Shown here: positions 1-64,000 of the stretch, piece after piece
How positions within the stretch are numbered: position 1 is the first letter of the stretch
How the letters are laid out: each line of letters opens with the position of its first letter
Source: Larkinella soli
GTDB taxonomy: Bacteria; Bacteroidota; Bacteroidia; Cytophagales; Spirosomataceae
Assembly: GCF_003703975.1 (NCBI RefSeq)
Contig: NZ_QTJY01000005.1
Span: forward strand, 1 to 64,000
DNA length: 64,000 nucleotides
Direction: 5' to 3'
The notes under the pieces: generated by a model
Told to the model about the DNA's origin: nothing
Seen by the model: the letters and a program-made list of their open reading frames with translations, nothing else
Database searches by the model: none
Program-made: the position numbers and the translations under genes

Positions 1-34
1 GCCACTTTTTTCCCCTTTGTCAAGTCCCCCTTTT

Positions 35-67
35 AAAAAACTTCCCGGACTTATTCGATCCGGGAAG
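35..67 (-). terminator. Intrinsic terminator of tyrS
   Basis: Read on the minus strand, a 9-bp perfect stem (CTTCCCGGA with TCCGGGAAG) around a 9-nt loop is followed by a run of six T. It lies just past the tyrS stop codon. Confidence 0.8.
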
Positions 68-108
68 CACCCATTTCTTTATCAGCCAGTTACCCTCTGA
101 AAAAAAAT

Positions 109-1422
109 TCAGCCGACCTCATTTAATTTGATCAGATGGTTCTTTTTCCCTTTGGAAACGATCAGATACCGGTCCTGTAACCATTCCAAAACCGGTGCGG
201 CAGCGGGGTCTGCCACCTTTACCTTATTTATACTAACAGCATTCTGGGCAATGGCCCGGCGTACTTCTCCTTTGGATGGATAGACTTCACCCCGGGTGGC
301 AACGGCGAGCAGATCGGCAATATCCTTACTTGCCTCCAGATCAGACCGGGTGATTTCCGTTTGCGGTACTCCCTCGAAAATTACTTCAAACTCATCCGGC
401 TGAATGGTACGGAGCGTTTCGATCGTGGCTTTTCCAAAAAGCACTTCGGAAGCTTTCACGGCCAGGTCGTATCCCTGCCGGGAATGCACCCGGGTCGTTA
501 CGTCCTCCGCCAGGGCCTTCTGCATGATCCGCAGGTGCGGAGCCTCTGCATGGCGCCGTTCCAGATCCTCGATGTCCTCGCGGCTTAAAAGAGTAAACAC
601 CCTCAGCAGGCGGCCGCAGTCCTCATCGGCGGCATTGATCCAGAACTGATAGAACTGGTAGGGCGTCGTCATTTTCGGATCGAGCCAGACGTTGCCGCTT
701 TCACTCTTTCCGAATTTGGTCCCGTCGGCTTTGGTCACCAGCGGAGTGGTCAGGGCAAATGCCTGGTATTCTTCTTTCAGGCCGGTCTGGCTGCCTTCCT
801 TCCGCCGGATCAGCTCGGTTCCGGTCGTGATGTTGCCCCACTGGTCGGACCCGCCCATCTGAAGCCGGACTCCTCTGGTCTTATATAAATGGTAATAGTC
901 GTACCCCTGAAGTAACTGGTAGGAGAATTCAGTAAATGAAATACCGGTTTCGAGCCGTTTCTTCACCGAATCCTTCGCCATCATATAATTGACGGTCAGG
1001 TGCTTCCCGGCTTCGCGAAGAAATTCCAGGAATGAAATGCCCTTGAACCAGTCGTAATTATTGACCATTTCGGCGGAATTGGCTCCGCTGTCGAAGTGCA
1101 GGAACTTCATCAACTGCCGGTGGATGGACTGCTGGTTATGTTTCAGGACGTCTTCCGACAGAAATTCCCGCTCGGCTACCTTGCCGGAGGGATCGCCGAT
1201 CATGCCGGTGGCCCCGCCGACCAGTGCAAACGGTTTATGGCCCGCCCGCTGAAAATGAACGAGGAGCATGATGGTGGCCAGGTTGCCGATGTGCAGGGAA
1301 GAAGCCGTCGGGTCGAAACCAATGTAACCGGCGGTCATCTCTTTTCGCAGTTGCTCCTCGGTCCCGGGCATCATATCCTGCAGCATGCCCCGCCAGCGCA
1401 GTTCTTCAATAAAATCAATCAT
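109..1422 (-). CDS. tyrS: Tyrosyl-tRNA synthetase
   Basis: Class I aminoacyl-tRNA synthetase that charges tRNA-Tyr with tyrosine in the cytoplasm. The 437-aa protein has the usual bacterial length and order: a Rossmann catalytic core with the HIGH-type signature HIGN at residues 44-47, a KFGKS signature (KMSKS type) near residue 235, and a C-terminal S4 RNA-binding domain ending in KGKKNHLIKL. An in-frame ATG lies 51 nt further upstream. I prefer the internal start because MIDFIEELRWRG is the typical N-terminus and an AAGGAAG ribosome-binding site sits just before it. It is transcribed alone and closed by a terminator. Confidence 0.96.
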   Translation of the reverse strand: MIDFIEELRWRGMLQDMMPGTEEQLRKEMTAGYIGFDPTASSLHIGNLATIMLLVHFQRAGHKPFALVGGATGMIGDPSGKVAEREFLSEDVLKHNQQSIHRQLMKFLHFDSGANSAEMVNNYDWFKGISFLEFLREAGKHLTVNYMMAKDSVKKRLETGISFTEFSYQLLQGYDYYHLYKTRGVRLQMGGSDQWGNITTGTELIRRKEGSQTGLKEEYQAFALTTPLVTKADGTKFGKSESGNVWLDPKMTTPYQFYQFWINAADEDCGRLLRVFTLLSREDIEDLERRHAEAPHLRIMQKALAEDVTTRVHSRQGYDLAVKASEVLFGKATIETLRTIQPDEFEVIFEGVPQTEITRSDLEASKDIADLLAVATRGEVYPSKGEVRRAIAQNAVSINKVKVADPAAAPVLEWLQDRYLIVSKGKKNHLIKLNEVG

Positions 1423-1496
1423 CGCTTTCTTCCTTATATATCTATGTAATCCATGTCCTGTAAGCGCCCGCAACGGCTGTACCGGTTTCGGGCCGT

Positions 1497-1504
1497 AAAG
1501 ATAG
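1497..1504 (-). promoter_or_regulatory. Possible -7 box for tyrS
   Basis: TATCTTTA on the minus strand differs from the Bacteroidota -7 consensus TAnnTTTG at one base. It lies about 75 nt upstream of the tyrS start. No clear -33 TTG was seen, so this is tentative. Confidence 0.3.
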
Positions 1505-1508
1505 GGCT

Positions 1509-2711
1509 TCAGGGCAAAAGCAGCGACGAGTCGCCGTAACTTAAAAACCGGTAGTCGTTCCGGAGTGCTTCGTCGTAGACGTTCCGCCAGTCGTTTCCGA
1601 TCAGAGCGGCCACCAGAACGATCAGCGTCGAGCCGGGTTGGTGAAAGTTAGTCACCAGGCCGTCGCACATTCGGAACCGGTAACCGGGGGTGATGTAAAT
1701 ACCGGTCTGCGTCACGATTCTTTCCCGGCCGGTCGTCTCCATATACTGAATAAGCGCCCGAACGGCCTCGGTCTTCGCAGGCAGAGCCTCTTCGGGTAAC
1801 GAGTAGGCATAGTGCTGGTCGAGCCGGAAAGGCTCGGCTTCCTGCCGCAGTTGCCGGACACCAAACCAGTATAGGCTTTCCAGAGAACGCATGGAGGTGG
1901 TCCCGACGGGAATGACCGGCCCCTCGTGCGTCAGCAGGTTCTCCAGGTTCCGACGGGAATAGACAACCTGCTCGGTGTGCATCAGATGCCGGCGGATGTC
2001 GTCCGATTTGATCGGCTGAAAAGTCCCGGCCCCGACGTGCAGCGTCAGATACTCACTCCGGATGCCTTTGCGGTTCAGCTGGTCGAACACCTCGGGCGTA
2101 AAATGAAGACCGGCGGTCGGCGCAGCCACGGCCCCTTCGATCCGGGAATAGACGGTCTGGTACGTTTCACGGTCTGCCTCGGTCATTTCGCGCTTCAGGT
2201 ACGGCGGAAGCGGAATGTTGCCGGCTTCGTGCAGAATGGCCGCGAAAGACTCGCGGGTTTCCCATCCGAACCCGATAACGGACTGTTCATGATCGACCCA
2301 GGAGGCAAGAAGACGGAGCGGAACGCCGTTTACCTCCAGAGAAAGCGACAGCGTCTCGTCCGGTTTCCAGCGTTTGCGATTGCCGACCATGCACTGCCAG
2401 ACGCTGCGGCTCCGGTCTGCCATCACCTCACTGACGAGCCGGTCGGACGGAAACGGGTTGAGCAGAAACAGCTCGATGACGGCCCCGGTCGGCTTCTGAA
2501 AATACAGGCGGGCCGGGATTACCTTCGTGTCGTTGAAAACCAGGAGGCTATTCTCCGGCAGACGGCCGGGCAGATCGGTAAACTGCCGGTGTTCGATCCG
2601 GCCCCGGTCGTACACCAGCAGTCTGGATTGGTCGCGACGGGCCAGCGGAAACCGGGCGATGCGGTCGTCGGGCAGGTCGTATTGAAACTGATCGAGATGA
2701 AACTCCTGCAT
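1509..2711 (-). CDS. queA: S-adenosylmethionine:tRNA ribosyltransferase-isomerase
   Basis: QueA transfers and isomerises the ribosyl group of S-adenosylmethionine onto 7-aminomethyl-7-deazaguanine in tRNA, giving epoxyqueuosine at the wobble position. The 400-aa protein begins MQEFHLDQFQYDLPDDRIA, the standard QueA N-terminus, and contains the family blocks PARLY, GAVAAPTAGLHFT, HVGAGTFQP and NFHQPGSTL. A longer in-frame reading starts at 2807 but would overlap the preceding gene. The chosen ATG is 5 nt after that gene's stop, with GGAGGAG as ribosome-binding site, so the two are probably translationally coupled. Confidence 0.96.
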   Translation of the reverse strand: MQEFHLDQFQYDLPDDRIARFPLARRDQSRLLVYDRGRIEHRQFTDLPGRLPENSLLVFNDTKVIPARLYFQKPTGAVIELFLLNPFPSDRLVSEVMADRSRSVWQCMVGNRKRWKPDETLSLSLEVNGVPLRLLASWVDHEQSVIGFGWETRESFAAILHEAGNIPLPPYLKREMTEADRETYQTVYSRIEGAVAAPTAGLHFTPEVFDQLNRKGIRSEYLTLHVGAGTFQPIKSDDIRRHLMHTEQVVYSRRNLENLLTHEGPVIPVGTTSMRSLESLYWFGVRQLRQEAEPFRLDQHYAYSLPEEALPAKTEAVRALIQYMETTGRERIVTQTGIYITPGYRFRMCDGLVTNFHQPGSTLIVLVAALIGNDWRNVYDEALRNDYRFLSYGDSSLLLP

Positions 2712-2716
2712 GGCGC

Positions 2717-3226
2717 CTACTCCTCCCGGGCGGGCTTCAGAAATAATCGAACCGGCAACGAAATGATGACGATGGCCAGAATGGCCGTACAGGCCGGCAG
2801 GAGCCATTGATAGCCACTCAGACGGGATTCACCAAGCTGGTGATTCAGCCGGCCGAGCACATAGAGCGAAATGGCCATGACGGTATTGATGGCGGCCATC
2901 AGGCAGAAAAACCAGTTGTGCAGCAGCGTGTTCAGCTGGTCGCGGTGGCTGACCCACAGAGCCTGATTCGGTACGGGCAGAGCCGATCCGGGCACTTTGG
3001 GAAACATTTTGGAAAGCGCGTTCAGCAGGGTATTGTTGATCAGAAAGAGGGCCACACAGCCATAAAACAGATATTCACGATTCAGGAAGACCTCCGGACG
3101 ACCGTCGGGGGTGAACCCCACGACCACCTGGCCTTCGAGGGAAACGTAGGTATAGATCAGTACGGCGCCGAACCCTAAAATCGAGGCCAGCCGCCATAAC
3201 CGGATTGCAAAAGTGCTAACTTTCAT
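2717..3226 (-). CDS. Four-helix inner-membrane protein, unknown function
   Basis: I do not recognise a characterised family. The 169-aa protein has four predicted membrane segments at about residues 10-30, 52-72, 103-125 and 140-163, with a hydrophilic stretch of about 35 residues after the first that is likely exposed outside. There is no signal peptide or catalytic motif. It is the first gene of a two-gene unit with queA, whose ribosome-binding site lies inside its last codons. The link to queA may only be transcriptional convenience. Confidence 0.75.
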   Translation of the reverse strand: MKVSTFAIRLWRLASILGFGAVLIYTYVSLEGQVVVGFTPDGRPEVFLNREYLFYGCVALFLINNTLLNALSKMFPKVPGSALPVPNQALWVSHRDQLNTLLHNWFFCLMAAINTVMAISLYVLGRLNHQLGESRLSGYQWLLPACTAILAIVIISLPVRLFLKPAREE

Positions 3227-3263
3227 GAATTTGTTTAGTTTACCTGATGCAGGTTTTGGGCCG

Positions 3264-3271
3264 CAAAGTTA
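3264..3271 (-). promoter_or_regulatory. TAnnTTTG -7 box upstream of the membrane gene and queA
   Basis: TAACTTTG on the minus strand matches the Bacteroidota -7 consensus exactly, 37 nt upstream of the start at 3226, in the divergent region shared with the cobalamin adenosyltransferase gene. No clear -33 element was seen. Confidence 0.45.
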
Positions 3272-3332
3272 CGCATTGAACAGGTGGGGTGTACGGCGTA
3301 GGCCAGACATAATTCAGAATCCCTTCATTACC

Positions 3333-3896
3333 ATGAAAATTTATACCAAAACCGGCGACAAAGGCCAGACATCCCTCATCGGAGGCCGGCGGGTCAGCAA
3401 GGCCCACCTCCGCATCGACACCTACGGAACGGTGGATGAACTCAACTCTTTTCTGGGGCTGGTGCGCGACCAGCCCGTCAATGAAGCCCGGAAAGACCTG
3501 CTGAAAGAGATTCAGGACCGGTTGTTTACGGTCGGGGCCGAACTCGCCACCGACCCCGAGAAAAATCCCAGGAAACCGATGCCGGCCATCGTGGAAACGG
3601 ACATTACGGGGCTGGAGGAAGCTATGGACGAAATGGACACCCACCTTCCGGAGCTGCGGGCGTTCGTGCTGCCGGGCGGCCACCCCTCCGTTTCGTTCTG
3701 TCATCTGGCCCGGACGGTGTGCCGGCGGGCCGAGCGGCTTGTGATCGCCCTTAATGATGAGGAGCCGGTCGATCCGCTGGTCATTCAGTACCTGAACCGG
3801 CTCTCGGACTACCTGTTCGTGCTGAGCCGGAAAATGGCCCAGGAGGTGCAGGCAGAGGAGGTGGTCTGGAAACCCCGGGTGCAGAATCCCGGCTGA
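3333..3896 (+). CDS. Cob(I)yrinic acid a,c-diamide / cobalamin adenosyltransferase, PduO type
   Basis: Transfers the adenosyl group of ATP to cob(I)alamin to make adenosylcobalamin. The 187-aa protein starts with the ATP-binding signature YTKTGDKGQTSLIGG (residues 3-17) typical of PduO-type enzymes. It carries the conserved CRRAER block near residue 130 and the C-terminal YLNRLSDYLFVLSR helix. Upstream in-frame starts would add about 40 residues unlike the family. No cobalamin riboswitch is evident in the roughly 100-bp upstream region. It is followed by an unusual inverted-repeat region before ilvE. Confidence 0.93.
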   Translation: MKIYTKTGDKGQTSLIGGRRVSKAHLRIDTYGTVDELNSFLGLVRDQPVNEARKDLLKEIQDRLFTVGAELATDPEKNPRKPMPAIVETDITGLEEAMDEMDTHLPELRAFVLPGGHPSVSFCHLARTVCRRAERLVIALNDEEPVDPLVIQYLNRLSDYLFVLSRKMAQEVQAEEVVWKPRVQNPG

Positions 3897-3913
3897 TCGC
3901 CCGGGCCGGTAAA

Positions 3914-4039
3914 GGGTTGAGAGTGACTTTCTTCCTACGGTTTATCCCGGGAATTTACCGCTAAAAAAATAATTAGCATAACAACTATTTTTTCTTGGAA
4001 GCTACCCGGGATTTTCCCACATTTGCTGACTCTCAACCC
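3914..4039. repeat. Inverted two-block element between the adenosyltransferase and ilvE
   Basis: The block GGGTTGAGAGT (3914-3924) recurs inverted as ACTCTCAACCC (4029-4039). Inside it, ATCCCGGG also occurs on both sides at similar spacing, 19 and 16 nt from the outer block. The AT-rich centre has TAAAAAAATAATTAG. It could be a regulatory dyad for ilvE, a structured leader or terminator, or a small non-autonomous element. Confidence 0.6.
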
Positions 4040-4089
4040 GCTGCCCCCGTTATTGGATTAGTACGACAGACCATAAGTTACCTATCATC

Positions 4090-5160
4090 ATGACAACCGA
4101 CTTGTTAAACATCGAGCTGCGGAAAGCAGAAAAATCCCGCCTTGCGGAAGTCGATTTCAACAACCTGCCGTTCGGCAAGCATTTCAGCGACCACATGTTC
4201 GTGGCCGATTTCGTGGACGGCCAGTGGCAGAACCCGCAGGTAGTTCCGTTCGACAATTTCTCCCTGAGCCCCGCCCTGTCGTCGCTGCACTACGGCCAGT
4301 CGATTTTCGAGGGCATGAAGGCCTACAAAAACGAGCAGGGCGAAGTGCTGATGTTCCGCCCGCTGGAAAACTTCAGGCGGATGAACGAGTCGGCCAAACG
4401 GATGTGCATGACTACCATCCCGGAAGAAATCTTCATGGGCGGCCTGGAAACGCTGCTGCGGGTCGATGCCGACTGGGTTCCGGGCACCGCGGGCAGTTCG
4501 CTTTACATCCGTCCGTATATGTTTGCGACGGACACGTTCCTGGGCGTGGCCCCTTCCAAATCGTATCGTTTCTGCATCTTCACCTGTCCGGTGGGAGCCT
4601 ATTATACCAAGCCGCCCAAGCTGAAAGTCGAGACCGAATACATCCGCTCGGCCCCGGGCGGGGTGGGTTACGCCAAATGTGCGGGCAACTATGGCGGTGC
4701 ACTCTACCCCACCCTGCTGGCGCAGCAGGAAGGCTACGACCAGATCATGTGGACGGACGCCGTCGAGCATAAATACATCGAAGAGTCCGGCACGATGAAC
4801 ATCATGTTCTACATGAACGGCAAACTGGTAACTCCGGCTACTTCGGATTCCATCCTGAAAGGCGTCACCCGCGACAGCATCCTCCAGATTGCCCGGAGCT
4901 GGGGCGTCGAGGTGGAAGAACGAAAAGTGTCGATCGACGAGGTGATCCAGGGCATCGAAGACGGCACCCTGCTGGAAGCCTTCGGAGCAGGTACGGCCGT
5001 GGTGGTATCGCCGTATTCGGTGATCGGTTACAAGGGCAAGGACTATATGCTGCCGGAAGTGGCCGAGGAAAATTCGCTCTCCAAAAGAGTCTACAAGTTC
5101 CTGAACGACCTCCGCACCGGCCGGGTCGAGGATACGTTCGGGTTCATGTATAAAGTTTAG
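4090..5160 (+). CDS. ilvE: Branched-chain amino acid aminotransferase
   Basis: PLP-dependent class IV aminotransferase for the last step of leucine, isoleucine and valine synthesis and the first step of their degradation, with 2-oxoglutarate/glutamate as partner. The 356-aa length fits the longer (eukaryote-like) BCAT type. Visible hallmarks are the Schiff-base lysine K196 in YAKCAGNYGG, the phosphate-binding EESGTMN block and the C-terminal GAGTAVVVSP motif. The ATG is preceded by no strong Shine-Dalgarno site. The upstream region holds a large inverted repeat that may regulate it. Confidence 0.95.
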   Translation: MTTDLLNIELRKAEKSRLAEVDFNNLPFGKHFSDHMFVADFVDGQWQNPQVVPFDNFSLSPALSSLHYGQSIFEGMKAYKNEQGEVLMFRPLENFRRMNESAKRMCMTTIPEEIFMGGLETLLRVDADWVPGTAGSSLYIRPYMFATDTFLGVAPSKSYRFCIFTCPVGAYYTKPPKLKVETEYIRSAPGGVGYAKCAGNYGGALYPTLLAQQEGYDQIMWTDAVEHKYIEESGTMNIMFYMNGKLVTPATSDSILKGVTRDSILQIARSWGVEVEERKVSIDEVIQGIEDGTLLEAFGAGTAVVVSPYSVIGYKGKDYMLPEVAEENSLSKRVYKFLNDLRTGRVEDTFGFMYKV

Positions 5161-5228
5161 GAGTGGAGGGGTTGGGGAGTTCAGGAGTTGTTCTTTAACT
5201 CCTGAACTCCCCAACTCTTAAACTCTTC
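5160..5228. repeat. GAGTT-family palindromic repeat, copy 1; probable convergent terminator
   Basis: A perfect 19-bp inverted repeat (5171-5189 and 5197-5215; arm begins GTTGGGGAGTTCAGGAGTT) encloses a 7-nt loop. It is flanked by further gagTgg/aactc tracts and fills the whole gap between the convergent stop codons of ilvE and the next lipoprotein gene. Similar sequence occurs at about 12124, 12645 and 59288. Confidence 0.75.
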
Positions 5229-5799
5229 ATTTCCTCGCCGTCACGGCCCCACCGGCGAGGTTAAAGCGCAGTTTCAGACCGAAGTCCTTGCCTTTGGAGA
5301 CGTCGGTGAGGGTGATGCGGGCGTTGTTGCCGGCCGTCCAGCCCTGCGGAGTGCCCTGACCAAACTTCTGGTCGAAATACGCACCCAGTTCCTTCCGAAA
5401 GCTGTCGACCGACTGGCGGTTGTTCAGATATAAATCCACCTCGATCCGGCTGACCCGCCGGTCCTTATCCTGAAAATACTGAATGTCGGCCGATTCCAGA
5501 TTCCGGTATTCAATGGTATAGCCGAGGTGGTCGTTATCGCTCTCGAACGCTTCCGCCGTTTCCTTCTCTTTCACCGCGCTGATCTCATCGCCGAGATTCA
5601 CCCCGCGGAACAGCCCCTCATCCGACTTCAGAAGCGTTTTCAGCCGATCGCTCAGCACCACTTCCTGACCGGGACTCTGCCGGTCGGCCAGCACTTCGGT
5701 CGTGTCGGCCCCGGAGGCATCGGCGGTCTGCTGTTTATTCTTACAGGCATTCACAAACACCGCTCCCGCGAGCAGCACACTGATAAAGGTCTTCCTCAT
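5227..5799 (-). CDS. Lipoprotein, unknown function
   Basis: The 190-aa product has a lipoprotein signal peptide with lipobox VNAC (Cys at about residue 19), so it should be anchored in the envelope. After a Lys/Gln-rich linker comes a single soluble domain, about residues 45-185, with mixed helical and beta character (DLYLNNRQSVDSF, ARITLTDVSKGKDFGLKLRF). It has no recognisable catalytic motif. It is transcribed leftward from a TAACTTTG promoter and converges on ilvE across a palindromic repeat. Confidence 0.75.
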   Translation of the reverse strand: MRKTFISVLLAGAVFVNACKNKQQTADASGADTTEVLADRQSPGQEVVLSDRLKTLLKSDEGLFRGVNLGDEISAVKEKETAEAFESDNDHLGYTIEYRNLESADIQYFQDKDRRVSRIEVDLYLNNRQSVDSFRKELGAYFDQKFGQGTPQGWTAGNNARITLTDVSKGKDFGLKLRFNLAGGAVTARK

Positions 5800-5818
5800 A
5801 CTAAGTTCGTTGATGGCG

Positions 5819-5826
5819 CAAAGTTA
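5819..5826 (-). promoter_or_regulatory. TAnnTTTG -7 box for the lipoprotein gene
   Basis: TAACTTTG on the minus strand is a perfect match to the -7 consensus. It lies 20 nt upstream of the start at 5799 and overlaps the stop codon of the following Omp85-like gene. Confidence 0.5.
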
Positions 5827-7227
5827 TAAATCGTAGGTAAGATTAAAGAACAGCCCGGTTTTTCCCTGCCGGTTGACGGAGTAACTGATGCGCCCGACCA
5901 GGTTGTAGAAGGTTACAAAGTCCAGGGCCAGGCCGCCCCCAAACAGGAACGAATTAGCCAGGCGGCTGTCGTATTCCCGGGCCAGGGTGCTGCCGACATA
6001 CCCGGCATCGCCGAAAACGGCCACATACATGGCGAAGGGTACGGTATTGAACTGCCGGACCGGCACCCAGTCGAATTGCTTCCGGACGTTCAGCAACTGG
6101 TATTTGAGCGTATTCTTGACCAGCCCGTAACGCTGGCCGTCGATCACGTATAATTCGTATCCGCGCACAAAATCCTGAAGGTAGCCAAGGCCCCGGAAGT
6201 TGAGATACGGCTGGCGGTCGGGCCAGGAGAGTTTGCCCCGCAGGCTGCTGCTGGCGTAAAACCGCCCCCCCAGCGACCAGTAGCGCGTGTAATTCCCGGT
6301 GGCCTCGAAAAGGCGCAGATGATCGGACGGGAGCAGCCCATATTGATTGGCCGTCAGCGTCAGCCAGTGACCCTGAAGCGGATAGGCGACGGCATCCCGC
6401 CGGTCGTGGATGAAGGCGTAACTGAGCTGGAGATACCGCTGCCGGGTCTGACCGTCCAGGAAATAATCGGGGTTCAGCTTCGCCACGGTGTCGGCGATAC
6501 TGTTTCGGGCATACCGGAGTTCGAGCCGGTGAAAGTTGAAAAACCGGTTCCGCCGGGTCAGCACGACGTTGGTAAAAAACCGGTCACGGAGCAGATCCTC
6601 GGTTCGGAGGTACACCAGTTTATCGAGCGAGGAGCGGTAGGCCACCTCCTTGTTGGTCTGGTACGAAACGCCGACGCTGATCCCGGTTTTCTGTGCCCGG
6701 TCGATGTAGGGAAGGGAGTAGACGACCTGCGTCCGACGGGCAAACCCGAACTCGAAGATGGCGCTGAGTTTGTCGGCATTGCCGGTGACATTTTTGTAGC
6801 TGAGCCGGGCGCCGTAGATGGTCCGGCGGAAGCTGCGGCCCCGCTCATACCACCATTCATTAAAGTTCCGGTCGGCCAGTTCGAACACCGGGATGACGAA
6901 TACATACCAGCGTTCCTTCAGGCTGACTTCGACGTCGACCAGCTGCGAACCGACGTCATGGGCGACGACGTCGACCGTTACGAAGAGGTTGGTATTGGTG
7001 ATTTTACGCTGGTCCCAGGCCAGTTTGGCGGTCAGGTCTTCCCGCCGGATGGTATCGCCGACCCGGACGTCCATTTCCCGCAGGATGATGCGCTCACGGG
7101 TGCGGTGATTCCCCCGAATCTGAACCGAACGCACCACGACGGGCGTGTTCAGCGAATCGACCGGCGGTGCGGGCCGGCCGGTCGTATCGGCCAGAGAAAG
7201 CGTCCAGAATAGAAAGGTCAGCAGCAT
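5824..7227 (-). CDS. Omp85/BamA-like outer-membrane protein with a single POTRA domain
   Basis: The 467-aa product begins with a hydrophobic signal segment (MLLTFLFWTLSLADTTG). A POTRA-like module follows at about residues 30-110 (VRSVQIRGNHRTRERIILRE, then DVEVSLKERWYV), then a beta-barrel rich in alternating aromatic strands. The end FFNLTYDL fits an outer-membrane barrel. At this size it is a short Omp85-superfamily member and not BamA itself, so a role in insertion or secretion at the outer membrane is inferred. A start 75 nt further upstream is possible, but the chosen one gives the signal peptide. Confidence 0.8.
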   Translation of the reverse strand: MLLTFLFWTLSLADTTGRPAPPVDSLNTPVVVRSVQIRGNHRTRERIILREMDVRVGDTIRREDLTAKLAWDQRKITNTNLFVTVDVVAHDVGSQLVDVEVSLKERWYVFVIPVFELADRNFNEWWYERGRSFRRTIYGARLSYKNVTGNADKLSAIFEFGFARRTQVVYSLPYIDRAQKTGISVGVSYQTNKEVAYRSSLDKLVYLRTEDLLRDRFFTNVVLTRRNRFFNFHRLELRYARNSIADTVAKLNPDYFLDGQTRQRYLQLSYAFIHDRRDAVAYPLQGHWLTLTANQYGLLPSDHLRLFEATGNYTRYWSLGGRFYASSSLRGKLSWPDRQPYLNFRGLGYLQDFVRGYELYVIDGQRYGLVKNTLKYQLLNVRKQFDWVPVRQFNTVPFAMYVAVFGDAGYVGSTLAREYDSRLANSFLFGGGLALDFVTFYNLVGRISYSVNRQGKTGLFFNLTYDL

Positions 7228-7366
7228 TCCGTTTTGATTCGGCAAAAAGCGGAAATACGTCGGAGAGGCTGAAAATGAAGCTGAAAGATGGCGGTGGCGC
7301 ACTATTTTTGCGGACCTCTTCGCCGTCTTTCAGTCTTTTTCAGTCTCTCCAATCGAATAGGCCGCC

Positions 7367-7993
7367 TTATTTCAACGCTGCTAATTTACTCAAATCTACG
7401 TCCTCCAGCGTGGCTTTGATTTTATTCATCTCGACGCCGTTGCCTTTGGCCGTTACGATGAAGCGGTCGTCGATCAGTACGGCAATCTCCCCGTTCCTGT
7501 CGGCATTGCTGTATTTTTCATAGGCCTTGTAGTCGCCGAATTTGGTGGTTTTCTCGTAGCCGTTGTCGGTTTCCTTGTCCACTTCAATCATCGACCAGGC
7601 CGCCAGGCCCATCAGCGCACCGGTGCCGCCGGCATCGACGATGTTGATCTCGATCGACTGACTGCCGTCTTCATTGCCGTATTCTCCCTTGGCGGTAGAG
7701 ATGTTGAAACCGGCCATGCCGTTCTTTTCGCCGGTCGCTTCCTTCCGGTTCAGGCCGTCGGCGTCCGCCGGCAGCAGTTCCTTCAATTTGCGGAAATCGA
7801 CCGTTTCAACCGGTCCCTTATCCTGCATTTCTTCGGCCTTATCAGCCATTTTTTTAAGGGCGGCTACGCTTTCCGTCGCCGAAACCGAAGCGCCGTCCTC
7901 TTCGGCCTCTTCTTTTTCTTCATTGCTGCTTCCGCAGCTCATCATTACCAGGGTTGCCAGCAGGTACACAGGTACCAGTTTTGTCAGTTTCAT
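7367..7993 (-). CDS. Lipoprotein, unknown function
   Basis: The 208-aa product has a signal peptide ending in lipobox MMSC (Cys at about 20), then a strongly acidic linker (SNEEKEEAEEDGASVS). A folded domain covers about residues 75-205 (EYGNEDGSQSIEINIVDAGG, FGDYKAYEKYSNADRNGEIAVLIDDRFIVTAKG in part). The pattern of beta-strands around a short helix resembles lipoproteins found beside envelope stress genes in Bacteroidota, but I cannot name the family. It has a good promoter of its own and is followed by the Omp85-like gene after a 139-bp gap. Confidence 0.75.
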   Translation of the reverse strand: MKLTKLVPVYLLATLVMMSCGSSNEEKEEAEEDGASVSATESVAALKKMADKAEEMQDKGPVETVDFRKLKELLPADADGLNRKEATGEKNGMAGFNISTAKGEYGNEDGSQSIEINIVDAGGTGALMGLAAWSMIEVDKETDNGYEKTTKFGDYKAYEKYSNADRNGEIAVLIDDRFIVTAKGNGVEMNKIKATLEDVDLSKLAALK

Positions 7994-8006
7994 GAGGGCG
8001 TTTGGT

Positions 8007-8035
8007 TAAAGATAGAAATTGATTGAGGCAACAAA
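8007..8035 (-). promoter_or_regulatory. Promoter of the 7993 lipoprotein gene
   Basis: Minus-strand TTTG, 17 nt, then TATCTTTA: both boxes of the Bacteroidota promoter (-33 TTG, -7 TAnnTTTG) with one mismatch in the -7 box, just upstream of the start at 7993. Confidence 0.5.
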
Positions 8036-8175
8036 TAAAGCAGGTTTTCCGCCCCGAACCGCCGGATTTTGAGTAAACGTAAATCGGACCGTTCAATCAG
8101 TAAAAACCCCGCGATGCTTGTGTCTGATAATCGAATTATCGATTTTACATACCGGTTTACATCTTAACCTTTACT

Positions 8176-9396
8176 ATGTTTATGCACAATGCCTACAGAA
8201 AGACAGGGCTCCTGTTAGCCCTGCTCCCCGCCCTTTTTACGGCCTGTCAGAACGCCGACTCGCCGGAAACCTCTCCCAAAGCCAACGACGTCGTGCGGTA
8301 TTCGGGCAGTGATCCCGGCGCCCGGGTTCAGGCCGAGCGTCAGAAGTACCTCGTCGTGCTGAAGCCGGATGCGGAAATGACGCAGCTGCTGCCCGACGGA
8401 GACACCGACTACGAGGGCCGCGGGAACAAGATGCGGAACCTGATCAAAAAACTCCTGAAACAGGAAGTGTCGGATCGTGCGGAGGAAGTATACACCAAAG
8501 CGGTCAAAGGGTTCTCCATCGTACTGACGGCCCAGGAAGCCGCTTCGCTCGCCCAGTCGCCGGCCGTGGCTTCCGTCGAAGCCGATCAGGCGGTGGTGCT
8601 CAAAGTTCCTTCCGGTGACGTCACGGCCCAGGCCGGTCAGGAAACACCCTGGGGCATTACGCGCGTCGGCGGGCCGGTGACCTACACCGGAACGGGCGTC
8701 GCCTGGATCATCGACACGGGCGTCGACCTGGATCACCCTGACCTGAAGGTGAACGCCAACCTCGGCAAAAACTTTATCAATACCCGCAAAACCGCCGACG
8801 ACGACAACGGCCATGGTTCGCACGTGGCCGGCACGATTGCCGCCCTGAACAATTCCGTCGGGGTGGTGGGCGTGGCCGCCGGGGCCACCGTCGTGCCGGT
8901 GAAGGTGCTGAGCGCCAACGGCAGCGGATCGATTTCGGGTGTTGTGGCCGGGGTGGATTACGTCGCCACCAAAGGCAAATCCGGCGACGTCGCCAACATG
9001 AGTCTGGGCGGTGGGGTTTCGACCACGCTGGACAACGCGGTGAAGAATGCTGCGGCCAAAGGCATCAAATTCGCACTGGCGGCCGGCAACGAATCGCAGA
9101 ACGCCAACAACTCGTCGCCGGGCCGGGTCAACGGCACCAACATCTACACGATTTCGGCCTTCGACATCAAAGGCGTCTTTGCCTATTTCTCGAACTACGG
9201 CAACCCGCCGGTCGATTTTGCGGCTCCGGGAGTCGGCATCAAATCGACCTGGAAGGGTGGTGGATACAACACCATCAGCGGCACGTCGATGGCGACCCCG
9301 CACGTGGCCGGGGTTCTGCTGCTGGGCAGCCCGCGCAGCAACGGCACCGTCACCGGCGACCCGGACGGCAACCCCGACCCGATCGTTTCCCGCTGA
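8176..9396 (+). CDS. S8 (subtilisin/proteinase K-like) serine protease, lipoprotein
   Basis: Exported serine endopeptidase of 406 aa. A lipobox (FTAC, Cys24) suggests it is tethered to the envelope. Residues about 55-145 form an I9-type inhibitor propeptide (YLVVLKPDAE ... VASVEADQAV). The catalytic domain shows the complete triad: Asp180 in IIDTGVDLDHPD, His213 in NGHGSHVAGT and Ser371 in SGTSMATPHVAG. The order and spacing match proteinase K/aqualysin-type enzymes. The protein stops shortly after the catalytic serine helix with no added C-terminal domain. It is transcribed alone and followed by a terminator. Confidence 0.93.
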   Translation: MFMHNAYRKTGLLLALLPALFTACQNADSPETSPKANDVVRYSGSDPGARVQAERQKYLVVLKPDAEMTQLLPDGDTDYEGRGNKMRNLIKKLLKQEVSDRAEEVYTKAVKGFSIVLTAQEAASLAQSPAVASVEADQAVVLKVPSGDVTAQAGQETPWGITRVGGPVTYTGTGVAWIIDTGVDLDHPDLKVNANLGKNFINTRKTADDDNGHGSHVAGTIAALNNSVGVVGVAAGATVVPVKVLSANGSGSISGVVAGVDYVATKGKSGDVANMSLGGGVSTTLDNAVKNAAAKGIKFALAAGNESQNANNSSPGRVNGTNIYTISAFDIKGVFAYFSNYGNPPVDFAAPGVGIKSTWKGGGYNTISGTSMATPHVAGVLLLGSPRSNGTVTGDPDGNPDPIVSR

Positions 9397-9415
9397 TTGA
9401 ACTGAAGAGAAGAAA

Positions 9416-9449
9416 AGCCCCGGCAGATTTCATTTGTCGGGGCTTTTTT
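9416..9449 (+). terminator. Intrinsic terminator of the S8 protease gene
   Basis: Stem AGCCCCGGCA with TGTCGGGGCT (one G-T pair), loop of about 8 nt, then a T-run of six. Confidence 0.85.
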
Positions 9450-9495
9450 GTAGGTTACCGGTATCCATCACCAATTCTCATTCGTCACTCTTATC

Positions 9496-10896
9496 ATGTT
9501 GAAGGCACTGCGTAACCTGTTTCTCGTTTCGCTCCTTTCCCTGAACGGCCTGGCCCAGACCCCCTCCCGGATTCCGGTCATCCGCGCGACCAATCCCCTG
9601 GTTGCCCTCCGCTTCGACACCACGCTGTACAAAGACCGCTGGCAGATTTCTCCCCAGGTTCGGCCCGACGTCTATGAGGTGGACATAGTCGGGAAGGAAA
9701 CCTCGCTCGCCTTCATTACGGACCGGGATTCGATCTCCTTCCGGGTAAAACCGGGCGACGTCTACAACTTCGTGATCCTGCTCAACGATCGGGACAGCGC
9801 CTATACGCAGGTGGTGGGCCGCGCCGTCATCCCGCCGGTCCGGTTTTCGGACGCCTATAAGAAGGCCAGCGACGGCAGGACGTTCACCGAAATACCGGAA
9901 GTATACGAACTGGCAAACATTGTTTTCGCCCTGACGCCGACCTACCGGAACGATCCCAACGCGGTTTCCCGCGAGTCTCCGTATTACGGTCAGGTCATCG
10001 ATTCCTTTTCCCCATATGCCGGGGAGCCGGCCGTCGGAACGATGGACAGCCTGCTCCAGGCCGGCCGGTATTTCCATGTGAAGATGGACGCTTATGCATT
10101 TAATTTCGACAGAAAGGGCCGCATTGTCCGCAGCGAGGTCTACGACCGGGTTTCCTGGGGACGGGAGAATACGCTGCTCCCTTATGTCGGTCTGCTGGAG
10201 GAATTTGCCCGAAAAACCGGGTTCCGGAAGTTCTACGCCGACCACCGGAGCTTTTACGACGGACAGATCCGGTTTTACCGCGATTCGGCCAACGTGAAGG
10301 AGATGGTCAGCTGGCTGGACAAAAATTTTCCGGGAACGCATTACAATGCACTGAAGGTCATCTGGTCGCCCCTGGTAGGCTACAACCAGTCGGCCAACTG
10401 GTTCAGCGACAACAATTTCAAGGAGATGCAGGCCCACGTTAACTTCCCATACCGCACGGTAGCCAATCAGTCGGACGTGTCGGTCGTCAGCAATGCGGTG
10501 AAGCGCGGGAACATCGTTTTCACGGAGATCAACCACGCCTACATCGGGCCGGAAGCGGATAAAAGCCGGTATACGAAAGATCTTCAGACCGCCTTTCAGA
10601 ACCTGCCCCACTGGGCGGAGGGCATTGCGCTGAAATCCTACGGCAACCCCCTGTCCTGCTTCAACGAATACATGAACTGGGGGCTGGTTTCACTCCGGTA
10701 TATCGACTATGCGCCCCCGACCGACCTCGACAACCTGCTGGCCGAAAACGACCGACGAATGACCAAATATCGTGGTTTTAAGCGGTTTACGGAATTCGAC
10801 CGGTTTCTGGTCGACCTGTACCGCAACCGCAAACCCGGTACCACCGTGGCCGACCTGTATCCGCAGATCGTGGCCTGGTTCGTGCAGAACAAATAA
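9496..10896 (+). CDS. Secreted protein, DUF4932-like
   Basis: The 466-aa product has a cleavable signal peptide (LFLVSLLSLNGLAQ). An N-terminal beta-rich part of about 100 residues precedes a large helical domain (EVYELANIVFALT, YVGLLEEFARKTGF, FTEINHAYIG). The layout resembles the Bacteroidota DUF4932 proteins, whose activity is unknown to me. The conserved His/Glu pairs (ADHRSFY, EINHAY) could bind metal, but this is a guess. It stands alone and shares a bidirectional terminator with lgt. Confidence 0.6.
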   Translation: MLKALRNLFLVSLLSLNGLAQTPSRIPVIRATNPLVALRFDTTLYKDRWQISPQVRPDVYEVDIVGKETSLAFITDRDSISFRVKPGDVYNFVILLNDRDSAYTQVVGRAVIPPVRFSDAYKKASDGRTFTEIPEVYELANIVFALTPTYRNDPNAVSRESPYYGQVIDSFSPYAGEPAVGTMDSLLQAGRYFHVKMDAYAFNFDRKGRIVRSEVYDRVSWGRENTLLPYVGLLEEFARKTGFRKFYADHRSFYDGQIRFYRDSANVKEMVSWLDKNFPGTHYNALKVIWSPLVGYNQSANWFSDNNFKEMQAHVNFPYRTVANQSDVSVVSNAVKRGNIVFTEINHAYIGPEADKSRYTKDLQTAFQNLPHWAEGIALKSYGNPLSCFNEYMNWGLVSLRYIDYAPPTDLDNLLAENDRRMTKYRGFKRFTEFDRFLVDLYRNRKPGTTVADLYPQIVAWFVQNK

Positions 10897-10917
10897 GCCG
10901 TCGACTACCCGGAAAAC

Positions 10918-10955
10918 AAAAAGCCCCCGCAGCGTAAAGATGCGGGGGCTTTTTG
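10918..10955. terminator. Bidirectional terminator between the DUF4932-like gene and lgt
   Basis: Perfect stem AAAAAGCCCCCGCA with TGCGGGGGCTTTTT around a 9-nt loop. A-run and T-run on the two sides let it act for both convergent genes. Confidence 0.9.
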
Positions 10956-10969
10956 CTGATTCAGCTGGC

Positions 10970-11788
10970 TCAGGCCGCCGTTTGCTTCTGGTTTCTGAAA
11001 CTGACGACCAGGAAATAAATCCCGAGCAGCACCGCCGGAATGCTCAGAATCTGACCCATATTGAGGGTGAGTTTGTTTTCAAATTCGACCTGGTTCTCTT
11101 TCAAAAACTCATAGAAAAACCGCAGGGAGAAGACCCAGATCAGGAAGACGCCGAGCAGACTGCCGCGCGGGGTTCGCTCCCGGTAGCGGTTCCAGAACCA
11201 GAACAGGAAAAAGAAAAGCACCAGGCAGGAGATGGCCTCGTAGAGTTGCGCGGGGTGGCGGGGAATCTGTAGGTATTCGGTATTGTTTACAAACACGAAG
11301 CCCCACGGCAGGTCGGTCGGCCGGCCGACGATTTCGGAGTTCATCAGGTTGCCCAGACGGATGAAACAGCCGGCCAGGGCGACGGTGATGACGATGCGGT
11401 CGGTGACCCAGAGGAACGTCTGGTGGGTAGCCCGGCTGGCTTTCCGGCGCGAATATAGCCAGAGGCCGGCCAGAATACCGATGGCGGCTCCGTGGCTGGC
11501 CAGCCCCCGGTAGGGCGGCAGAATGACTTCCAGCGGGTTGCGGAGCAGCACTTCAGGTTCGTAGAAGAGAAAATGGCCGACGCGGGCGCCCACCACCGTG
11601 GCAATGACCATGTACAGGGTCAGGGCGTCGATGTCGCTCAGGGGCTTGCCTTCCCGTTTGAAGACATGGATCATAATCTGCTGTCCGATCAGAAATCCCA
11701 GTGCGAACAGAAGGCCATACCAGCGAACGGAGAAGGTACCGATACTGAATAACTCGGGGTTAATGTCCCAGATGATGTACGAAAGCAT
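10970..11788 (-). CDS. lgt: Prolipoprotein diacylglyceryl transferase
   Basis: Inner-membrane enzyme that transfers diacylglycerol from phosphatidylglycerol to the lipobox cysteine of prolipoproteins, the first step in maturing the many lipoproteins seen in this window. The 272-aa product shows the multi-span topology, the histidine block LASHGAAIGI and the signature RLGNLMNSEIVG with the conserved arginine and asparagine. A reading from 12088 would overlap yidD on the other strand. The chosen ATG (MLSYIIWDINPELF) gives the typical N-terminus. Confidence 0.95.
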   Translation of the reverse strand: MLSYIIWDINPELFSIGTFSVRWYGLLFALGFLIGQQIMIHVFKREGKPLSDIDALTLYMVIATVVGARVGHFLFYEPEVLLRNPLEVILPPYRGLASHGAAIGILAGLWLYSRRKASRATHQTFLWVTDRIVITVALAGCFIRLGNLMNSEIVGRPTDLPWGFVFVNNTEYLQIPRHPAQLYEAISCLVLFFFLFWFWNRYRERTPRGSLLGVFLIWVFSLRFFYEFLKENQVEFENKLTLNMGQILSIPAVLLGIYFLVVSFRNQKQTAA

Positions 11789-11875
11789 TCGAGTCTGTGA
11801 AGTGTTTACGGATGGACCCGCACCGGCGGGCCTGGGTTCAAACGGGTTCACGCGGTGGTTTTCCGCTCCTGCGGG

Positions 11876-11883
11876 CAAAGATA
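11876..11883 (-). promoter_or_regulatory. TAnnTTTG -7 box for lgt
   Basis: TATCTTTG on the minus strand, a perfect -7 match about 90 nt upstream of lgt, in the divergent gap with yidD. Confidence 0.45.
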
Positions 11884-11914
11884 GAAAAGATTTAATGAAC
11901 GAATCGGTATCCTC

Positions 11915-12124
11915 ATGAAAACCATAATCATCGGGTTGGTGCGGCTGTATCAGGGCGCTATTTCGCCCTACCTGCCCAACGCCTGCCGGTACACGCCTAC
12001 CTGCTCGCAATACATGATCGAAGCGGTCCGGAAGCACGGGGCCGTAAAAGGCGGCCGGCTGGGCCTGAAACGCATCTCCCGCTGCCATCCGTGGGGCGGC
12101 AGCGGATATGACCCGGTTCCGTGA
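11915..12124 (+). CDS. yidD: Membrane protein insertion efficiency factor YidD
   Basis: Small 69-aa membrane-associated protein that helps YidC/Sec insert inner-membrane proteins. The whole family pattern is present: [11 protein letters not shown], the cysteine block [10 protein letters not shown] and the C-terminal [14 protein letters not shown]. Here it is divergent from lgt and not next to rnpA/yidC, an arrangement often seen outside Proteobacteria. Its stop codon runs directly into a GAGTT-type repeat tract. Confidence 0.95.
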
Positions 12125-12171
12125 GGGTTGAGGAGTTTGAGAGGTGAGGGATCGAGGAGTTGAAGAGTTGG
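12124..12171. repeat. GAGTT-family repeat, copy 2 (one arm)
   Basis: Purine-rich tract with iterated gaggagttt/gaggagttg units immediately after the yidD stop. It resembles one arm of the palindromes at 5160 and 12645. No matching inverted arm was seen here. Confidence 0.5.
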
Positions 12172-12265
12172 GCTGACAAATTGTCGGGTCGACGGGTTTG
12201 CCTGATTCTTGCAGGGCGGCTTTTTATACTGTACTACTGTCAACTCAATACCGAATACTATCAGA

Positions 12266-12643
12266 ATGGAAATAACGGCAGATAACCGATTGAAACGATT
12301 GCTCGTGGTAGGCGATCGGGTGCTGATCAAACCAAAAAGTCCGAACGACCGCACCAACAGCGGGCTGTACCTGCCGGCGACCGTGCAGGAAAAGGAGCAG
12401 GTGCAAAGCGGGTACATCATCAAGGTCGGGCCGGGCTACCCGATTCCGGCGCCCGTCGAGGACGAACCCTGGAAGGAAACCGAAGAAAAAGTAAAATACA
12501 TGCCCCTCCAGGCTCAGGAGGGCGATCTGGCCATCTACCTGCAGCGCAACGCCATCGAACTGGAATACGAAGGCGAAAAATACCTTATCGTCCCACAGTC
12601 GGCCATCCTCCTGCTGGAACGTTCCGAAAACCTATTTGAGTAA
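12266..12643 (+). CDS. GroES-like (Cpn10 family) co-chaperonin protein
   Basis: The 125-aa product carries the Cpn10 fold pattern: VVGDRVLIKPKSPNDRTNSGLYLP at the start (split beta-strand and mobile loop region), SGYIIKVGPG in the middle and YLIVPQSAILLL at the end. It is longer than classical GroES (about 95 aa) because of an insert at about residues 62-85 (PIPAPVEDEPWKETEEKVKY). No groEL is adjacent. It is therefore probably an accessory Cpn10 paralogue rather than the housekeeping GroES. An upstream in-frame start at 12209 is less likely. Confidence 0.8.
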   Translation: MEITADNRLKRLLVVGDRVLIKPKSPNDRTNSGLYLPATVQEKEQVQSGYIIKVGPGYPIPAPVEDEPWKETEEKVKYMPLQAQEGDLAIYLQRNAIELEYEGEKYLIVPQSAILLLERSENLFE

Positions 12644-12644
12644 C

Positions 12645-12785
12645 AGAGAGTTTAGGGGTTTGAGAGTGGAGGAGTTTAGGAGTTGGGGGTTTATGGTTAA
12701 GGAGTTAAAGGGATGGCAACTTCCCCAACTCCCAGACTCCCAAACACCCTAACTCCCGACCCCCTCCACTCCCAAACTTTTCAAA
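12645..12785. repeat. GAGTT-family palindromic repeat, copy 3
   Basis: About 140 bp between two rightward genes. The left part iterates gtttgagagtggaggagttt-like units and the right part their complement (ccccaactcccagactccc-like), so the tract can fold into a long imperfect hairpin. It lacks open reading and contains no promoter I could identify. Confidence 0.7.
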
Positions 12786-12789
12786 CACT

Positions 12790-13236
12790 ATGCGCATCGG
12801 GTGGTTAATGGGTATACTGCTTAGTATTACTCTAATCGGAACTATGGAAAGTGTAGCTAATCTGAACAAGTCGCTCAAGGCGATTCTGGAAGAAAAACGT
12901 AACCACCGGCGCGTACTGGTTCTGTACGGTCGTCACCTCAGCCAGCATTTTATCATCGAACAGCAGGAAGCCCTGCACCCGAAAAACATCGTGCAGGAAC
13001 TGGCCGAACGGGAGATGGACGTGATCGTACTGGTAGATTATACCCTGGAAGAACCCGACCGGCGGTATCTGGTCGAGGGACCGTTCAAACTGAATCTGGC
13101 GGAGGATTTTCAGGGCTGGCTGATCGGCAAGGACGGCGGCATCAAACATACCTTCAAAAAACCCCTCGATCCGCAGGAACTGTTCAAAATCGTGGACAGT
13201 ATGCCGATGCGGCAGGAAGAAATGAAGAAGCAGTAG
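12790..13236 (+). CDS. DUF4174 family protein
   Basis: The 148-aa product has a short N-terminal hydrophobic segment (WLMGILLSITLIGT) that could be a signal or anchor. One domain follows with the DUF4174 landmarks RRVLVLYG at about residue 40, WLIGKDGGIKHTF near 110 and a C-terminal IVDSMPMRQEEM. The fold is related to thioredoxin-like peroxiredoxin scaffolds, but the redox cysteines are absent and no enzyme activity is established. It stands alone behind a GAGTT repeat. The family call rests on the C-terminal motif. Confidence 0.75.
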   Translation: MRIGWLMGILLSITLIGTMESVANLNKSLKAILEEKRNHRRVLVLYGRHLSQHFIIEQQEALHPKNIVQELAEREMDVIVLVDYTLEEPDRRYLVEGPFKLNLAEDFQGWLIGKDGGIKHTFKKPLDPQELFKIVDSMPMRQEEMKKQ

Positions 13237-13328
13237 GCTTTTTCCCGGCTACCGCCCGCCGGGTTTTTCAGAAAAACGCTTGCCGAGGTGAGAAAAATAT
13301 GGATATTTAGGCCAAAGTCCCATCTCAC

Positions 13329-13577
13329 ATGACGCTGGAGGATTTTCTGACACTCCCACACGACCACCAACAGGAACAACTCTGGTTTCGCGGCTCCGTC
13401 CTGGCCAACCGCTATGAAGAGACGCATATCTACCTGCTGTATGCGCTGGATATGTTTTACGTCGAACTGAAGTACGACACGCTCGGAAACCGCCTTCTGA
13501 GAGTTTCCGCCTTCACTTCCACCGAGCCGCTGACCCCCTATCTGCCCCTGTTGCCGGACGACATTTTAAATTGTTGA
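13329..13577 (+). CDS. Small hypothetical protein
   Basis: 82-aa soluble protein with no recognised family. It has a helical start (LEDFLTLPHDHQQEQLW) and then two or three beta-strands (HIYLLYALDMFYVELKYD, RLLRVSAF). No signal peptide or membrane segment is visible. Its last residues (ILNC) and the stop codon are provided by a palindromic intergenic repeat, so the original C-terminus may have been altered. It sits 92 bp after the DUF4174 gene on the same strand. Confidence 0.6.
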   Translation: MTLEDFLTLPHDHQQEQLWFRGSVLANRYEETHIYLLYALDMFYVELKYDTLGNRLLRVSAFTSTEPLTPYLPLLPDDILNC

Positions 13578-13672
13578 ATTGTTGAATGATAGAATGATTG
13601 AATGGGCGCTGCCTATTCTGCACTGCGAAGCCCATTCTATCATTCAACAATTCCATCATTCAATCATTTAAA
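13569..13672. repeat. ATTGTTGAATG palindromic repeat, copy 1
   Basis: A perfect 20-bp inverted repeat (13577-13596 and 13633-13652) flanks a 36-nt centre containing GCGCTGCC, ATTCTG and GCGAAGC. More gaatgattg/caatcatt sequence extends outside. The element holds the stop codons of both convergent neighbours. The same arms and centre, in inverse orientation, occur at 51955-52048. Confidence 0.85.
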
Positions 13673-14238
13673 AATTCCCTCAGGTCCGGCGCGGCCTGAC
13701 GGCCGTTGGAGACGGTGTTGGCCGTGACGACCAGCACACGGATGGCTTCGAAGGGTTCGACGCCGGCGACGAAGGTAGCCGTCCGGCGAATGAAGACCGC
13801 CGAGGCCGTCTGGCCCCCTCCCGCGACGACAAACTGAACGTACTGGTTGCCGCGCTGAGTTTCGCCGGGAACTCCGAACCAGTAGGTTTGCTCCTGGCCG
13901 TTTTCATCCTGGAACGACTGCTTCACATACACATAAAACAGGCTTTTTTCGACAATTTCGCGCGTAATGGAAGCGGGCATTTTCAGCACCATGTCTTTCG
14001 TGCCGTCGTGGCCCTGGGCGGGGAAGTTGATCTGCTGAACGTTTGAACTGCCGTCCTGTCCTTTATCCCCCTTGTCGCCCTTGTCCCCTTTCGCCCCCGG
14101 CGTTCCGGGCGTCCCTGGCGCTCCCGGTGTACCGGGGTCCCCTTTCGGGCCTTCCGGTCCCTCCGGCCCGCGGCAGGAACCAATGATCACTAAACCGGCC
14201 ATCAATGCGGTCGTCAGTAGTCGCAAACGTCTTTTCAT
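13660..14238 (-). CDS. Lipoprotein with a collagen-like Gly-X-Y stretch
   Basis: The 192-aa product has a lipoprotein signal peptide (lipobox IGSC, Cys at about 22). About 13 consecutive Gly-X-Y triplets follow directly (PEG, PKG, DPG, TPG, APG, AKG, three DKG), then a globular domain at about residues 70-190 rich in beta-strands. Such proteins can form trimeric stalks at the cell surface. Function and partner are unknown. The last residues (EFLND) and the stop codon lie in the palindromic repeat. An upstream start at 14325 would lose the signal peptide. Confidence 0.85.
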   Translation of the reverse strand: MKRRLRLLTTALMAGLVIIGSCRGPEGPEGPKGDPGTPGAPGTPGTPGAKGDKGDKGDKGQDGSSNVQQINFPAQGHDGTKDMVLKMPASITREIVEKSLFYVYVKQSFQDENGQEQTYWFGVPGETQRGNQYVQFVVAGGGQTASAVFIRRTATFVAGVEPFEAIRVLVVTANTVSNGRQAAPDLREFLND

Positions 14239-14357
14239 GCAGGATTTCAATTGTGTTTTCAATGAAAATGGCCTGAATTTATAAAAATAATGCCACCGCC
14301 CGGAGGCAGTGGCATCGAAAGGCATGCGTTTATCGGGTTAGTAAGCCCCACGGGGAG

Positions 14358-14762
14358 TTAAACCATCATCATGCGGTGCATGACGGTCGCCCCCCGGTTG
14401 ATCATGGCATAGTGTTGGTCAGCCAGTTGTTTGAGATCGCTCGGAACGGACGGGTCCTTCAGCAGTGACTGGTAAAAACCGATCAGCGGCTTCATGGCCC
14501 GGTAACAGGCACTGGCTACCAACACGTCGTCCCGTTGCAGATAAAGAGCCGCCAGCCATTCCATCGTCGCTTTCAGTTGCTGCCGCGACGCCGTAATCGT
14601 TGAAGGCACCAGATCATTGGCGAGCTGGCGGTAGAAAGCCGCCTGCCCCCGGAGCAGTCGCGCAAATGCCGGATCAACGGTGAAGGCGGCCCATTGGTCG
14701 CACCGTTCGCTGAGCTGGCGGTATTGGCTCTGCAGATAGGATATGGTTTGTTGACGTGTCAT
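14358..14762 (-). CDS. Small helical protein, unknown function
   Basis: 134-aa soluble, all-helical protein. Its pattern of four long amphipathic helices (about residues 3-27, 31-55, 60-95 and 100-130) suggests a four-helix bundle like those of small stress proteins of the DUF2383/ferritin-like group. The Glu and His metal ligands of ferritins are not obvious. There is no signal peptide. It lies alone between the collagen-like lipoprotein and a gene-poor stretch. I infer a cytoplasmic structural or stress role only from shape. Confidence 0.6.
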   Translation of the reverse strand: MTRQQTISYLQSQYRQLSERCDQWAAFTVDPAFARLLRGQAAFYRQLANDLVPSTITASRQQLKATMEWLAALYLQRDDVLVASACYRAMKPLIGFYQSLLKDPSVPSDLKQLADQHYAMINRGATVMHRMMMV

Positions 14763-15039
14763 AGAGGTGGTAGAATTATATTAATGAAAGAAAAGTTTTA
14801 CATGCATTTCACAAACCGGTTCCGCCCTAAAAAGTTTAAAGCGGTTATCAAAAGCGATTATCGGTTATTTCCCGACCAGAGCCGGGATCCGGAAAGCAAA
14901 TCCGGCACCCTGAAATCATTTCAGAGTGCAAATCCTTGTCGGCCAAGGAGGTTTAATTCGTAACGGTCAGAGGTAGGAATCGGCGAGTAAACAGAACTTG
15001 AATATACTCTACAAAACCCGGACAGGAAAGCTGAACTTA

Positions 15040-16209
15040 TTATACGGACTCATTCTCTGAGAGAACGAGATATTCCGTCAGCAGGGCGCGGGTGTGGGCT
15101 TCGCAGGTCCAGGTCATCCGCACGGCCCGCGACGGAGCCAGCCGGTACAGCAGCCGGTTCTCGTAGGCCGTCAGCATCCCGGCGATGAAGAACGAATAAT
15201 CACGGAGGTCGTCCCCGGAAAAGGCCGCCAGGTCGATGAGAGCCGGTTTTTCGCCCAGCCGCAGGAGCGAACTGGACACGACAAGGCGGTCCATCTTCGG
15301 CAGATCCGTCCGCTGTAGCAGCGCAAAACCATCCTCGATCAGCCGGCTGCCCAGCCCCGCCAGCGGTCCCGGATGGAAAGCCGCCAGCAGCCGGGCCACA
15401 TGGTACAGGATCAGGGCCGTGCGGGGGTAGGAATGTGAGCAGCGAAACGGCTCCCGGCGATACCGACCGGTTTCGATCACCGACCGGATGAAAGTCAGGC
15501 TGTCCAGATCGTGATCGTTTAGCGGCAGGTCGTAGCGGTAAATGCAGTACAGCAGGTTGCTCAGCACGCAGGCGTCGAACTCCACATACATCGCCTTCCC
15601 GAACCAGGTCGAATAGGCCCGCAACGAACGGTAGTCTGCATACGTATTCCGAACCTGCCGGGTGGCAAGGTTGGCGTGGCCGGCCAGCTTCTCCTTGAGC
15701 CACAGCAATTCTTCTCGTGAAGGGCTGGTTGTCAGGTAGATCATGGCCGTATCGTCGGCATCGTCGGGCAGCCGGAAATGGTCCAGGCGGTGCAGCAGGC
15801 GGCCGTTCGGAAAGTGGCCGGAGGGCCGGCCGTTGCGGGGTGTCCGGTAGAAATTATAAGTTTTCAGGCCGTCCTTGTTCCGGAAGTCGGGGTAGGTCCG
15901 TACGGCTCGGGCGGTCATGGCCTCCACCTTCTTCCGGTCCGGTTCCGGGAGCCGGAACAGGAGGCTCCGGAGCGTAAAGACCGTGATGGCGGTGAAGAAC
16001 ACGTTGGCGTCGGGCCGCCGGTAGCCCAGCCAGAGCGGATTGGCGCGGTAAGAGGGGAACAATCCCGCCGGAAAATACCGGTCCCCGCCGGACTGAAGTC
16101 CGGCGATGCGGTCGATTTGTTCGCTGATCAGATGGTAGTTATCCGGCATACCGGCCCAAAAATACGACGGTTCCCGAAAACCGCGCAGCCTGCTTCGAAC
16201 TTCCGCCAT
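15040..16209 (-). CDS. Alpha-toroid-like protein with a DADD motif, possible class II terpene-cyclase relative
   Basis: 389-aa soluble protein with no signal peptide, mostly helical. The striking feature is LPDDADDTAMIYLT with D150-A-D-D153. The DxDD motif followed by TA is the proton-donor motif of class II terpene cyclases such as squalene-hopene cyclase. The protein is shorter than those cyclases (about 600-700 aa) and shows no clear QW repeats, so it could be a single alpha/alpha-toroid domain with another activity. No prenyltransferase or isoprenoid gene is adjacent. It is divergent from the YgiB-like operon. Confidence 0.55.
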   Translation of the reverse strand: MAEVRSRLRGFREPSYFWAGMPDNYHLISEQIDRIAGLQSGGDRYFPAGLFPSYRANPLWLGYRRPDANVFFTAITVFTLRSLLFRLPEPDRKKVEAMTARAVRTYPDFRNKDGLKTYNFYRTPRNGRPSGHFPNGRLLHRLDHFRLPDDADDTAMIYLTTSPSREELLWLKEKLAGHANLATRQVRNTYADYRSLRAYSTWFGKAMYVEFDACVLSNLLYCIYRYDLPLNDHDLDSLTFIRSVIETGRYRREPFRCSHSYPRTALILYHVARLLAAFHPGPLAGLGSRLIEDGFALLQRTDLPKMDRLVVSSSLLRLGEKPALIDLAAFSGDDLRDYSFFIAGMLTAYENRLLYRLAPSRAVRMTWTCEAHTRALLTEYLVLSENESV

Positions 16210-16321
16210 TCAGCCCGCCCGGCGGTCCCCACGGCCCCGCCCGGTTCCACTCATCCGGTAAATTCTTGCAACCTGAACGCGGTCATTGTAGTTTCAGGTT
16301 TATGTACGGCCCTGAACGAAG

Positions 16322-16936
16322 ATGACTCCAGTCCGAAAACATTCCATTCTCCGCCGGGTAAAAGACATTACCCTCGGAACCACCCTGACCATCGCCCTGC
16401 TCAACGGCTCGGTGGTGCTGCAAAGCTGCGGCAATAACCGCAACGACGAGGAGTCGGGCTACGAACAAAGCCGGGATTCCTTCGGCCGTGGCGTCCGCAC
16501 CTATATCACCGAAACCAGCCCGGGAAACTTTAAAATCACGGACGAAGTCCAGGTAGGCCCCTCGCAGGCCGGTGCCGTCGTCAACTACGCCGACGGCCAC
16601 CGCGATACGCTGAGCGTCGAAGCCGCCCGCCGGCTGGTGCAGAGCGATGCCTCGACGAGCCAGTACTTCAACAACCCCGGAGCCTATGCGGGTTACCATT
16701 CCAACGGTCTGGCCAATGCCCTGCTCTGGGGAAGCCTGGGGTATATGCTCGGCCGTTCCACCACGCCCCGCTACGGGTATGAACAGCGCTACAGCTCAGG
16801 TTCTTACACCAACCCGAGGGTATACGAACGCGCGAGCCGGATCGGTGATAACCTGCGGGCTTCGCGCGTCGGGCGGCCGTCGGGGGGCCGCAGCGGGTTC
16901 TTCGGCGGTGGCCGGAACAGAGGCTTTTCTTCGTAA
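16322..16936 (+). CDS. YgiB-like (UPF0441-type) lipoprotein
   Basis: The 204-aa product has an N-terminal export segment ending LQSC, a likely lipobox at about residue 36 after an unusually long basic n-region. A middle domain follows (VQVGPSQAGAVVNYADG), then a Gly/Ser/Tyr/Arg-rich tail finishing in SGGRSGFFGGGRNRGFSS. The composition and the position ahead of a glutathionylspermidine-synthase-like gene copy the E. coli ygiB-ygiC arrangement. That pairing is the main reason for the call. The role is unknown, probably at the envelope. Confidence 0.65.
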   Translation: MTPVRKHSILRRVKDITLGTTLTIALLNGSVVLQSCGNNRNDEESGYEQSRDSFGRGVRTYITETSPGNFKITDEVQVGPSQAGAVVNYADGHRDTLSVEAARRLVQSDASTSQYFNNPGAYAGYHSNGLANALLWGSLGYMLGRSTTPRYGYEQRYSSGSYTNPRVYERASRIGDNLRASRVGRPSGGRSGFFGGGRNRGFSS

Positions 16937-16962
16937 AAGAATTGCAGGAAGGAGGAAGGAGG

Positions 16963-17047
16963 ATCGAATAACGGTTGGTGAAAATCGTTAATTCAGTATG
17001 GTTAGGAACGGCGTGTCCGTTTCACTTCATCGCTAACGTTATTCGAT
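16963..17047. repeat. Inverted repeat between the YgiB-like and LURP-like genes
   Basis: ATCGAATAACG (16963-16973) is repeated inverted as CGTTATTCGAT (17037-17047), followed by ACTTTTTACT. A smaller AACGG/CCGTT hairpin lies inside. It may be an internal terminator or processing structure of the operon. Confidence 0.5.
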
Positions 17048-17064
17048 ACTTTTTACTCAACTGA

Positions 17065-17544
17065 ATGCATCCGGCCCCCCAGCAACGAACCATCCTGAAC
17101 TGGATTCAGCCTTCCACGGCCGAGCGGTATGAAATCTACTCGGAACTCGGCATGCCCAGGGCAGTCCTGACCATCAACGGGCAGGTCAGCGCCACGCTTG
17201 AAACCCAGTACGGAACCTATACGATCCAGCGACAGTCGCTCTTTACGACCCTGCACATCAAAGACACGGACGGCGAGCTCATTGCCGACGTCCGCAGCGG
17301 TTGGTGGGGCCGGCGCTACCTCCGGTTCCACGACGGGCGCGAGATGCGGTTCAATGCCTCCAACGTGTTCCGGAGCCGCTGGCTCTGGAGCAGCGCCGAC
17401 GGGGAGCCGAGAGCCATCGTAAAGCAAAACCAGATATTCTTTTCACCCGACTGGCCCGTTCGTGAGGGGCTTTCGTCCCTGCTGGCCGGTCTGACCATCT
17501 ACCTGATGGTGACCAAACCGTCGATGTTTACCTTTTTTTCCTGA
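17065..17544 (+). CDS. LURP-one/tubby-like domain protein
   Basis: 159-aa protein with the repeated short beta-strand pattern of the LURP-one-related/phospholipid-scramblase-like fold (AVLTINGQVSATLETQYGTY in part, LFTTLHIKDTDGELIADV, YLRFHDGREMRF). A hydrophobic C-terminal segment (LLAGLTIYLMVTK) may associate with the membrane. The stop codon overlaps the ATG of the downstream ATP-grasp gene by one base (TGATG), so the two are translationally coupled. A regulatory or lipid-binding role is inferred only from the fold. Confidence 0.6.
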   Translation: MHPAPQQRTILNWIQPSTAERYEIYSELGMPRAVLTINGQVSATLETQYGTYTIQRQSLFTTLHIKDTDGELIADVRSGWWGRRYLRFHDGREMRFNASNVFRSRWLWSSADGEPRAIVKQNQIFFSPDWPVREGLSSLLAGLTIYLMVTKPSMFTFFS

Positions 17545-18716
17545 TGATTCAGACCCGTTCCTTACCGGTATCTCCGATTCCGCAGCTTCGCAACATCGGC
17601 TGGGACTGGATGCTCGGCACCGACACCCTCCCCTACCTCACCAACGAGGCCGTTGTGGTCGAATCGGCGGAGGCAGAAGCCTACTACGATGCCGCCAACC
17701 AACTGTTTGAAATGCTGGTCGAAGCCGCCCAGCACGTGATCGATACTAACCGCTTCGCCGAGCTGGGCATCCCCGACAACCTCGTCGAGCTGATCCGGCT
17801 CTCATGGAACGACGACCGGCACATCCACCTCTATGGGCGCTTCGACCTGGCCGGGGGCATCGACGGGCAGCCCATTAAACTGATCGAGTTCAATGCCGAC
17901 ACGGCCACCTGCATTCCCGAAACGGCGGTGGTGCAGTATGCCCACCTCCTGGCCAACGGCCTCGACGAACAGCAGCAGTTCAACGCCGTCTACGAAACTC
18001 TGGTCAGGCAGTTCCGGGAACTCCGCGAACAGAACGCCGATCTCAACCCTTCCCTCCTGCTATCGGCCATGCGCGGCTACCCGGAAGACGACAGCAACGT
18101 GGCCGTGCTGGGTGAAGCCGCCCGCGAAGCCGGCTTTTCGGTGGATTTCGAATACGTCGACAAGGTTGAATTTTCCGCTGAGGAAGGCGTTTTCAGACAT
18201 AATCCGGAGAGCGGGCAGTTCGATAAGTTCGACTTCTGGTTCAAGCTGCTGCCCTGGGAGTACATCGGTTTTGAAGAGCCTGAACTGGCCCGGATGCTGA
18301 CCGAAGCCGTGCGCCGACGGCAGGTGCTGATCCTAAATCCGGCCTACACGCTGCTGTTTCAGTCGAAATACATCCTGAAGGTCATGTGGGAACTGTTCCC
18401 GTATCATCCCCTGCTGCTCAAAACCGAAAACGGGCCGCTGACCGACCGGCCTTATGTCGAGAAAGTGTTTTTCGGGCGGGAGGGAGCCAACGTCCGCATT
18501 CTGGATACGGACGGCGGGGTAAAAGCCGAAGCGCCGGGCGAGTACGGCGACTACGACCGGATCTACCAGGAATTTGTGGAGATGCCCCGCGACGGCGCCG
18601 GAAACCACTACCAGGCCGGCGTCTTCTATGCCGGAGAAGGCTGCGGGCTTGGGTTCCGGCGCGGGGGCGTCATTCTCGACAACGGCGCCCAGTTCGTGGG
18701 GCACGTCATCGCGTAG
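17544..18716 (+). CDS. Glutathionylspermidine synthase-like ATP-grasp protein (YgiC/YjfC type)
   Basis: 390-aa protein matching the C-terminal synthetase half of glutathionylspermidine synthase: RFDLAGGIDGQPIKLIEFNADTATCIPE near residue 100, the ATP-grasp core FQSKYILKVMWELFPYHP and a glycine-rich GCGLGFRRGG at the end. Like E. coli YgiC and YjfC it lacks the amidase half. The true substrate is unknown, and these proteins are thought to ligate an amine to a carboxyl or peptide. It is coupled to the LURP-like gene and converges with an SDR gene 5 bp away. Confidence 0.85.
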   Translation: MIQTRSLPVSPIPQLRNIGWDWMLGTDTLPYLTNEAVVVESAEAEAYYDAANQLFEMLVEAAQHVIDTNRFAELGIPDNLVELIRLSWNDDRHIHLYGRFDLAGGIDGQPIKLIEFNADTATCIPETAVVQYAHLLANGLDEQQQFNAVYETLVRQFRELREQNADLNPSLLLSAMRGYPEDDSNVAVLGEAAREAGFSVDFEYVDKVEFSAEEGVFRHNPESGQFDKFDFWFKLLPWEYIGFEEPELARMLTEAVRRRQVLILNPAYTLLFQSKYILKVMWELFPYHPLLLKTENGPLTDRPYVEKVFFGREGANVRILDTDGGVKAEAPGEYGDYDRIYQEFVEMPRDGAGNHYQAGVFYAGEGCGLGFRRGGVILDNGAQFVGHVIA

Positions 18717-18721
18717 GCGGC

Positions 18722-19519
18722 TCAGCCCATCAGCAGGGATTCGGCCCCGTCGATCCAGATCGGGGTGCCGGTAATGTGGCTGGCCCGGTCGGAGGCCAGA
18801 AACAGCACCAGCTCGGCCACCTGCTCGCTGCTGCCGGGCTGGCCGTCGGTCAGCGGTATTTTGCCTTCCGGAAACTCGACCGGTTCCCGTTCCGATTCCA
18901 GGTCGCGCTTTTCCGTGTTTTCGTCGATTCGGGTGGTGATTGCACCGGGGCAGATCACGTTCACGCGGATGCGGTGTTTGGCCAGTTCGAGCGCGGCCAT
19001 CTGTGTAAAGGCCACCTGACCGGCTTTGGTCGTGGAATAGGCCGTGGCCCCGGTATTGCTGAAAATCCGGGTGCCGTTGACGGAGGCCGTGATGATGATC
19101 GAGCCGCCGTTGCGCTTCAGCAGCGGAATGGCGTATTTGACCGTCAGAAAAGTGCCGCGCAGGTTGATGTTGATCGTTTTGTCCCATTCTTCCGGCTCCA
19201 GTTCCTCAATGGGCGTCCAGACGCCGTTCACTCCGGCATTGGCAAAAACGATGTGCAGCGCCCCGTACCGGCTTTCCAGTTCCTGATAAACCGCCTGCAT
19301 CCGGGCCGCATCGGATATATCGGCCAGCAAGGCGACGGCCTCACCCCCGTCCCGGCCAATCTGCTCTACGGTTTCCTGAAGTTCCTTTTCCGACCGGCCC
19401 AGCGCGGCCACTCTGGCCCCTTTTCGGGCCATCAGCAGGGCTGCGGCTTTTCCAATGCCCGATCCGGCACCGGTAATCAAAGCGACTTTCCCCGCCAGTT
19501 CTTTTTCCTGACTTACCAT
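18722..19519 (-). CDS. Short-chain dehydrogenase/reductase
   Basis: 265-aa NAD(P)-dependent oxidoreductase of the classical SDR type. The Rossmann motif TGAGSGIG is at about residues 16-23, the NAG motif is in FANAGVNG, a serine sits in ITASVNG, and the catalytic YSTTKAG is near residue 158. The C-terminus HITGTPIWIDGAESLL is typical of glucose-1-dehydrogenase/FabG-like members. The substrate cannot be deduced. The start at MVSQEKELAGKVA is favoured over two ATGs just upstream. It stands alone. Confidence 0.9.
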   Translation of the reverse strand: MVSQEKELAGKVALITGAGSGIGKAAALLMARKGARVAALGRSEKELQETVEQIGRDGGEAVALLADISDAARMQAVYQELESRYGALHIVFANAGVNGVWTPIEELEPEEWDKTININLRGTFLTVKYAIPLLKRNGGSIIITASVNGTRIFSNTGATAYSTTKAGQVAFTQMAALELAKHRIRVNVICPGAITTRIDENTEKRDLESEREPVEFPEGKIPLTDGQPGSSEQVAELVLFLASDRASHITGTPIWIDGAESLLMG

Positions 19520-19560
19520 GTGTAGTAGCATTGTGTACATTACATAATAGACCGGGAGGG

Positions 19561-19568
19561 TACTTTTG
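19561..19568 (+). promoter_or_regulatory. Possible TAnnTTTG -7 box
   Basis: TACTTTTG matches the consensus and lies about 100 nt upstream of the DoxX-like gene. The distance is long and no -33 box is evident. Confidence 0.3.
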
Positions 19569-19665
19569 TTAAGAAATTCCGGAAATACTTATCGAATTTC
19601 GCGGCTCCGGTTGTGCGGTTTGTCCGACCCGACGGTTGTTCGGCAGAATATTGCATCTTTAGCTC

Positions 19666-20013
19666 ATGAATTACCTAAGCCTGTACAGCATTGCGGCCAT
19701 TTACATCGTTTCGGGTGTGCTTCATTTTATCCGGCCCGGAACCTACCTCCGGATCATGCCGCCCTACATTCCCTACCCGGCCCTGATGGTGAGCCTCAGT
19801 GGGGCCGCCGAGATCGTGCTGGGAATCGGGTTGCTGTTTCCGGCAACCCGTTCCGCAGCCGCGTGGGGACTCATTCTGTTACTGATTGCAGTTTTTCCGG
19901 CCAATCTCTACATGGCCACGTCCGGTAGGTTCCCCGATATCCCGCAGTGGATTCTGTGGGCCCGGTTACCGTTGCAGGGCGTTCTGATCTGGTGGGCCTG
20001 GCTTTACACCTGA
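19666..20013 (+). CDS. DoxX-like membrane protein
   Basis: 115-aa integral membrane protein with four predicted helices (residues about 3-22, 42-62, 68-88 and 94-113). The sequence YIVSGVLHFIRPGTYLRIMP and the mid-protein GAAEIVLGIGLL resemble the DoxX/MauE group of small quinone- or redox-associated membrane proteins. No catalytic cysteines are present. Its 3' end overlaps the convergent acetyltransferase gene by 10 bp. Confidence 0.75.
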   Translation: MNYLSLYSIAAIYIVSGVLHFIRPGTYLRIMPPYIPYPALMVSLSGAAEIVLGIGLLFPATRSAAAWGLILLLIAVFPANLYMATSGRFPDIPQWILWARLPLQGVLIWWAWLYT

Positions 20014-20549
20014 ACGGTTTCCGGGCGGTATCGAATCCAGCGAAGACCCTCCTCCACCGGACCGGCCGATTCGAAGCCGTTGCGGATCAGGACCTTCTGG
20101 GAGGCCTGGTGTTCGGCGGGCGTGTCGGCAATGACGGCTTTGACGTCGTCGAATTCGAACAGCCAGCGGACATAACGCCCGGCGGCTTCGCTGGCAAAGC
20201 CCTGTCCCTCGAACTTACGGTCGATGAAATAGCCGAACATGACCTGCCCGTTTTCGTCGGCCGCCCCGGTTCCGCCCATCCCGCCGATGGTGAGGTTCCG
20301 TTCGCGGTGGACGATGAGCCAGGAGGTATACCGAAACCAGGCGTCGGGGTGGGCTTCCACCGCCGGGATGACGTAGGAAGTCAGGGTCTCCGTGAACTCG
20401 TCCATAAAATCATACTCAGGATTGAGTGCGAGGTCGGAAAGAGCCAGACCATAGGTGGTTTCGAATTCATGGCGGCTTTCAGCGAGCAGCCGGAGATCAG
20501 ATAAAGTAAGCGGTATCAGCTGAAGCCGATCGGAAAAAAGAGTAAACAT
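20004..20549 (-). CDS. GNAT acetyltransferase (RimJ/RimL-like)
   Basis: 181-aa acetyl-CoA-dependent N-acetyltransferase. The GNAT core is visible: TIGGMGG, the acetyl-CoA-binding turn FEGQGFASEAAGRYV (Q/RxxGxA pattern) and DTPAEHQASQKVLIRNGF near the end, which is characteristic of the RimJ/RimL branch. The target is unknown. It is transcribed divergently from the M13 peptidase across a 334-bp gene-free stretch. Confidence 0.85.
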   Translation of the reverse strand: MFTLFSDRLQLIPLTLSDLRLLAESRHEFETTYGLALSDLALNPEYDFMDEFTETLTSYVIPAVEAHPDAWFRYTSWLIVHRERNLTIGGMGGTGAADENGQVMFGYFIDRKFEGQGFASEAAGRYVRWLFEFDDVKAVIADTPAEHQASQKVLIRNGFESAGPVEEGLRWIRYRPETVQV

Positions 20550-20883
20550 GGGATGGAATGATCAATGATTGACGAAAAAGACAATGAGAAATCGGGACAC
20601 CTTTCGGGTGACGAAGCGTCCCATGACGGGAGCGTCCCGTGACGGGTCAATCAGTATACCAGTCCAGGCCGGAAGCCGGAAAGAAGAGAGGTATTCAGAG
20701 GCAGTTGTTTTAAACTGCACAAAAATAGCATCAAAATTCGTAAATGTGCAACTATGCAAGTATCTATCCGTGAAGCATTTGATTGTCCGGTCATCAATAT
20801 CCCCCGGTTTGGAGGACGTCTGAAAAACCGGAATATTGCTATTTTTAGCGATTTACCTAAACGACTTACAACATTTTAGCCCA
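20550..20883. other. Gene-free divergent region with a short tandem repeat
   Basis: No convincing gene lies between the acetyltransferase and the M13 peptidase. It contains two tandem copies of GCGTCCC(A/G)TGACGGG (20616-20630 and 20632-20646, one base apart), each nearly palindromic at CCCGTGACGGG, which could be an operator pair. ATATTGCTATTTTTAG just before the peptidase start is a weak promoter-like sequence. Confidence 0.5.
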
Positions 20884-22920
20884 ATGAACCTTCAAAAACC
20901 ACTGTGGCTGGCCGTTACCGGGATACTCCTGTTCGGCGCCTGCCGGAAGGAAAAAGACGAATCGGTACGTACCACTTTCTTCGACAATTCGGGGATGGAT
21001 ACGACCATCCGGCCCGGCAACGACTTTTTCAGCTTCGCCAACGGCAACTGGGTAAAAAACAGCAAAATACCTGAGGATCAGACGGGTTGGGGTTCTTTTT
21101 ACACCCTGTACGAAGAAAACCAGAAGAAAACCAAAGCCATCCTGGAGCGGGCGGCCTCGGGCGATCACAGCGCCGGCAGCGTCGAGCAGAAAGTCGGTGA
21201 TTTCTTCGCCAGCGGAATGGACACGGCCACCATTGAAAAGCTGGGCTACGACCCGCTGAAGGCCGAACTGGCGAAGATTGCCGCCCTGAAGGATTACAAA
21301 CAGGTGCTGAACTACATGGCTGCCGACGAAGCCAACCGGGGCGGGGCCCTCTTCGGGCTGGGCGTCGGCCCCGACGACCGGCAGAGCACCCTCAACCGCA
21401 TCAACTTTTATCAGAGCGGTCTGAGCCTTCCCGAGAAGGATTATTACTTCAAGACCGACGATGAAACGAAGAAAGTCCGGGCGGCCTTCGTCAGCTACAT
21501 CACCCGGCTGTTTACCCTGACCGGCACCGACTCGACAGCCGCCCGGAAAAAAGCGGAAGGCATTCTGGCCTTTGAAACCGCCCTCGCCAAATCGCACAAA
21601 GCGCCCGCCGATCTCCGCGACCCGATCAAAAACTATCACAAACTGACGGTCGCCGAGCTGAACAAACTGACGCCCAACATCGAATGGCGGTCGTTCCTGA
21701 ACACCATGACCGTCAAAACCGACACGGTGCTGGTGAGCCAGCCGGAGTATTATCAGGCCCTGAGCAGCCTCCTGCCCTCGACGCCCATCGACGTGCTGCA
21801 GGATAAGCTGGCGTTCAACTACATCGACCACAACGCCACCCTGCTGAGCTCGCCTTTCGTCAACGCCAAATTCGACTTCTTCGGCCGGACCCTGTCGGGT
21901 CAGCCCCAGCTTTCCGAACGCTGGAAGCGGGTGGCCGGAAATACGGACACCTATCTGGGCGAACTGCTGGGCCAGCTCTGGGTGAAGGAATACTTTACGC
22001 CCGAAGCCAAGGAACGGATGCTCACGCTGGTCAACAACCTCCAGAAGGCCTACCGAAGCCGGATCGAGCGGCTGGACTGGATGTCGCCGGAGACGAAAAA
22101 AACGGCGCTGGTCAAGCTGGACGGCATTACCAAAAAGATCGGCTACCCCGACAAGTGGAAGGACTATTCGGACGTGACCATCAAACGGAACGATTATTTC
22201 GGGAATGTGCAGAGCGCCCGCAGGCACGACATCAGGGAGGACTTCGCCAAGATCGACAACAAGGTGGACCGCTCTGAATGGGGCATGACGCCACCGGAAG
22301 TGAACGCCTACGCCAACCCGTCGTTCAATGAGATCGTTTTCCCGGCCGGTATTCTCCAGTTTCCGTTCTTCGACAAGGACGCCGACGATGCGATCAACTA
22401 CGGGGCCATCGGGATGGTAATCGGCCACGAACTGACGCACCTGTTCGACGACCAGGGCCGCCAGTACGACGTCAACGGCAACCTGCGCGACTGGTGGCAG
22501 AAAGCCGATGCCGACAAGTTCACGGCGAAGGCCAACCAGGTCGTTAACCAGTATAACAACTACACGGTGTTGAACAACCTCAAACTGAACGGGCGGCTAA
22601 CGCTGGGCGAGAACCTGGCCGACCTGGGCGGGCTGGCCATTGCCTTCGACGCCTTCAGGCTCACCGACCAGAGCAAGAGCAACGAGAAAATAGACGGTTT
22701 TACGCCCGCACAACGGTTTTTCCTTGGTTTTGCGCAGGTATGGCGCATCAAGATCCGCGACGAAGACCAGCGCGTCCGGGTGCAGGTCGACCCGCACTCA
22801 CCGGCCAAATTCCGGGTGAACGGGCCGCTGACCAACTTTGTGCCTTTCTACCAGGCCTTCAACGTAAAACCGGGCGACCGCATGTACAAGCCGGAAGTCG
22901 ATCAGACCAAAGTCTGGTAA
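20884..22920 (+). CDS. M13 family zinc metallopeptidase (neprilysin/PepO-like), lipoprotein
   Basis: Periplasmic or surface oligopeptidase of 678 aa, the usual length of bacterial M13 enzymes. A lipobox (FGAC, Cys at about 18) indicates lipid anchoring. The zinc site is complete: H515-E-L-T-H519 and Glu576 in GENLADLGG. The substrate-binding NAYANPSFNEIVFPAGILQ region precedes it, and the protein ends close to the usual M13 CxVW with KVW. An upstream in-frame ATG at 20836 would bury the signal peptide. Confidence 0.95.
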   Translation: MNLQKPLWLAVTGILLFGACRKEKDESVRTTFFDNSGMDTTIRPGNDFFSFANGNWVKNSKIPEDQTGWGSFYTLYEENQKKTKAILERAASGDHSAGSVEQKVGDFFASGMDTATIEKLGYDPLKAELAKIAALKDYKQVLNYMAADEANRGGALFGLGVGPDDRQSTLNRINFYQSGLSLPEKDYYFKTDDETKKVRAAFVSYITRLFTLTGTDSTAARKKAEGILAFETALAKSHKAPADLRDPIKNYHKLTVAELNKLTPNIEWRSFLNTMTVKTDTVLVSQPEYYQALSSLLPSTPIDVLQDKLAFNYIDHNATLLSSPFVNAKFDFFGRTLSGQPQLSERWKRVAGNTDTYLGELLGQLWVKEYFTPEAKERMLTLVNNLQKAYRSRIERLDWMSPETKKTALVKLDGITKKIGYPDKWKDYSDVTIKRNDYFGNVQSARRHDIREDFAKIDNKVDRSEWGMTPPEVNAYANPSFNEIVFPAGILQFPFFDKDADDAINYGAIGMVIGHELTHLFDDQGRQYDVNGNLRDWWQKADADKFTAKANQVVNQYNNYTVLNNLKLNGRLTLGENLADLGGLAIAFDAFRLTDQSKSNEKIDGFTPAQRFFLGFAQVWRIKIRDEDQRVRVQVDPHSPAKFRVNGPLTNFVPFYQAFNVKPGDRMYKPEVDQTKVW

Positions 22921-22952
22921 GAACCCGCTGTAGGCCGGAGGGAACCCGGCGA

Positions 22953-22986
22953 AAAAGACGTATCTTCACGGTACGTCTTTTTCTTT
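22953..22986 (+). terminator. Intrinsic terminator of the M13 peptidase gene
   Basis: Stem AAAGACGTA with TACGTCTTT around a 9-nt loop, followed by TTCTTT just upstream of the next gene. Confidence 0.7.
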
Positions 22987-22989
22987 CCC

Positions 22990-23805
22990 ATGGAACCACC
23001 CGTACTGGCCGATACGGCCTCCTTGTCCGCCATCCTGCACCGCATCCAGCTGGACAGCCGTCCGCTCTGGCTGCTGGGTCTGGGTCATCTTGTCCTGTTC
23101 GTGGTGCTGGGGGTAGCTGCTCTGCTCGATTCGCGGCAGTTGATGGGCGTCAGCCTCTGGATCAAACCGATGAAGTTCGCCATTTCGATCGCGATCTATA
23201 CGCTCACGCTGGCCTGGCTGCTGACGTATTCGGACCTGGGGCCGCGGGGCCGCTTCTGGGTGCAGGCCATCGTGATTCTGGTGATGGTTCCCGAAATAAG
23301 CATCATCATCGCCCAGGCCGCCCGGGGGCAGACGTCGCACTTCAACATCAGCACCCCGCTGAACGGGCTTCTGTTCAATATTATGGGTATCCTGATCATG
23401 ATCAATACGTTCGTGGTGGCGTTTGTCATGATCCGGTTCTTCCTCCAGCCGGCCATTCCGGGAATGCCGCCGGCTTTCCTCTGGAGCATCCGGCTGGGCC
23501 TGCTGATTTTCGTGCTGGCGAGTCTACAGGGATTCTTAATGGTCGGAAGGATGGCGCATACGGTCGGCGCTCCGGACGGAGGGCCTGGGCTGCCGTTCGT
23601 GAACTGGAGCAGCACGGCAGGGGATCTGCGCATCGCCCACTTCGTCGGGATGCACGCCATTCAGGTGCTGCCCATCGCCACGTTGCTGCTGTTACGCAAC
23701 AATCCCCGGCTGCCGGGCGCGGTTGTGGTCGGCATGGCGGCTGCCTATGCGTTCATCACCGTTCTGATTCTGATGGGTGCCCTGCGCGGCCGGCCGCTTC
23801 TATAG
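22990..23805 (+). CDS. Seven-helix membrane protein, unknown function
   Basis: 271-aa protein with about seven predicted membrane helices. The family-like motif WIKPMKFAIS opens helix 2. Helix 6 contains the two histidines of AHFVGMHAIQ, spaced so that they could bind heme or a metal. It has no transporter or enzyme signature that I can name. It begins right after the M13 terminator and its stop lies 2 bp from the convergent barrel gene. Confidence 0.7.
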   Translation: MEPPVLADTASLSAILHRIQLDSRPLWLLGLGHLVLFVVLGVAALLDSRQLMGVSLWIKPMKFAISIAIYTLTLAWLLTYSDLGPRGRFWVQAIVILVMVPEISIIIAQAARGQTSHFNISTPLNGLLFNIMGILIMINTFVVAFVMIRFFLQPAIPGMPPAFLWSIRLGLLIFVLASLQGFLMVGRMAHTVGAPDGGPGLPFVNWSSTAGDLRIAHFVGMHAIQVLPIATLLLLRNNPRLPGAVVVGMAAAYAFITVLILMGALRGRPLL

Positions 23806-23807
23806 CC

Positions 23808-24440
23808 TTACCGGCGGGCGCCGATGTGGAAGTTGGCCCCGACCTTCAGCTGTGGCCCCCGGTTGCGGCCGGCAAAAACCGGCGTTTTGTCGTAATAATT
23901 ATTTTCGATCATCAGTTCCAGCCCGAGCCCTCCCGACGCCCGAAAGCCGACTCCCAGGCCGATGTTGAGGTTACTGAACCGTCGGCTGTCGTCCGGGCCG
24001 ACATTACTCGAACTATATTTACCGATGTTGAAGCCGGCTTCCCCGAAGGCAAAGAAATTACCCCGGAGGGGATAGTAGCGCACAAAGGCACCGCCGGAGT
24101 TGGCCCGGTAACTGGTGCTGGCCCGGCGCTCGAAGGAACCCCGCAGGCCGATGGCAAACCCATCCTGAATGAACAGGCCCAGGCGGGGGCTGAGGGTGGC
24201 ATACAGGCCCTGTCCCTGGCCCAGACCAAAACCCAGGGAGGCTCCGCCGAAGCCGGCGCTCCTCCAGAACCAGTCGAGGCCGGTTTTGGGCTTTTCGTAG
24301 GAAGGTATCGTGTCCGAAGCGATCCTGGCCGGTGGTCGGGTGACGGTGGTCGTGTCGGTACGGAGCGTGTCGGCATTCTGCGCCCGGGCCGTTATCGAAA
24401 AGAGAAAGAGGCCGATCAGCAGACTGAATAGTTGTTTCAT
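23808..24440 (-). CDS. Outer-membrane beta-barrel protein
   Basis: The 210-aa product has a signal peptide (LFSLLIGLFLFSITARAQ). A Pro/Thr-rich linker follows, then an eight-strand-like barrel at about residues 70-210 with alternating Gly/aromatic strands (GGASLGFGLGQGQGLYATLS, GNFFAFGEAGFNIG, SGGLGLELMIENNYYD). It resembles small porin-like outer-membrane proteins (OmpA/OmpW-type barrels) of Bacteroidota. The final residues are ...FHIGARR rather than a terminal aromatic. Ligand and role are unknown. Confidence 0.8.
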   Translation of the reverse strand: MKQLFSLLIGLFLFSITARAQNADTLRTDTTTVTRPPARIASDTIPSYEKPKTGLDWFWRSAGFGGASLGFGLGQGQGLYATLSPRLGLFIQDGFAIGLRGSFERRASTSYRANSGGAFVRYYPLRGNFFAFGEAGFNIGKYSSSNVGPDDSRRFSNLNIGLGVGFRASGGLGLELMIENNYYDKTPVFAGRNRGPQLKVGANFHIGARR

Positions 24441-24553
24441 ACCGGTTTTTCGTTACGCGTTGAGGTGATCTCAGAACGTAAACCGGACAGAAAACAAAAT
24501 GTTATTTGGTGAAGCGTTCGTTTCCATCGAAAGAAACCCTGCAGCCGGTCTGC

Positions 24554-25630
24554 TCAGAGTTTCCCGAGGACGTCGATCAACCGGCCGACCTGCCCGGCAC
24601 TCGTGGCCGGGAAGTTGGCGATCCGGATCTGCGAATCCTTGAACTGCCCATAGCCGCTGCCAATCACCATGCCGCTTTCTTTCACCTTCGCAATAATTTC
24701 GGACGACGGTTTTTTGGTAGTGGCCACGACGACCGTCCGGGACCGATGCCGCTCCTCCTTCACGAAAGGTTCGAAAAGGGGGTGATTTTCAATGAATTTG
24801 TACAGTGATTTCGCTTTCTCCTCCGTCTCTTTCCGGATGGTTTCCACGCCGATGCGGTTGAAGTCTTCGGCGATTTTGCCCAGCAGGTAGATCAGCAGCA
24901 CGTTCGGCGTGGCCGGCGTTTCGTAGTTTTTGAAGTTCTTCCAGAGGAGGGGGAGGCTGTTGTGCGCCCCGATGGTCTGGTCACCGTGTCTGAGCAGCTC
25001 CGCTTTTTCGAGGCACTTTTCATTAGCGATCCAGACGCCCAGCCCCGCCGGCAGGCCGAACGCCTTCTGAACGGAAAAGAAAGCGGAATCGATCAGAGAG
25101 AAGTCAAGGTCGGGATATGGGGCCGACGAGACGATATCGACGGCCATCAGCTTCCGGCCATTGCTTCGCTTCAGTTTGTGAATGTCGACGGTCCGCATCT
25201 GCACCCCCGAGCTGGTTTCATTCTGCGTAACGGCGATCAGTTCGGCGTATTCCGGCACTTCGACCTCACCGTAATCGAACCCTTCGCCGAACGGTTTTTC
25301 CTGCTTGTGGGTGTACTTGTGGACGGCCGTGGCGTATTCGCAGAATTTTTTGGAAAACGACCCGTTGATGAGGTGAAAGCTTTCGTGCTCGACGCAATTG
25401 AGCAGCACCCGCTCCCAGACCTCGGAAGCCGAACCCGTAAAGAAAATACCGTGGGTCTCGGGGATGCTCATCAGAGCCCGCAGTTGCTCGGCGCAAAACT
25501 GGTAGATGCTCCGAAACTGGGCACTCCGGTGGGAAATCGACCCGATCTGTCGGTCCATGGCCTCCTGAAGGTGCGCGTAAACCGTCGGGTATAATTCGGC
25601 AGGACCGGCCGTAAAGTACACTTGCTTCAT
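24554..25630 (-). CDS. serC: Phosphoserine aminotransferase-like
   Basis: PLP-dependent class V aminotransferase of 358 aa that converts 3-phosphohydroxypyruvate and glutamate to phosphoserine. It begins VYFTAGPAELYP, the SerC-type N-terminus, carries the PLP lysine in FFSVQKAFGLPAG and has the conserved AVTQNETSSGV block. The gene lies 60 bp downstream of the serB-serA fusion on the same strand, so the two can encode the whole pathway from 3-phosphoglycerate to serine. The sequence is of the divergent SerC branch, so another aminotransferase role is possible but unlikely here. Confidence 0.88.
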   Translation of the reverse strand: MKQVYFTAGPAELYPTVYAHLQEAMDRQIGSISHRSAQFRSIYQFCAEQLRALMSIPETHGIFFTGSASEVWERVLLNCVEHESFHLINGSFSKKFCEYATAVHKYTHKQEKPFGEGFDYGEVEVPEYAELIAVTQNETSSGVQMRTVDIHKLKRSNGRKLMAVDIVSSAPYPDLDFSLIDSAFFSVQKAFGLPAGLGVWIANEKCLEKAELLRHGDQTIGAHNSLPLLWKNFKNYETPATPNVLLIYLLGKIAEDFNRIGVETIRKETEEKAKSLYKFIENHPLFEPFVKEERHRSRTVVVATTKKPSSEIIAKVKESGMVIGSGYGQFKDSQIRIANFPATSAGQVGRLIDVLGKL

Positions 25631-25690
25631 CGAATGGCTGAGATAGGGGTGCAGGAACGCCGGTTTCGGGCCGGCGTTCCGGTTCATGAC

Positions 25691-27595
25691 TCAATACAGC
25701 AATCTGAACTTGATCGTATTCTCGATATTTCGAAGTTCACCGACGACCTCATCGGAGTAGTTCTTGGCCACGTCGGTGATCACATAGCCGATCTCCTCGG
25801 TGGTTTTCAGATACTGCCCCTGAATGTTGATGTCGTAGCGCGCGAAAATGGCGTTGATCTTCGCCAGAATCCCCGGCATATTGGCGTGAATATGCAGCAG
25901 GCGGTGCGAATCCTTCAGGAGCGGCAGTTGCAGCTCGGGGAAGTTGACGCTGCCGTAGGTGCTGCCGTTGTTGATGTATTCGAGCAGTTTACCCGGCACA
26001 AAATTCCCGATGTTTTCCTGGGCTTCCTCGGTGCTGCCGCCGATGTGCGGGGTCAGGATGACGTTCGGCAGGCCGCGCAGTTCGCTGACGAACTCCTCGT
26101 TGTTGGTTTTCGGTTCGTACGGGAATACGTCCACGCCCGCACCGGCCACCTGCCCGCTCTTCAGGGCCTCGACCAGCGCCGGAACGTCCACGATATGGCC
26201 CCGTGACAGGTTCAGAAAGATCACGCCGTTTTTCATCAGCGAAAACTCCCGGGCGCCGATCAGGTTTTTGTTGCTGGCCCGACCGTCGGTATGAAGACTG
26301 ATGATGTCGGCCACGGCCAGCAGTTCGTCGAGCGTTTTGCATTTCCGGGCGTTGCCCAGCGCCAGCTTGTCCACGATGTCGTAGAAATACACCTCCATCC
26401 CGAGTGCTTCGGCAACCACCGACAACTGCGTCCCGATGTTGCCGTAGCCCACCAGGCCCAGTTTCTTCCCGCGCACCTCGAAGCTGTTCTTAGCGGATTT
26501 GTCCCAGACGCCCTCGTGCATCTTGTTGCTTTTCGGTACGATGTTCCGGATCAGCATGATGATTTCCCCAATCGCCAGTTCGACCACCGAGCGGGTGTTG
26601 CTGTAGGGGGCGTTGAAGACCGCAATGCCTTTCTTCGTACAGGTTTTAAGATCGATCTGGTTCGTGCCGATGCAGAACGCACCGATGCACATCAGTTTGT
26701 TGGCGGCCTCCAGCACGCGGCTCGTTACCTGGGTTTTGGAACGGATCCCGAGGATCGAGACGTCGCGAATCTTTTCGATCAGTTCGTCTTCGTCCAGGGC
26801 GCCTTTCAGGATTTCCACGCGGAACCCTTCGCTCTCGAATAGCTGAACGGCCACCGGGTGGACATTTTCGAGCAGCAGAACCTTGATCCGGCTTTTCGGA
26901 TACGACTGACTGCGACTCAGCTTGTTATGATACAGAAACTCGTCCAGCGAGGGCGCGATATGGTCGGCTTTTTCAATGACTTTCGGTCGCATAACGTTCT
27001 CCGTAAAGGCGTAGAAGCGGTTCGCCAGACCCGATTCCTTGATCTCGTAGTCGGTATAACCGTCGCCTATCACGTAAATGTCTCCGTCGAGATTCAGGTT
27101 CCGGATCAGCTCGACCTTGCCGCGGTCGGAGGCCAGCGGGTTATCGCAGTCGCAGCCGACGATGTTGCCTTCCCCGTCGTAGACGAACGTGTTGGCAAAG
27201 ACGTGGTCTTCCTTAATGCCGAGGAGCGTGACGATCGGCACGATAAACTCCTTGAAGCCGCTCGAAACGATGTAGATCTGGTCGGCGTGTTCGGTCAGAA
27301 ACTGCCGGTTCCGCTGAAAGGAGTCGGAGATTTTGGTGCCCAGCGTTTCGATCAGGGCGGGCAGGTGGGACCGGTGGGCATTGAGCAGCTTCAGCCGGAG
27401 TTCGATCGATTTCGACAACGAAATCTCGCCCGACATCCCCCGGTCGGTAATGATCCTGATCTCCTCGAGAATCTGCTCCCGGTCGCGGTTGCCGGCCAGA
27501 GAGATTTCCCCCAGAACGTCCAGCGCTTCGACCTTCGTGAAGGTGCTGTCGAAGTCGATGACGAAATACGTTTGTTCGAGCGTTTTGGTTACCAT
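25691..27595 (-). CDS. Fusion of phosphoserine phosphatase and D-3-phosphoglycerate dehydrogenase
   Basis: 634-aa bifunctional protein. Residues 1 to about 220 form a HAD phosphatase of SerB type: D14-F-D16-ST, the SSG motif (IVSSGFKEF), the lysine of GKVELI and GDGYTDYE. Residues from about 235 are a SerA dehydrogenase: the NAD-binding GLVGYGNIGTQL, the arginine in LSRGHIVD and the catalytic His517 in LTPHIGGS. An ACT domain (about 555-634) follows for serine feedback. Together with serC this covers all three steps of the phosphorylated serine pathway. Its ATG lies 5 bp after hepT. Confidence 0.92.
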   Translation of the reverse strand: MVTKTLEQTYFVIDFDSTFTKVEALDVLGEISLAGNRDREQILEEIRIITDRGMSGEISLSKSIELRLKLLNAHRSHLPALIETLGTKISDSFQRNRQFLTEHADQIYIVSSGFKEFIVPIVTLLGIKEDHVFANTFVYDGEGNIVGCDCDNPLASDRGKVELIRNLNLDGDIYVIGDGYTDYEIKESGLANRFYAFTENVMRPKVIEKADHIAPSLDEFLYHNKLSRSQSYPKSRIKVLLLENVHPVAVQLFESEGFRVEILKGALDEDELIEKIRDVSILGIRSKTQVTSRVLEAANKLMCIGAFCIGTNQIDLKTCTKKGIAVFNAPYSNTRSVVELAIGEIIMLIRNIVPKSNKMHEGVWDKSAKNSFEVRGKKLGLVGYGNIGTQLSVVAEALGMEVYFYDIVDKLALGNARKCKTLDELLAVADIISLHTDGRASNKNLIGAREFSLMKNGVIFLNLSRGHIVDVPALVEALKSGQVAGAGVDVFPYEPKTNNEEFVSELRGLPNVILTPHIGGSTEEAQENIGNFVPGKLLEYINNGSTYGSVNFPELQLPLLKDSHRLLHIHANMPGILAKINAIFARYDINIQGQYLKTTEEIGYVITDVAKNYSDEVVGELRNIENTIKFRLLY

Positions 27596-27600
27596 ATGGC

Positions 27601-27954
27601 TTACTGCCGGCTATTTTCGGCTTTTATAATCTCTTCCAGCGCCTGCCGAAGCGGTGGAAAATGAACACTTATGATTTTCCAGACTATTTCGTAGTCAATC
27701 CCAAAGTAATCATGAACCAGAACATGGCGCGACCGGATAATACGCATCCACTCGATCTGAGGGTGCTGCTCCCGAAAAGGTTTTGCAACCCGGTTGGCAG
27801 CTTCACCTAAAACCTGAACGTTTCTGACGACCGCATCGCGGACCATAGGCGCACTCATAAAGGTGTCGAAATCCAGCCCTTCCGTATAATTGCGAACCGC
27901 TTCGATAGCTTCCACCATATCGGCCAGCAAAACCAAATTCGAGCGTTCAGACAT
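27601..27954 (-). CDS. hepT: HepT-like toxin (DUF86, HEPN RNase)
   Basis: 117-aa HEPN-domain protein, toxin of the MntA/HepT system. In characterised pairs it acts as an RNase until its tyrosine is AMPylated by MntA. The HEPN signature R-x4-H-x-Y is intact in RHVLVHDY near residue 83, and the family block VLGEAANRV is present. The start (MSERSNL) overlaps the end of the antitoxin gene by 8 nt, indicating co-translation. It is followed after 5 bp by the serB-serA fusion, so the toxin-antitoxin operon may extend into serine biosynthesis. Confidence 0.9.
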   Translation of the reverse strand: MSERSNLVLLADMVEAIEAVRNYTEGLDFDTFMSAPMVRDAVVRNVQVLGEAANRVAKPFREQHPQIEWMRIIRSRHVLVHDYFGIDYEIVWKIISVHFPPLRQALEEIIKAENSRQ

Positions 27955-28234
27955 ATTGCAATTGCCTGCTGACAAAGCTCATTAAACTGGGTTTGATTGC
28001 TTTTCGGGTGATTAGATCGACGCGTTTATGCAATAATTCCTCCAGTTCAATGGCCAGATCGACCACTTCGAAGCCAACCGGCTGACTAAATTCAACCATA
28101 ATATCCACATCGCTTTCTTCCGTAGCCGTCCCGTCGGCATAGGAGCCGAACAAGGCCATGGTTTTGAGCGGATAACGCTGAAATAAAGCCTCCTTGTTGG
28201 CTTTCAGAATTTCCTTGATCGCTTCAGCATTCAT
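27947..28234 (-). CDS. mntA: MntA-like nucleotidyltransferase antitoxin
   Basis: 95-aa minimal nucleotidyltransferase. It contains the full catalytic signature G-S-x10-D-x-D in GSYADGTATEESDVDI near residue 31, as required for AMPylation of the partner HepT. It is the upstream gene of the pair, as in known MntA/HepT modules. Codon use and GC look slightly lower than in neighbouring genes, which is compatible with horizontal mobility of the module, but I did not compute this. Confidence 0.92.
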   Translation of the reverse strand: MNAEAIKEILKANKEALFQRYPLKTMALFGSYADGTATEESDVDIMVEFSQPVGFEVVDLAIELEELLHKRVDLITRKAIKPSLMSFVSRQLQYV

Positions 28235-28263
28235 AAGATTGCCGGAAATATAGCCGTTTCACT

Positions 28264-29250
28264 TTAACCAATACCTTTCAAAAAGCGCAACGCCCGCTGT
28301 TCGGACCAGTAAACCGGATTCCGCCGGTCGGCCGGAGCGAAACCGCAGTGGCCGCCCTCGGCCGGAAATTCCATCCAGACGCAGGGTAACTGCCGGGCCA
28401 GGTCTTCCGGGAAACATTCCCGCGACAGAAAAGGATCGTTTTTAGCGTTGACGATGAGTGTCGGAATGGTAATCCGGTCCAGATACTGCAATGAACTGCT
28501 CTGCCGGTAATAATCTTCCGCGTCGCGGAACCCGTGCAGCCGGGCCGTAAAATAATTGTCGAACTCCCGCAGCGTCCGGACGCTGCGGAGTCCCTCGGTC
28601 CGAATGGCGTTCGGCATCAGGGCGGCTTTCTCCAGCACCTTCCGCTTCAGCGTCCGGTTGAACCGGATGTTATAGATCCGGCTGTCCCAGGCTTCCAGCC
28701 GGCGGGATGCGCTCGTCAGATGCAGCGGAACCGAAAAAACCACCGCCTTTTTCAGCGACGGATGAACGGCTTTTCCCTGCTCGCCGAGATATTTTAAAGT
28801 GACGTTGCCCCCGGCGCTGAAGCCCATCAGATAAATTTCCCGATAGCCGCGTTGCAGGGCGTGTTGTATAACAAAATCTAAATCACCGGTTTCGCCGAGG
28901 TGATAAAACCGTACCTGGCGGTTCATCTCCCCGCTGCAGCTCCGGTAATGCCAGGCCAGGCAATCGTAGCCCCGGGCCGTCAGGTGCCTGACCATACCGG
29001 CCAGATACTGCCGCCGGCTGTCGCCCTCCAGCCCGTGCGACAGAAGCACCAGCGGGGCTGCGGACGGCGGCCGGGAGCCGACTGCGGAAACACTCCAGTC
29101 CAGATCCAGAAAATCGTCGTCCGGCGTTTCGATCCGCTCGCGGGTATAGGCCACCTCCACCTTCCGGAACAGCGAAGGGACAATGGTCTGGAGGTGGCCG
29201 TTCCACAAATGAGCGGGCGGGCGATAATCCGATGGAGCAATCAGCGGCAT
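28264..29250 (-). CDS. YheT-family alpha/beta hydrolase
   Basis: 328-aa cytoplasmic hydrolase of the YheT/embryogenesis-associated group. It starts with the family pattern RPPAHLWNGHLQTIVPSL. The nucleophile elbow GFSAGGN gives the catalytic serine, the aspartate is in AKNDPFLS and the histidine in GGHCGF. Members act on esters or thioesters, but the physiological substrate is unknown. It is transcribed from a good -7 box shortly upstream of its ATG and is divergent from the DUF2911 gene. Confidence 0.9.
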   Translation of the reverse strand: MPLIAPSDYRPPAHLWNGHLQTIVPSLFRKVEVAYTRERIETPDDDFLDLDWSVSAVGSRPPSAAPLVLLSHGLEGDSRRQYLAGMVRHLTARGYDCLAWHYRSCSGEMNRQVRFYHLGETGDLDFVIQHALQRGYREIYLMGFSAGGNVTLKYLGEQGKAVHPSLKKAVVFSVPLHLTSASRRLEAWDSRIYNIRFNRTLKRKVLEKAALMPNAIRTEGLRSVRTLREFDNYFTARLHGFRDAEDYYRQSSSLQYLDRITIPTLIVNAKNDPFLSRECFPEDLARQLPCVWMEFPAEGGHCGFAPADRRNPVYWSEQRALRFLKGIG

Positions 29251-29270
29251 ACGTTCTCCTGCGTGAACTA

Positions 29271-29278
29271 CAAAAATA
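29271..29278 (-). promoter_or_regulatory. TAnnTTTG -7 box for the YheT-family gene
   Basis: TATTTTTG on the minus strand, a perfect match 20 nt upstream of the start codon. Confidence 0.5.
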
Positions 29279-29502
29279 ACGGGTTAGGCGGGGATTGGGA
29301 AAAGGAAGACGGAAAAAGGGCGGCAAACCGCCCTTCGCGGCTCATTTTCTCAATTAGATTCCTTTTTATCCTATAATATTTCAATAAATTCGACGGACCA
29401 TTTAACTAAGATTCTCGACCGATTAAACTTTCGGTGTACATAAATCATCCAAGAATCGTTTTATTTGCACTGTTTGTATTCACTAAAAACCTTTTGAAAT
29501 TT

Positions 29503-30039
29503 ATGAAAAGAGGATTGTTGCTGATGACGATGCTGATTGTTTCAGCTCTGTTCTCCCAGGTGCTGGCTCAGGGCAATAGCGCCCCGATGAGTCCCCGGGT
29601 AACGGCCGAAAGCCCGAGCAAAACCGTAAAGATTGCTTATGGGCAGCCTTCAAAACGGGGCCGCGTCATCTTCGGCCCGAGCGGATTGGAAAAATTCGGC
29701 AAAGTATGGCGCACCGGCGCTAATGAAGCCACCGAGATTTCCTTCGCCAAAGATGTGATGTTTGGTGACAAAATGGTAAAAGCCGGTACGTATACGCTGT
29801 TCACCATCCCCGACGAAAAAGAGTGGACCGTGATCCTGAACAGCAAACTCGGCCAGTGGGGTGCCTACGACTACGAAAAGGTAAAAGGTCAGGATGTCGC
29901 CCAGATCAAGGTGCCGGCCAAAAGCAACAAGGCGCCGGTTGAAAAGCTGACCATCACACCGACCGACTCCGACGTCACCATCGCCTGGGATCAGGCGATG
30001 ATCTCGATTCCGGTGAAAGCCGCCGGCGGTACGAACTGA
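29503..30039 (+). CDS. DUF2911 family secreted protein
   Basis: The 178-aa product has a cleavable signal peptide (LLLMTMLIVSALFSQVLAQ). It has the DUF2911 pattern: SPRVTAESPSKTVKIAYGQPSKRGR near the start (family core), VWRTGANEATEI, GTYTLFTIPDEKEWTVILN and WGAYDY. It forms a beta-sandwich expected in the periplasm. The biochemical role of the family is not known. A reading from 29434 has no signal peptide at its N-terminus, so the internal ATG is preferred. A terminator follows. Confidence 0.9.
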   Translation: MKRGLLLMTMLIVSALFSQVLAQGNSAPMSPRVTAESPSKTVKIAYGQPSKRGRVIFGPSGLEKFGKVWRTGANEATEISFAKDVMFGDKMVKAGTYTLFTIPDEKEWTVILNSKLGQWGAYDYEKVKGQDVAQIKVPAKSNKAPVEKLTITPTDSDVTIAWDQAMISIPVKAAGGTN

Positions 30040-30062
30040 TCGTCCTTTCTTTCCCTGAATAC

Positions 30063-30089
30063 AAAACCCGGTCCGACGACCGGGTTTTT
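30063..30089 (+). terminator. Intrinsic terminator of the DUF2911 gene
   Basis: Stem AAAACCCGGTC with GACCGGGTTTTT around a 4-nt loop, followed by more T. Confidence 0.85.
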
Positions 30090-30214
30090 CTTTTCCTTCC
30101 CCCTTCCCTCTCAGAAATTTTAATAAACATTTCGCCGGACATTCCGCTTAATACCGCACACAATCCGCATCAGATTGTGGATTTCATCGATTGTTCAACT
30201 AAAAAGGTACCATC

Positions 30215-30349
30215 ATGGCTAACACGAAAGGAAAAGGCAATTTCGCCGACGATCCGGAACGGGCAAGAGAGGCTGGGAGAAAAGGTGGCCAGAACAAGGG
30301 CAAAAACAGCAATTCCGAGAACACGAGCCGTAAAAGCTCCAGCAAATGA
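30215..30349 (+). CDS. Small KGG-motif (stress-induced, Con-10/GsiB-like) protein
   Basis: 44-aa hydrophilic protein with the KGG pattern: GNFADDPERAREAGRKGGQ followed by a Lys/Ser/Asn-rich tail. Such proteins are intrinsically disordered and are linked to desiccation, heat or stationary-phase stress in other bacteria. The reading frame is short but has an ATG, an AAAAAGG ribosome-binding site 9 nt upstream and its own strong terminator, which supports it as a real gene. It contains a single KGG repeat unit, whereas GsiB-type proteins carry several. Confidence 0.85.
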   Translation: MANTKGKGNFADDPERAREAGRKGGQNKGKNSNSENTSRKSSSK

Positions 30350-30365
30350 TTAATTACACAACAAA

Positions 30366-30417
30366 AGGACCGGAAACCGGCCCCTGGAAAAGGGCAGGCT
30401 TCCGGTCCTCTGTTTTT
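30366..30417 (+). terminator. Intrinsic terminator of the KGG gene
   Basis: Outer stem AGGACCGGAA with TTCCGGTCCT, an inner GCCCCT/AGGGC hairpin, then CTGTTTTT. Confidence 0.8.
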
Positions 30418-30445
30418 CTACCGGTGTTTATTCGCCGGTAATCGA

Positions 30446-32503
30446 TCAGGGCTCGTCGGCATTTTTGGCGGCCGCACCGCCTTTGGCCGGAGCCGCCAGC
30501 GAATTGATCCAGGCCGCGATCTTCAGGGCATCGGCTTTCGGCACCTGCGGCATGGGCGGCATCTCGGTAGCATAATCGGGCCAGTTCTGCGGCTTCGGAT
30601 TATAGATCAGCTCCACGATCTTCTCGTTGGAATACCCGCGCTTGGCGACGTCGGCGAACGCCGGTCCTACCTGCCGGCGTTCGGCGTTATGGCAGGCCGA
30701 GCAGGTGTGCCGGTTCAGCAGCGGCTTGATCTCCTCCAGCGTCGGGGCTTTGGCAATGGCCGTAGCCGTTTTCGCCGTCGGAGCGCCTGGGGTGGCCGCC
30801 GTCTTGACGCCGGCTTTTGCACCCGCTTTGGCGGGAGCGCCCTTTTTGGCCGGAGCCGCCGGAGCGGAAGAAGCCGCCGGGGTGGACGACGCTGCGGCCG
30901 AGTTGCGGGTGCTCACCTCCGACAGCGCCAGTTTCTGGCCGTCCGGAATGTTGTTCAGCGTATAATAAGCAGTCGGGTGAACCAGCGAGTACGACCCTTC
31001 GACCGACCGAACGCCGTCGAGCGTCAGGTTATGAATATAGTACTGGCGCAGGTTGTCCACGATCACGCGGACCTTCAGGCCGTCCGGCGATACTTTGACG
31101 CCCTTCACTTCGCATTTTTCCTTGTTCACCGTCGGGCTACCGTAAACCGGATGGTATTTATAAACGAAGCTTTCGGCCGCATATGATGCCAGGTCTTCAG
31201 CGGATTTGCGGTCGACGGGCATCGTGAATTCTACCTCGAACCCGTCCGGCATGGCCCGAACGGACCGCATCTCGAACGGCATCTGGTTGTTCCAGACCAG
31301 GCGCTGAAGCCCTTCGTCGGCATCGCCCGCCGAACCCCAACCGCGGTTGGTTTCACCGACGAAAAGCGAACCGTCCCGGCCCCAGGCCATCCGCAGGACG
31401 CCCGAGCGGAAACCGCTGCGGAAGTCAAAGGAAGCGCCCTGAAACTCACCGTTCACCTTTTCCAGGAATACCCGGGTAATCTTGCTCTGGCCCTGATCAC
31501 CGACCAGCAGCTGGCCCGCAAACGGACCGAAGGCGCCCTGCGGAATCTGCACGATCTCGGAATTGGAGATACCCTGAATGCCGTGCGGAAGCCAGACGGC
31601 CGGCAGCTGCACTTCCGGAAACTCCTTTTTCATTTCGAAAAGCGTCTGAAATTTCTCATCAACGACGTTTTCTGGCTTGATGGCCCGGCCGCGCTCGTCA
31701 CGGTTGTCGCGCGGGTCGATTTTGGCATACAGCTGCTCGGTGGTCAGTTTAACCGGAGAGTTCGGAGCGCCCGACCAGCGCAGACCGGCCGGGTGGCCCA
31801 TGAACGCGCCTTTTTTGACGTGCCAGACCCCTCCCGACCCCATCCAGTCGCCCTGATTGTCGGTGTAGAACAGTTCACCGTCGATCATGCCGAGGCCGCA
31901 CGGAGATCGGACCCCGGTGGCCCAGGGTTCAAGCTGGCCGGCGGGCGTAATCTTGAAGATCCACCCCCGCCAGGGGACGCGGCTTTCGCCCCGCCACCAC
32001 TGCTCGTCGCCGAAGGCCACGTTACCCGACACGAAAAAGGAGCCGTCGGGGGCGATTTTCGGCCCGAAGCTGTATTCGTGGTAATGGCCCGACACCGGCC
32101 AGGCATAAACCGTCTCCAGAATTTCAGCCTTGCCGTCCTTGTTGGCGTCGACCAGTTTGGTCAGCTCCCCGCGCTGGGCGCAGTAGAGGGCCCCGTCCTT
32201 GTAGGCCAGACCCAGAATCTCGTGCAGGCCCGAAGCGAATTTGCGGAAGAAAGGCCGGCGGCTGGTCGGGTTCTCGACGATGAACACATCGCCCCGGCGG
32301 GTCGCCACGCCCAGGTCGCCGTTGGGCAGCAGGGTCATGCCGCCCACTTCGAGCAGCGTGCCTTCCGGAGCGACCACCCGCATGATTTTGTAGAAATCTT
32401 CCTCCTTGGGCGATTCCTGCGCCCAGCCCACCGAAGCGATCCCGGCCGACAGCAGCAGGCTGAGGGCGGTCCGGCGGAAATGAGTAATACCATTGAAAGA
32501 CAT
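30446..32503 (-). CDS. Periplasmic sorbosone-dehydrogenase-like propeller with C-terminal cytochrome c domain
   Basis: The 685-aa product has a signal peptide ending GWAQ. Residues about 45-440 form a glucose/sorbosone dehydrogenase-like beta-propeller (GGMTLLPNGDLGVATRRGDVF in part, HGIQGISNSE). An Ala/Pro/Lys-rich linker at about 550-590 leads to a c-type cytochrome with heme motif C601-S-A-C-H605 and axial-Met candidates in EMPPMPQ. It is expected to oxidise a sugar or alcohol and pass electrons to a quinone or cytochrome. It is co-directional and 41 bp downstream of a DUF1080 gene. Confidence 0.85.
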   Translation of the reverse strand: MSFNGITHFRRTALSLLLSAGIASVGWAQESPKEEDFYKIMRVVAPEGTLLEVGGMTLLPNGDLGVATRRGDVFIVENPTSRRPFFRKFASGLHEILGLAYKDGALYCAQRGELTKLVDANKDGKAEILETVYAWPVSGHYHEYSFGPKIAPDGSFFVSGNVAFGDEQWWRGESRVPWRGWIFKITPAGQLEPWATGVRSPCGLGMIDGELFYTDNQGDWMGSGGVWHVKKGAFMGHPAGLRWSGAPNSPVKLTTEQLYAKIDPRDNRDERGRAIKPENVVDEKFQTLFEMKKEFPEVQLPAVWLPHGIQGISNSEIVQIPQGAFGPFAGQLLVGDQGQSKITRVFLEKVNGEFQGASFDFRSGFRSGVLRMAWGRDGSLFVGETNRGWGSAGDADEGLQRLVWNNQMPFEMRSVRAMPDGFEVEFTMPVDRKSAEDLASYAAESFVYKYHPVYGSPTVNKEKCEVKGVKVSPDGLKVRVIVDNLRQYYIHNLTLDGVRSVEGSYSLVHPTAYYTLNNIPDGQKLALSEVSTRNSAAASSTPAASSAPAAPAKKGAPAKAGAKAGVKTAATPGAPTAKTATAIAKAPTLEEIKPLLNRHTCSACHNAERRQVGPAFADVAKRGYSNEKIVELIYNPKPQNWPDYATEMPPMPQVPKADALKIAAWINSLAAPAKGGAAAKNADEP

Positions 32504-32544
32504 AGGAAACGATATTTTAGCGCACCGGCCCCGGTGCGGAATGA

Positions 32545-34431
32545 TTAAAACAGGATCGAATAACTCAGTTTACCCCGCACCGGAACGATCAGTTCCTGGC
32601 GGCTGCCGACGCTCCGAACGCTGGGTTTGGCTCCCCCGGCGTCATCGACCCGCAGGTAATAGCTTTTCCCGTCGACGGCATACATCCCGTTGGGCAGCGT
32701 TTCGATGGTGCTGCCTTCAGCCAGTCGGGCGAAAAGATCACCGGACGGGTTCTGCACCGAAATGTCCCGGCGGACCCCCTGGCCGTTCTCCAGCACCCGG
32801 ATGGCATCCTCCACCGCAGCGCCGTAGACGCCGTAGCGGAACGTGGGCCGGTCGCTTTCGTCGAGCATGTAGCCTTTCGGCCGGAAACCGCTGCCGGTGG
32901 TATCGGCGGCCCAGGGCGCCTGCGGAGAGGCCAGCCGGCCGATCGTCAGCACCGGTGCGCCCATGCGCTGCACCATGCCGCTCGGCCGCGAAGAGCCGTC
33001 GCCCCGGCTGTGCCACATGGGCGTCGCGTCGAGGAACAGACCGCGCCACACCTGAATGAGGGCCCCTTTGTCCATATCGTAGGTGTAATGAACGCGCTCC
33101 GGGCTGCCGACCGAAACCGCATGAACGACCCGCATCGGGCGTCCCTGCGCCGTCCGGACGTTGGGCAGATCCATGAAGCTCCGCAGAATGGTATTCGACG
33201 GAGCGTCGATCATGATCGGTTCGACGGGTTCATTCTCCACGCTGCTGCCGGCATCGCTGATGAGGTATTCCCGGATGCCGGGGCCGGAAACCGCCAGGCC
33301 GATGGACGGTTTGGCCCAGTCCATGAATTTGGCATACATTAGTTCGAACGGCACGTCGCCTGCGGGCAGGGTAATCCGGCCGCGGCCGCCCCGGTCACCG
33401 GGGTTGATCACCACCTGGTTGTTGATTTTCATCAGGCCGCCCCCGCCGGCCGTGCCGAGGTTGAAGGCATATTCGCCGGGTTCCTTCACCTTCAGCGTGC
33501 CGGTATACCGGATCAGAAATTCGTTCGGAATGCGGGTTACGTTCGAGCTCAGGATGACGGAAGACCCTTCGGCTTCGGGGGGCAGTTTGGCAAAATCCGG
33601 CTCCTTGTCGAACTTCCCTTTATACACGGCGTATTTCAGGTTGGTCAGTTCAGGGCGCGGTTTATCGTAGTTCCTGATCATGATGTTGCGAAACGCCACC
33701 GGGCCGTGGTCGCCCTGAATGAGCAGGGGCCCCATCGGTTTTTCGTCGTTGGCGATCGGGCCGCGGGTCGGGCCGGTCAGTTCGACGTTTTCGTGGATGG
33801 TGACGCCGTTCAGTTCGACGAGCAGCATGCGGGCGTTTTCGATTTTTTTGCCGCCGGCGTCGAAGCGCGGAGCCTGGAAGGAGATGCGCAGGTGCTGCCA
33901 CAGGCCGGGGGCACGGCTGGCGTTCTGGCGGGGCGCATGGCCCTCGTAGCCTTTCTGCCCTTCGGGACGGCTGTCGTCCCAACGCTCGTAGATACCGCCG
34001 TTGTCGCCGGCTTTCGGGATTTTGACGCCCCAGCTGTCGAGCAGCTGGACTTCGTAGCGGCCCTGCAGATAGATGCCGGAGTTCGACCCTTTGGCGATCA
34101 TATAATCCAGTTCCAGATCGACGTCCCCGTGCTGAAGCGCGGTCACCAGGTTACTCTTGTTCTTGTCGTCGGGCAGATTCACCAGCGTACCGGTTCCTTT
34201 GGAGGAAGTCAGGGCATTGTTCTTTGCCAGATCGGCGGTCACGTCGCCGACGATGGACCAGTTCTTTCCGATGTTCGGAAAAGCACTTAAGTCGTTGAGT
34301 GGCAGGGCCGACATTCCGGCCTGGGCGGACGCGCTGCCGGCCGGCTGGGCGAATGCCAGGCCGGCGCTGCATACCCACCCGACGCCCATCAGCAGTCGGG
34401 CAAATGTGGTAGTCATAAAGTTGAACATCAT
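32545..34431 (-). CDS. DUF1080 (3-keto-disaccharide hydrolase family) multidomain protein
   Basis: 628-aa exported protein (signal ...CSAGLAFAQ). Residues about 45-250 form a concanavalin-like DUF1080 domain (KGSNSGIYLQGRYEVQLLDS, HGPVAFRNIMIRNYD). A PA14-like beta-domain at about 260-375 (NEFLIRYTGTLKVKEPGEYAF) and a further domain of unknown type follow. The family contains enzymes that cleave 3-keto-glycosides. It is first in a leftward pair with the propeller-cytochrome, suggesting oxidation and cleavage of a glycoside. An alternative start lies 5 codons downstream. Confidence 0.8.
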   Translation of the reverse strand: MMFNFMTTTFARLLMGVGWVCSAGLAFAQPAGSASAQAGMSALPLNDLSAFPNIGKNWSIVGDVTADLAKNNALTSSKGTGTLVNLPDDKNKSNLVTALQHGDVDLELDYMIAKGSNSGIYLQGRYEVQLLDSWGVKIPKAGDNGGIYERWDDSRPEGQKGYEGHAPRQNASRAPGLWQHLRISFQAPRFDAGGKKIENARMLLVELNGVTIHENVELTGPTRGPIANDEKPMGPLLIQGDHGPVAFRNIMIRNYDKPRPELTNLKYAVYKGKFDKEPDFAKLPPEAEGSSVILSSNVTRIPNEFLIRYTGTLKVKEPGEYAFNLGTAGGGGLMKINNQVVINPGDRGGRGRITLPAGDVPFELMYAKFMDWAKPSIGLAVSGPGIREYLISDAGSSVENEPVEPIMIDAPSNTILRSFMDLPNVRTAQGRPMRVVHAVSVGSPERVHYTYDMDKGALIQVWRGLFLDATPMWHSRGDGSSRPSGMVQRMGAPVLTIGRLASPQAPWAADTTGSGFRPKGYMLDESDRPTFRYGVYGAAVEDAIRVLENGQGVRRDISVQNPSGDLFARLAEGSTIETLPNGMYAVDGKSYYLRVDDAGGAKPSVRSVGSRQELIVPVRGKLSYSILF

Positions 34432-34500
34432 TAGGTTTGGCGATTAGCGCGGAAAGTTACCAATTTTTCTCAGGCAAGGACAGGAATTTGACAATTGCCC

Positions 34501-34508
34501 TATCTTTG
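34501..34508 (+). promoter_or_regulatory. TAnnTTTG -7 box for the 34.5-kb DUF1080 gene
   Basis: TATCTTTG, a perfect match 31 nt upstream of the start codon. A TTTG lies only 10 nt further upstream, too close for a standard -33 box. Confidence 0.5.
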
Positions 34509-34538
34509 AAGGCGTATACCTCAAATTCTTTTCGATCA

Positions 34539-35303
34539 ATGAAAAAAAGTGCGTTGACCCTTGCTTTCCTTACGGGGGCGGCCGGGCTGGCCCTGGCTCA
34601 ACCTCAGCCCAGTAAGCAGACCCCCGAATCGACCGAAATCTGGGAACCCGTTCCGCGCATCGTCACTGCCGGAACCTCCTCTCCCGCGGCTTCCGGCCTC
34701 ACCGCCCCCTCCGACGCCATCGTGCTTTTCGACGGCAAGAATCTCAACAACTGGGTTTCTTCCAAAGACGGCTCGGCCGCCAAATGGACCGTGGCCGACA
34801 ACGCCATGACCGTCGCCAAAGGAGCCGGCGATATTCAGACCAAACAGGAATTTGAAGATTATCAGCTGCATATCGAATTCCGGGCACCGTCCGAGGTGGT
34901 CGGCACCGGGCAGGGACGCGGCAACAGCGGTATTTTCATGCAGGGCATCTACGAACTCCAGGTGCTCGACAGCTACGATAACCGTACCTATTCCAACGGC
35001 CAGGCCGGGTCGATCTACAAACAGACCATGCCGCTGGTGAACGCCAGCCGTAAACCCGGCGAATGGCAGATGTACGACGTCATCTATACTGCCCCGAAGT
35101 TCAACAAGGACGGCATGATGCTGGCCCCGCCCTACATCACCGTGCTGCATAACGGCGTGCTGGTGCAGAACCATACGGCCATCAAAGGCCCGACGCCCTA
35201 CGTCGGTCTGCCCATCGTGAAGCCCCACGGCAAAGGCCCCATCAAACTTCAGGACCACGGCAACCCGACCAGCTTCCGCAACGTCTGGATTCGCGAACTC
35301 TAA
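34539..35303 (+). CDS. DUF1080 (3-keto-disaccharide hydrolase family) protein
   Basis: 254-aa exported protein with a signal peptide (LAFLTGAAGLALAQ) and a single DUF1080 domain at about residues 60-254. The family core is visible: IVLFDGKNLNNWVS, the strand LHIEFRAP, GNSGIFMQGIYELQVLDSYDN and the terminal SFRNVWIREL. It is divergent from the multidomain DUF1080 gene and likely shares regulation with it through the roughly 105-bp gap. A role in periplasmic glycoside breakdown is inferred from the family. Confidence 0.88.
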   Translation: MKKSALTLAFLTGAAGLALAQPQPSKQTPESTEIWEPVPRIVTAGTSSPAASGLTAPSDAIVLFDGKNLNNWVSSKDGSAAKWTVADNAMTVAKGAGDIQTKQEFEDYQLHIEFRAPSEVVGTGQGRGNSGIFMQGIYELQVLDSYDNRTYSNGQAGSIYKQTMPLVNASRKPGEWQMYDVIYTAPKFNKDGMMLAPPYITVLHNGVLVQNHTAIKGPTPYVGLPIVKPHGKGPIKLQDHGNPTSFRNVWIREL

Positions 35304-35323
35304 GCCGCTCCGCCCCCACTCCG

Positions 35324-35353
35324 ACAGCCTCCGTCCACCCGGCCGGAGGCTGT
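35324..35353 (+). terminator. Hairpin after the DUF1080 gene
   Basis: Perfect stem ACAGCCTCCG with CGGAGGCTGT, loop of 10 nt, but no T-run follows. Possibly a weak or factor-assisted terminator. Confidence 0.5.
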
Positions 35354-35442
35354 CCGCTTCTGGGGCCAGACGGCAGAAAAACCGGCCCGTCCGAAACATA
35401 TTGCCCGGATAATACGTACTTTACGTGTATCTGCCTTGCCCC

Positions 35443-36324
35443 ATGAAGTATCTTCTTTTGCTTTACTGCCTGGCCTTTATGAGCGACAAACCCGCTTACC
35501 GGCTCCTGACGGGCAATCTGAAACCGTCCAGCTACGACAAGATGCTGAAGGAAGCGGCCCGCGCCGATGTCGTCCTGTTCGGCGAACTGCACAACAACCC
35601 GATCTGTCACTGGATGGAACTGCAGCTGGCGAAGGACCTGTACGGGGAGAAAAAGGACGCGCTCGTGCTGGGAGCCGAGATGTTCGAAGCCGACAATCAG
35701 CCGGCGCTGTCGGATTATCTCAGCGGACGGATTACCGACAAGGAATTTCCCAAACAGGCCCGGCTCTGGGCCAACTACGCTACCGACTACCGTCCGATCG
35801 TCGACTTTGCCCGGCAGAACCGCATCGCCATGATCGCGACCAACGTGCCCCGGCGGTATGCGGGCACCGTCGCCCGCCAGGGACTGACGGCCCTCGACTC
35901 GCTGCCCGCCCGCGACAAAAGCTGGATTGCGCCCCTGCCCATCGACGTGGACCTGAATCTGCCCGGCTACAAGGCCATGCTGGGCATGATGCACGGCGAT
36001 ACGCCCACCCCGGCGACCGGCGGCACGGCGGCCGCCGACCCGGCCGCGAACTTTGCCCGCGCGCAGGCCATTAAGGATGCCACCATGGCGCACTTCATCC
36101 TGCAGAACCGCAAACCCGGCACCACCTTCCTGCACCTCAACGGCTCCTATCACTCCAATAACTTCGAAGGCATCGTCTGGTACCTGCGCCAGAAACAGCC
36201 CGACCTGAAAATCATAACCATCGCGTCCGTCGAGGTGCCTGACCTGGAGCGGCCCGAAAAAACCGGTGAGAATCTGGCCAGCTTCGTCCTGCTCATCCCC
36301 GACGACATGACCAAGACCTACTGA
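35443..36324 (+). CDS. ChaN/Tiki-superfamily heme-uptake-like protein
   Basis: 293-aa protein of the ChaN family, exported by a short signal-like segment (MKYLLLLYCLAFM). The signature VVLFGELHNNPICHWMEL and the later MFEADNQPALSDYL and YHSNNFEGIVWYL blocks match ChaN-like proteins. Some of these bind heme at the outer membrane and help iron uptake. It is followed after 4 bp by an MFS transporter, so both are probably co-expressed. Confidence 0.85.
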   Translation: MKYLLLLYCLAFMSDKPAYRLLTGNLKPSSYDKMLKEAARADVVLFGELHNNPICHWMELQLAKDLYGEKKDALVLGAEMFEADNQPALSDYLSGRITDKEFPKQARLWANYATDYRPIVDFARQNRIAMIATNVPRRYAGTVARQGLTALDSLPARDKSWIAPLPIDVDLNLPGYKAMLGMMHGDTPTPATGGTAAADPAANFARAQAIKDATMAHFILQNRKPGTTFLHLNGSYHSNNFEGIVWYLRQKQPDLKIITIASVEVPDLERPEKTGENLASFVLLIPDDMTKTY

Positions 36325-36328
36325 GCGA

Positions 36329-37567
36329 ATGCTGAAAGACCGCCGTCTGCTGCTGATCTACGCCATTGTATTTGTGGATGTTGTCGTCGGCTCGGCGATC
36401 AGCCCGATCCTGCCGGATTTCGTCAAGGGCCGCCCCGAACCGCAGCTCTGGCTGGCCGTCGGAACGGCCCTGTTTCTGGGTATTCAGCTGTTCTCGGCCC
36501 CCCTGCTGGGCAAGCTGTCGGACAGTATCGGCCGGCGGCCCGTGATGCGGCTTGCTGCGACAGGCACGTTTCTGGCCGACCTGCTCCTGCTGCCGATCCG
36601 GACCTGGGCCTACCTGAGCAACCGCCTGAGCGACGGCCTCACCAACGGGATGTATGCCACCGTGCGGTCGGCCATCGCCGATATTTCGCCGAAGGAAGAC
36701 CTCTTTCGGAATATGGGCATCGAGGGTACCATCGTGTCGTTCGGTTTCGTGCTGGGACCGATGGTTTCGGGCCTGCTCCTGACCGCCCTCGACGTGCCGG
36801 CCCCCGAGCAGGCCCGGACCGTGGTGCAGATCGCCATCGGTCTGTCGGCCCTCAATCTGCTGCTTTCCTTTTTACTGAAGGAAACCCACCGCAACCGCAG
36901 CCCCCTCGAACCGGCGCAGCTGCGGAGGGAGGTGGTGCGCTCCCTCAACGTCCTGACGCTCTGGAACCGGCTCCGGATGAAAGACCGTGACAAGCCGGGG
37001 CTGATGATTCTGGTCGTGATGCAGATCTGCCTGATGATGAGCCAGGGGTATTATTTCTACTTCGTCACCTTCATTAGCCTCGGTCCGCTGCACCTCGACG
37101 CCCGCGGCATCTCGTTCTTCTTCATGTATTTCGGTCTCCTGAGCGTGGTGATCAACTTTGTGTTCTACACCTACCTTGCCGACCGCATCGACCAGCGCCG
37201 GACCATCGTCTGGTTCGCACTCGCCGGGCTGCTGATCCATGTAGCCTACGCCAACGTCGGAACCTCCCTGTTCGGGCTATATGCCATCGTCACCGTCGAC
37301 TGCCTGACCATCTCGCTCATCTGGGGCCTGCTCGAAGGGCTGACCGCCCGCCTGACCACCGACGACGATCGGGGCGAAATCTTCGGCATCAACCAGGCGC
37401 TCAACGGGCTGGCCAGCTTCACCACGACCGTGGTGTTCGGAGGGTTGTCGATTCTGGACCTGCGGTTTCCGTTCTACTGGTTCGCGCTCTGCATTGCGGC
37501 CGTGGGCGCGCTGGCGTGGTGGAAGTTCCGGCCGGTCCCGAACCTGGAAGAATCGACCAGGGTTTAA
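36329..37567 (+). CDS. MFS transporter (TetA/DHA1-like)
   Basis: 412-aa inner-membrane transporter with about twelve predicted helices. MFS motif A is present in the loop after helix 2 as GKLSDSIGRRPV. The sequence GFVLGPMVSGLLL in helix 5 resembles the antiporter motif C of drug exporters. The substrate is not evident. The gene starts 4 bp after chaN-like and may export or import a related compound. Its stop codon overlaps that of the convergent SDR gene. Confidence 0.88.
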   Translation: MLKDRRLLLIYAIVFVDVVVGSAISPILPDFVKGRPEPQLWLAVGTALFLGIQLFSAPLLGKLSDSIGRRPVMRLAATGTFLADLLLLPIRTWAYLSNRLSDGLTNGMYATVRSAIADISPKEDLFRNMGIEGTIVSFGFVLGPMVSGLLLTALDVPAPEQARTVVQIAIGLSALNLLLSFLLKETHRNRSPLEPAQLRREVVRSLNVLTLWNRLRMKDRDKPGLMILVVMQICLMMSQGYYFYFVTFISLGPLHLDARGISFFFMYFGLLSVVINFVFYTYLADRIDQRRTIVWFALAGLLIHVAYANVGTSLFGLYAIVTVDCLTISLIWGLLEGLTARLTTDDDRGEIFGINQALNGLASFTTTVVFGGLSILDLRFPFYWFALCIAAVGALAWWKFRPVPNLEESTRV

Positions 37568-38298
37568 CCGTTTCTGAGCATGCGGTCGGCCAGCGCCGGG
37601 GCCAGGCGGTAGATCCATCGGAACATCCCGGCTTTTCCGACATAAATTTCCGGACGGTCCGCTTCCCAGCCCCGCAGGATTTCATCGGCGGCCTGTTCCG
37701 GGCTGATCTTGCCGCGCCCACGCCCGCTGGTCATGGGCGTATCCACCAACGGCAGCATCACCTCCATCACCCGGACCGGGGTTCCTTCCAACTGGTACCG
37801 CAGCGCTTTCGTGAAGATGCGAAGGCCGGCTTTGGTAGCGCAGTAGACCGGGGCCGAACGCTTGGGCGAGAGGGCCAGCCCGGAGGTAATGTTCAGAATA
37901 GCGGCCTCCGGCTGCCGCCGAAAACCCGGCAGGAGGGCCTCACAAAGCTGGACGGCCGCCGTTAGGTTCGTCCGGATTTCACTCTCGATGCGGGAATAGG
38001 CCTCCGGGTCATCGCCCAGCCGGTAGTTGAACTGCACCCCGGCGTTGTTGATCAGCACGTTACAATCCGGAAAGTCGGTTTGAAGGGTTAAAATCAGTTG
38101 CTGAAGGTCCGCTTCGGAAGAAAGGTTGCAGGCCATGAACCGCGCTTCCGGGTAACGGGGGGCCAGTTCGGCGATCTTTTCCCGATTTCGCCCGACCACC
38201 AGCAGGCGGTTTCCGGCTTCGTACAGCCGCTCCAGCAAAGCCAGCCCGACACCTGAGGTGCCGCCCGTCAGCAGAATGGTGTTTCCGGTAGTTTTCAT
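37564..38298 (-). CDS. Short-chain dehydrogenase (DltE-like)
   Basis: 244-aa NAD(P)-dependent oxidoreductase. The cofactor motif TGGTSGVG is at about residues 11-18, NNAG is in VLINNAGVQ, the serine in ITSGLA and the active-site YCATK near residue 152. The C-terminal part (PEQAADEILRGWEADRPEIYVG) is like DltE/YdfG-type SDRs. Its ATG overlaps the stop of the darcynin-like gene (ATGA), so it is the last gene of a leftward operon controlled by the nearby Crp-type regulator. Confidence 0.9.
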   Translation of the reverse strand: MKTTGNTILLTGGTSGVGLALLERLYEAGNRLLVVGRNREKIAELAPRYPEARFMACNLSSEADLQQLILTLQTDFPDCNVLINNAGVQFNYRLGDDPEAYSRIESEIRTNLTAAVQLCEALLPGFRRQPEAAILNITSGLALSPKRSAPVYCATKAGLRIFTKALRYQLEGTPVRVMEVMLPLVDTPMTSGRGRGKISPEQAADEILRGWEADRPEIYVGKAGMFRWIYRLAPALADRMLRNG

Positions 38299-38630
38299 GG
38301 TCGCAGCTCTCCTTTTTCAAACTTTTGGAACCCGTTTTCCAGCGAGACGATCACGTCTTTCAGCACCACATACGGCACCGTGAACAGGGCGGTATCCCGG
38401 AGGTGCTCCATGAAATGGTAGTAGTCCTGCAACTCGTCGCAGGAAATCATCAGCAGGTCGGAGACGAGGGCGTGAAAAGCCTCGCTGTCGAAAAACCGGG
38501 CGCTGAGCCGGTTCTCATAGCGGGCCAGCAGCGGGGCGACGGTTTCGCTGAAAAAGGCACTGCGCTGCTCCCGGGTCCGGGCCAGCCAGGCCGGTGTGGT
38601 CTGATAGAGGACAAAAACCGTGTATTTCAT
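38295..38630 (-). CDS. Darcynin family protein
   Basis: 111-aa soluble protein with the N-terminal pattern MKYTVFVLYQTTPAWLARTREQ seen in darcynin-family proteins, which have a dimeric alpha/beta ferredoxin-like fold. Their function is unknown. The 3' end overlaps the SDR start by 4 nt. The gene lies 74 bp downstream of the regulator gene, so it is probably the first structural gene of this small operon. An upstream start at 38681 is less likely. Confidence 0.75.
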   Translation of the reverse strand: MKYTVFVLYQTTPAWLARTREQRSAFFSETVAPLLARYENRLSARFFDSEAFHALVSDLLMISCDELQDYYHFMEHLRDTALFTVPYVVLKDVIVSLENGFQKFEKGELRP

Positions 38631-38704
38631 CGTTTGAATCGTTGACAGAGCAAAACAAAGGCACTGCCCGGCCAATGTCATTTACATAGGTAAAGAAACG
38701 GTGC

Positions 38705-39271
38705 TCAAAGGGTTGCCCGGATTCGGCTCAGTTGCGTGGGCGTAATGCCCAGATGGGAAGCGATATGGTATTGGGGAATGCGCTGGTCAAGGCCGGGGTA
38801 CTCGCGCAGAAACTTTTCGTAGCGAGTCCGGGCATCGAGCGTCACCAGGTCGATCTCGCGCTGCTCCTTCACCAGAAACAGGTATTCGGCCTGCCGGCGG
38901 GCAAAGCGCTCGAGGCAGGGATAGAGGTCATACAGGGCCTCGATCCGGCGATAGTCGGCCACCAGCAGGCGGCAGGGCGTCAGCGCCTGCACGTGCAGAT
39001 GACTGGGCCGGTTCTGAAGAAAGGAATAATAGATCGCCAGAAAATCGTCTTCCATGAACAATGTCTTGTTGTACTCGACGCCGTCCGGCGAGGTGAAATA
39101 GGCTCGCAGAACGCCCTCCAGTACGAAAGCGACGTCGTAGGTCGGCTCGCCGGCCCGGACCAGAAATTCGTGACGGGCCAGGGTGCGTGGCCGGAAAAGG
39201 CCGGACAGCGCCGACCGCGCTCCGGGCGTCAGAACCGAACTGCTTTCAATGAGGGCCAGAAGTCGTTCCAC
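38705..39271 (-). CDS. Crp/Fnr-family transcriptional regulator
   Basis: 188-aa regulator. Residues about 15-110 form a cyclic-nucleotide-binding-type beta-roll (EFLVRAGEPTYDVAFVLEGVLRAYF, with truncated phosphate-binding cassette), linked by a long dimer helix to a short C-terminal helix-turn-helix (QYHIASHLGITPTQLSRIR). The cassette lacks the canonical RSA residues, so cAMP binding is doubtful. It resembles Bacteroidota regulators of small oxidoreductase operons and probably controls the darcynin-SDR genes downstream. Confidence 0.88.
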   Translation of the reverse strand: MERLLALIESSSVLTPGARSALSGLFRPRTLARHEFLVRAGEPTYDVAFVLEGVLRAYFTSPDGVEYNKTLFMEDDFLAIYYSFLQNRPSHLHVQALTPCRLLVADYRRIEALYDLYPCLERFARRQAEYLFLVKEQREIDLVTLDARTRYEKFLREYPGLDQRIPQYHIASHLGITPTQLSRIRATL

Positions 39272-39452
39272 AACAATTAGGTTTTTTTACCGATTAACTG
39301 ATTAACTTACAGACACTTACCAGTAAGACAAAAAATAATTCAAATTTTTTCGGCCGGGAGAAATCCGGAGGGGCTTCTCGCTCGTAAGTCTATGGCAAGC
39401 GGTATAAGGCTCTGAGGAGGTAGAGTTTTTGCTGCCATACACGTTTCCGAAG

Positions 39453-39486
39453 AAAAGCCCGGCTGCAAAGCGTCCGGGCTTTTTTG
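39453..39486 (+). terminator. Orphan intrinsic terminator
   Basis: Stem AAAGCCCGG with CCGGGCTTTTTT around an 11-nt loop. It is not preceded by a rightward protein gene. Confidence 0.85.
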
Positions 39487-39536
39487 TTTATCGTTTTTTA
39501 ATCTGCCCCGGAATCCCCCCAGCCCCGTATCCTTCT

Positions 39537-39544
39537 TATATTTG
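39537..39544 (+). promoter_or_regulatory. TAnnTTTG -7 box for the 39.6-kb gene
   Basis: TATATTTG, perfect match 38 nt upstream of the ATG at 39582. It supports that ATG over upstream starts. Confidence 0.5.
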
Positions 39545-39581
39545 TCATAGCCGGCCTGCTCAACGTACCGCCGGATTTTTT

Positions 39582-40151
39582 ATGCACGAAATTGAACCCT
39601 TTTACAACTGGGAGAAGCACTATATCGCTTCCGAAGATCCCCAGTCTCCTTTCTACGGCCGAACCTACGACATGACCCATTATACCCATGATATTTATGG
39701 GTATTACATTCACCCGCTCTGGGATGAGATCGGTTCCGAGACGCTCTACTGCAAGATTCTGTTTGCCGACTACCACCGGCGGTTCGTGATCATCGAGCTG
39801 TTCGGCGAATGGAATGACACGCTGCACAACGACATCATGTATCTGAAGCGCCAGGTCATCGACCCGCTCGTCGACCGGCAGATCAACAAATTTATCCTGA
39901 TCGGCGAAAACATCCTGAATTTTCACGGTTCCGACGATTCTTACTATGAGGAGTGGTTCGAGGATGTGGAAGACGGCTGGATCGCGGCCGTGAATTTCCG
40001 GGATTTTGTCGAAAGCGAGTGGAAACGGTATCGCCTGGATTATTATATGAACTTCGGCGGCACCCTCGACGAGATCGACAACTGGCGGACGCTGAAACCC
40101 GGCGCCCTGTTCGACCTTGTCAACGGGTTAATTGTGAGACGGTTAGGCTGA
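39582..40151 (+). CDS. Conserved hypothetical protein rich in Tyr/Trp/His
   Basis: 189-aa soluble protein of unknown family. Its N-terminal part is rich in aromatic and acidic residues (EPFYNWEKHYIASEDPQSPF, MTHYTHDIYGYYIHPLWD). A central alpha/beta core follows (KILFADYHRRFVIIELFGEW, KFILIGENILNFHG) and an acidic, aromatic C-terminus (YYEEWFEDVEDGW). The strand-helix pattern suggests a Rossmann-like or STAS-like core. No active site is evident. The start is set by the promoter box downstream of the orphan terminator. Confidence 0.7.
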   Translation: MHEIEPFYNWEKHYIASEDPQSPFYGRTYDMTHYTHDIYGYYIHPLWDEIGSETLYCKILFADYHRRFVIIELFGEWNDTLHNDIMYLKRQVIDPLVDRQINKFILIGENILNFHGSDDSYYEEWFEDVEDGWIAAVNFRDFVESEWKRYRLDYYMNFGGTLDEIDNWRTLKPGALFDLVNGLIVRRLG

Positions 40152-40211
40152 AAAATTTGATATTTTCGAAATTCTGTCCAACTTGACCGGCTCACTCATC
40201 CCCCGAACCGC

Positions 40212-40583
40212 ATGGAAGACAAACTGAAACAACTCACCGACCAGGCCGCCCAAACCGCCCAGGAGGCCCAGGAAGCCGCCGGCCGCAAAATCGAAGAACT
40301 CAAAGTCGAAGCCCGGGAAACCATGCAGACGGCTTCGGCCCGGCTGGAGGAAGTGAAAGCCGAAGCAAGCGAAAAATTCGAGGAAATCAAATCGGAAGCC
40401 GCCGAGAAGCTGGCCGAACTGAAAGTCGAGGCCGCCGAACAACTCGGTGTCCTCTCCGAAAAACTGGAAGAACTCCGGGGCGACGCCGGAGAAACCCTCG
40501 ACGAGGTGAAAGAAAAAGCCAAAGGTTTTTTCAACGAACTTTTCGGTGATTCGGAGAAGCCGGAGGAAGGCCCCAAACCCTGA
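40212..40583 (+). CDS. Coiled-coil LEA/apolipoprotein-like repeat protein
   Basis: 123-aa hydrophilic protein made almost entirely of Ala/Glu/Lys-rich 11-residue units (IEELKVEARET, LEEVKAEASEK, FEEIKSEAAEK, LAELKVEAAEQ, LEELRGDAGET). It should form amphipathic helices. Such repeats occur in LEA-type desiccation proteins and in bacterial apolipoprotein-like proteins. There is no signal peptide. It follows the previous gene after 60 bp, possibly in the same transcript, and neighbours other disordered proteins, which hints at a stress cluster. Confidence 0.75.
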   Translation: MEDKLKQLTDQAAQTAQEAQEAAGRKIEELKVEARETMQTASARLEEVKAEASEKFEEIKSEAAEKLAELKVEAAEQLGVLSEKLEELRGDAGETLDEVKEKAKGFFNELFGDSEKPEEGPKP

Positions 40584-40948
40584 CCTCCGGAGAGCCTTCA
40601 GCCCCTGAGCGGTTGTGAGGAGAAACCCTTTTGTCCTCCCGACCGGCTTATCCTCCCGACGCCCTTTGCCATCCCGCCCGTTTTTGTCATCCTGAGGAAC
40701 AAGGGCACGGCTGCCGGAAAGGACGATGCCCTGATTTGAGTCGCAGAGCGACTGAATGGCTGTAGCTTTCGCAAGGCAGCAACCAGCAGAGCAGTGCCTG
40801 AAGGCACTTCACCCCTTCCCCGGACAGGCTCCGGAGGTTTTCCTTTTTTGCCGTCTCCCGCGCCGGAAAACCTTTTTCTGACTGAACGGTTATTACAGAA
40901 ATGTTTTTCGGCTGCAGAAGCCCTCACCCTTTAATACGTAACGACGTT
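40584..40948. other. Gene-free stretch with degenerate short repeats
   Basis: No gene is supported. At about 40630-40700 four related units follow each other at about 18-20 nt intervals (TTGTCCTCCCGAC, TTATCCTCCCGAC, TTTGCCATCCCGCC, TTTGTCATCCTGAG). Units of the GTCATCCTGAGGAAC type are common degenerate intergenic repeats in this phylum. The rest (agcgactgaatggctg..., short palindromes) has no clear structure. Confidence 0.5.
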
Positions 40949-41449
40949 ATGGAATCAAATGTGTTTCATGATTCAAGACCGGCCGGCCTGATGGACCCCG
41001 ACCACGCCGACGACAAGTTTGGTCAGGATCAGGCTCAGACTCATATGGTGAAACTGGTGGACGGAAAGCTCGTGCCGACGGCGGATACCGAAAGCATCTC
41101 GCCCGACGACCTCACCAACCAGTATGCCAACGACGAAGAACAGGGCCTCAACGCCCCCAATCATAAAACCTACGACCGGGTTGATGTGGGCCGGAATGAC
41201 GACGATCAGGATCAGATTCAGGGCCAGGAGGGCACTCAGAATCCGACCGGCGAAATGATCCCGGCAACGCCGGACCCCAACAACCCGATCCCGGCGGCCC
41301 CGGAAACGCCAAGCCCGCCGGCACCCGTCCCGGCCGGCCCCGAAATTCCCGACCTCCCGGGCGAATCCCGCCCCGACCGTCCGGAAATAACCGAACCGTC
41401 GCAGCCGGGCCGTTCGCACGAGATCAATAACCAGGGCGGTTCCAACTAA
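40949..41449 (+). CDS. Acidic Pro-rich disordered protein
   Basis: 166-aa protein, strongly acidic, Pro/Gly/Asn-rich, with no hydrophobic core, signal peptide or cysteine. The C-terminal half is almost all Pro/Ala/Glu/Asp (PDPNNPIPAAPETPSPPAP, then PEIPDLPGESRPDRPEI). It is probably intrinsically disordered. It is followed after 8 bp by a second disordered protein, so they form an operon closed by a terminator. The function is unknown, and a desiccation or osmotic stress role is only a guess from composition. Confidence 0.7.
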   Translation: MESNVFHDSRPAGLMDPDHADDKFGQDQAQTHMVKLVDGKLVPTADTESISPDDLTNQYANDEEQGLNAPNHKTYDRVDVGRNDDDQDQIQGQEGTQNPTGEMIPATPDPNNPIPAAPETPSPPAPVPAGPEIPDLPGESRPDRPEITEPSQPGRSHEINNQGGSN

Positions 41450-41457
41450 GAAAGCGT

Positions 41458-41859
41458 ATGGAAACCGGTAAGGATGCATCGAAGGGACCCGGTATGCCGG
41501 GTTCCGACGTTCCCACCCAGGGCACGAATCCGGGTACGAAGGAACACGTTCCCGGACGGCCTTCGTCCCAGGCAGACCCCGGCCCCGACGAGGGCATGGA
41601 GGAAAAACCGGATACCGGCGATTCGGCGCGTCCCTATGACGTCAACGCCCGGGACGCCGACCCCTATCAGCCTGCCGAACGGCCCCAGGAGACGGCCCAG
41701 ATGATGGACCAGCCCCGCGAGGCCCTCGACGAAAGCGCCGTAAAAAAAGGCCCCATGGAAAACCATCAGACCGCCGAAGCGCCGTCGGACATGAAATCGA
41801 CGGACCAGCTCGATCGGAACTACAACGATCCCGAAGCCGCCCGACAGGACGTCATCTGA
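41458..41859 (+). CDS. Acidic Pro/Gly-rich disordered protein
   Basis: 133-aa hydrophilic protein, second of the disordered pair. It is rich in Pro, Asp, Glu, Gly and Gln (GMPGSDVPTQGTNPG, DSARPYDVNARDADPYQPAE), with no predicted strands, cysteines or export signal. Like its neighbour it has the composition of hydrophilins. No family is recognised. The pair may be co-translated because only 8 bp separate them, and an intrinsic terminator follows 26 bp after the stop. Confidence 0.7.
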   Translation: METGKDASKGPGMPGSDVPTQGTNPGTKEHVPGRPSSQADPGPDEGMEEKPDTGDSARPYDVNARDADPYQPAERPQETAQMMDQPREALDESAVKKGPMENHQTAEAPSDMKSTDQLDRNYNDPEAARQDVI

Positions 41860-41885
41860 CCGCGCAGCGGACAGGATATCCTACA

Positions 41886-41914
41886 GAGCCTCTCCATCCG
41901 GAGGGGCTTTTTTT
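41886..41914 (+). terminator. Intrinsic terminator of the disordered-protein operon
   Basis: Stem AGCCTCTC with GAGGGGCT (one G-T pair), loop CATCCG, then seven T. Confidence 0.8.
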
Positions 41915-42026
41915 ATGCCCGGAACCGGAAACGACGGGCCTGATTATCCGGCTAAAATAACCGCTTCAGAAACGGCATTTTCCGTTTCATCGGGTTGGAC
42001 GCTCCGCCGGAGGGGTTGGCGGGTTC

Positions 42027-42034
42027 TATCTTTG
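42027..42034 (+). promoter_or_regulatory. TAnnTTTG -7 box for the ZU5-like lipoprotein gene
   Basis: TATCTTTG, perfect match 23 nt upstream of the ATG at 42057. Confidence 0.5.
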
Positions 42035-42056
42035 GGGACGTAAACAACAAAAGACA

Positions 42057-43397
42057 ATGAATCCGTTACGGACCCTCTATTTCGGCTTTGCCCTCCTCGT
42101 TTCTCTGTCCTCCTGTAAACATGAGGTCGATCCGGTCAGCCCGGAACAGCCGAACGTTCCCTCCGAACAACCGCAGAAGCGGCCCGGAAAAGTGTATCCG
42201 GTCGGTAGCCCGCAGGGAGCCGCCGTCACCGCGACCATCGGCCCGGCCGGCGGGCAGCTGACCTCCGCCGACGACCGGCTGACGATCATCGTTCCGGCCG
42301 GCGCGGTGGATGCGGCCCAGACCTTCAGCATTCAGCCGATCGGCAGCACCGGCCCCCAGTCGCTGGGCAACGCCTTCCGGCTGTCGCCCCACGGCACGAC
42401 GTTTAAAAAGCCGGTAACCATTCGCTTCCGGTACAACCCGGCCATGCTGACCGGCTCGGTGGCCGAAGCGCTGGCCCCGGCCTACCAGAACGATAAAGGC
42501 GTCTGGACGCTGGCGGCCAAAGGAAAGGTAGACAAGGCGGCCCAGGCCGTCACGGTAGAAACGACGCACTTCAGTGACTGGGCGCTCCTGGAGCGGGCCA
42601 AATTGCTGCCGGAAATCGGTTTCGTGAAACCGGGAGAAGATATCGGCCTGGAGGTAATCGTTCTGAACGACGAAATCCTCGTGCCGATGGTAAAGGATAC
42701 GGAAATTCCTGAACCGTATGTTTCCCCCGCGGATCTGATCGACGCAAGTACCTGGAAGCTCGCCGGTTCCGGAAACCTGACACCCGACAATTGGAAAGCC
42801 CGGTATGTGGCTCCCAACGCATTGCCCGCCGTGAATCCGGTGGCGGTGAGTGTTAAACTGAAGGCTCCGACCTCCATCGACGGCCAGACTTTCGGGGAAC
42901 TGCAGCTGGTGTCGAACCTCTATATCGGCAGCGAGGGCCTCACCTTCCGGATAAACGGCGGCAAGTGGATCACCACCCTGGCGACAGGGCGGCTGCTGAC
43001 CCAGCAGGGCATCCGGTATCTCGACATGGCCGCGGGCGTTACGCAGGAAGGAAACAACTGGGGCGTCAACATCCAGACCTACCAGCCTCCGGTGGAAACG
43101 GATGAGAACCTGGCATTGACCTATACCAGCATGACGATGCCGTGGTCGCTCGAACCGACCAGTCCGCTCTTTCACCTTACGGATGAAAAAGGAAAAGTGT
43201 ATTACAAACACTTCTACGCCGTTCCGCCGGTTTTCATTCCCAGCCCCGGCGCCCTCACCTTCTATCGGTTCGGCAAGAAAGGCGACTACATCATCGGGAA
43301 GTTCGAGATGGAGAAGGCCGGGGTGTACAACGACACCCGGGGCTACCTCGGGACCGCCCGGATCGAAGGCTTCTTCCGCATGAAACGGGCGTTGTAA
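42057..43397 (+). CDS. Lipoprotein with ZU5-like domain
   Basis: 446-aa lipoprotein (lipobox LSSC, Cys at about 20). After a Pro/Glu linker, residues about 55-180 show the ZU5-like pattern GPAGGQLTSADDRLTIIVPAGAV, FRLSPHGTTFKKPVTIRFRYN and THFSDWALLE, a beta-sandwich found in surface and cytoskeletal-linker proteins. The remainder is a beta-rich domain of unknown type. It is probably surface-exposed or periplasmic. It stands alone, with a promoter box upstream and two terminator hairpins after it. Confidence 0.8.
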   Translation: MNPLRTLYFGFALLVSLSSCKHEVDPVSPEQPNVPSEQPQKRPGKVYPVGSPQGAAVTATIGPAGGQLTSADDRLTIIVPAGAVDAAQTFSIQPIGSTGPQSLGNAFRLSPHGTTFKKPVTIRFRYNPAMLTGSVAEALAPAYQNDKGVWTLAAKGKVDKAAQAVTVETTHFSDWALLERAKLLPEIGFVKPGEDIGLEVIVLNDEILVPMVKDTEIPEPYVSPADLIDASTWKLAGSGNLTPDNWKARYVAPNALPAVNPVAVSVKLKAPTSIDGQTFGELQLVSNLYIGSEGLTFRINGGKWITTLATGRLLTQQGIRYLDMAAGVTQEGNNWGVNIQTYQPPVETDENLALTYTSMTMPWSLEPTSPLFHLTDEKGKVYYKHFYAVPPVFIPSPGALTFYRFGKKGDYIIGKFEMEKAGVYNDTRGYLGTARIEGFFRMKRAL

Positions 43398-43403
43398 CCG
43401 ACT

Positions 43404-43436
43404 GCCCCGGCGGGTGGCTGAATACCCGCCGGGGTG
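43404..43436 (+). terminator. Terminator-like hairpin after the ZU5-like gene
   Basis: Perfect stem CCCCGGCGGGT with ACCCGCCGGGG around an 8-nt loop, followed by TGTTTG. Confidence 0.7.
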
Positions 43437-43512
43437 TTTGACAATAAAAATAAAAAGCCGGATTTCCGGCGGAAGACGGTCTCTTTTCCGTTTAGAAAGT
43501 AAAGGTTTTCCC

Positions 43513-43540
43513 GGCCCCAGTCGAACTGAGGGCCTTTTTT
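43513..43540 (+). terminator. Second terminator before the Gfo/Idh/MocA gene
   Basis: Imperfect GGCCC...AGT-CGA-ACT...GGGCC stem followed by six T, 63 bp upstream of the next start. Confidence 0.65.
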
Positions 43541-43602
43541 CATGGGAGCTTATTATAAAAAGTCGTAACTTACGGCTCCTTGTAACCTTACTTTCTCAAT
43601 TT

Positions 43603-45006
43603 ATGGAAAAACCTGAACAGGCTTCCTCCCGTCGTTCCTTCATTAAAAAACTGGGCCTGGCAGGCACGGCAGCGGCAACGGCCCCGGCGGCACTGGCCGG
43701 CACCGGCAGCGCCCCGGCTTATCTCAACCTGATCAAACGTCATAACAGCACGGCCGCCAACGACCGCATCCGGATCGCCCTCGTCGGCACCGGCGGCATG
43801 GGCATCGGCGATACCCAGACGGCCCTGATGGTCGAAGGCGTGGAGATGGTGGCCGCCTGCGACCTCTACGACGGCCGTCTGCGCCGGGCGAAGGAATTGT
43901 GGGGCGATGCCCTTTTCACCACCCGCGATTACCGCCAGATCATCGAGCGTCAGGACGTGGACGCCATCATCAACGGCACCACCGACCACTGGCATGAGAA
44001 AATCTCGACCGACGCCATGCGGAAAGGCAAGCACGTCTACTGTGAAAAGCCGATGGTGCAGAAGTTCGAGGACGGCCACACGATCATCAAAGTCCAGAAA
44101 GAAACCGGAAAGGTCTTCCAGGTGGGCAGCCAGTTTGCCAGTTCCATCATCATCAGCAAGGCCAAACAACTCCTGAAAGCCGGCGACATCGGCGAGCTGG
44201 TCTTCGCCGAAGCGCAGTATGACCGGCACAGTGCCATGGGCGCCTGGCAGTATTCGATTCCGCCGGATGCCTCTCCGCAGACCGTCGACTGGGACACCTA
44301 CCTCGGCACCGCCCCCAAACGGGCCTGGGACCCCCTGCGGTTCTTCCGCTGGCGCAATTACCAGGACTACGGCACGGGCGTGGCCGGTGACCTCTACGTA
44401 CACCTCCTGACGACGCTCCACACCATCACCGGTTCCAAAGGTCCCAACCGGATCTTCGCCAGCGGGGGTCTGCGGTACTGGAAAGACGGCCGCGACGTGC
44501 CGGACCTTCACCTCGCCATTTACGACTACCCCAAAACCGCCGAACATCCCGAGTTCAACCTCACCACCCGGGCCAACTTCGTCGACGGGGGCGGGGGCGG
44601 CTACCTCGTCCGGCTCGTCGGCACGGAAGGCGATCTGGCCATCGGCTGGGACAGCCTGACCGTCCGGCACCACAAACTGCCCAAGGCGCCGGGCCTGTCG
44701 ATCGACAACTTCCCGAAAGATCAGCAGGAAGCCTACCTGAATGAATACAAGAAGCTTTACCCGACCGTGTACGAGATGGAAGGGCCGCGCGAGATGGTCT
44801 ATAAAACGCCGAAGGAGTATAAGGGCGACCGTTATGAGCACTTCGTAAACTTCTTCGATTCCATCCGGAACAACAAGCCGTCCATTGAGGACGCCACCTT
44901 CGGGCTGCGGGCCTGCGGTCCGACCCAGTGCGGCAACATCAGCCTGTTCAAAAAGCAGATCGTCGGATGGGACCCGAATGCAATGAAAATTCAGAATACC
45001 GTATAA
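43603..45006 (+). CDS. Tat-exported Gfo/Idh/MocA family oxidoreductase
   Basis: 467-aa NAD(P)-dependent sugar dehydrogenase with a twin-arginine signal (SRRSFIKKLGLAG, residues 9-21). The Rossmann motif is VGTGGMGIGD, the cofactor/active-site motif is CEKPMVQKF (EKP), and HWHEKI lies before it. It is expected in the periplasm, like other Bacteroidota members that oxidise sugars at C3. It is followed after 10 bp by a DUF1080 gene, forming a likely dehydrogenase plus keto-glycoside-cleaving pair. The start is chosen for the Tat signal, and longer in-frame starts cross the upstream terminator. Confidence 0.92.
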   Translation: MEKPEQASSRRSFIKKLGLAGTAAATAPAALAGTGSAPAYLNLIKRHNSTAANDRIRIALVGTGGMGIGDTQTALMVEGVEMVAACDLYDGRLRRAKELWGDALFTTRDYRQIIERQDVDAIINGTTDHWHEKISTDAMRKGKHVYCEKPMVQKFEDGHTIIKVQKETGKVFQVGSQFASSIIISKAKQLLKAGDIGELVFAEAQYDRHSAMGAWQYSIPPDASPQTVDWDTYLGTAPKRAWDPLRFFRWRNYQDYGTGVAGDLYVHLLTTLHTITGSKGPNRIFASGGLRYWKDGRDVPDLHLAIYDYPKTAEHPEFNLTTRANFVDGGGGGYLVRLVGTEGDLAIGWDSLTVRHHKLPKAPGLSIDNFPKDQQEAYLNEYKKLYPTVYEMEGPREMVYKTPKEYKGDRYEHFVNFFDSIRNNKPSIEDATFGLRACGPTQCGNISLFKKQIVGWDPNAMKIQNTV

Positions 45007-45016
45007 CGACTAAACC

Positions 45017-45715
45017 ATGAAAAGAAGAACCCTTGCAATCGGCCTGCTGGCCGGTATCATTTCCCTGACGAGCTTTACCGGCCCCGAAAAAAAACCGGGG
45101 AAATGGGTGTCGCTCTTCGACGGCAAAGCCATTAAAGGCTGGCACAGCTACCAGAAAGACAAGGTGGTCGGCTGGAATATCGAAAACGGAACCCTGACGC
45201 CCGACGGAACCGGAGGGGACCTCGTGACGGATAAGGAATACGAGAACTTCGAACTGGAGTTCGAGTTCAAACTGCCCGCCAAAAGCAACAGCGGGGTGAT
45301 CTACAAGGTCATCGAAAGCCCGGACTACAAAACCACCTACATGTCGGGACCGGAATACCAGGTCATCGACGACAAGGGCTATCAGCTGGGCGACGGCGCC
45401 AAACTGAAGGGCAGCCAGATGACCGGCGCCAACTACGACATGCAGGCTCCCAGCGACCTGAACGTCGTGAAGCCCGCCGGTGAGTGGAATACCGGCCGGA
45501 TCATCGTGAACAACGACCACGTCGAGCATTACCTGAACGGGAAGAAAGTGGTGGAATACCACTACGGCAGCGACGCCTGGAAGCAGATGGTGTCCCAAAG
45601 CAAGTTCAAGGATTGGGCGTATGCCAAACCGCACGCCAAAGGTAAAATTGCGCTCCAGAACCACAGCCCTCAGGAAGTGGTCTGGTACCGAAACATCCGC
45701 ATCCGGGAGTTATAG
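45017..45715 (+). CDS. DUF1080 (3-keto-disaccharide hydrolase family) protein
   Basis: 232-aa exported protein with a signal segment (LAIGLLAGIISLTSFTG) and one DUF1080 domain covering nearly the rest: WVSLFDGKAIKGWHSY, the strand FELEFEFKLPAKSNSGVIYK, GPEYQVIDDKGY, and the terminal VWYRNIRIREL. It is co-transcribed with the Gfo/Idh/MocA gene. In related systems a dehydrogenase makes the 3-keto sugar and a DUF1080 protein breaks the glycosidic bond, so the same is inferred here. Confidence 0.92.
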   Translation: MKRRTLAIGLLAGIISLTSFTGPEKKPGKWVSLFDGKAIKGWHSYQKDKVVGWNIENGTLTPDGTGGDLVTDKEYENFELEFEFKLPAKSNSGVIYKVIESPDYKTTYMSGPEYQVIDDKGYQLGDGAKLKGSQMTGANYDMQAPSDLNVVKPAGEWNTGRIIVNNDHVEHYLNGKKVVEYHYGSDAWKQMVSQSKFKDWAYAKPHAKGKIALQNHSPQEVVWYRNIRIREL

Positions 45716-45740
45716 TTTACTGGTATTCAGTCGATTCGGT

Positions 45741-45768
45741 GGCCCGGATTGCCGGGCCACCCCTTTTT
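45741..45768 (+). terminator. Terminator after the Gfo/Idh/MocA-DUF1080 operon
   Basis: Stem GGCCCGG with CCGGGCC, loop ATTG, then ACCCCTTTTTCC. It lies directly in front of the next start codon. Confidence 0.65.
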
Positions 45769-45772
45769 CCGT

Positions 45773-48700
45773 ATGAGGCACGTTCTTTTCTGGCTCGCAG
45801 CGTTCGGTAGTTTGTGCATAGAAGCAGCCGCCCAGCCTCTTCCCTCCGCGCTTTTTAAGGAAATCAGAGCCCGCAGCATCGGCCCGGCCACGGCCGGGGG
45901 CCGGGTGACGTCCGTCGATGCCGTCCGCACCCAACCGGACGTCATCGTGGCCGGAACAGCTTCGGGCGGGGTCTGGAAGTCGGAGAACGGCGGGACTTCC
46001 TGGAAACCCCTGTTCGACGACCAGGCCACCCTGAACATCGGTGCCGTCGCCGTCCAGCCCAACAACCCCGCCGTCCTGTGGGTCGCCACGGGCGAAGCCC
46101 ATCCCGACCGCATCACCGGCTCCGGCAACGGCCTGTACAAATCGCTCGACGGGGGCCGGACCTGGAAACGAATCGGGCTTGAACGATCCTTTCACATCAG
46201 CCGCATCCTGATCGATCCCGGCCAGCCCAATACCGTTTACGCCGGGGTGCTGGGTTCCCCCTTTTTCGACCATCCCGAACGCGGCCTGTACCGCACGACC
46301 GACGGGGGACGAAGCTGGGAGCAGCTGCTTTTCACCAACCAGCAGTCGGGCGTGGCCGATGTGGTCATGGACCCGACCAACCCGCAGAAGCTGCTGGCGA
46401 CGCTCTGGCAGCACCACCGGACGCCCCGGGCACTCCAGTCGGGCGGCCCCGGTTCCGGGTTGTTCATCACTTACGACGGCGGGCGGACCTGGAGCCGGAA
46501 GGGCCGGGCCGACGGGCTTCCGGAAGGCAGCGGGCCGATGCGGCTGGCCATTTCGCGAAGCCGACCCGGCCGGGTGTTCGCCCAGGCTGAATCGACGCTG
46601 TACCGTTCCGAAGATGGGGGTGAAACCTGGATTTCGGTCAACAATACCCTGAATATCAACGACAAACCATTAACCGGCATCCGGCAGATCGAAGTCGATC
46701 CCGGCAATGAAAACCGGCTTTATCTGCTGGCCGACTTACCGGCGGTGTCGGAAGACGGCGGCAAAACCTTTCAGCTCCTGAGCGACCGGTTGCCCGCCGG
46801 CCAGCAAACCCTCTGGATTCATCCCGACCGGCCGGACCTGCTCATCGCCGGCAGCGAAGGCGGGATTGCCCTCAGCCGCGACCGGGGCCGCACCTGGAAC
46901 CAGCCAGAAACCCTGCCTGTCGGTACCTTCACCTCCGTCGTTTCCGATCATCAGATGCCCTATCGGATCTATGCCGGTACGGATCGGAACGGCACCTGGA
47001 CCGGACCCGCCTATCGATTTGGCCCGGACGGCCTGCGCAACCACGACTGGCAGATCCTGACCGACGGAACCACCCTCCAGCCCGACCCGCAGGCGCCCCG
47101 CTTTGTGTATGCAGCCTCGAAAACCGGCCGGCTGATGCGGTATGACCGGCAATCCGGGCAGACCATTTCCATCGACCCGCTGCTGACCGATTCGGCGGCC
47201 CTGCGGACTTCCGCGCCCGAAGCCGGGCTGGCCGTGGACCCATCCGCGCCCAACACGCTGTATTTCGGCCGCCGGGTTCTGTACCGATCATCCGACCGGG
47301 GCGACACCTGGCAACCCGTTTCGCCCGAACTGGCCGGTCCTTCGGCCGCCGTCACTACCGTGGCTCCGGGTCCCGGAGAACCGGGCATTCTCTGGACCGG
47401 CACGACGGAAGGAAGCGTTCATCTGACCCGCGACGGCGGAAAGACCTGGGTGAATCTGCGGAACCGCATTCAGGGCCTGCCGGCGGGTGTTCCCATCCGG
47501 CAGATTTCAACCTCACGACACCGGGCCGGAGAAGCGTTCCTTACGGCCGAAAATTTCCGGAACGGCGGGGATAGCCGCCCGTTCGTCTTCCGCACTACCG
47601 ACTATGGGCAGACCTGGATACGGCTCCTCGATGAACGGCGGGTGAGCGGCTATGCGCTCTGCTTTCTTCAGGACCCCGTGGAACCGCGCCTGCTGTTTGC
47701 CGGGACCGAAACCGGCCTCTGGATCAGCATCGACGACGGAAAAAGCTGGACCCGCTGGGTACACGGCCTGCCCTCCGTGGCGGTGACCGGGCTGGCCCTT
47801 CAGGAACGGGAAGCCGACCTGATCATCGCTACCAGCGGCCGGTCGGTGTATGTTCTCGACAACCTCCGGCCCCTGCGCCGGCTGGCGGCTTCCGGGCTTC
47901 GGCTGCTCGACCGCCCGCTGTTGGTTTTCGAGTCGCCGGAAGGGTGGTTCACGGCCGTCGGAAAACCGGCCGGAAGCCTGAGCCGGGCCGAAAACCATTA
48001 CTCGGGCCGGAACCGGCCCGAGGGGGTGACGCTCACCTTCTTTATCGCCCCCGGCAGCCGTCCGTCCCCGTCCGACGAAACCCCATCATCTTCCTCCGCT
48101 TCGCCGGCCAGCAGCAAGCTACGCCGGAGCATCATGCGGACGAAGGAATCCGGCGCTCCTCCGGCCCGGCCGGCGACCCCTCCGGCAACCGCCGTTTCCG
48201 CCCTTCCAAAATCGGAAACACCCGCATCGGTTTCCGGCTCCGCCGATTCGTTATTTGTGCGGATTTACGACGAAGGCAGCCGCCTTCTGCGGACACTCGG
48301 CCAGCCGGCGGATACCAGCGCCGGGATGCAGCAGATCACCTGGGACCTGCACGAACGGATGCCGGGGGCTTCGGTCGGTGCCGGGCCGGAGGCTCTGCCG
48401 GTGCTTCCCGGACGCTACAAACTGGTTTTCCATTACGGCAATCTCCGGGATTCGACCGAGGTGACCGTCAAACCCGACCCCGCCCTCGACTACCGTCCGG
48501 AAGCCGTCGCGGCCCGCCGGGCGCTGCTCGACCGGCTTTCGCGTTGTCAGGTCCGGCTGGCGGAAGCCGCGCACCGGATTCAGGAGGCTCTGGACGGGGC
48601 GGACCTGGTGCTGAAACAGACCCAAACCGGGCAGGGATCGGAGTTCGAAGCCCTCCGGTCCGAATCCCGCTCGATCCGGCAGCTTCTCCGGACGGAACAG

Positions 48701-48952
48701 AACCGGTGGGCGGACACCATTGCCGGACGGCAAAGCCTGCCGGAACAGATTCAGGAACTCCGGCTTTTCCTGATCGGACGGACGGACGTGCCCACCGCTG
48801 CCGAATCCCGGCTGGTGGGGGCGGTGGAAACGCGGCTTCAGAACGGGCTGGACGAAAACAACCGCTTTTTTCGGAGCCGATGGTCGGCCTACTGCGAGAG
48901 GGTGGCCGTCATGCCGTTGCAGCTTTTGAAGAGATATGAGGATATAAAGTGA
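45773..48952 (+). CDS. Large sortilin/BNR-repeat beta-propeller protein
   Basis: 1059-aa exported protein (signal ...AAAQ). Residues about 30-720 hold many BNR/Asp-box repeats of the form S.DGG.TW (SENGGTSWKPL, SLDGGRTWKRI, TTDGGRSWEQL, SEDGGETWIS, SIDDGKSWTRW), typical of VPS10/sortilin-like two-propeller proteins related to xyloglucan-degrading enzymes. A Ser/Pro/Ala-rich insert (about 765-820) and an immunoglobulin-like plus helical C-terminal part follow. The catalytic aspartates cannot be assigned by eye. Location is periplasmic or secreted. Confidence 0.85.
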   Translation: MRHVLFWLAAFGSLCIEAAAQPLPSALFKEIRARSIGPATAGGRVTSVDAVRTQPDVIVAGTASGGVWKSENGGTSWKPLFDDQATLNIGAVAVQPNNPAVLWVATGEAHPDRITGSGNGLYKSLDGGRTWKRIGLERSFHISRILIDPGQPNTVYAGVLGSPFFDHPERGLYRTTDGGRSWEQLLFTNQQSGVADVVMDPTNPQKLLATLWQHHRTPRALQSGGPGSGLFITYDGGRTWSRKGRADGLPEGSGPMRLAISRSRPGRVFAQAESTLYRSEDGGETWISVNNTLNINDKPLTGIRQIEVDPGNENRLYLLADLPAVSEDGGKTFQLLSDRLPAGQQTLWIHPDRPDLLIAGSEGGIALSRDRGRTWNQPETLPVGTFTSVVSDHQMPYRIYAGTDRNGTWTGPAYRFGPDGLRNHDWQILTDGTTLQPDPQAPRFVYAASKTGRLMRYDRQSGQTISIDPLLTDSAALRTSAPEAGLAVDPSAPNTLYFGRRVLYRSSDRGDTWQPVSPELAGPSAAVTTVAPGPGEPGILWTGTTEGSVHLTRDGGKTWVNLRNRIQGLPAGVPIRQISTSRHRAGEAFLTAENFRNGGDSRPFVFRTTDYGQTWIRLLDERRVSGYALCFLQDPVEPRLLFAGTETGLWISIDDGKSWTRWVHGLPSVAVTGLALQEREADLIIATSGRSVYVLDNLRPLRRLAASGLRLLDRPLLVFESPEGWFTAVGKPAGSLSRAENHYSGRNRPEGVTLTFFIAPGSRPSPSDETPSSSSASPASSKLRRSIMRTKESGAPPARPATPPATAVSALPKSETPASVSGSADSLFVRIYDEGSRLLRTLGQPADTSAGMQQITWDLHERMPGASVGAGPEALPVLPGRYKLVFHYGNLRDSTEVTVKPDPALDYRPEAVAARRALLDRLSRCQVRLAEAAHRIQEALDGADLVLKQTQTGQGSEFEALRSESRSIRQLLRTEQNRWADTIAGRQSLPEQIQELRLFLIGRTDVPTAAESRLVGAVETRLQNGLDENNRFFRSRWSAYCERVAVMPLQLLKRYEDIK

Positions 48953-48998
48953 AAAAGTGATATTTTTAGTACCTTTCGCACAAGAATCCTGAACCTCC

Positions 48999-50048
48999 AT
49001 GAAAAAGCCCCTGATTTTCCTGACCAGCCTGCTCCTGGCGTTTGTGCCCGCTCGCCGAGAACCCATCAGCAGGGAAATGGCCTCGGCCGTACAGGCCTTT
49101 CTGGGCACGCTCGACAACACCCAGCGTCAGCTGGCGGTCTACCCGTTCGAGAGCGAGGAACGGTTCAACTGGTATTACATCCCGAAAGAACGCAAGGGAC
49201 TGCCGCTCGGCAAGATGAAACCCGAGCAGCAGAAAGCCGCCCTGGCCCTCCTCAAAACCGCCCTGAGCGATCAGGGTTACACGAAAGCCACTTCCATCAT
49301 CGACCTCGAAAACGTGCTGCGGGTAGTGGAAAACCGGCCGCCGAACGACACCTACCGCAATCAGGATAACTATTACTTCACCTTCTTCGGCGAACCGACC
49401 GGAAAAGGGGCCGACAAGGACAAACCCTGGGGCTGGCGGGTCGACGGACACCACCTGTCGCTTCAATTCTCCTCCCTGAACGGCAAGATCATCGGCATGG
49501 CCCCGGCTTTTCTGGGCAGCAACCCGGGCATCGTCCGGATCGAGGTTCCGCAGAAGGGCAAACAGATTCTGAAAGACGAGGAACAACTGGCGCTGGCGCT
49601 GGTCAATTCGCTGAACAGCGACCAGCTGAAGAAGGCGCTGATTAGTGAAACCTGCCCGAACGACATCTTCACCACCAACAAACGGAAGGCGTCGCTGGAA
49701 AAAATGGAGGGGCTGCCGATGCCGGAGATGACCGAAAGTCAGCAGAAAACGTTCATGGCGCTGCTGGAAACCTATCTGAACAACTACCACGTCACGCTGA
49801 AGAACCAGCAGATGGACAAGCTCAGAAAAACCGGGCTGGAGAAGCTGGTCTTTGCCTGGGCGGGCGACCGGCAACCCGGCTTCGGACCCGGCAAGGGGCA
49901 ATACTACCGCATCCACGGCCCGACGATCCTGATCGAGTACGACAACGCGCAGAACAACGCCAACCACGTTCATTCCGTCGTGCGGGACCTGAACAGTGAT
50001 TTCGGCGAAGATGTGCTGGCGGAACATTACCAGCACGAACACAAATAG
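48999..50048 (+). CDS. DUF3500 family secreted protein
   Basis: 349-aa exported protein with a short signal (LIFLTSLLLAFVPA). It shows the DUF3500 landmarks: RFNWYYIPKERKGLPLGKM near residue 60, YYFTFFGEP, WGWRVDGHHLSLQF and the late GPTILIEYDNAQNNANHVHSV. The family is widespread beside sugar-utilisation genes, and its activity is unknown to me. The histidines in GHHLSL and NHVHSV are candidate ligands. It follows the propeller gene by 46 bp and ends 9 bp before the convergent arfB. Confidence 0.88.
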   Translation: MKKPLIFLTSLLLAFVPARREPISREMASAVQAFLGTLDNTQRQLAVYPFESEERFNWYYIPKERKGLPLGKMKPEQQKAALALLKTALSDQGYTKATSIIDLENVLRVVENRPPNDTYRNQDNYYFTFFGEPTGKGADKDKPWGWRVDGHHLSLQFSSLNGKIIGMAPAFLGSNPGIVRIEVPQKGKQILKDEEQLALALVNSLNSDQLKKALISETCPNDIFTTNKRKASLEKMEGLPMPEMTESQQKTFMALLETYLNNYHVTLKNQQMDKLRKTGLEKLVFAWAGDRQPGFGPGKGQYYRIHGPTILIEYDNAQNNANHVHSVVRDLNSDFGEDVLAEHYQHEHK

Positions 50049-50057
50049 CCGGTCGGC

Positions 50058-50459
50058 TCAGAAGTCGATTTTCCGTCTTCCTTCCTTCACTTCCCGGCGT
50101 TTCCGTTTCTCTCCCAGCCGCTCCTCCTTCGAGGCTTTGGTCGGTTTGGTGACCCGGCGCGGTTTAGGCTTCTCGAAGGCTTTCCGGATGAGTTGACAGA
50201 ACTTTTCGGTCACCTTGTCGCGGTTGGCGAGCTGCGACCGTTCGGTCTGGTGATACAGCACCAGTACGCCCTCCGTGGTCAGTTTGCCGGCCAGCTTTTC
50301 CAGCAATACCGCCTTTTCTTCCTCACCCAGCAGGGCCGAGTTCGGAACGTCGAAATACAGCTCCGCCTTGGTCGAAACCTTATTGACGTTCTGACCGCCT
50401 TTGCCGCCACTGCGGGCAAACTGAAACTGCAATTCCGGAAAAAGTCGTGTGGGGTCCAT
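50058..50459 (-). CDS. arfB: Alternative ribosome-rescue factor ArfB (YaeJ)
   Basis: 133-aa peptidyl-tRNA hydrolase that rescues ribosomes stalled on messages without a stop codon. The release-factor GGQ motif is at residues 21-23 within FARSGGKGGQNVNKV. The C-terminal tail is basic and disordered (KPKPRRVTKP, EKRKRREVKEGRRK), as needed to enter the empty mRNA channel. Length and order are typical. It is transcribed divergently from the small-protein array. Confidence 0.95.
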   Translation of the reverse strand: MDPTRLFPELQFQFARSGGKGGQNVNKVSTKAELYFDVPNSALLGEEEKAVLLEKLAGKLTTEGVLVLYHQTERSQLANRDKVTEKFCQLIRKAFEKPKPRRVTKPTKASKEERLGEKRKRREVKEGRRKIDF

Positions 50460-50505
50460 GCGCGTTACGGCCGGTTTGTTTAATCATTTTTATCCAAATA
50501 CCGGC

Positions 50506-50513
50506 CAAAGGTA
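50506..50513 (-). promoter_or_regulatory. TAnnTTTG -7 box for arfB
   Basis: TACCTTTG on the minus strand, perfect match about 47 nt upstream of arfB, within the divergent gap with the array. Confidence 0.45.
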
Positions 50514-50582
50514 CAAACAATCGAACAGGCTCAGGGTTCTTTCATACTACAACCGCCCGACGAATACCAAACAGGCAACGAC

Positions 50583-50918
50583 ATGGCACACCACGAAAAA
50601 ATCGATACGATGCTCGACGATACCAACCAGGCGCTCGGCGGAGGGGCCCCCTCGTCGACCACGGCCGAGGGCGTCAATCTGGTAGAAGACTGGATCGTGA
50701 TCCTCCGAACCCAGCCCGAATGGACCACGGTCGTTCCGGCGCTCGAACAGCTTCGGGATGCCCTCGACGGTGACGACCTGGTGGCGGTTCAGCGACTGCT
50801 GAAAGACATCGCCGACCAGACGGCCGTCATTGCCACAAACGCCACCGGCGACAGTCGTCACGGCCTCAACCAACTGGTCGAAAACCTTCGGGATTTCAGC
50901 CGGGCCATGGCCAAATAA
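50583..50918 (+). CDS. Small helical paralogue 1 of the pfkB-linked array
   Basis: 111-aa acidic, cysteine-free, cytoplasmic-type protein with no known family. It is the first of six tandem relatives. The shared pattern is an N-terminal helix, then G-x-x-L-[VI]-x-x-W-[IL] (here GVNLVEDWIVIL), a helix LEQLRDAL, a helix VQRLLKDIADQT and a final helix LNQLVENLRDFSRAM. It should fold as a small helical bundle. It opens the operon, 123 bp from divergent arfB, and is followed after 31 bp by the second member. Confidence 0.8.
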   Translation: MAHHEKIDTMLDDTNQALGGGAPSSTTAEGVNLVEDWIVILRTQPEWTTVVPALEQLRDALDGDDLVAVQRLLKDIADQTAVIATNATGDSRHGLNQLVENLRDFSRAMAK

Positions 50919-50949
50919 ACGAAACACCTTAAACGAAGTTATACAGATC

Positions 50950-51516
50950 ATGGCATCTCAGCCCTCAACCCAGCTGATCAACACCACGACGCAGGTATTC
51001 AACGGCGCCGTTTCCTCCGTTTCCCCCCAGGACGGTATCTCGCTGATCGACAACTGGATCACGGCCATTCGCAGCGGTGGAGACAACGGAAACGCCCAGC
51101 AGGTGGCCGGAACGCTCCAGGAACTGAAAAACCTGCTCCAGGCCGGTAACCCCGATACCCAGCAGATCAAGGAAACCCTGCATAACCTGGCTTCCCAGAC
51201 GGAAGACGCGGCCCAATCGGCCGATGAGGTGATCGAACCGCAACTCAACCAGCTGGCCAAGTCCCTGCGGTCCTTCGGACACCTGATTGCCGGGGAGCCC
51301 CATGAAGGCGCCGGCGAGGAGGATTTCATGCAGGGCCGCGGGCAGATATTCACCCAGACCGGCACCGGCAGCGCGGCCGGCAACGCGGGTGCCCCGGAAA
51401 TGGGCACCGGTGCCACAGCCGCAGGCGCCCCGGATTCCGGACCGAGTGAGCCTACCGGCGCCGGCCCCGAACGCAGTTCGACCGGCGAGGGCGGAGGCAA
51501 CAGCCGGCAGCTGTAA
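50950..51516 (+). CDS. Small helical paralogue 2, with a long disordered tail
   Basis: 188-aa member of the array. Residues 1 to about 112 are the common module: TQLINTTTQVF, SPQDGISLIDNWI, LQELKNLLQAGNPD, IKETLHNLASQTED and LNQLAKSLRSFGHLI. Residues about 113-188 are a unique low-complexity tail of Gly, Ala, Ser, Thr and Pro (FTQTGTGSAAGNAG, PSEPTGAGPERSSTGEG). It is the only member with such a tail, which could serve as linker or scaffold segment. The start is supported by alignment with the other copies. No cysteine or export signal is seen. Confidence 0.8.
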   Translation: MASQPSTQLINTTTQVFNGAVSSVSPQDGISLIDNWITAIRSGGDNGNAQQVAGTLQELKNLLQAGNPDTQQIKETLHNLASQTEDAAQSADEVIEPQLNQLAKSLRSFGHLIAGEPHEGAGEEDFMQGRGQIFTQTGTGSAAGNAGAPEMGTGATAAGAPDSGPSEPTGAGPERSSTGEGGGNSRQL

Positions 51517-51588
51517 AGACGTCGGGGCCGGATCGAAAGCGGTTCCGACCTCACTAATTAGTTCGTATATTCACAATAGTTACAACGT

Positions 51589-51942
51589 ATGGCAAACCAA
51601 CATTCTCAGGCTCCGCACGCCAACGCCGTGACGCTGATCGATTCGACGATGCAGTCGTTCGACGGCGGGCCGCTTTCTATTTCAAGCCAGGAAGGGCTGT
51701 CGCTCATCAACGACTGGCTTCATTCCCTTAAAACCTCCGAAGCCGACAACATTGCCGGAACGCTCCAGAAACTGAAAGCCGCTTTGCAGGAGCCCATGAT
51801 CGACAATGTTCACGTCAAAAACATTCTGCTGGGCCTGGCCGAGCAGACCGAACGCTGGGTCCCGCAGGCGGGCGGAGAATTCCCGGCCCGGCTTCAGAAC
51901 CTGGCCACGGCTTTAAGGAACTTCGGAAACCAACTAGCGTAA
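51589..51942 (+). CDS. Small helical paralogue 3
   Basis: 117-aa member of the array. The common module is complete: NAVTLIDSTMQSFDGGPLSIS, SQEGLSLINDWLHSL, GTLQKLKAALQEP, VKNILLGLAEQTER and LQNLATALRNFGNQLA. Relative to copy 2 it has a few extra residues at the N-terminus and lacks the GNPD turn (EPMID instead). It is cytoplasmic by lack of a signal peptide. The function is unknown. The gene is separated from copy 4 by a palindromic repeat. Confidence 0.8.
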   Translation: MANQHSQAPHANAVTLIDSTMQSFDGGPLSISSQEGLSLINDWLHSLKTSEADNIAGTLQKLKAALQEPMIDNVHVKNILLGLAEQTERWVPQAGGEFPARLQNLATALRNFGNQLA

Positions 51943-51954
51943 TCAATTTTTGAA

Positions 51955-52048
51955 TAAATGAATTGTTGAATGATTGAATGAAGCTTCGCGGTGCTCAGAA
52001 TGGCAGCGCTTATTCAACAATTCAATCATTCAACAACTCAACAATTTG
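51955..52048. repeat. ATTGTTGAATG palindromic repeat, copy 2
   Basis: TTGTTGAATGATTGAAT (51963-51979) pairs with ATTCAATCATTCAACAA (52020-52036). The centre, read on the minus strand, contains GCGCTGCC, ATTCTG and GCGAAGC in the same order as copy 1 at 13569. It is inserted between two members of the paralogue array. Confidence 0.85.
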
Positions 52049-52055
52049 TCCTCTC

Positions 52056-52394
52056 ATGCCTTCGAACGCACTAACCCAGACCACCATACGAGCGACGCTC
52101 AGCACCTTGCAGGGAGACGGCCCTGCCGATGTTTCACCCCGCGACGGTCTATCGATTATCGATGACTGGCTGAAGGTCATCGGCGAGTCGCAGCCGGCGG
52201 CTACGCTTCGGCAGGAACTGATGCAGCTCCGGTCCATGCTGATGATGCCCAATCCCGACACGGACCAGCTGAAGCAGTTGCTCGGCAATCTGTCCTACCG
52301 GACTCATATGCTGGCGCAGAACCTGGAGGGCCCCTGGGTTAACGACCTGGAACAGATCGCCCAGGCGCTGAATGATTTCGGTAACCAACTATAA
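52056..52394 (+). CDS. Small helical paralogue 4
   Basis: 112-aa member of the array with the module TTIRATLSTLQGDGPADVSP, RDGLSIIDDWLKVI, LMQLRSMLMMPNPDTDQLKQ, LLGNLSYRTHMLAQ and LEQIAQALNDFGNQL. The helix 4 ending FGNQL is identical to that of copy 3, suggesting a fairly recent duplication or conversion. Its start codon lies 7 bp beyond the palindromic repeat, which may now form its leader. No domain is recognised. Confidence 0.8.
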   Translation: MPSNALTQTTIRATLSTLQGDGPADVSPRDGLSIIDDWLKVIGESQPAATLRQELMQLRSMLMMPNPDTDQLKQLLGNLSYRTHMLAQNLEGPWVNDLEQIAQALNDFGNQL

Positions 52395-52404
52395 GACAGT
52401 AACC

Positions 52405-52734
52405 ATGGAACAGCCTACGGAGCTTATTACAACGACCGTTACTTCTCTGAACGACGGCGGGATTACCAGCATCATCCCGCCCGACGCGTTTCCGCTGCTC
52501 GATCAGTGGCTCGACACGCTGGAACCTTCCGGCCAGACGCAGCAGATCATCACCTCGCTCAACGATCTGAAAAGCCAGATCGACAGCGGCAACCCCGATG
52601 CGGTGGTGGTCCGTACGATCCTGCTCGACCTTTCGGACCAGACGAGCGTGCTGGCGTCCAACGCCGACGCGGACCTGCGCCGGCCACTGGCCGATCTGGC
52701 CGACGCGATCCAGACGCTGGCCACCTCTTTGTAA
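52405..52734 (+). CDS. Small helical paralogue 5
   Basis: 109-aa member of the array: TELITTTVTSLNDGGITSII, PPDAFPLLDQWLDTL, LNDLKSQIDSGNPDAVVVRT, ILLDLSDQTSVLASNADADL and LADLADAIQTLATSL. The SGNPD turn is shared with copies 2 and 4, and the ASNAD segment recalls ATNATGD of copy 1. It starts 10 bp after copy 4, consistent with co-translation. It is acidic, cysteine-free and lacks an export signal. Confidence 0.8.
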   Translation: MEQPTELITTTVTSLNDGGITSIIPPDAFPLLDQWLDTLEPSGQTQQIITSLNDLKSQIDSGNPDAVVVRTILLDLSDQTSVLASNADADLRRPLADLADAIQTLATSL

Positions 52735-52769
52735 ATCCGGCGCTTTCCGCCTAATATTGCTTTCATCTT

Positions 52770-53120
52770 ATGGCTACCCACTCTCAAACGATGGAGCTGC
52801 TCGACCGGACGCTCGACGCGCTCAGCCAGGACCCGGCTTCCAGGGCAGTGAACGACGGAAAAAGTCTGATTGCGCCCTGGATCGGTATTCTGAATGAAGC
52901 TGAAAACACCCGCCCGATGGCCGAAAAACTGTCGGAATTGCAGAAGGCCGTCGAAAACTCCGCCGGTTCGGACACGATCCAGCCGATTCTGAAGGACCTG
53001 GGTACGGCCGTGCTGGAATTCGGCGCTGAAATCGGCCCGGAAGGCGAACTGACGATTCTGATGAGGAACCTCGGGCAGGCGCTCACGACTTTGGGAGACC
53101 AACTTGTACCCACTTCATGA
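52770..53120 (+). CDS. Small helical paralogue 6 (most divergent)
   Basis: 116-aa protein that keeps the array pattern only loosely: TMELLDRTLDALSQ, NDGKSLIAPWIGIL, KLSELQKAVENSAGSD, ILKDLGTAVLEF and LMRNLGQALTTLGDQL. The G-x-x-LI-x-x-W-I motif and the final helix match best. Its stop codon overlaps the ATG of pfkB by 4 nt (ATGA), so it is translationally coupled to a glycolytic kinase. This is the strongest hint about the context in which the array works. Confidence 0.75.
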   Translation: MATHSQTMELLDRTLDALSQDPASRAVNDGKSLIAPWIGILNEAENTRPMAEKLSELQKAVENSAGSDTIQPILKDLGTAVLEFGAEIGPEGELTILMRNLGQALTTLGDQLVPTS

Positions 53121-54088
53121 CCTACCCCATCATCACGCTTACGCTCAACCCGGCGGTTGATAAAAGTACGACGGTCGATTATTTCGTAGCCGAACAGAAA
53201 CTGCGCTGCTCGACGCCCCGCTACGACGCGGGCGGAGGGGGGCTGAACGTTTCAAAAGCCCTGAAACGCCTGGGCGGACGGTCGCTGGCGTTCTTCTCGT
53301 CGGGAGGCCCTTCCGGCCAGCTGCTTCAGGATCTTCTGAAAAAGGAAGGCATCGACTTCCGGATCATCGCCACGCAGGAATGGACCCGGGAGAACTTCAT
53401 CGTTACCGAAACCCGCACTAACGCGCAATACCGCTTCGGCCTGCCCGGCCCGACGCTGACGGCTGCCGAGGCCGACGCTCTGCTGACGGCCCTGCGTGAA
53501 CTGCCTGCCCGACCCGAGTACGTCGTTGCCAGCGGAAGCCTCCCTCCCGGTCTGCCCGATGACTTTTATGGCCGCATCGCCCGGGAGGTACGCAGCCTCG
53601 GTGCCCGTTTTATTCTGGATACCTCCGGCGAACCGCTCCGGCTGGCCGCTAACGAAGGGGTGTACCTGCTGAAACCGAACCTCGGCGAACTGAGCAAGCT
53701 GGCCGGGGTCGAAAAACTCGAAGCGGATGACGTCGACGATGCGGCCAAAGCCATTATTGCCCGCGGAGATTGTGAAGTAGTGGTCGTTTCGCTGGGGCCT
53801 TCGGGGGCGTTGTATGTCACAAAAGACCAGTGCGAACACGTGCCGGCCCCGATGGTGAAGAAACTGAGTACGGTCGGCGCCGGCGACAGCATGGTGGCCG
53901 GCATGACCTGGGCGCTCTCTCAGGGCAAAACCTTCGGGGAAATGGTCCGGCTCGGGGTGGCCTGCGGATCGGCCGCGACCATGAACCCCGGCACTGAACT
54001 CTTCAAAAAAGCGGACGTCGACCGCCTGCTCGACTGGATCAACCAGTATGGAAGCCGGTATCAGTCCCTTCCCAGCCAACTCGAATAA
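53117..54088 (+). CDS. pfkB: 6-phosphofructokinase II (PfkB)
   Basis: 323-aa PfkB/ribokinase-fold kinase that phosphorylates fructose 6-phosphate in glycolysis. It follows E. coli Pfk-2 closely in motif order: LTLNPAVD at the start, KLRC then GGGGLNVSKALKRLGG (substrate and dimer region), WTRENF, YRFGLPGP, ASGSLPPG and the ATP/catalytic block TVGAGDSMVAGM with catalytic Asp257. A 1-phosphofructokinase role is less likely because of the Pfk-2-type blocks. The start overlaps the last member of the small-protein array. Confidence 0.92.
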   Translation: MTYPIITLTLNPAVDKSTTVDYFVAEQKLRCSTPRYDAGGGGLNVSKALKRLGGRSLAFFSSGGPSGQLLQDLLKKEGIDFRIIATQEWTRENFIVTETRTNAQYRFGLPGPTLTAAEADALLTALRELPARPEYVVASGSLPPGLPDDFYGRIAREVRSLGARFILDTSGEPLRLAANEGVYLLKPNLGELSKLAGVEKLEADDVDDAAKAIIARGDCEVVVVSLGPSGALYVTKDQCEHVPAPMVKKLSTVGAGDSMVAGMTWALSQGKTFGEMVRLGVACGSAATMNPGTELFKKADVDRLLDWINQYGSRYQSLPSQLE

Positions 54089-54105
54089 GCGGGCTGGTTT
54101 CCGGT

Positions 54106-54576
54106 TCACAAATCGATCTGCATCCGGATGTTCGACCGACGGTAGGGCGACGGAATGAGGTCGACCTGCCGGAAACCGGCTTTTCTATACAGTTCGATGG
54201 CGGGCGTCAGGACGGTATTCGACTCCAGAAACACCTGCCGGGCGCCCATCCGCCGGGCTTCCTCTACGGCATGCAGGCACAGTTTTTTGCCGATCTGCTT
54301 TCCCTGCGCTCTGGGCGCGACGGCCATTTTCACGAGTTCGAACACCCCGTCGCCCGCGTTCAGCAGGGCACAGGTGCCGACGACCTCACCCTCGTACCGC
54401 GCGAAGAAAACCCGCCCTCCCCGGCTGAGAATATATCCCTCCGGATCACCGAGGGCCTTTCGATCCGGTTCCTCCACCTTGAAATACATTTCGATCCACT
54501 CCAGATTCAGGTCCCGGAAGGCATCGCGGTAAGCAGGGTCATAATCGATAATTTCGGTCTCGTCGTCCGGCTTCAT
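54106..54576 (-). CDS. GNAT acetyltransferase
   Basis: 156-aa acetyl-CoA-dependent acetyltransferase. The core motifs are EVVGTCALLNAGDGVFELVKMAV, the acetyl-CoA loop RAQGKQIGKKL (Q/RxxGxG/A) and FLESNTVLTPAIELYRKAGF (motif B). The sequence is like MarR-associated or amino-acid-type GNATs. The substrate is unknown. Its ATG overlaps the stop of the upstream FG-GAP gene by 4 nt, so they are co-translated although functionally unrelated at first sight. Confidence 0.88.
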   Translation of the reverse strand: MKPDDETEIIDYDPAYRDAFRDLNLEWIEMYFKVEEPDRKALGDPEGYILSRGGRVFFARYEGEVVGTCALLNAGDGVFELVKMAVAPRAQGKQIGKKLCLHAVEEARRMGARQVFLESNTVLTPAIELYRKAGFRQVDLIPSPYRRSNIRMQIDL

Positions 54577-55760
54577 CGCTGGTTCCAGTAGATAAGCACG
54601 TTCAGCGTTGCCCGGCCCGACGCGATCAGGTCGAGATCCCCGTCGTTGTCGAGGTCGGCGGCCTGGAGGTCCTCGCAGGCCATCATTACGCTGTCGTCGA
54701 GCGGGTATTCTTTCCAGGTCTGGAGGGTATTGTCCGGCACGAACAGCCGCACGCCCACCTTCTTGTCGGCATTCGGGTTTCGCCAGCCGACGGCCACCTG
54801 ATCCGAACCGAGCTTGAGAAAGTCGGCGCAGACCAGTGCGTGGCCCTGGCTCAGCTGCTCGGTGAGCGTCTGCTGCACGCCGTACATCAACTGATTCGGG
54901 GCATCGGCGATGGGGCCGTTTTTATAAACCACCAGTTTATTGCCGTGCATGGGTTCGACGGAAGCCACGAACGGCACCTTCCGGTCCCCCTGAAATCCCC
55001 GCCGAACCTCACCCATGCCGTTGCCCGCGCCGATCCATCGGTCGACGGGCATCCAGCGCCCGTTCCGGTAGGCGACCTGTTTACCGCCTTCCTTACTGCC
55101 GATGAGCATCCGGGTTTCCCCGGCGTCTTCCCAGATTTCAAAGTTGTGGGTCATGTGCAGCGCCGAATCCACCATCATCCTTTTCCAGGGTTTCCGGACA
55201 TCTTTGGGCGGCTCGTAGGCCAGCACCCGCACGCCCCGACCCTCGCCGTTTTTGTTACCCAGCCCATGCAGCGGCACCACGATCAGCTGATACTGGTTAT
55301 TCCCGACCCTGGCCCAGCGCATCCGGTGCGTCGTGATCTCGTGATGCAGCCGGACCGGCTCCCAGGTCTGGGTAGGATCTTTCGGGCGGATGAGGTAGAA
55401 TACCGCCCCGGATTTGGTGGTGTCGTTCGTTTCGGAAGGATTCCAGCCTGCTCCGACGGCCACCTCGACGCGGCCGTCGCCGTCGATGTCGCGGGCGGCA
55501 ATGCAGACGTTATCCTGCGGGGTCAGATTGGCGGCCATCACGTGACGCTTCCAGGCATCACCGGCCTTGCCGGGGTTGCGGTACCAGACGAACTCCTTCT
55601 GGTCGGCCATCAGGATGTCCGGCTTCCGGTCGCCGTCGACGTCGCCGACGGCCAGGCCGTAGCCGATCGCGATCTGGTTATCGACGACCTGTATCTTAAA
55701 ATTAGGTGTCTGGGCGTAGAGCGGGCCGATCAGGAGCAGAAAAGTGATCAGGGTTCTCAT
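54573..55760 (-). CDS. Secreted FG-GAP/VCBS-repeat protein
   Basis: 395-aa exported protein with signal peptide (LITFLLLIGPLYAQ). It contains FG-GAP-type calcium-loop repeats: GLAVGDVDGDRKPDILMAD near residue 40, ARDIDGDGRVEVAVGAGW near 90 and LQAADLDNDGDLDLIASG near the C-terminus, so it probably forms an integrin-like propeller. Similar proteins appear in polysaccharide-related loci of Bacteroidota, but the role here is unknown. Confidence 0.85.
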   Translation of the reverse strand: MRTLITFLLLIGPLYAQTPNFKIQVVDNQIAIGYGLAVGDVDGDRKPDILMADQKEFVWYRNPGKAGDAWKRHVMAANLTPQDNVCIAARDIDGDGRVEVAVGAGWNPSETNDTTKSGAVFYLIRPKDPTQTWEPVRLHHEITTHRMRWARVGNNQYQLIVVPLHGLGNKNGEGRGVRVLAYEPPKDVRKPWKRMMVDSALHMTHNFEIWEDAGETRMLIGSKEGGKQVAYRNGRWMPVDRWIGAGNGMGEVRRGFQGDRKVPFVASVEPMHGNKLVVYKNGPIADAPNQLMYGVQQTLTEQLSQGHALVCADFLKLGSDQVAVGWRNPNADKKVGVRLFVPDNTLQTWKEYPLDDSVMMACEDLQAADLDNDGDLDLIASGRATLNVLIYWNQR

Positions 55761-55796
55761 CGGAAAGGAAGGGGGTTTGGAACGGATGTACTTTCC

Positions 55797-56693
55797 TCAA
55801 TATTCGGCAATCGGCGGGCCATTTTCAAGGGTTCGGCCCGAATCCTTCCTGCCGCTCCAGCGTTCACCCGGCCGCAGCACCCGGTACGGCGTTCCCTGCC
55901 GCCCGGCTTCCCGGACGAAGTGTTCGGGGTCTTCGGTATTGAATTCAAAGAGGTGATAGTGGTGCGGGATGACCAGGCCGGCGCCGATGACTCTGCCCAG
56001 CCGGGCGGCCTCTTCCGGGTTCAGATTGCCGGCCACGCGCCGTTCGGGTTTGTTGCCGTTGATCGGCAGAAATGCAATATCGACGGCGAAGGGCTTCAGA
56101 ACGTCCTCCATACCGTCGTACCACAGCGTATCACCACTGTGATAGACCGACCAGGGGCCGGCCTGGACCACGAAGCCCATGAACCGGCAGCGGCCCTGTT
56201 CGTCGCGCTCCAGCGCATTGTGAGCCGCCGGGACGCCGTGGACCGTAAAACCGGCGACCGATACCGTCTGCCCGTCGTTCAGGCCGAGGGGGAAAGCCGG
56301 GTCGCAGCGAAGGCGCTCGGTCACGAAGGCCCGGTTGGCTTCCGGGATGATGAACTGCGCCGTCGGGCCGGCGGCAAAGAGGGGTTGCAGGGTTTCGGCG
56401 TCGAGGTGGTCGGTGTGGTTATGGCTGGAGGTGACGAGGTCGATCATCGTCAGCCGTTCGGGGGCCACCACCCGTTCCGACATCCGCACGTGCGGCTTAT
56501 CGGTTCCGGCGTATTTCCGGGTCAGCGAATCCGACAGATAGGGGTCGAACAGCAGATGCCGGCCCTCCCACTGGAGCAGAAACCCACTCTGCCCCAACCA
56601 CCAGACGTGCAGGTGTCCGGGCTGCAAACGGGCGGCCTCGATGTCGGCCAGCAGCGCCTGATCTTTTTGAAAAGCAGGAATCAATTGCTTCAT
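55797..56693 (-). CDS. Metallo-beta-lactamase-fold hydrolase (UlaG-like)
   Basis: 298-aa MBL-fold protein. The metal-binding motif HNHTDHLD is near residue 92, additional ligands are in VYHSGDTLWYDG and PHHYHLF, and the N-terminal strand is VWWLGQSGFLLQWEGRHLLFDP. This pattern resembles the UlaG lactonase/YtnP-like branch that opens lactones or cleaves phospho-esters. No signal peptide is seen. It is transcribed alone, divergent from the PIN-domain pair. Confidence 0.88.
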   Translation of the reverse strand: MKQLIPAFQKDQALLADIEAARLQPGHLHVWWLGQSGFLLQWEGRHLLFDPYLSDSLTRKYAGTDKPHVRMSERVVAPERLTMIDLVTSSHNHTDHLDAETLQPLFAAGPTAQFIIPEANRAFVTERLRCDPAFPLGLNDGQTVSVAGFTVHGVPAAHNALERDEQGRCRFMGFVVQAGPWSVYHSGDTLWYDGMEDVLKPFAVDIAFLPINGNKPERRVAGNLNPEEAARLGRVIGAGLVIPHHYHLFEFNTEDPEHFVREAGRQGTPYRVLRPGERWSGRKDSGRTLENGPPIAEY

Positions 56694-56702
56694 GAATAAA
56701 GT

Positions 56703-56710
56703 TATCTTTG
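56703..56710 (+). promoter_or_regulatory. TAnnTTTG -7 box for the PIN-domain pair
   Basis: TATCTTTG, perfect match 22 nt upstream of the ATG at 56732. It argues against a start at the TTG (56708) inside the box. Confidence 0.55.
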
Positions 56711-56731
56711 TCGAAGCAAGTTACAGAAATC

Positions 56732-56998
56732 ATGATTGGGGTTAAAGACGCGGCCCACCAGGCCTATAATTACCTGAAAGAATTGTTACCAGGTATTCAG
56801 GATATTCTTCTGGAAGAAGTCGAAATGGACGAAGAAAGAAAGCACTGGCTGGTCACCCTCAGCTTTTTTATTAAACCCGAACGGCCGACCTCTCCCATTC
56901 TCAACCTTACCGGTTTTGAGAAGCAATATAAAACCTTTAAAATCGATGCCGATAATGGAGAGGTATTGTCAATGAAAATTAGAGAACTACAAAAGTGA
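56732..56998 (+). CDS. Small partner protein of a PIN-domain gene, putative antitoxin
   Basis: 88-aa protein of unknown family. An N-terminal helix (GVKDAAHQAYNYLKELLPG) leads into three or four beta-strands (DILLEEVEMDEERKHWLVTL, FFIKPERP, YKTFKIDADNGEVLSMKI), a shape unlike the common AbrB, MetJ or Phd antitoxins. The stop codon overlaps the GTG start of the PIN-domain gene (GTGA), the arrangement expected for a tightly coupled two-gene module. An antitoxin role is inferred only from that position and size. Confidence 0.65.
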   Translation: MIGVKDAAHQAYNYLKELLPGIQDILLEEVEMDEERKHWLVTLSFFIKPERPTSPILNLTGFEKQYKTFKIDADNGEVLSMKIRELQK

Positions 56999-57489
56999 CC
57001 AGACAGGAATTTTGGCAGTGCGAAGGGTTGCTTGTCGATACAAACATTCTAATCCTCATCGTCATTGGATATTTAGAACCGTCCCAGATCGGGAAAGATA
57101 AACGAACGAGCGCCTATACCCGGGAAGATTATTTCCTTCTGGTAGAATTTACCCGGTTTTTCAAAAAACTGGTTACTACCACGAATATTCTCACAGAGGT
57201 CAGCAATCTGATCGAAGGCTTGTCGTATAAAGGAAACCCAGTGCTTTCCGTTCTTCCTCACCTGATTGAAACTATTGAAGAACTCTCTTTCCCCAGTCGG
57301 CCTGTGATGAACGCCGAGACTCGTTTCTTCGCCAGGTTCGGCCTGAGCGATACGGTCTCGATGGCCTTCGCGAAGAAGAACTATCTAGTCCTGACGGATG
57401 ATCTGAAATTCTATTACTATCTGGAAAGCCAACACCTGCCGGCTCTGAATTTCAACCATTTGCGAACCAGTAGTTTACTGGGTCTGTAA
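56995..57489 (+). CDS. PIN-domain protein, putative toxin ribonuclease
   Basis: 164-aa protein starting with GTG. PIN-type acidic residues are well placed: Asp15 in LLVDTN, Glu68 in TEVSNL, Asp119 in GLSDTVSMA and Asp135/136 in LVLTDDLKFY. They would form the Mg-dependent RNase site. It is longer than VapC toxins (about 130 aa) because of an insert at about residues 28-60 (QIGKDKRTSAYTREDYFLLV). It is coupled to the upstream small protein and its 3' end overlaps the convergent glycosyltransferase by 15 bp. Lower GC than neighbours would suggest acquisition. Confidence 0.75.
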   Translation: MTRQEFWQCEGLLVDTNILILIVIGYLEPSQIGKDKRTSAYTREDYFLLVEFTRFFKKLVTTTNILTEVSNLIEGLSYKGNPVLSVLPHLIETIEELSFPSRPVMNAETRFFARFGLSDTVSMAFAKKNYLVLTDDLKFYYYLESQHLPALNFNHLRTSSLLGL

Positions 57490-58188
57490 AAACCGGCCGG
57501 CCGGCAGCGGCTTGCGGGCGAAGTTGGCGACCTGACGGACAAAGCTGGCGATACCGACGTAGTGCACGATGTCGGCATACATCAGAAAATCCTTGAAAAA
57601 GCCTTCGACCGGCCCTCGCTTATCCATCTTATACGTATTGGTAGCCGACCAGGGCACCCACCGGACCTTCTTGTGGTTCTTCCACATATATTCGTTGACC
57701 GCCAGTTCCAGCTGAAAGCCTTCCACACGGTCCTCAAGTACTTTTCGCAGGTCCTCGGTCCGCAGAATCCGCTCCCCGGACAGCAGAATGTCGGCGCGGT
57801 TCATCTTCACGAACCATTCGGCATTCAGCCGGCGCAGAATGATCATGTCCACGTCAGGACAATTCTCCACGCCCTGCACAATCTGTTTCAGTTCTTCCCG
57901 GTCGACATTCTGGAGGTCGGCGTCCATCAGCATCACGTAGGGCGTGTGAACGGATTTCAGCCCCTGCTTGATGGCGGCCGTTTTGCCCTGATTTTCCGGA
58001 AGCCGGATCACGGTGATACGGGGCCACCGCTGCCGGATGCGGGCCAGCGTGTCGTCTTCGGAACCGTCGTCCACACAGATGATGCGGTCGAACACGTTGA
58101 GGCTGGTCACACTATCCAATACGGAAAAAATTCGTTCTCCTTCATTGTAAAACGGAATGATGCAGGACACTCCACACTTTGTTTCCAT
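57475..58188 (-). CDS. Family 2 glycosyltransferase
   Basis: 237-aa GT-A fold glycosyltransferase with the N-terminal block CIIPFYNEGERI, nucleotide-binding VDDGSEDDT, QGKTAAIKQGL and the DxD-type metal site in LMDADLQN. The C-terminal region has one or two hydrophobic helices (YADIVHYVGIASFV) that may associate with the membrane. It resembles polyprenol-phosphate or cell-surface sugar transferases, but the donor and acceptor cannot be told. The start MTK-type upstream Met (58221) is less likely than METKCGVSC. Confidence 0.88.
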   Translation of the reverse strand: METKCGVSCIIPFYNEGERIFSVLDSVTSLNVFDRIICVDDGSEDDTLARIRQRWPRITVIRLPENQGKTAAIKQGLKSVHTPYVMLMDADLQNVDREELKQIVQGVENCPDVDMIILRRLNAEWFVKMNRADILLSGERILRTEDLRKVLEDRVEGFQLELAVNEYMWKNHKKVRWVPWSATNTYKMDKRGPVEGFFKDFLMYADIVHYVGIASFVRQVANFARKPLPAGRFLQTQ

Positions 58189-58255
58189 ACGCCACACGCG
58201 GTTGTTCTTTGCTCTAAACAACCATTTAACCCCCTGGAATGTTGGCGCAAAGCGA

Positions 58256-59284
58256 TCAATCGGCCTGCCGCATCCTCCGGGCCCCCTCCACCATGGCGGC
58301 TAACTTCCGGCGGGCGGCCCAGCGGGCGGTCTGGCTCAACCCGCAGTCGGGGGCCACGGCCAGCTTTTCCGCCGGAATGTATTTCAGGCACATCCGGATG
58401 CGCTCCATCACGTCCTCGACGGTTTCGATGTAATAGTTCTTCACGTCGATGATGCCGACGGCCACGTCCATCCTTTCGGCAAAGTCGGCGATCCGCTCGA
58501 TCTCGTCGAATTCCCGGTTGGCCATCTCGACATGGACTTCATCCACCGTCAGGTCCAGAAAATCGGGCAGCATGGGGTGAATCTTGCGATACCCGACGGG
58601 CCGCCCCTTGAAATTCCCGAAACAGAGGTGCGTCGACAGCCGGCATTTTCCCACCACCGGCGCCACGGTGCGGTTGAAGATATCGACAAACCGGCGGGTA
58701 TCCTCCCGGTAGGCATAACAGGACATGGAAGGCTCGTCGACGGTAATCTCGGTGCAGCCGGCCGCCACGAGGTCTTCCAGCTCTTTCCGGACAATCGGCA
58801 GCAGGGCCTCGGTAATGTCGTAGCGGTCTTTGTAACGCTCGTTGGGCAGCATCCGGCCGCTGAGTGTATAGGGACCGGGAACGGAAGCTTTCAGCGTCGG
58901 TCCGGCCGGAGCCAGCTTCCGAAGCCGCTGGAACTCTTTGACGGCACCCAGACCGTTCGGTGCGGTCAGCTCGGCCACGATCGAGTGGCGGCCCCGCTGG
59001 TCATGAGCGGCCGGACCGAATTTGCGGGTTTCGGCATGGTTCGGCTGAAGGCCCTGGATGTAACCGTAGAACGACAGGTTGAAGTCCAGACGGGTCTGTT
59101 CGCCGTCGGAAATGACGTCTAACCCGGCGGTGGTCTGGTCATGGACGGCGGCCACGACCGCATCTTCGATCATTTCCTCGATGTCGGCCGGCCCGAACCG
59201 GTCCAGGTTCTGAGTGGCAAATTCGAGCCAGCCGGGAAACGGATAGCTGCCGATGACGGTGGTTCGAATGGGGATGGGTTGCAT
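58256..59284 (-). CDS. MetE-like (cobalamin-independent methionine synthase C-terminal domain) enzyme
   Basis: 342-aa protein equal to a stand-alone catalytic barrel of MetE, like archaeal-type homologues. It starts with TTVIGSYPFP, has the DGEQ block, and keeps zinc-type ligands in THLCFGN, the glutamate of VHVEMANREFD and PDCGLSQTARW. It could transfer a methyl group or act on a related substrate. As last gene of a sugar-type operon its role may differ from methionine synthesis. The first codons are preceded by a GAGTT repeat, so the longer reading from 59464 is rejected. Confidence 0.8.
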   Translation of the reverse strand: MQPIPIRTTVIGSYPFPGWLEFATQNLDRFGPADIEEMIEDAVVAAVHDQTTAGLDVISDGEQTRLDFNLSFYGYIQGLQPNHAETRKFGPAAHDQRGRHSIVAELTAPNGLGAVKEFQRLRKLAPAGPTLKASVPGPYTLSGRMLPNERYKDRYDITEALLPIVRKELEDLVAAGCTEITVDEPSMSCYAYREDTRRFVDIFNRTVAPVVGKCRLSTHLCFGNFKGRPVGYRKIHPMLPDFLDLTVDEVHVEMANREFDEIERIADFAERMDVAVGIIDVKNYYIETVEDVMERIRMCLKYIPAEKLAVAPDCGLSQTARWAARRKLAAMVEGARRMRQAD

Positions 59285-59287
59285 ATC

Positions 59288-59328
59288 GGTTGGGGAGTTT
59301 AGGGGTTTGGGAGTTGAGGGGTTCGTTG
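59288..59328. repeat. GAGTT-family repeat, copy 4 (one arm)
   Basis: Tract ggttggggagtttaggggtt continuing with tgggagttgagggg, like the arms of the palindromes at 5160 and 12645. It carries the stop codon and last residues of the phosphotriesterase-like gene. Confidence 0.6.
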
Positions 59329-60273
59329 GGTGAAGGTGTAGAGGTGTTTGGGGTTGTCGATGAACAGGTTTTTGATGTAGGAATCGAGATGGCGGCTTTT
59401 CAGGTCGTCGAGGAAGGTGGTCAGAAGCCAGGTCAGGCCCGGTTTTCCACCGTACGACTGCCAATAGTTCGACCGGGCCGCATCCATCCCGACGGTCAGC
59501 CGGTCGGGAAACTCGGGCAGCAGAGCTTCGAGCAGTTGGTAGGTGCCGTTCGGTTCACCCGGTTTCCAGCGAAAGCCGCTGTCGTATTCCAGCCGCACAC
59601 CGGTTTCCAGCACCGCCCGGTGGTAGTCCGGGTCCGGCCGCCGGTCGACGTGCGAGAGAACGACGTGTTCCAGGTCAGCTCCTAATTCGTGAAACCGCTC
59701 GGCCTGTTCCAGCGCCTGTTTTCCTGCATTGGTATGGGTCAGGATGGGGGCGCCGGTTTCGCGGTGGGCGTTGACGACGGCCCGGAAGATTTTCTCCTGA
59801 TGCGGGGTGATCGGGTCGTCGCCCGTGGCCAGTTTGATCAGTCCGGCCCGGTAGGGCGTCCGCTCCACCAGCGGGCCGTTGTAGTCATGGGCGTCGATGC
59901 CTTCCCGGATGTCGGCGATGAACAGCCGGGTGAGCTGGTCCTCCGAATAAGCATACCGCCAGTGATTCGGCGGATAATACTTTTCCAGGTGGATGCCGGT
60001 GGGGGCGATCAGCTGAATACCGCTCCGACGCGCCACCTCCGCCAGTTTCAGCACATTGCGGCCGCAGTTGGCGGGCATGGTATCGACCATCGTCCGGCCC
60101 CCGGCTTCATACACCCGGCTGAGTTCCTCGGCCACTTTATCGACGTCGTTCAGCAGAAAATCCGGGTTGCCCAGCGTCGGAAAGCTTTCCTCGATGATGA
60201 CGTGTTCGTGCGAATAGGTCACGCCCATGCGTTCCGGCTCGATGTCCCCCAAAACGGTTCGTACGAAGCTCAT
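59299..60273 (-). CDS. Phosphotriesterase-family metal hydrolase
   Basis: 324-aa amidohydrolase-fold protein of the PTE/lactonase family. The binuclear metal site is complete: H22-E-H24, the carboxylated lysine in GLIKLATGDD, histidines in LTHTNAG and LSHVDRRPD, and the aspartate in VGMDAARS. The family includes lactonases and phospho-sugar lactone hydrolases, and the sugar-type operon favours lactone hydrolysis. Its start overlaps the FAD oxidoreductase gene by 4 nt. Its end (TPQLPNP and stop) is encoded by a GAGTT repeat. Confidence 0.9.
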   Translation of the reverse strand: MSFVRTVLGDIEPERMGVTYSHEHVIIEESFPTLGNPDFLLNDVDKVAEELSRVYEAGGRTMVDTMPANCGRNVLKLAEVARRSGIQLIAPTGIHLEKYYPPNHWRYAYSEDQLTRLFIADIREGIDAHDYNGPLVERTPYRAGLIKLATGDDPITPHQEKIFRAVVNAHRETGAPILTHTNAGKQALEQAERFHELGADLEHVVLSHVDRRPDPDYHRAVLETGVRLEYDSGFRWKPGEPNGTYQLLEALLPEFPDRLTVGMDAARSNYWQSYGGKPGLTWLLTTFLDDLKSRHLDSYIKNLFIDNPKHLYTFTQRTPQLPNP

Positions 60274-61658
60274 CGTCCAACGTTTACATTCTGCTTTCTT
60301 TTCCAGCCATATCGCGACGTATCGGCCACGGTTTCCGGCAGTTCCAGCACGGCCCCGATCTGCCGCAGCCGGTCCCGCAGCCCACCTGCCTCCACCTGAC
60401 CGGCGGGTTCGTCACGCACCAGCGACTGCACGGCCGCCAGCCCGGCCGCCTGCCCCATGGACATGGTCTGAGCCATCGAACGGCACGAAGCGTGGGCGTC
60501 GTGCGTGGCGGAAAAACACCGCCCCACCACCCAGACGGTGGAACTGCCGCGCGGCACCACCGTGCCGTAGGGTACCCCGTATACCCCGTGGCCGGGGATG
60601 TATTCCCAGTGGGTTTCGTCCTCACCGTTCCGGCCCTGCCGGTGGTCTTCGATGGGCGCTCCGCAGAGCAGAATCGTGTCGTCGGGAATCCGGCCCGCCA
60701 TGCATTCCTCCTTCGTCAGCCGGTGCAGGCCGTAGACCCGCCGGGTTTCGCGGACCCCGATCTGGTGCGACAGGCCGATGATGGACGACGCTTCAAAACC
60801 GGGTACGCTATCCCGGAAAAACGCTTCGTAAACGAACGCCTGCCGGCGGCCTTCCACCTCCGCTTCCGTCAGCGATTCGGCATCGAGTGCGGAGTGTCCG
60901 GCCACTTTCACGGCCACCGTCGAGATGCAGTTCCGGGCGTTCATTTCGTGGGCCGAGCCGTCGCGCCGGGGCAGCGGATGCCGGCCGGTGTCGACGGCTT
61001 CGTGCATTTTTTCCTTCAGCATCCTTTTACCGCCCGCGCGTTCATACCGGTCGAGATCGACGTTGCTCATGCGGAAGGTGGTGGTCAGGCTCTGGGCGGG
61101 TTCGGCGTCGCCGGCCCGCTCGTACTCGAAACCGGCCAGGTGGCAGAAGTCCGCGTCGCCCGAAGCGTCGATCACCCGCCGGGCGACCACGCGGTAAAAA
61201 CCGCCTTTGTTCCAGAAAATGCAGGCATACCGCTCGCCCTCGGCGGCCACGTCGACCAGGGTGGTATGAAGCAGATACCGGATGCCGTGTTGCAGGATCA
61301 GCCGGTCCCAGACGGTTTTCAGCCGTTCAGGATTATAATTGACGCCGGTTCCGGCCCCGTAGGTGTTGGGCCGCAGAAAGATGTCGCCCGTCCGATCGAG
61401 CTCGTCGACTACGCGGTCGGGCCAGCCGCCGACCACCTTGCGGGGAGCCGGGCCGGGCGTAAAGAAGCCGTAAAAGGTGTCGAGCATCTGGGTCGAGGTA
61501 CCGCCGGGAAAGCCGTAGCGCTCCACGAGCATGACCGAATACCGCTCCCCGGCCGCAGCCGCCAGAGCCGCCACACAGCCCGCCGACCCGGCCCCGACCA
61601 CCAGAATATCGGTTTCGGCCAGCAGCGGAACCCGGGAGGTGTTGAAGTACGAGAACAT
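60270..61658 (-). CDS. FAD-dependent oxidoreductase (FAD_oxidored family)
   Basis: 462-aa flavoprotein. The FAD dinucleotide motif GAGSAG is at residues 22-27 (ILVVGAGSAGCVAAL), followed by VERYGFPGGTSTQML, typical of the FAD_oxidored group, and a late GRCFSATHDAHASCRSMAQ with GQAAGLAAV closing the FAD site. It probably oxidises a sugar, polyol or lactone precursor in the cytoplasm, as no signal peptide is present. It is coupled by 4-nt overlap to the phosphotriesterase-like hydrolase, which could open the lactone made. Confidence 0.88.
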   Translation of the reverse strand: MFSYFNTSRVPLLAETDILVVGAGSAGCVAALAAAAGERYSVMLVERYGFPGGTSTQMLDTFYGFFTPGPAPRKVVGGWPDRVVDELDRTGDIFLRPNTYGAGTGVNYNPERLKTVWDRLILQHGIRYLLHTTLVDVAAEGERYACIFWNKGGFYRVVARRVIDASGDADFCHLAGFEYERAGDAEPAQSLTTTFRMSNVDLDRYERAGGKRMLKEKMHEAVDTGRHPLPRRDGSAHEMNARNCISTVAVKVAGHSALDAESLTEAEVEGRRQAFVYEAFFRDSVPGFEASSIIGLSHQIGVRETRRVYGLHRLTKEECMAGRIPDDTILLCGAPIEDHRQGRNGEDETHWEYIPGHGVYGVPYGTVVPRGSSTVWVVGRCFSATHDAHASCRSMAQTMSMGQAAGLAAVQSLVRDEPAGQVEAGGLRDRLRQIGAVLELPETVADTSRYGWKRKQNVNVGR

Positions 61659-61668
61659 ACGAGAGGGG

Positions 61669-62547
61669 TTAGATTCCAAATTTCTGCCGGATTACCTCCC
61701 GGCTCATTTTCAGGCTTTCGCGGAGGGGCCGCGTCGGTTTGAAACCGCCCGGGAACGCCAGCTCCACAGTGAGGTCGCCGGCAAACCGGATTTTCTTCAG
61801 CTGACGGGCGATGGCTCCGAAGTCGGTGATGCCTTCACCGAGGGCCTCCGACCAGGTGCCGGTCCAGCGGTGGTCGCGCAGGTGGAGGTAGACGATCTTT
61901 TCACCGTATTTTTCCAGGAACGTCAGCACGTCGACTTTCGCCTGAAACAGCCAGTCGAGGTCAGGGCCGAGGGCGATATCCGGCACGCGCTGCAGCGTAT
62001 TCTGAAGATCGTACAGGTCGTCGGCCACCTCGTAGGTATGGTTATGCAGGTTCGGTACGACCCGGTTTTGTTGACAAATCGCCTGAATCCGTTTCAGCGT
62101 GTCGGCCTGCGCGTCGAACTGCTCAGGCGTTTTCTTCTTCGGAGCGCTGCCGACCGAGATGCCGAGCGTCCGGCCTCCCAGTTTACCCAGCCGCTCCACC
62201 ACCTTAGCCGCGTCGTCCAGAATTTCCGGCTGCCGGCTTTTATCCCACATTGGCTGGCTATACGACGCTCCGATGACCGGCACGCCCTGTTTCCGGGAAA
62301 TCTCCCCGATCCGCTCGACGGCGTCGTCATGACGCAGGTTGACGTCCATCAGCTCCACGGCTCCGATCCCGGCGTATTTGACGTCCGCAAACACCTGATC
62401 CAGCACCGGAAAACAGTCGAAACCGGGTTTGTCGGACGAATACACCCAGACGTGCATTCCGACTACGGGTTTATGGTTCTGAAAGGAAAGGGCATCCGTC
62501 AGCGCGAAGGCTCCTGCGGCCGCCAGGAAGGAACGACGATTCAGCAT
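61669..62547 (-). CDS. Tat-exported xylose-isomerase-like TIM-barrel protein
   Basis: 292-aa protein with a twin-arginine signal (NRRSFLAAAGAFALTDA). The TIM barrel is of sugar phosphate isomerase/epimerase type: IGAVELMDVNL, PVIGASYSQP, RVVPNLHNHTYE, LDWLFQAKVDV, YLHLRDHRW and LTVELAFPGG hold metal-binding Glu/His/Asp residues. The likely job is isomerisation or epimerisation of a sugar or keto-sugar in the periplasm. It lies 10 bp ahead of the FAD oxidoreductase gene in the operon. Confidence 0.88.
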   Translation of the reverse strand: MLNRRSFLAAAGAFALTDALSFQNHKPVVGMHVWVYSSDKPGFDCFPVLDQVFADVKYAGIGAVELMDVNLRHDDAVERIGEISRKQGVPVIGASYSQPMWDKSRQPEILDDAAKVVERLGKLGGRTLGISVGSAPKKKTPEQFDAQADTLKRIQAICQQNRVVPNLHNHTYEVADDLYDLQNTLQRVPDIALGPDLDWLFQAKVDVLTFLEKYGEKIVYLHLRDHRWTGTWSEALGEGITDFGAIARQLKKIRFAGDLTVELAFPGGFKPTRPLRESLKMSREVIRQKFGI

Positions 62548-62571
62548 GAATTTGAAGGGATTGCCGGGATT

Positions 62572-63396
62572 TTAGCGGGTATTGGCAGGTACGCCGGATT
62601 CGGCGGCCTCACTGACGTACGATGGAAAACCGACCTGGGCGTACAGCTTCGCGATCCGGTGGGCGTGTTCGTCGTAGGCGGCCTCGAACAGCTCGACGGC
62701 CCGCTCCGAGCCGACCACGGCCGCGCTGCTCAGCACCTTCGGCGGCCGCCCGGCTTCGGTCAGCAGACGCGCCACCTCGGCTTTGAGGCAGTTGATGATC
62801 AGCGCCCCGCCGACGGTGCTTCCCGGCGAAACCGGCGTATCCAGCCCCGGCACGCTCACCATGGCATCCCCCGCCGGAGCGCCGGTGTCCAGCACCAGAT
62901 CGGCGAAATCGCCCAGCTTGAGGCCGTCGGCGCGTTTGCTGGTGCTTTGTTCCGAGTGTTCCTTCGTAATCAGCGCCACCACCCGGATCCCCCGCCGGCG
63001 GAAGCCTTCGGCCATCTCGACGGGCACGACATTACAGCCGCTCGACGAAATGACGAGGGCCGTATCCTGCCCGGACAGATCATAATTTCGCAGGATACGC
63101 TCGGCCAGGCCCGACACGTTCTCCAGAAACATGGCCTGCCGCTGCCCGTTGGCTCCGACCACCAGATTATGGAACGTCAGCGAAAGCTCGACGATGGGGT
63201 TGAAGCCGGGAAACGAACCGTAGCGCGGCCACATCTCCTCGACCATGATCCGGCTGTGTCCCGAGCCGAAGACGTGTACCATGCGGCCCGCCAGAATCGT
63301 ATCGGCAAACCACCGGGCCGCCTGCCGAAGCGGCTCCTCCTGCCGCTCCACGGCGTCGATGATCGCCCGGCTTTTTTTGAGATATTCCTGTATCAT
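62572..63396 (-). CDS. SIS-domain protein (UPF0309-like sugar isomerase)
   Basis: 274-aa cytoplasmic protein with a SIS domain that binds phosphosugars: GSGHSRIMVEEMWPRYG in the first part, DTALVISSSGCNVVPVEMAE (the SSSG loop) and LITKEHSEQSTSKR in the middle. It resembles the UPF0309 group related to phosphoheptose isomerase and amino-sugar isomerases. With the neighbouring ROK gene it suggests phosphorylated (amino-)sugar catabolism. It is co-transcribed, with 24- and 25-bp gaps on either side. Confidence 0.85.
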   Translation of the reverse strand: MIQEYLKKSRAIIDAVERQEEPLRQAARWFADTILAGRMVHVFGSGHSRIMVEEMWPRYGSFPGFNPIVELSLTFHNLVVGANGQRQAMFLENVSGLAERILRNYDLSGQDTALVISSSGCNVVPVEMAEGFRRRGIRVVALITKEHSEQSTSKRADGLKLGDFADLVLDTGAPAGDAMVSVPGLDTPVSPGSTVGGALIINCLKAEVARLLTEAGRPPKVLSSAAVVGSERAVELFEAAYDEHAHRIAKLYAQVGFPSYVSEAAESGVPANTR

Positions 63397-63421
63397 CCTG
63401 TTGGTTGTTATTTTTTGTTTT

Positions 63422-64000
63422 TCAACCCTCCCCCCCCACGGCCCCGGCGGCCCCGATCGCTCCGGCCCAGTCCTCGAAATGGGCCTTGCGGAGGGTGGTG
63501 AATTTACCGGCCGGACGCCACTCGAAAACGTCCAGAAACGCCTTCAGCGGCCCGAACAGGGCGTCGTCGGCCTGTACGATGCCGCCCCCCAGCACCACCA
63601 CCTCCGGCGAAAAGGCGTTCGCCAGACCGGCAATCGTGACGGCCAGCCGGCGGATCGAGGTCAGCCAGACCAGCGTCGCCAGCGGTTCGTTCTGCCGGTA
63701 GGCGTCCACCAGTTCGTGGGTGGTTTTGTAGCGGTCGTAGGAGCGCCGGGCCACCGTCGAGTTACCGATGGCATCTTCGATATTTCCCGGCATATTACTG
63801 ATTCCCAGATAGTCGCTGTCGGCATCGGTAGTAATGTGGCCCAGGTGGCCGGCCATCTGGAAATAGCCCTGATACAGTTGCCCGTTGACGAGCAGCCCCC
63901 CGCCCACCCCGGTTCCGAGCGTCAGCATGAGGGCGTTCCGGATGTCGCGGGCGGCTCCGTAGCGGGCTTCGGCCATGAGGGCTGCGTGCGCATCGTTCAG
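63422..64000 (-). CDS. ROK-family sugar kinase/regulator, 5' end beyond the window
   Basis: Partial ROK protein. The last 193 or so residues are visible, and the reading frame continues to the right edge (NDAHAALMAEARYG is present, the catalytic-Asp motif NDA). The phosphate loop LTLGTGVGGGLL and the late VVVLGGGI block are typical. After GHLGHIT the expected zinc motif CxCGxxGCxE is missing: the segment reads DYLGISNMPGNIEDAIGN. It probably phosphorylates a sugar feeding the operon. No DNA-binding domain can be judged because the N-terminus is cut. Confidence 0.85.
   Translation of the reverse strand: MNDAHAALMAEARYGAARDIRNALMLTLGTGVGGGLLVNGQLYQGYFQMAGHLGHITTDADSDYLGISNMPGNIEDAIGNSTVARRSYDRYKTTHELVDAYRQNEPLATLVWLTSIRRLAVTIAGLANAFSPEVVVLGGGIVQADDALFGPLKAFLDVFEWRPAGKFTTLRKAHFEDWAGAIGAAGAVGGEG

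Follow-up and report, generated by a model that had tools for sequence, protein, structure and literature searches.

Six tandem genes in the window, the stretch of 64,000 nucleotides of the Larkinella soli genome analysed here, encode homologous domains of about 110 aa each (50583-53120, + strand). In agreement with the initial annotation, which had recognised no family for them, profile searches found no curated model of the domain in the libraries used (Pfam, NCBIfam, PHROGs and PADLOC). In related bacteria, up to ten diverged copies of this one domain keep their identity and their order across genera, copies have been lost with decayed remnants left behind, and a fusion of the types A and B never occurs beside a free B. 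Given the kept order and the A+B fusion, the paralogues are best read as putative hetero-oligomeric subunits. Our preferred reading, which we hold tentatively, is a cytosolic heteromeric adaptor or scaffold built of paralogue subunits that would not be interchangeable, the window array being a reduced inherited set. If such an assembly exists, these environmental bacteria would possess a novel heteromeric machine. The array is better organised than a first reading of its letters could show.

The genes and their surroundings are as follows (open reading frames start at the ATGs that match the lengths given in the initial annotation):
50058-50459, − strand: arfB, alternative ribosome rescue factor (NCBIfam NF006718, 138.3 bits, cut-off 100)
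50460-50582: divergent intergenic region between arfB and the array, with the presumed promoter or promoters; contains CAAA..TA pointing to arfB
50583-50918, + strand: g1, type B, 111 aa (open reading frame, homology, tree)
50950-51516, + strand: g2, type E, 188 aa, domain plus a Gly-rich tail of about 70 aa (open reading frame, homology, tree)
51589-51942, + strand: g3, type F, 117 aa (homology, tree, AlphaFold2 model)
51943-52055: g3-g4 intergenic region with an inverted repeat
52056-52394, + strand: g4, type H4, 112 aa (homology, tree)
52405-52734, + strand: g5, type 5, 109 aa (homology, tree)
52770-53120, + strand: g6, type J, 116 aa (homology, tree)
53117-54088, + strand: pfkB-family hexose kinase (TIGR03168, 305.2 bits, cut-off 216.4), no conserved part of the array

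The inverted repeat between g3 and g4 is AT-rich, with arms of 21-25 nt at about 51947-51971 and 52012-52036, and one arm has a two-mismatch relative at 13654-13671 of the window. A seventh copy of the domain is present elsewhere in the same genome (G000:C3:63313-63639; L023 9802-10212, − strand). A histidine kinase gene precedes it by 20-92 bp, depending on the start codon, and genes for a MacB/FtsX permease and a LytTR response regulator lie nearby.

The shared domain and its comparison with known proteins

The six consecutive genes had been described as related, and this was borne out. Smith-Waterman z values were 6.7-24.5 for the 15 pairs of g1-g6 (g2 trimmed to 118 aa), and in 15/15 pairs none of 500 shuffles reached the real score. 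Moreover, leave-one-out HMMs, in which five copies have to find the sixth, gave E-values of 1.5e-26 to 3.6e-12. The module proposed from the first reading is shared by all copies, but two of its motifs had been overstated: GNPD is literally present only in g2 and g5 (PNPD in g4) and LAxALRxFG only in g3. Six columns are invariant in g1-g6 (M1, T14, W37, L54, L57 and L73). The proteins are acidic (pI 4.05-5.39) and free of cysteine, as had been stated, and export signals are absent as judged by eye.

Across the family, 12 columns are conserved at 80% or more. They comprise T14, G30, W37 and nine Leu, a composition in which we see no catalytic set. Beside them, each of the seven paralogue groups tested has 3-16 conserved columns of its own. 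The alignment thus presents the domain as what appears to be a shared core with diverged positions and no visible active site. The array genes are under purifying selection: comparing g1-g6 with three other Larkinella arrays, dN/dS was 0.04-0.38 in 15 of 18 comparisons, with dS near saturation, and the other three yielded no dS. In the same comparison g1 was the best conserved copy (81-86% identity to its three Larkinella orthologues) and g6 the least conserved copy of the window (41-45%). Codon usage did not indicate high expression of g1-g6 (CAI 0.505-0.671 versus 0.615-0.738 for 19 other open reading frames of the window), the test being weak because the ribosomal-region reference itself scores only 0.60-0.80.

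Single copies had been predicted to be helical, and the AlphaFold2 models agree with this. Five helices were obtained both for g1 (25 rows, mean pLDDT 83.8, pTM 0.75) and for g3 (107 rows, mean pLDDT 82.2, pTM 0.73). A Foldseek search of both models against the PDB gave no match at E<=0.001 among the best 50 rows of each list. The helical bundles 2rld (S23 family), 1x91 (PMEI) and 6yo8 (14-3-3) reached TM-scores by query length of 0.47, 0.46 and 0.50, but their E-values of 0.73, 0.37 and 0.91 are not significant.

We also searched the family libraries for related proteins. In Pfam, g1 gave a sub-threshold match to CATASP and the remaining matches were weak single rows. In NCBIfam, with 46 members of the family searched, 12 families were matched by one member each (best E 3e-4), and PHROGs and PADLOC each gave one weak single-member match at E<=0.001. 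A PDB sequence search with A2 returned chiefly coiled coils and designed bundles, a plasmid search with g4 (tblastn) returned zero matches, and in the open-licence literature we found no paper recognisably on this domain family.

The match of g1 to CATASP (CATRA-associated small protein, Pfam PF20271), likewise a small protein, covers 55 of 86 profile positions at E 4.5e-4 and raised the question of identity. However, its 20.5 bits stay below the gathering score of 29 bits, and wider searches of members and genomes did not support the assignment: E<=0.01 was seen in only 2 of 46 members, and none of 19 relatives was over the cut-off, one lying below it; 14 control genomes likewise had none. 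A passage of PMC8195603 presents CATRA as a caspase-dependent ternary conflict system. Among ten window neighbours, scanned with a profile set that lacked CATRA profiles, there were no CATRA system genes.

Proteins of the WXG100/ESAT-6 group carry a WxG motif in a two-helix hairpin. The array proteins resemble them in their size of about 100 aa, their helical character, a conserved Trp and their tandem genes, and EsxA chains (E 0.009-0.011) and ESAT6_3 (1 of 46 members) came up as weak noise in profile searches. On the other hand, W.G is found in only one of the six array proteins (g6) and the two models have five helices instead of a hairpin, and we therefore do not count them as members.

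Stress protection by hydrophilin- or LEA-like proteins, with dosage being decisive, would fit small, acidic and Cys-free products and the Gly-rich, probably disordered tail of g2. Hydrophilins have a GRAVY below about −1 and more than 6% Gly. The values of g1-g6 (−0.55 to 0.01) fall short of this, which speaks against hydrophilin membership, and the five-helix models are folded. Furthermore, diverged paralogues in a fixed order do not look like a recent amplification. We regard stress protection as unlikely.

A C-terminal tail of 47-148 aa was present on 28/28 type E copies, the copy of L062 included. Several of these tails have QGGGSYGSGYGTGS in common, which is absent from the tail of g2 in the window. 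QGGGSYGSGYGTGS also occurs in another, separate small acidic protein of the window's genome (G000:C23:35934-36011; L138 1486-1923, − strand), and a match of this kind lies outside the array of a second Larkinella genome (G016:C6).

Paralogue types, their order and their loss

Arrays were defined as at least three copies in one place, and 27 of them, from 27 genomes, were found among the window and 40 chosen loci (39 from listed matches of the family-genome search and one from another search). Two genomes were left out: G067, which is 71% complete and has 3 matches, and G055, whose copies lie in two places (L062 and L134) but which still counts toward the 12 genomes that have a free B. In a tree of 186 domains the copies group by type and not by genome. 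The types A-J were named from the ten-copy array L059, and in these terms the window array is B, E, F, H4, 5, J.

The clades common to several genera had supports of 0.90-1.00 for B, D, F, H and J; those left unmerged were supported at 1.0 (B), 1.0 (D), 0.988 (F) and 0.97 (J). All 23 arrays with at least two of these four clades show the order B-D-F-J, and the other four arrays hold one or none of them. When subtypes were merged by hand (A/A2, E/E2/E3 and H/H4) and type 5 was placed after H to fit, 27/27 arrays followed a single order; the count of 23/23 avoids merging. H4 is the sister of G+H+I and not of H alone, and several deep nodes are poorly supported. Type E was present in all 27 arrays and type J in 24, and among the loci in the tree the type 5 clade was found only in the genera g1 and g26. 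This conservation of order suggests that each copy may have its own part in one common job.

A one-to-six duplication had been assumed for the window, which overlooks that relatives have up to ten copies, with array sizes running from ten down to one, and that the window array looks reduced. In three Larkinella loci (L028-L030) only the J copy remains, and single copies in loci of the genus g32 (L131-L133) fall with J (clade support 0.948). Loss of B was directly visible. In L027, L060 and L061, blastn detected decayed B sequence at the expected site in the arfB-array intergenic region, using four B genes from several genera as queries; three control genes gave no match, and as these all came from the window they are the weaker side of the test. 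These three loci give a snapshot of array shrinkage. In L032, remains of B were visible by eye and blastn gave no match.

At E<=0.001, the domain was detected in 41 of 121 sampled Spirosomataceae genomes (11 of 36 genera), in 69 of 291 genomes of the order and in 7 of 296 of the phylum. Named records of type F copies come from Spirosoma, Fibrisoma, Fibrella, Fibrivirga, Rudanella, Larkinella, a Cytophagales MAG and "Flavobacterium sp. SUN052". The 23 domains sampled at loci of other families all join outside the 186 Spirosomataceae domains, an outer position that depends on the midpoint rooting of our trees (FastTree, short domain), and the expansion of the array looks internal to Spirosomataceae on this evidence. 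In the loci fetched outside this family, members occur as single genes, as pairs or, in one case, as a group of three. The trio belongs to G592, from the same phylum outside the class (three adjacent distant copies, L128 5981-7254, − strand), and is possibly an independent small array.

The neighbouring genes pfkB and arfB

In the window, the last copy and pfkB overlap by 4 nt (52770-53120 and 53117-54088), as had been noted. The initial annotation regarded the array as locked to this gene. The neighbourhood survey contradicts this, with pfkB adjoining only 3 of 27 arrays, those of the window, L031 and L056, which represent three genera. In L031 and L056, pfkB likewise lies 3′ of the array and its product is 72.8% and 72.5% identical, respectively, to that of the window. 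In six of nine Larkinella genomes searched, the best pfkB match was 60-64% identical and on a contig other than that of the array. Two more, G100 and G058, had no pfkB match at E<=1e-40, and G100 keeps a six-gene array.

The copies could be regulators or a scaffold of PfkB that bind the co-encoded kinase, for which the overlap and the recurrence of pfkB 3′ of the array in three genera would speak. However, with 24/27 arrays lacking an adjoining pfkB and six copies kept in G100, we consider this the least probable of the explanations. The linkage may be local, or a remnant of an older arrangement that three genera retain. The array is independent of pfkB, and the neighbouring kinase looks incidental. 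What stands of the earlier interpretation is one uncurated family of diverged paralogues that look like a set of subunits, by their kept order and the A+B fusion.

The commonest neighbour is a divergent arfB, located within 310 bp of 20 of the 27 arrays and also remaining beside the single-copy loci L028-L030. The sequence CAAA..TA occurs in 17 of 23 arfB-array intergenic regions, compared to a mean of 2.0 and a maximum of 7 in 200 shuffles, which keep base composition only; five patterns were tried. CAAA..TA is the −7 element of Bacteroidota in reverse complement, orientated toward arfB. The forward element TA..TTTG toward the array was found in 0/23 regions. A module that is co-regulated or functions together with arfB in ribosome rescue would explain the close divergent arrangement, its persistence at single-copy loci and a shared promoter-like element. 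Against this, five arrays have no arfB in the fetched stretch and in two it lies 1.3 and 4.8 kb away, and the orientation of the element allows it to be arfB's own promoter, making such a module highly unlikely.

The A+B fusion and the proposed assembly

A fusion protein of 240-253 aa, consisting of an A-type and a B-type domain and unlinked to the array, was found in 8 of 121 genomes. A and B are neighbours in the order of the array. In all eight fusion genomes the array lacks B, the fusion was never found where B is free (12 genomes), and 8 of 16 genomes with a B-less array are without it (fusion versus free B, Fisher p 0.008, uncorrected for kinship). An A2-type copy is still present in the array of five of the eight; the fusion excludes B only. 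For each domain, the six fused proteins in the tree fall into a single clade, which may point to one event. Gene fusion is commonly read as a sign of interaction, and on this reasoning A and B probably bind each other.

We thus propose that the paralogues of this five-helix domain, in which no active site is visible, would assemble with each other, A pairing with B most clearly, and that type E would contribute its Gly-rich tail. The assembly itself, its cytosolic location and its role as an adaptor or scaffold are what we infer. A kept order can, however, also arise by inheritance without rearrangement, and arrays reduced to one J copy (L028-L030) argue that the full set is not essential. A more elaborate version, in which Spirosomataceae would build an assembly from up to ten paralogues, each with a place of its own, and the gene order would have been fixed before the genera diverged, with A and B fused and moved out in one lineage and the E tail serving as a hook, is possible but rather doubtful.

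Alternatively, the copies could be independent adaptors or inhibitors, that is, monomeric or homodimeric helical binders with one target each, and the array the birthplace of their specificities. The group-specific conserved columns, the patchy loss of single types, the unequal constraint on g1 and g6 and the non-significant resemblance to binder folds (PMEI and a 14-3-3 half) are in line with this. The A+B fusion, absent where B is free, and the long-retained adjacency and order argue against it. We consider independent binders a real but rather doubtful alternative, and place most weight on the heteromeric adaptor or scaffold.

For such a heteromeric set, the series of array sizes from ten down to one and the A+B fusion form a ready-made natural test set. 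No partner was common to the surroundings of the singletons, of the distant members and of six of the eight loci with the fusion. Near the fusion, genes resembling a two-component system and an exporter were seen by eye in two loci only, both of genus g3.
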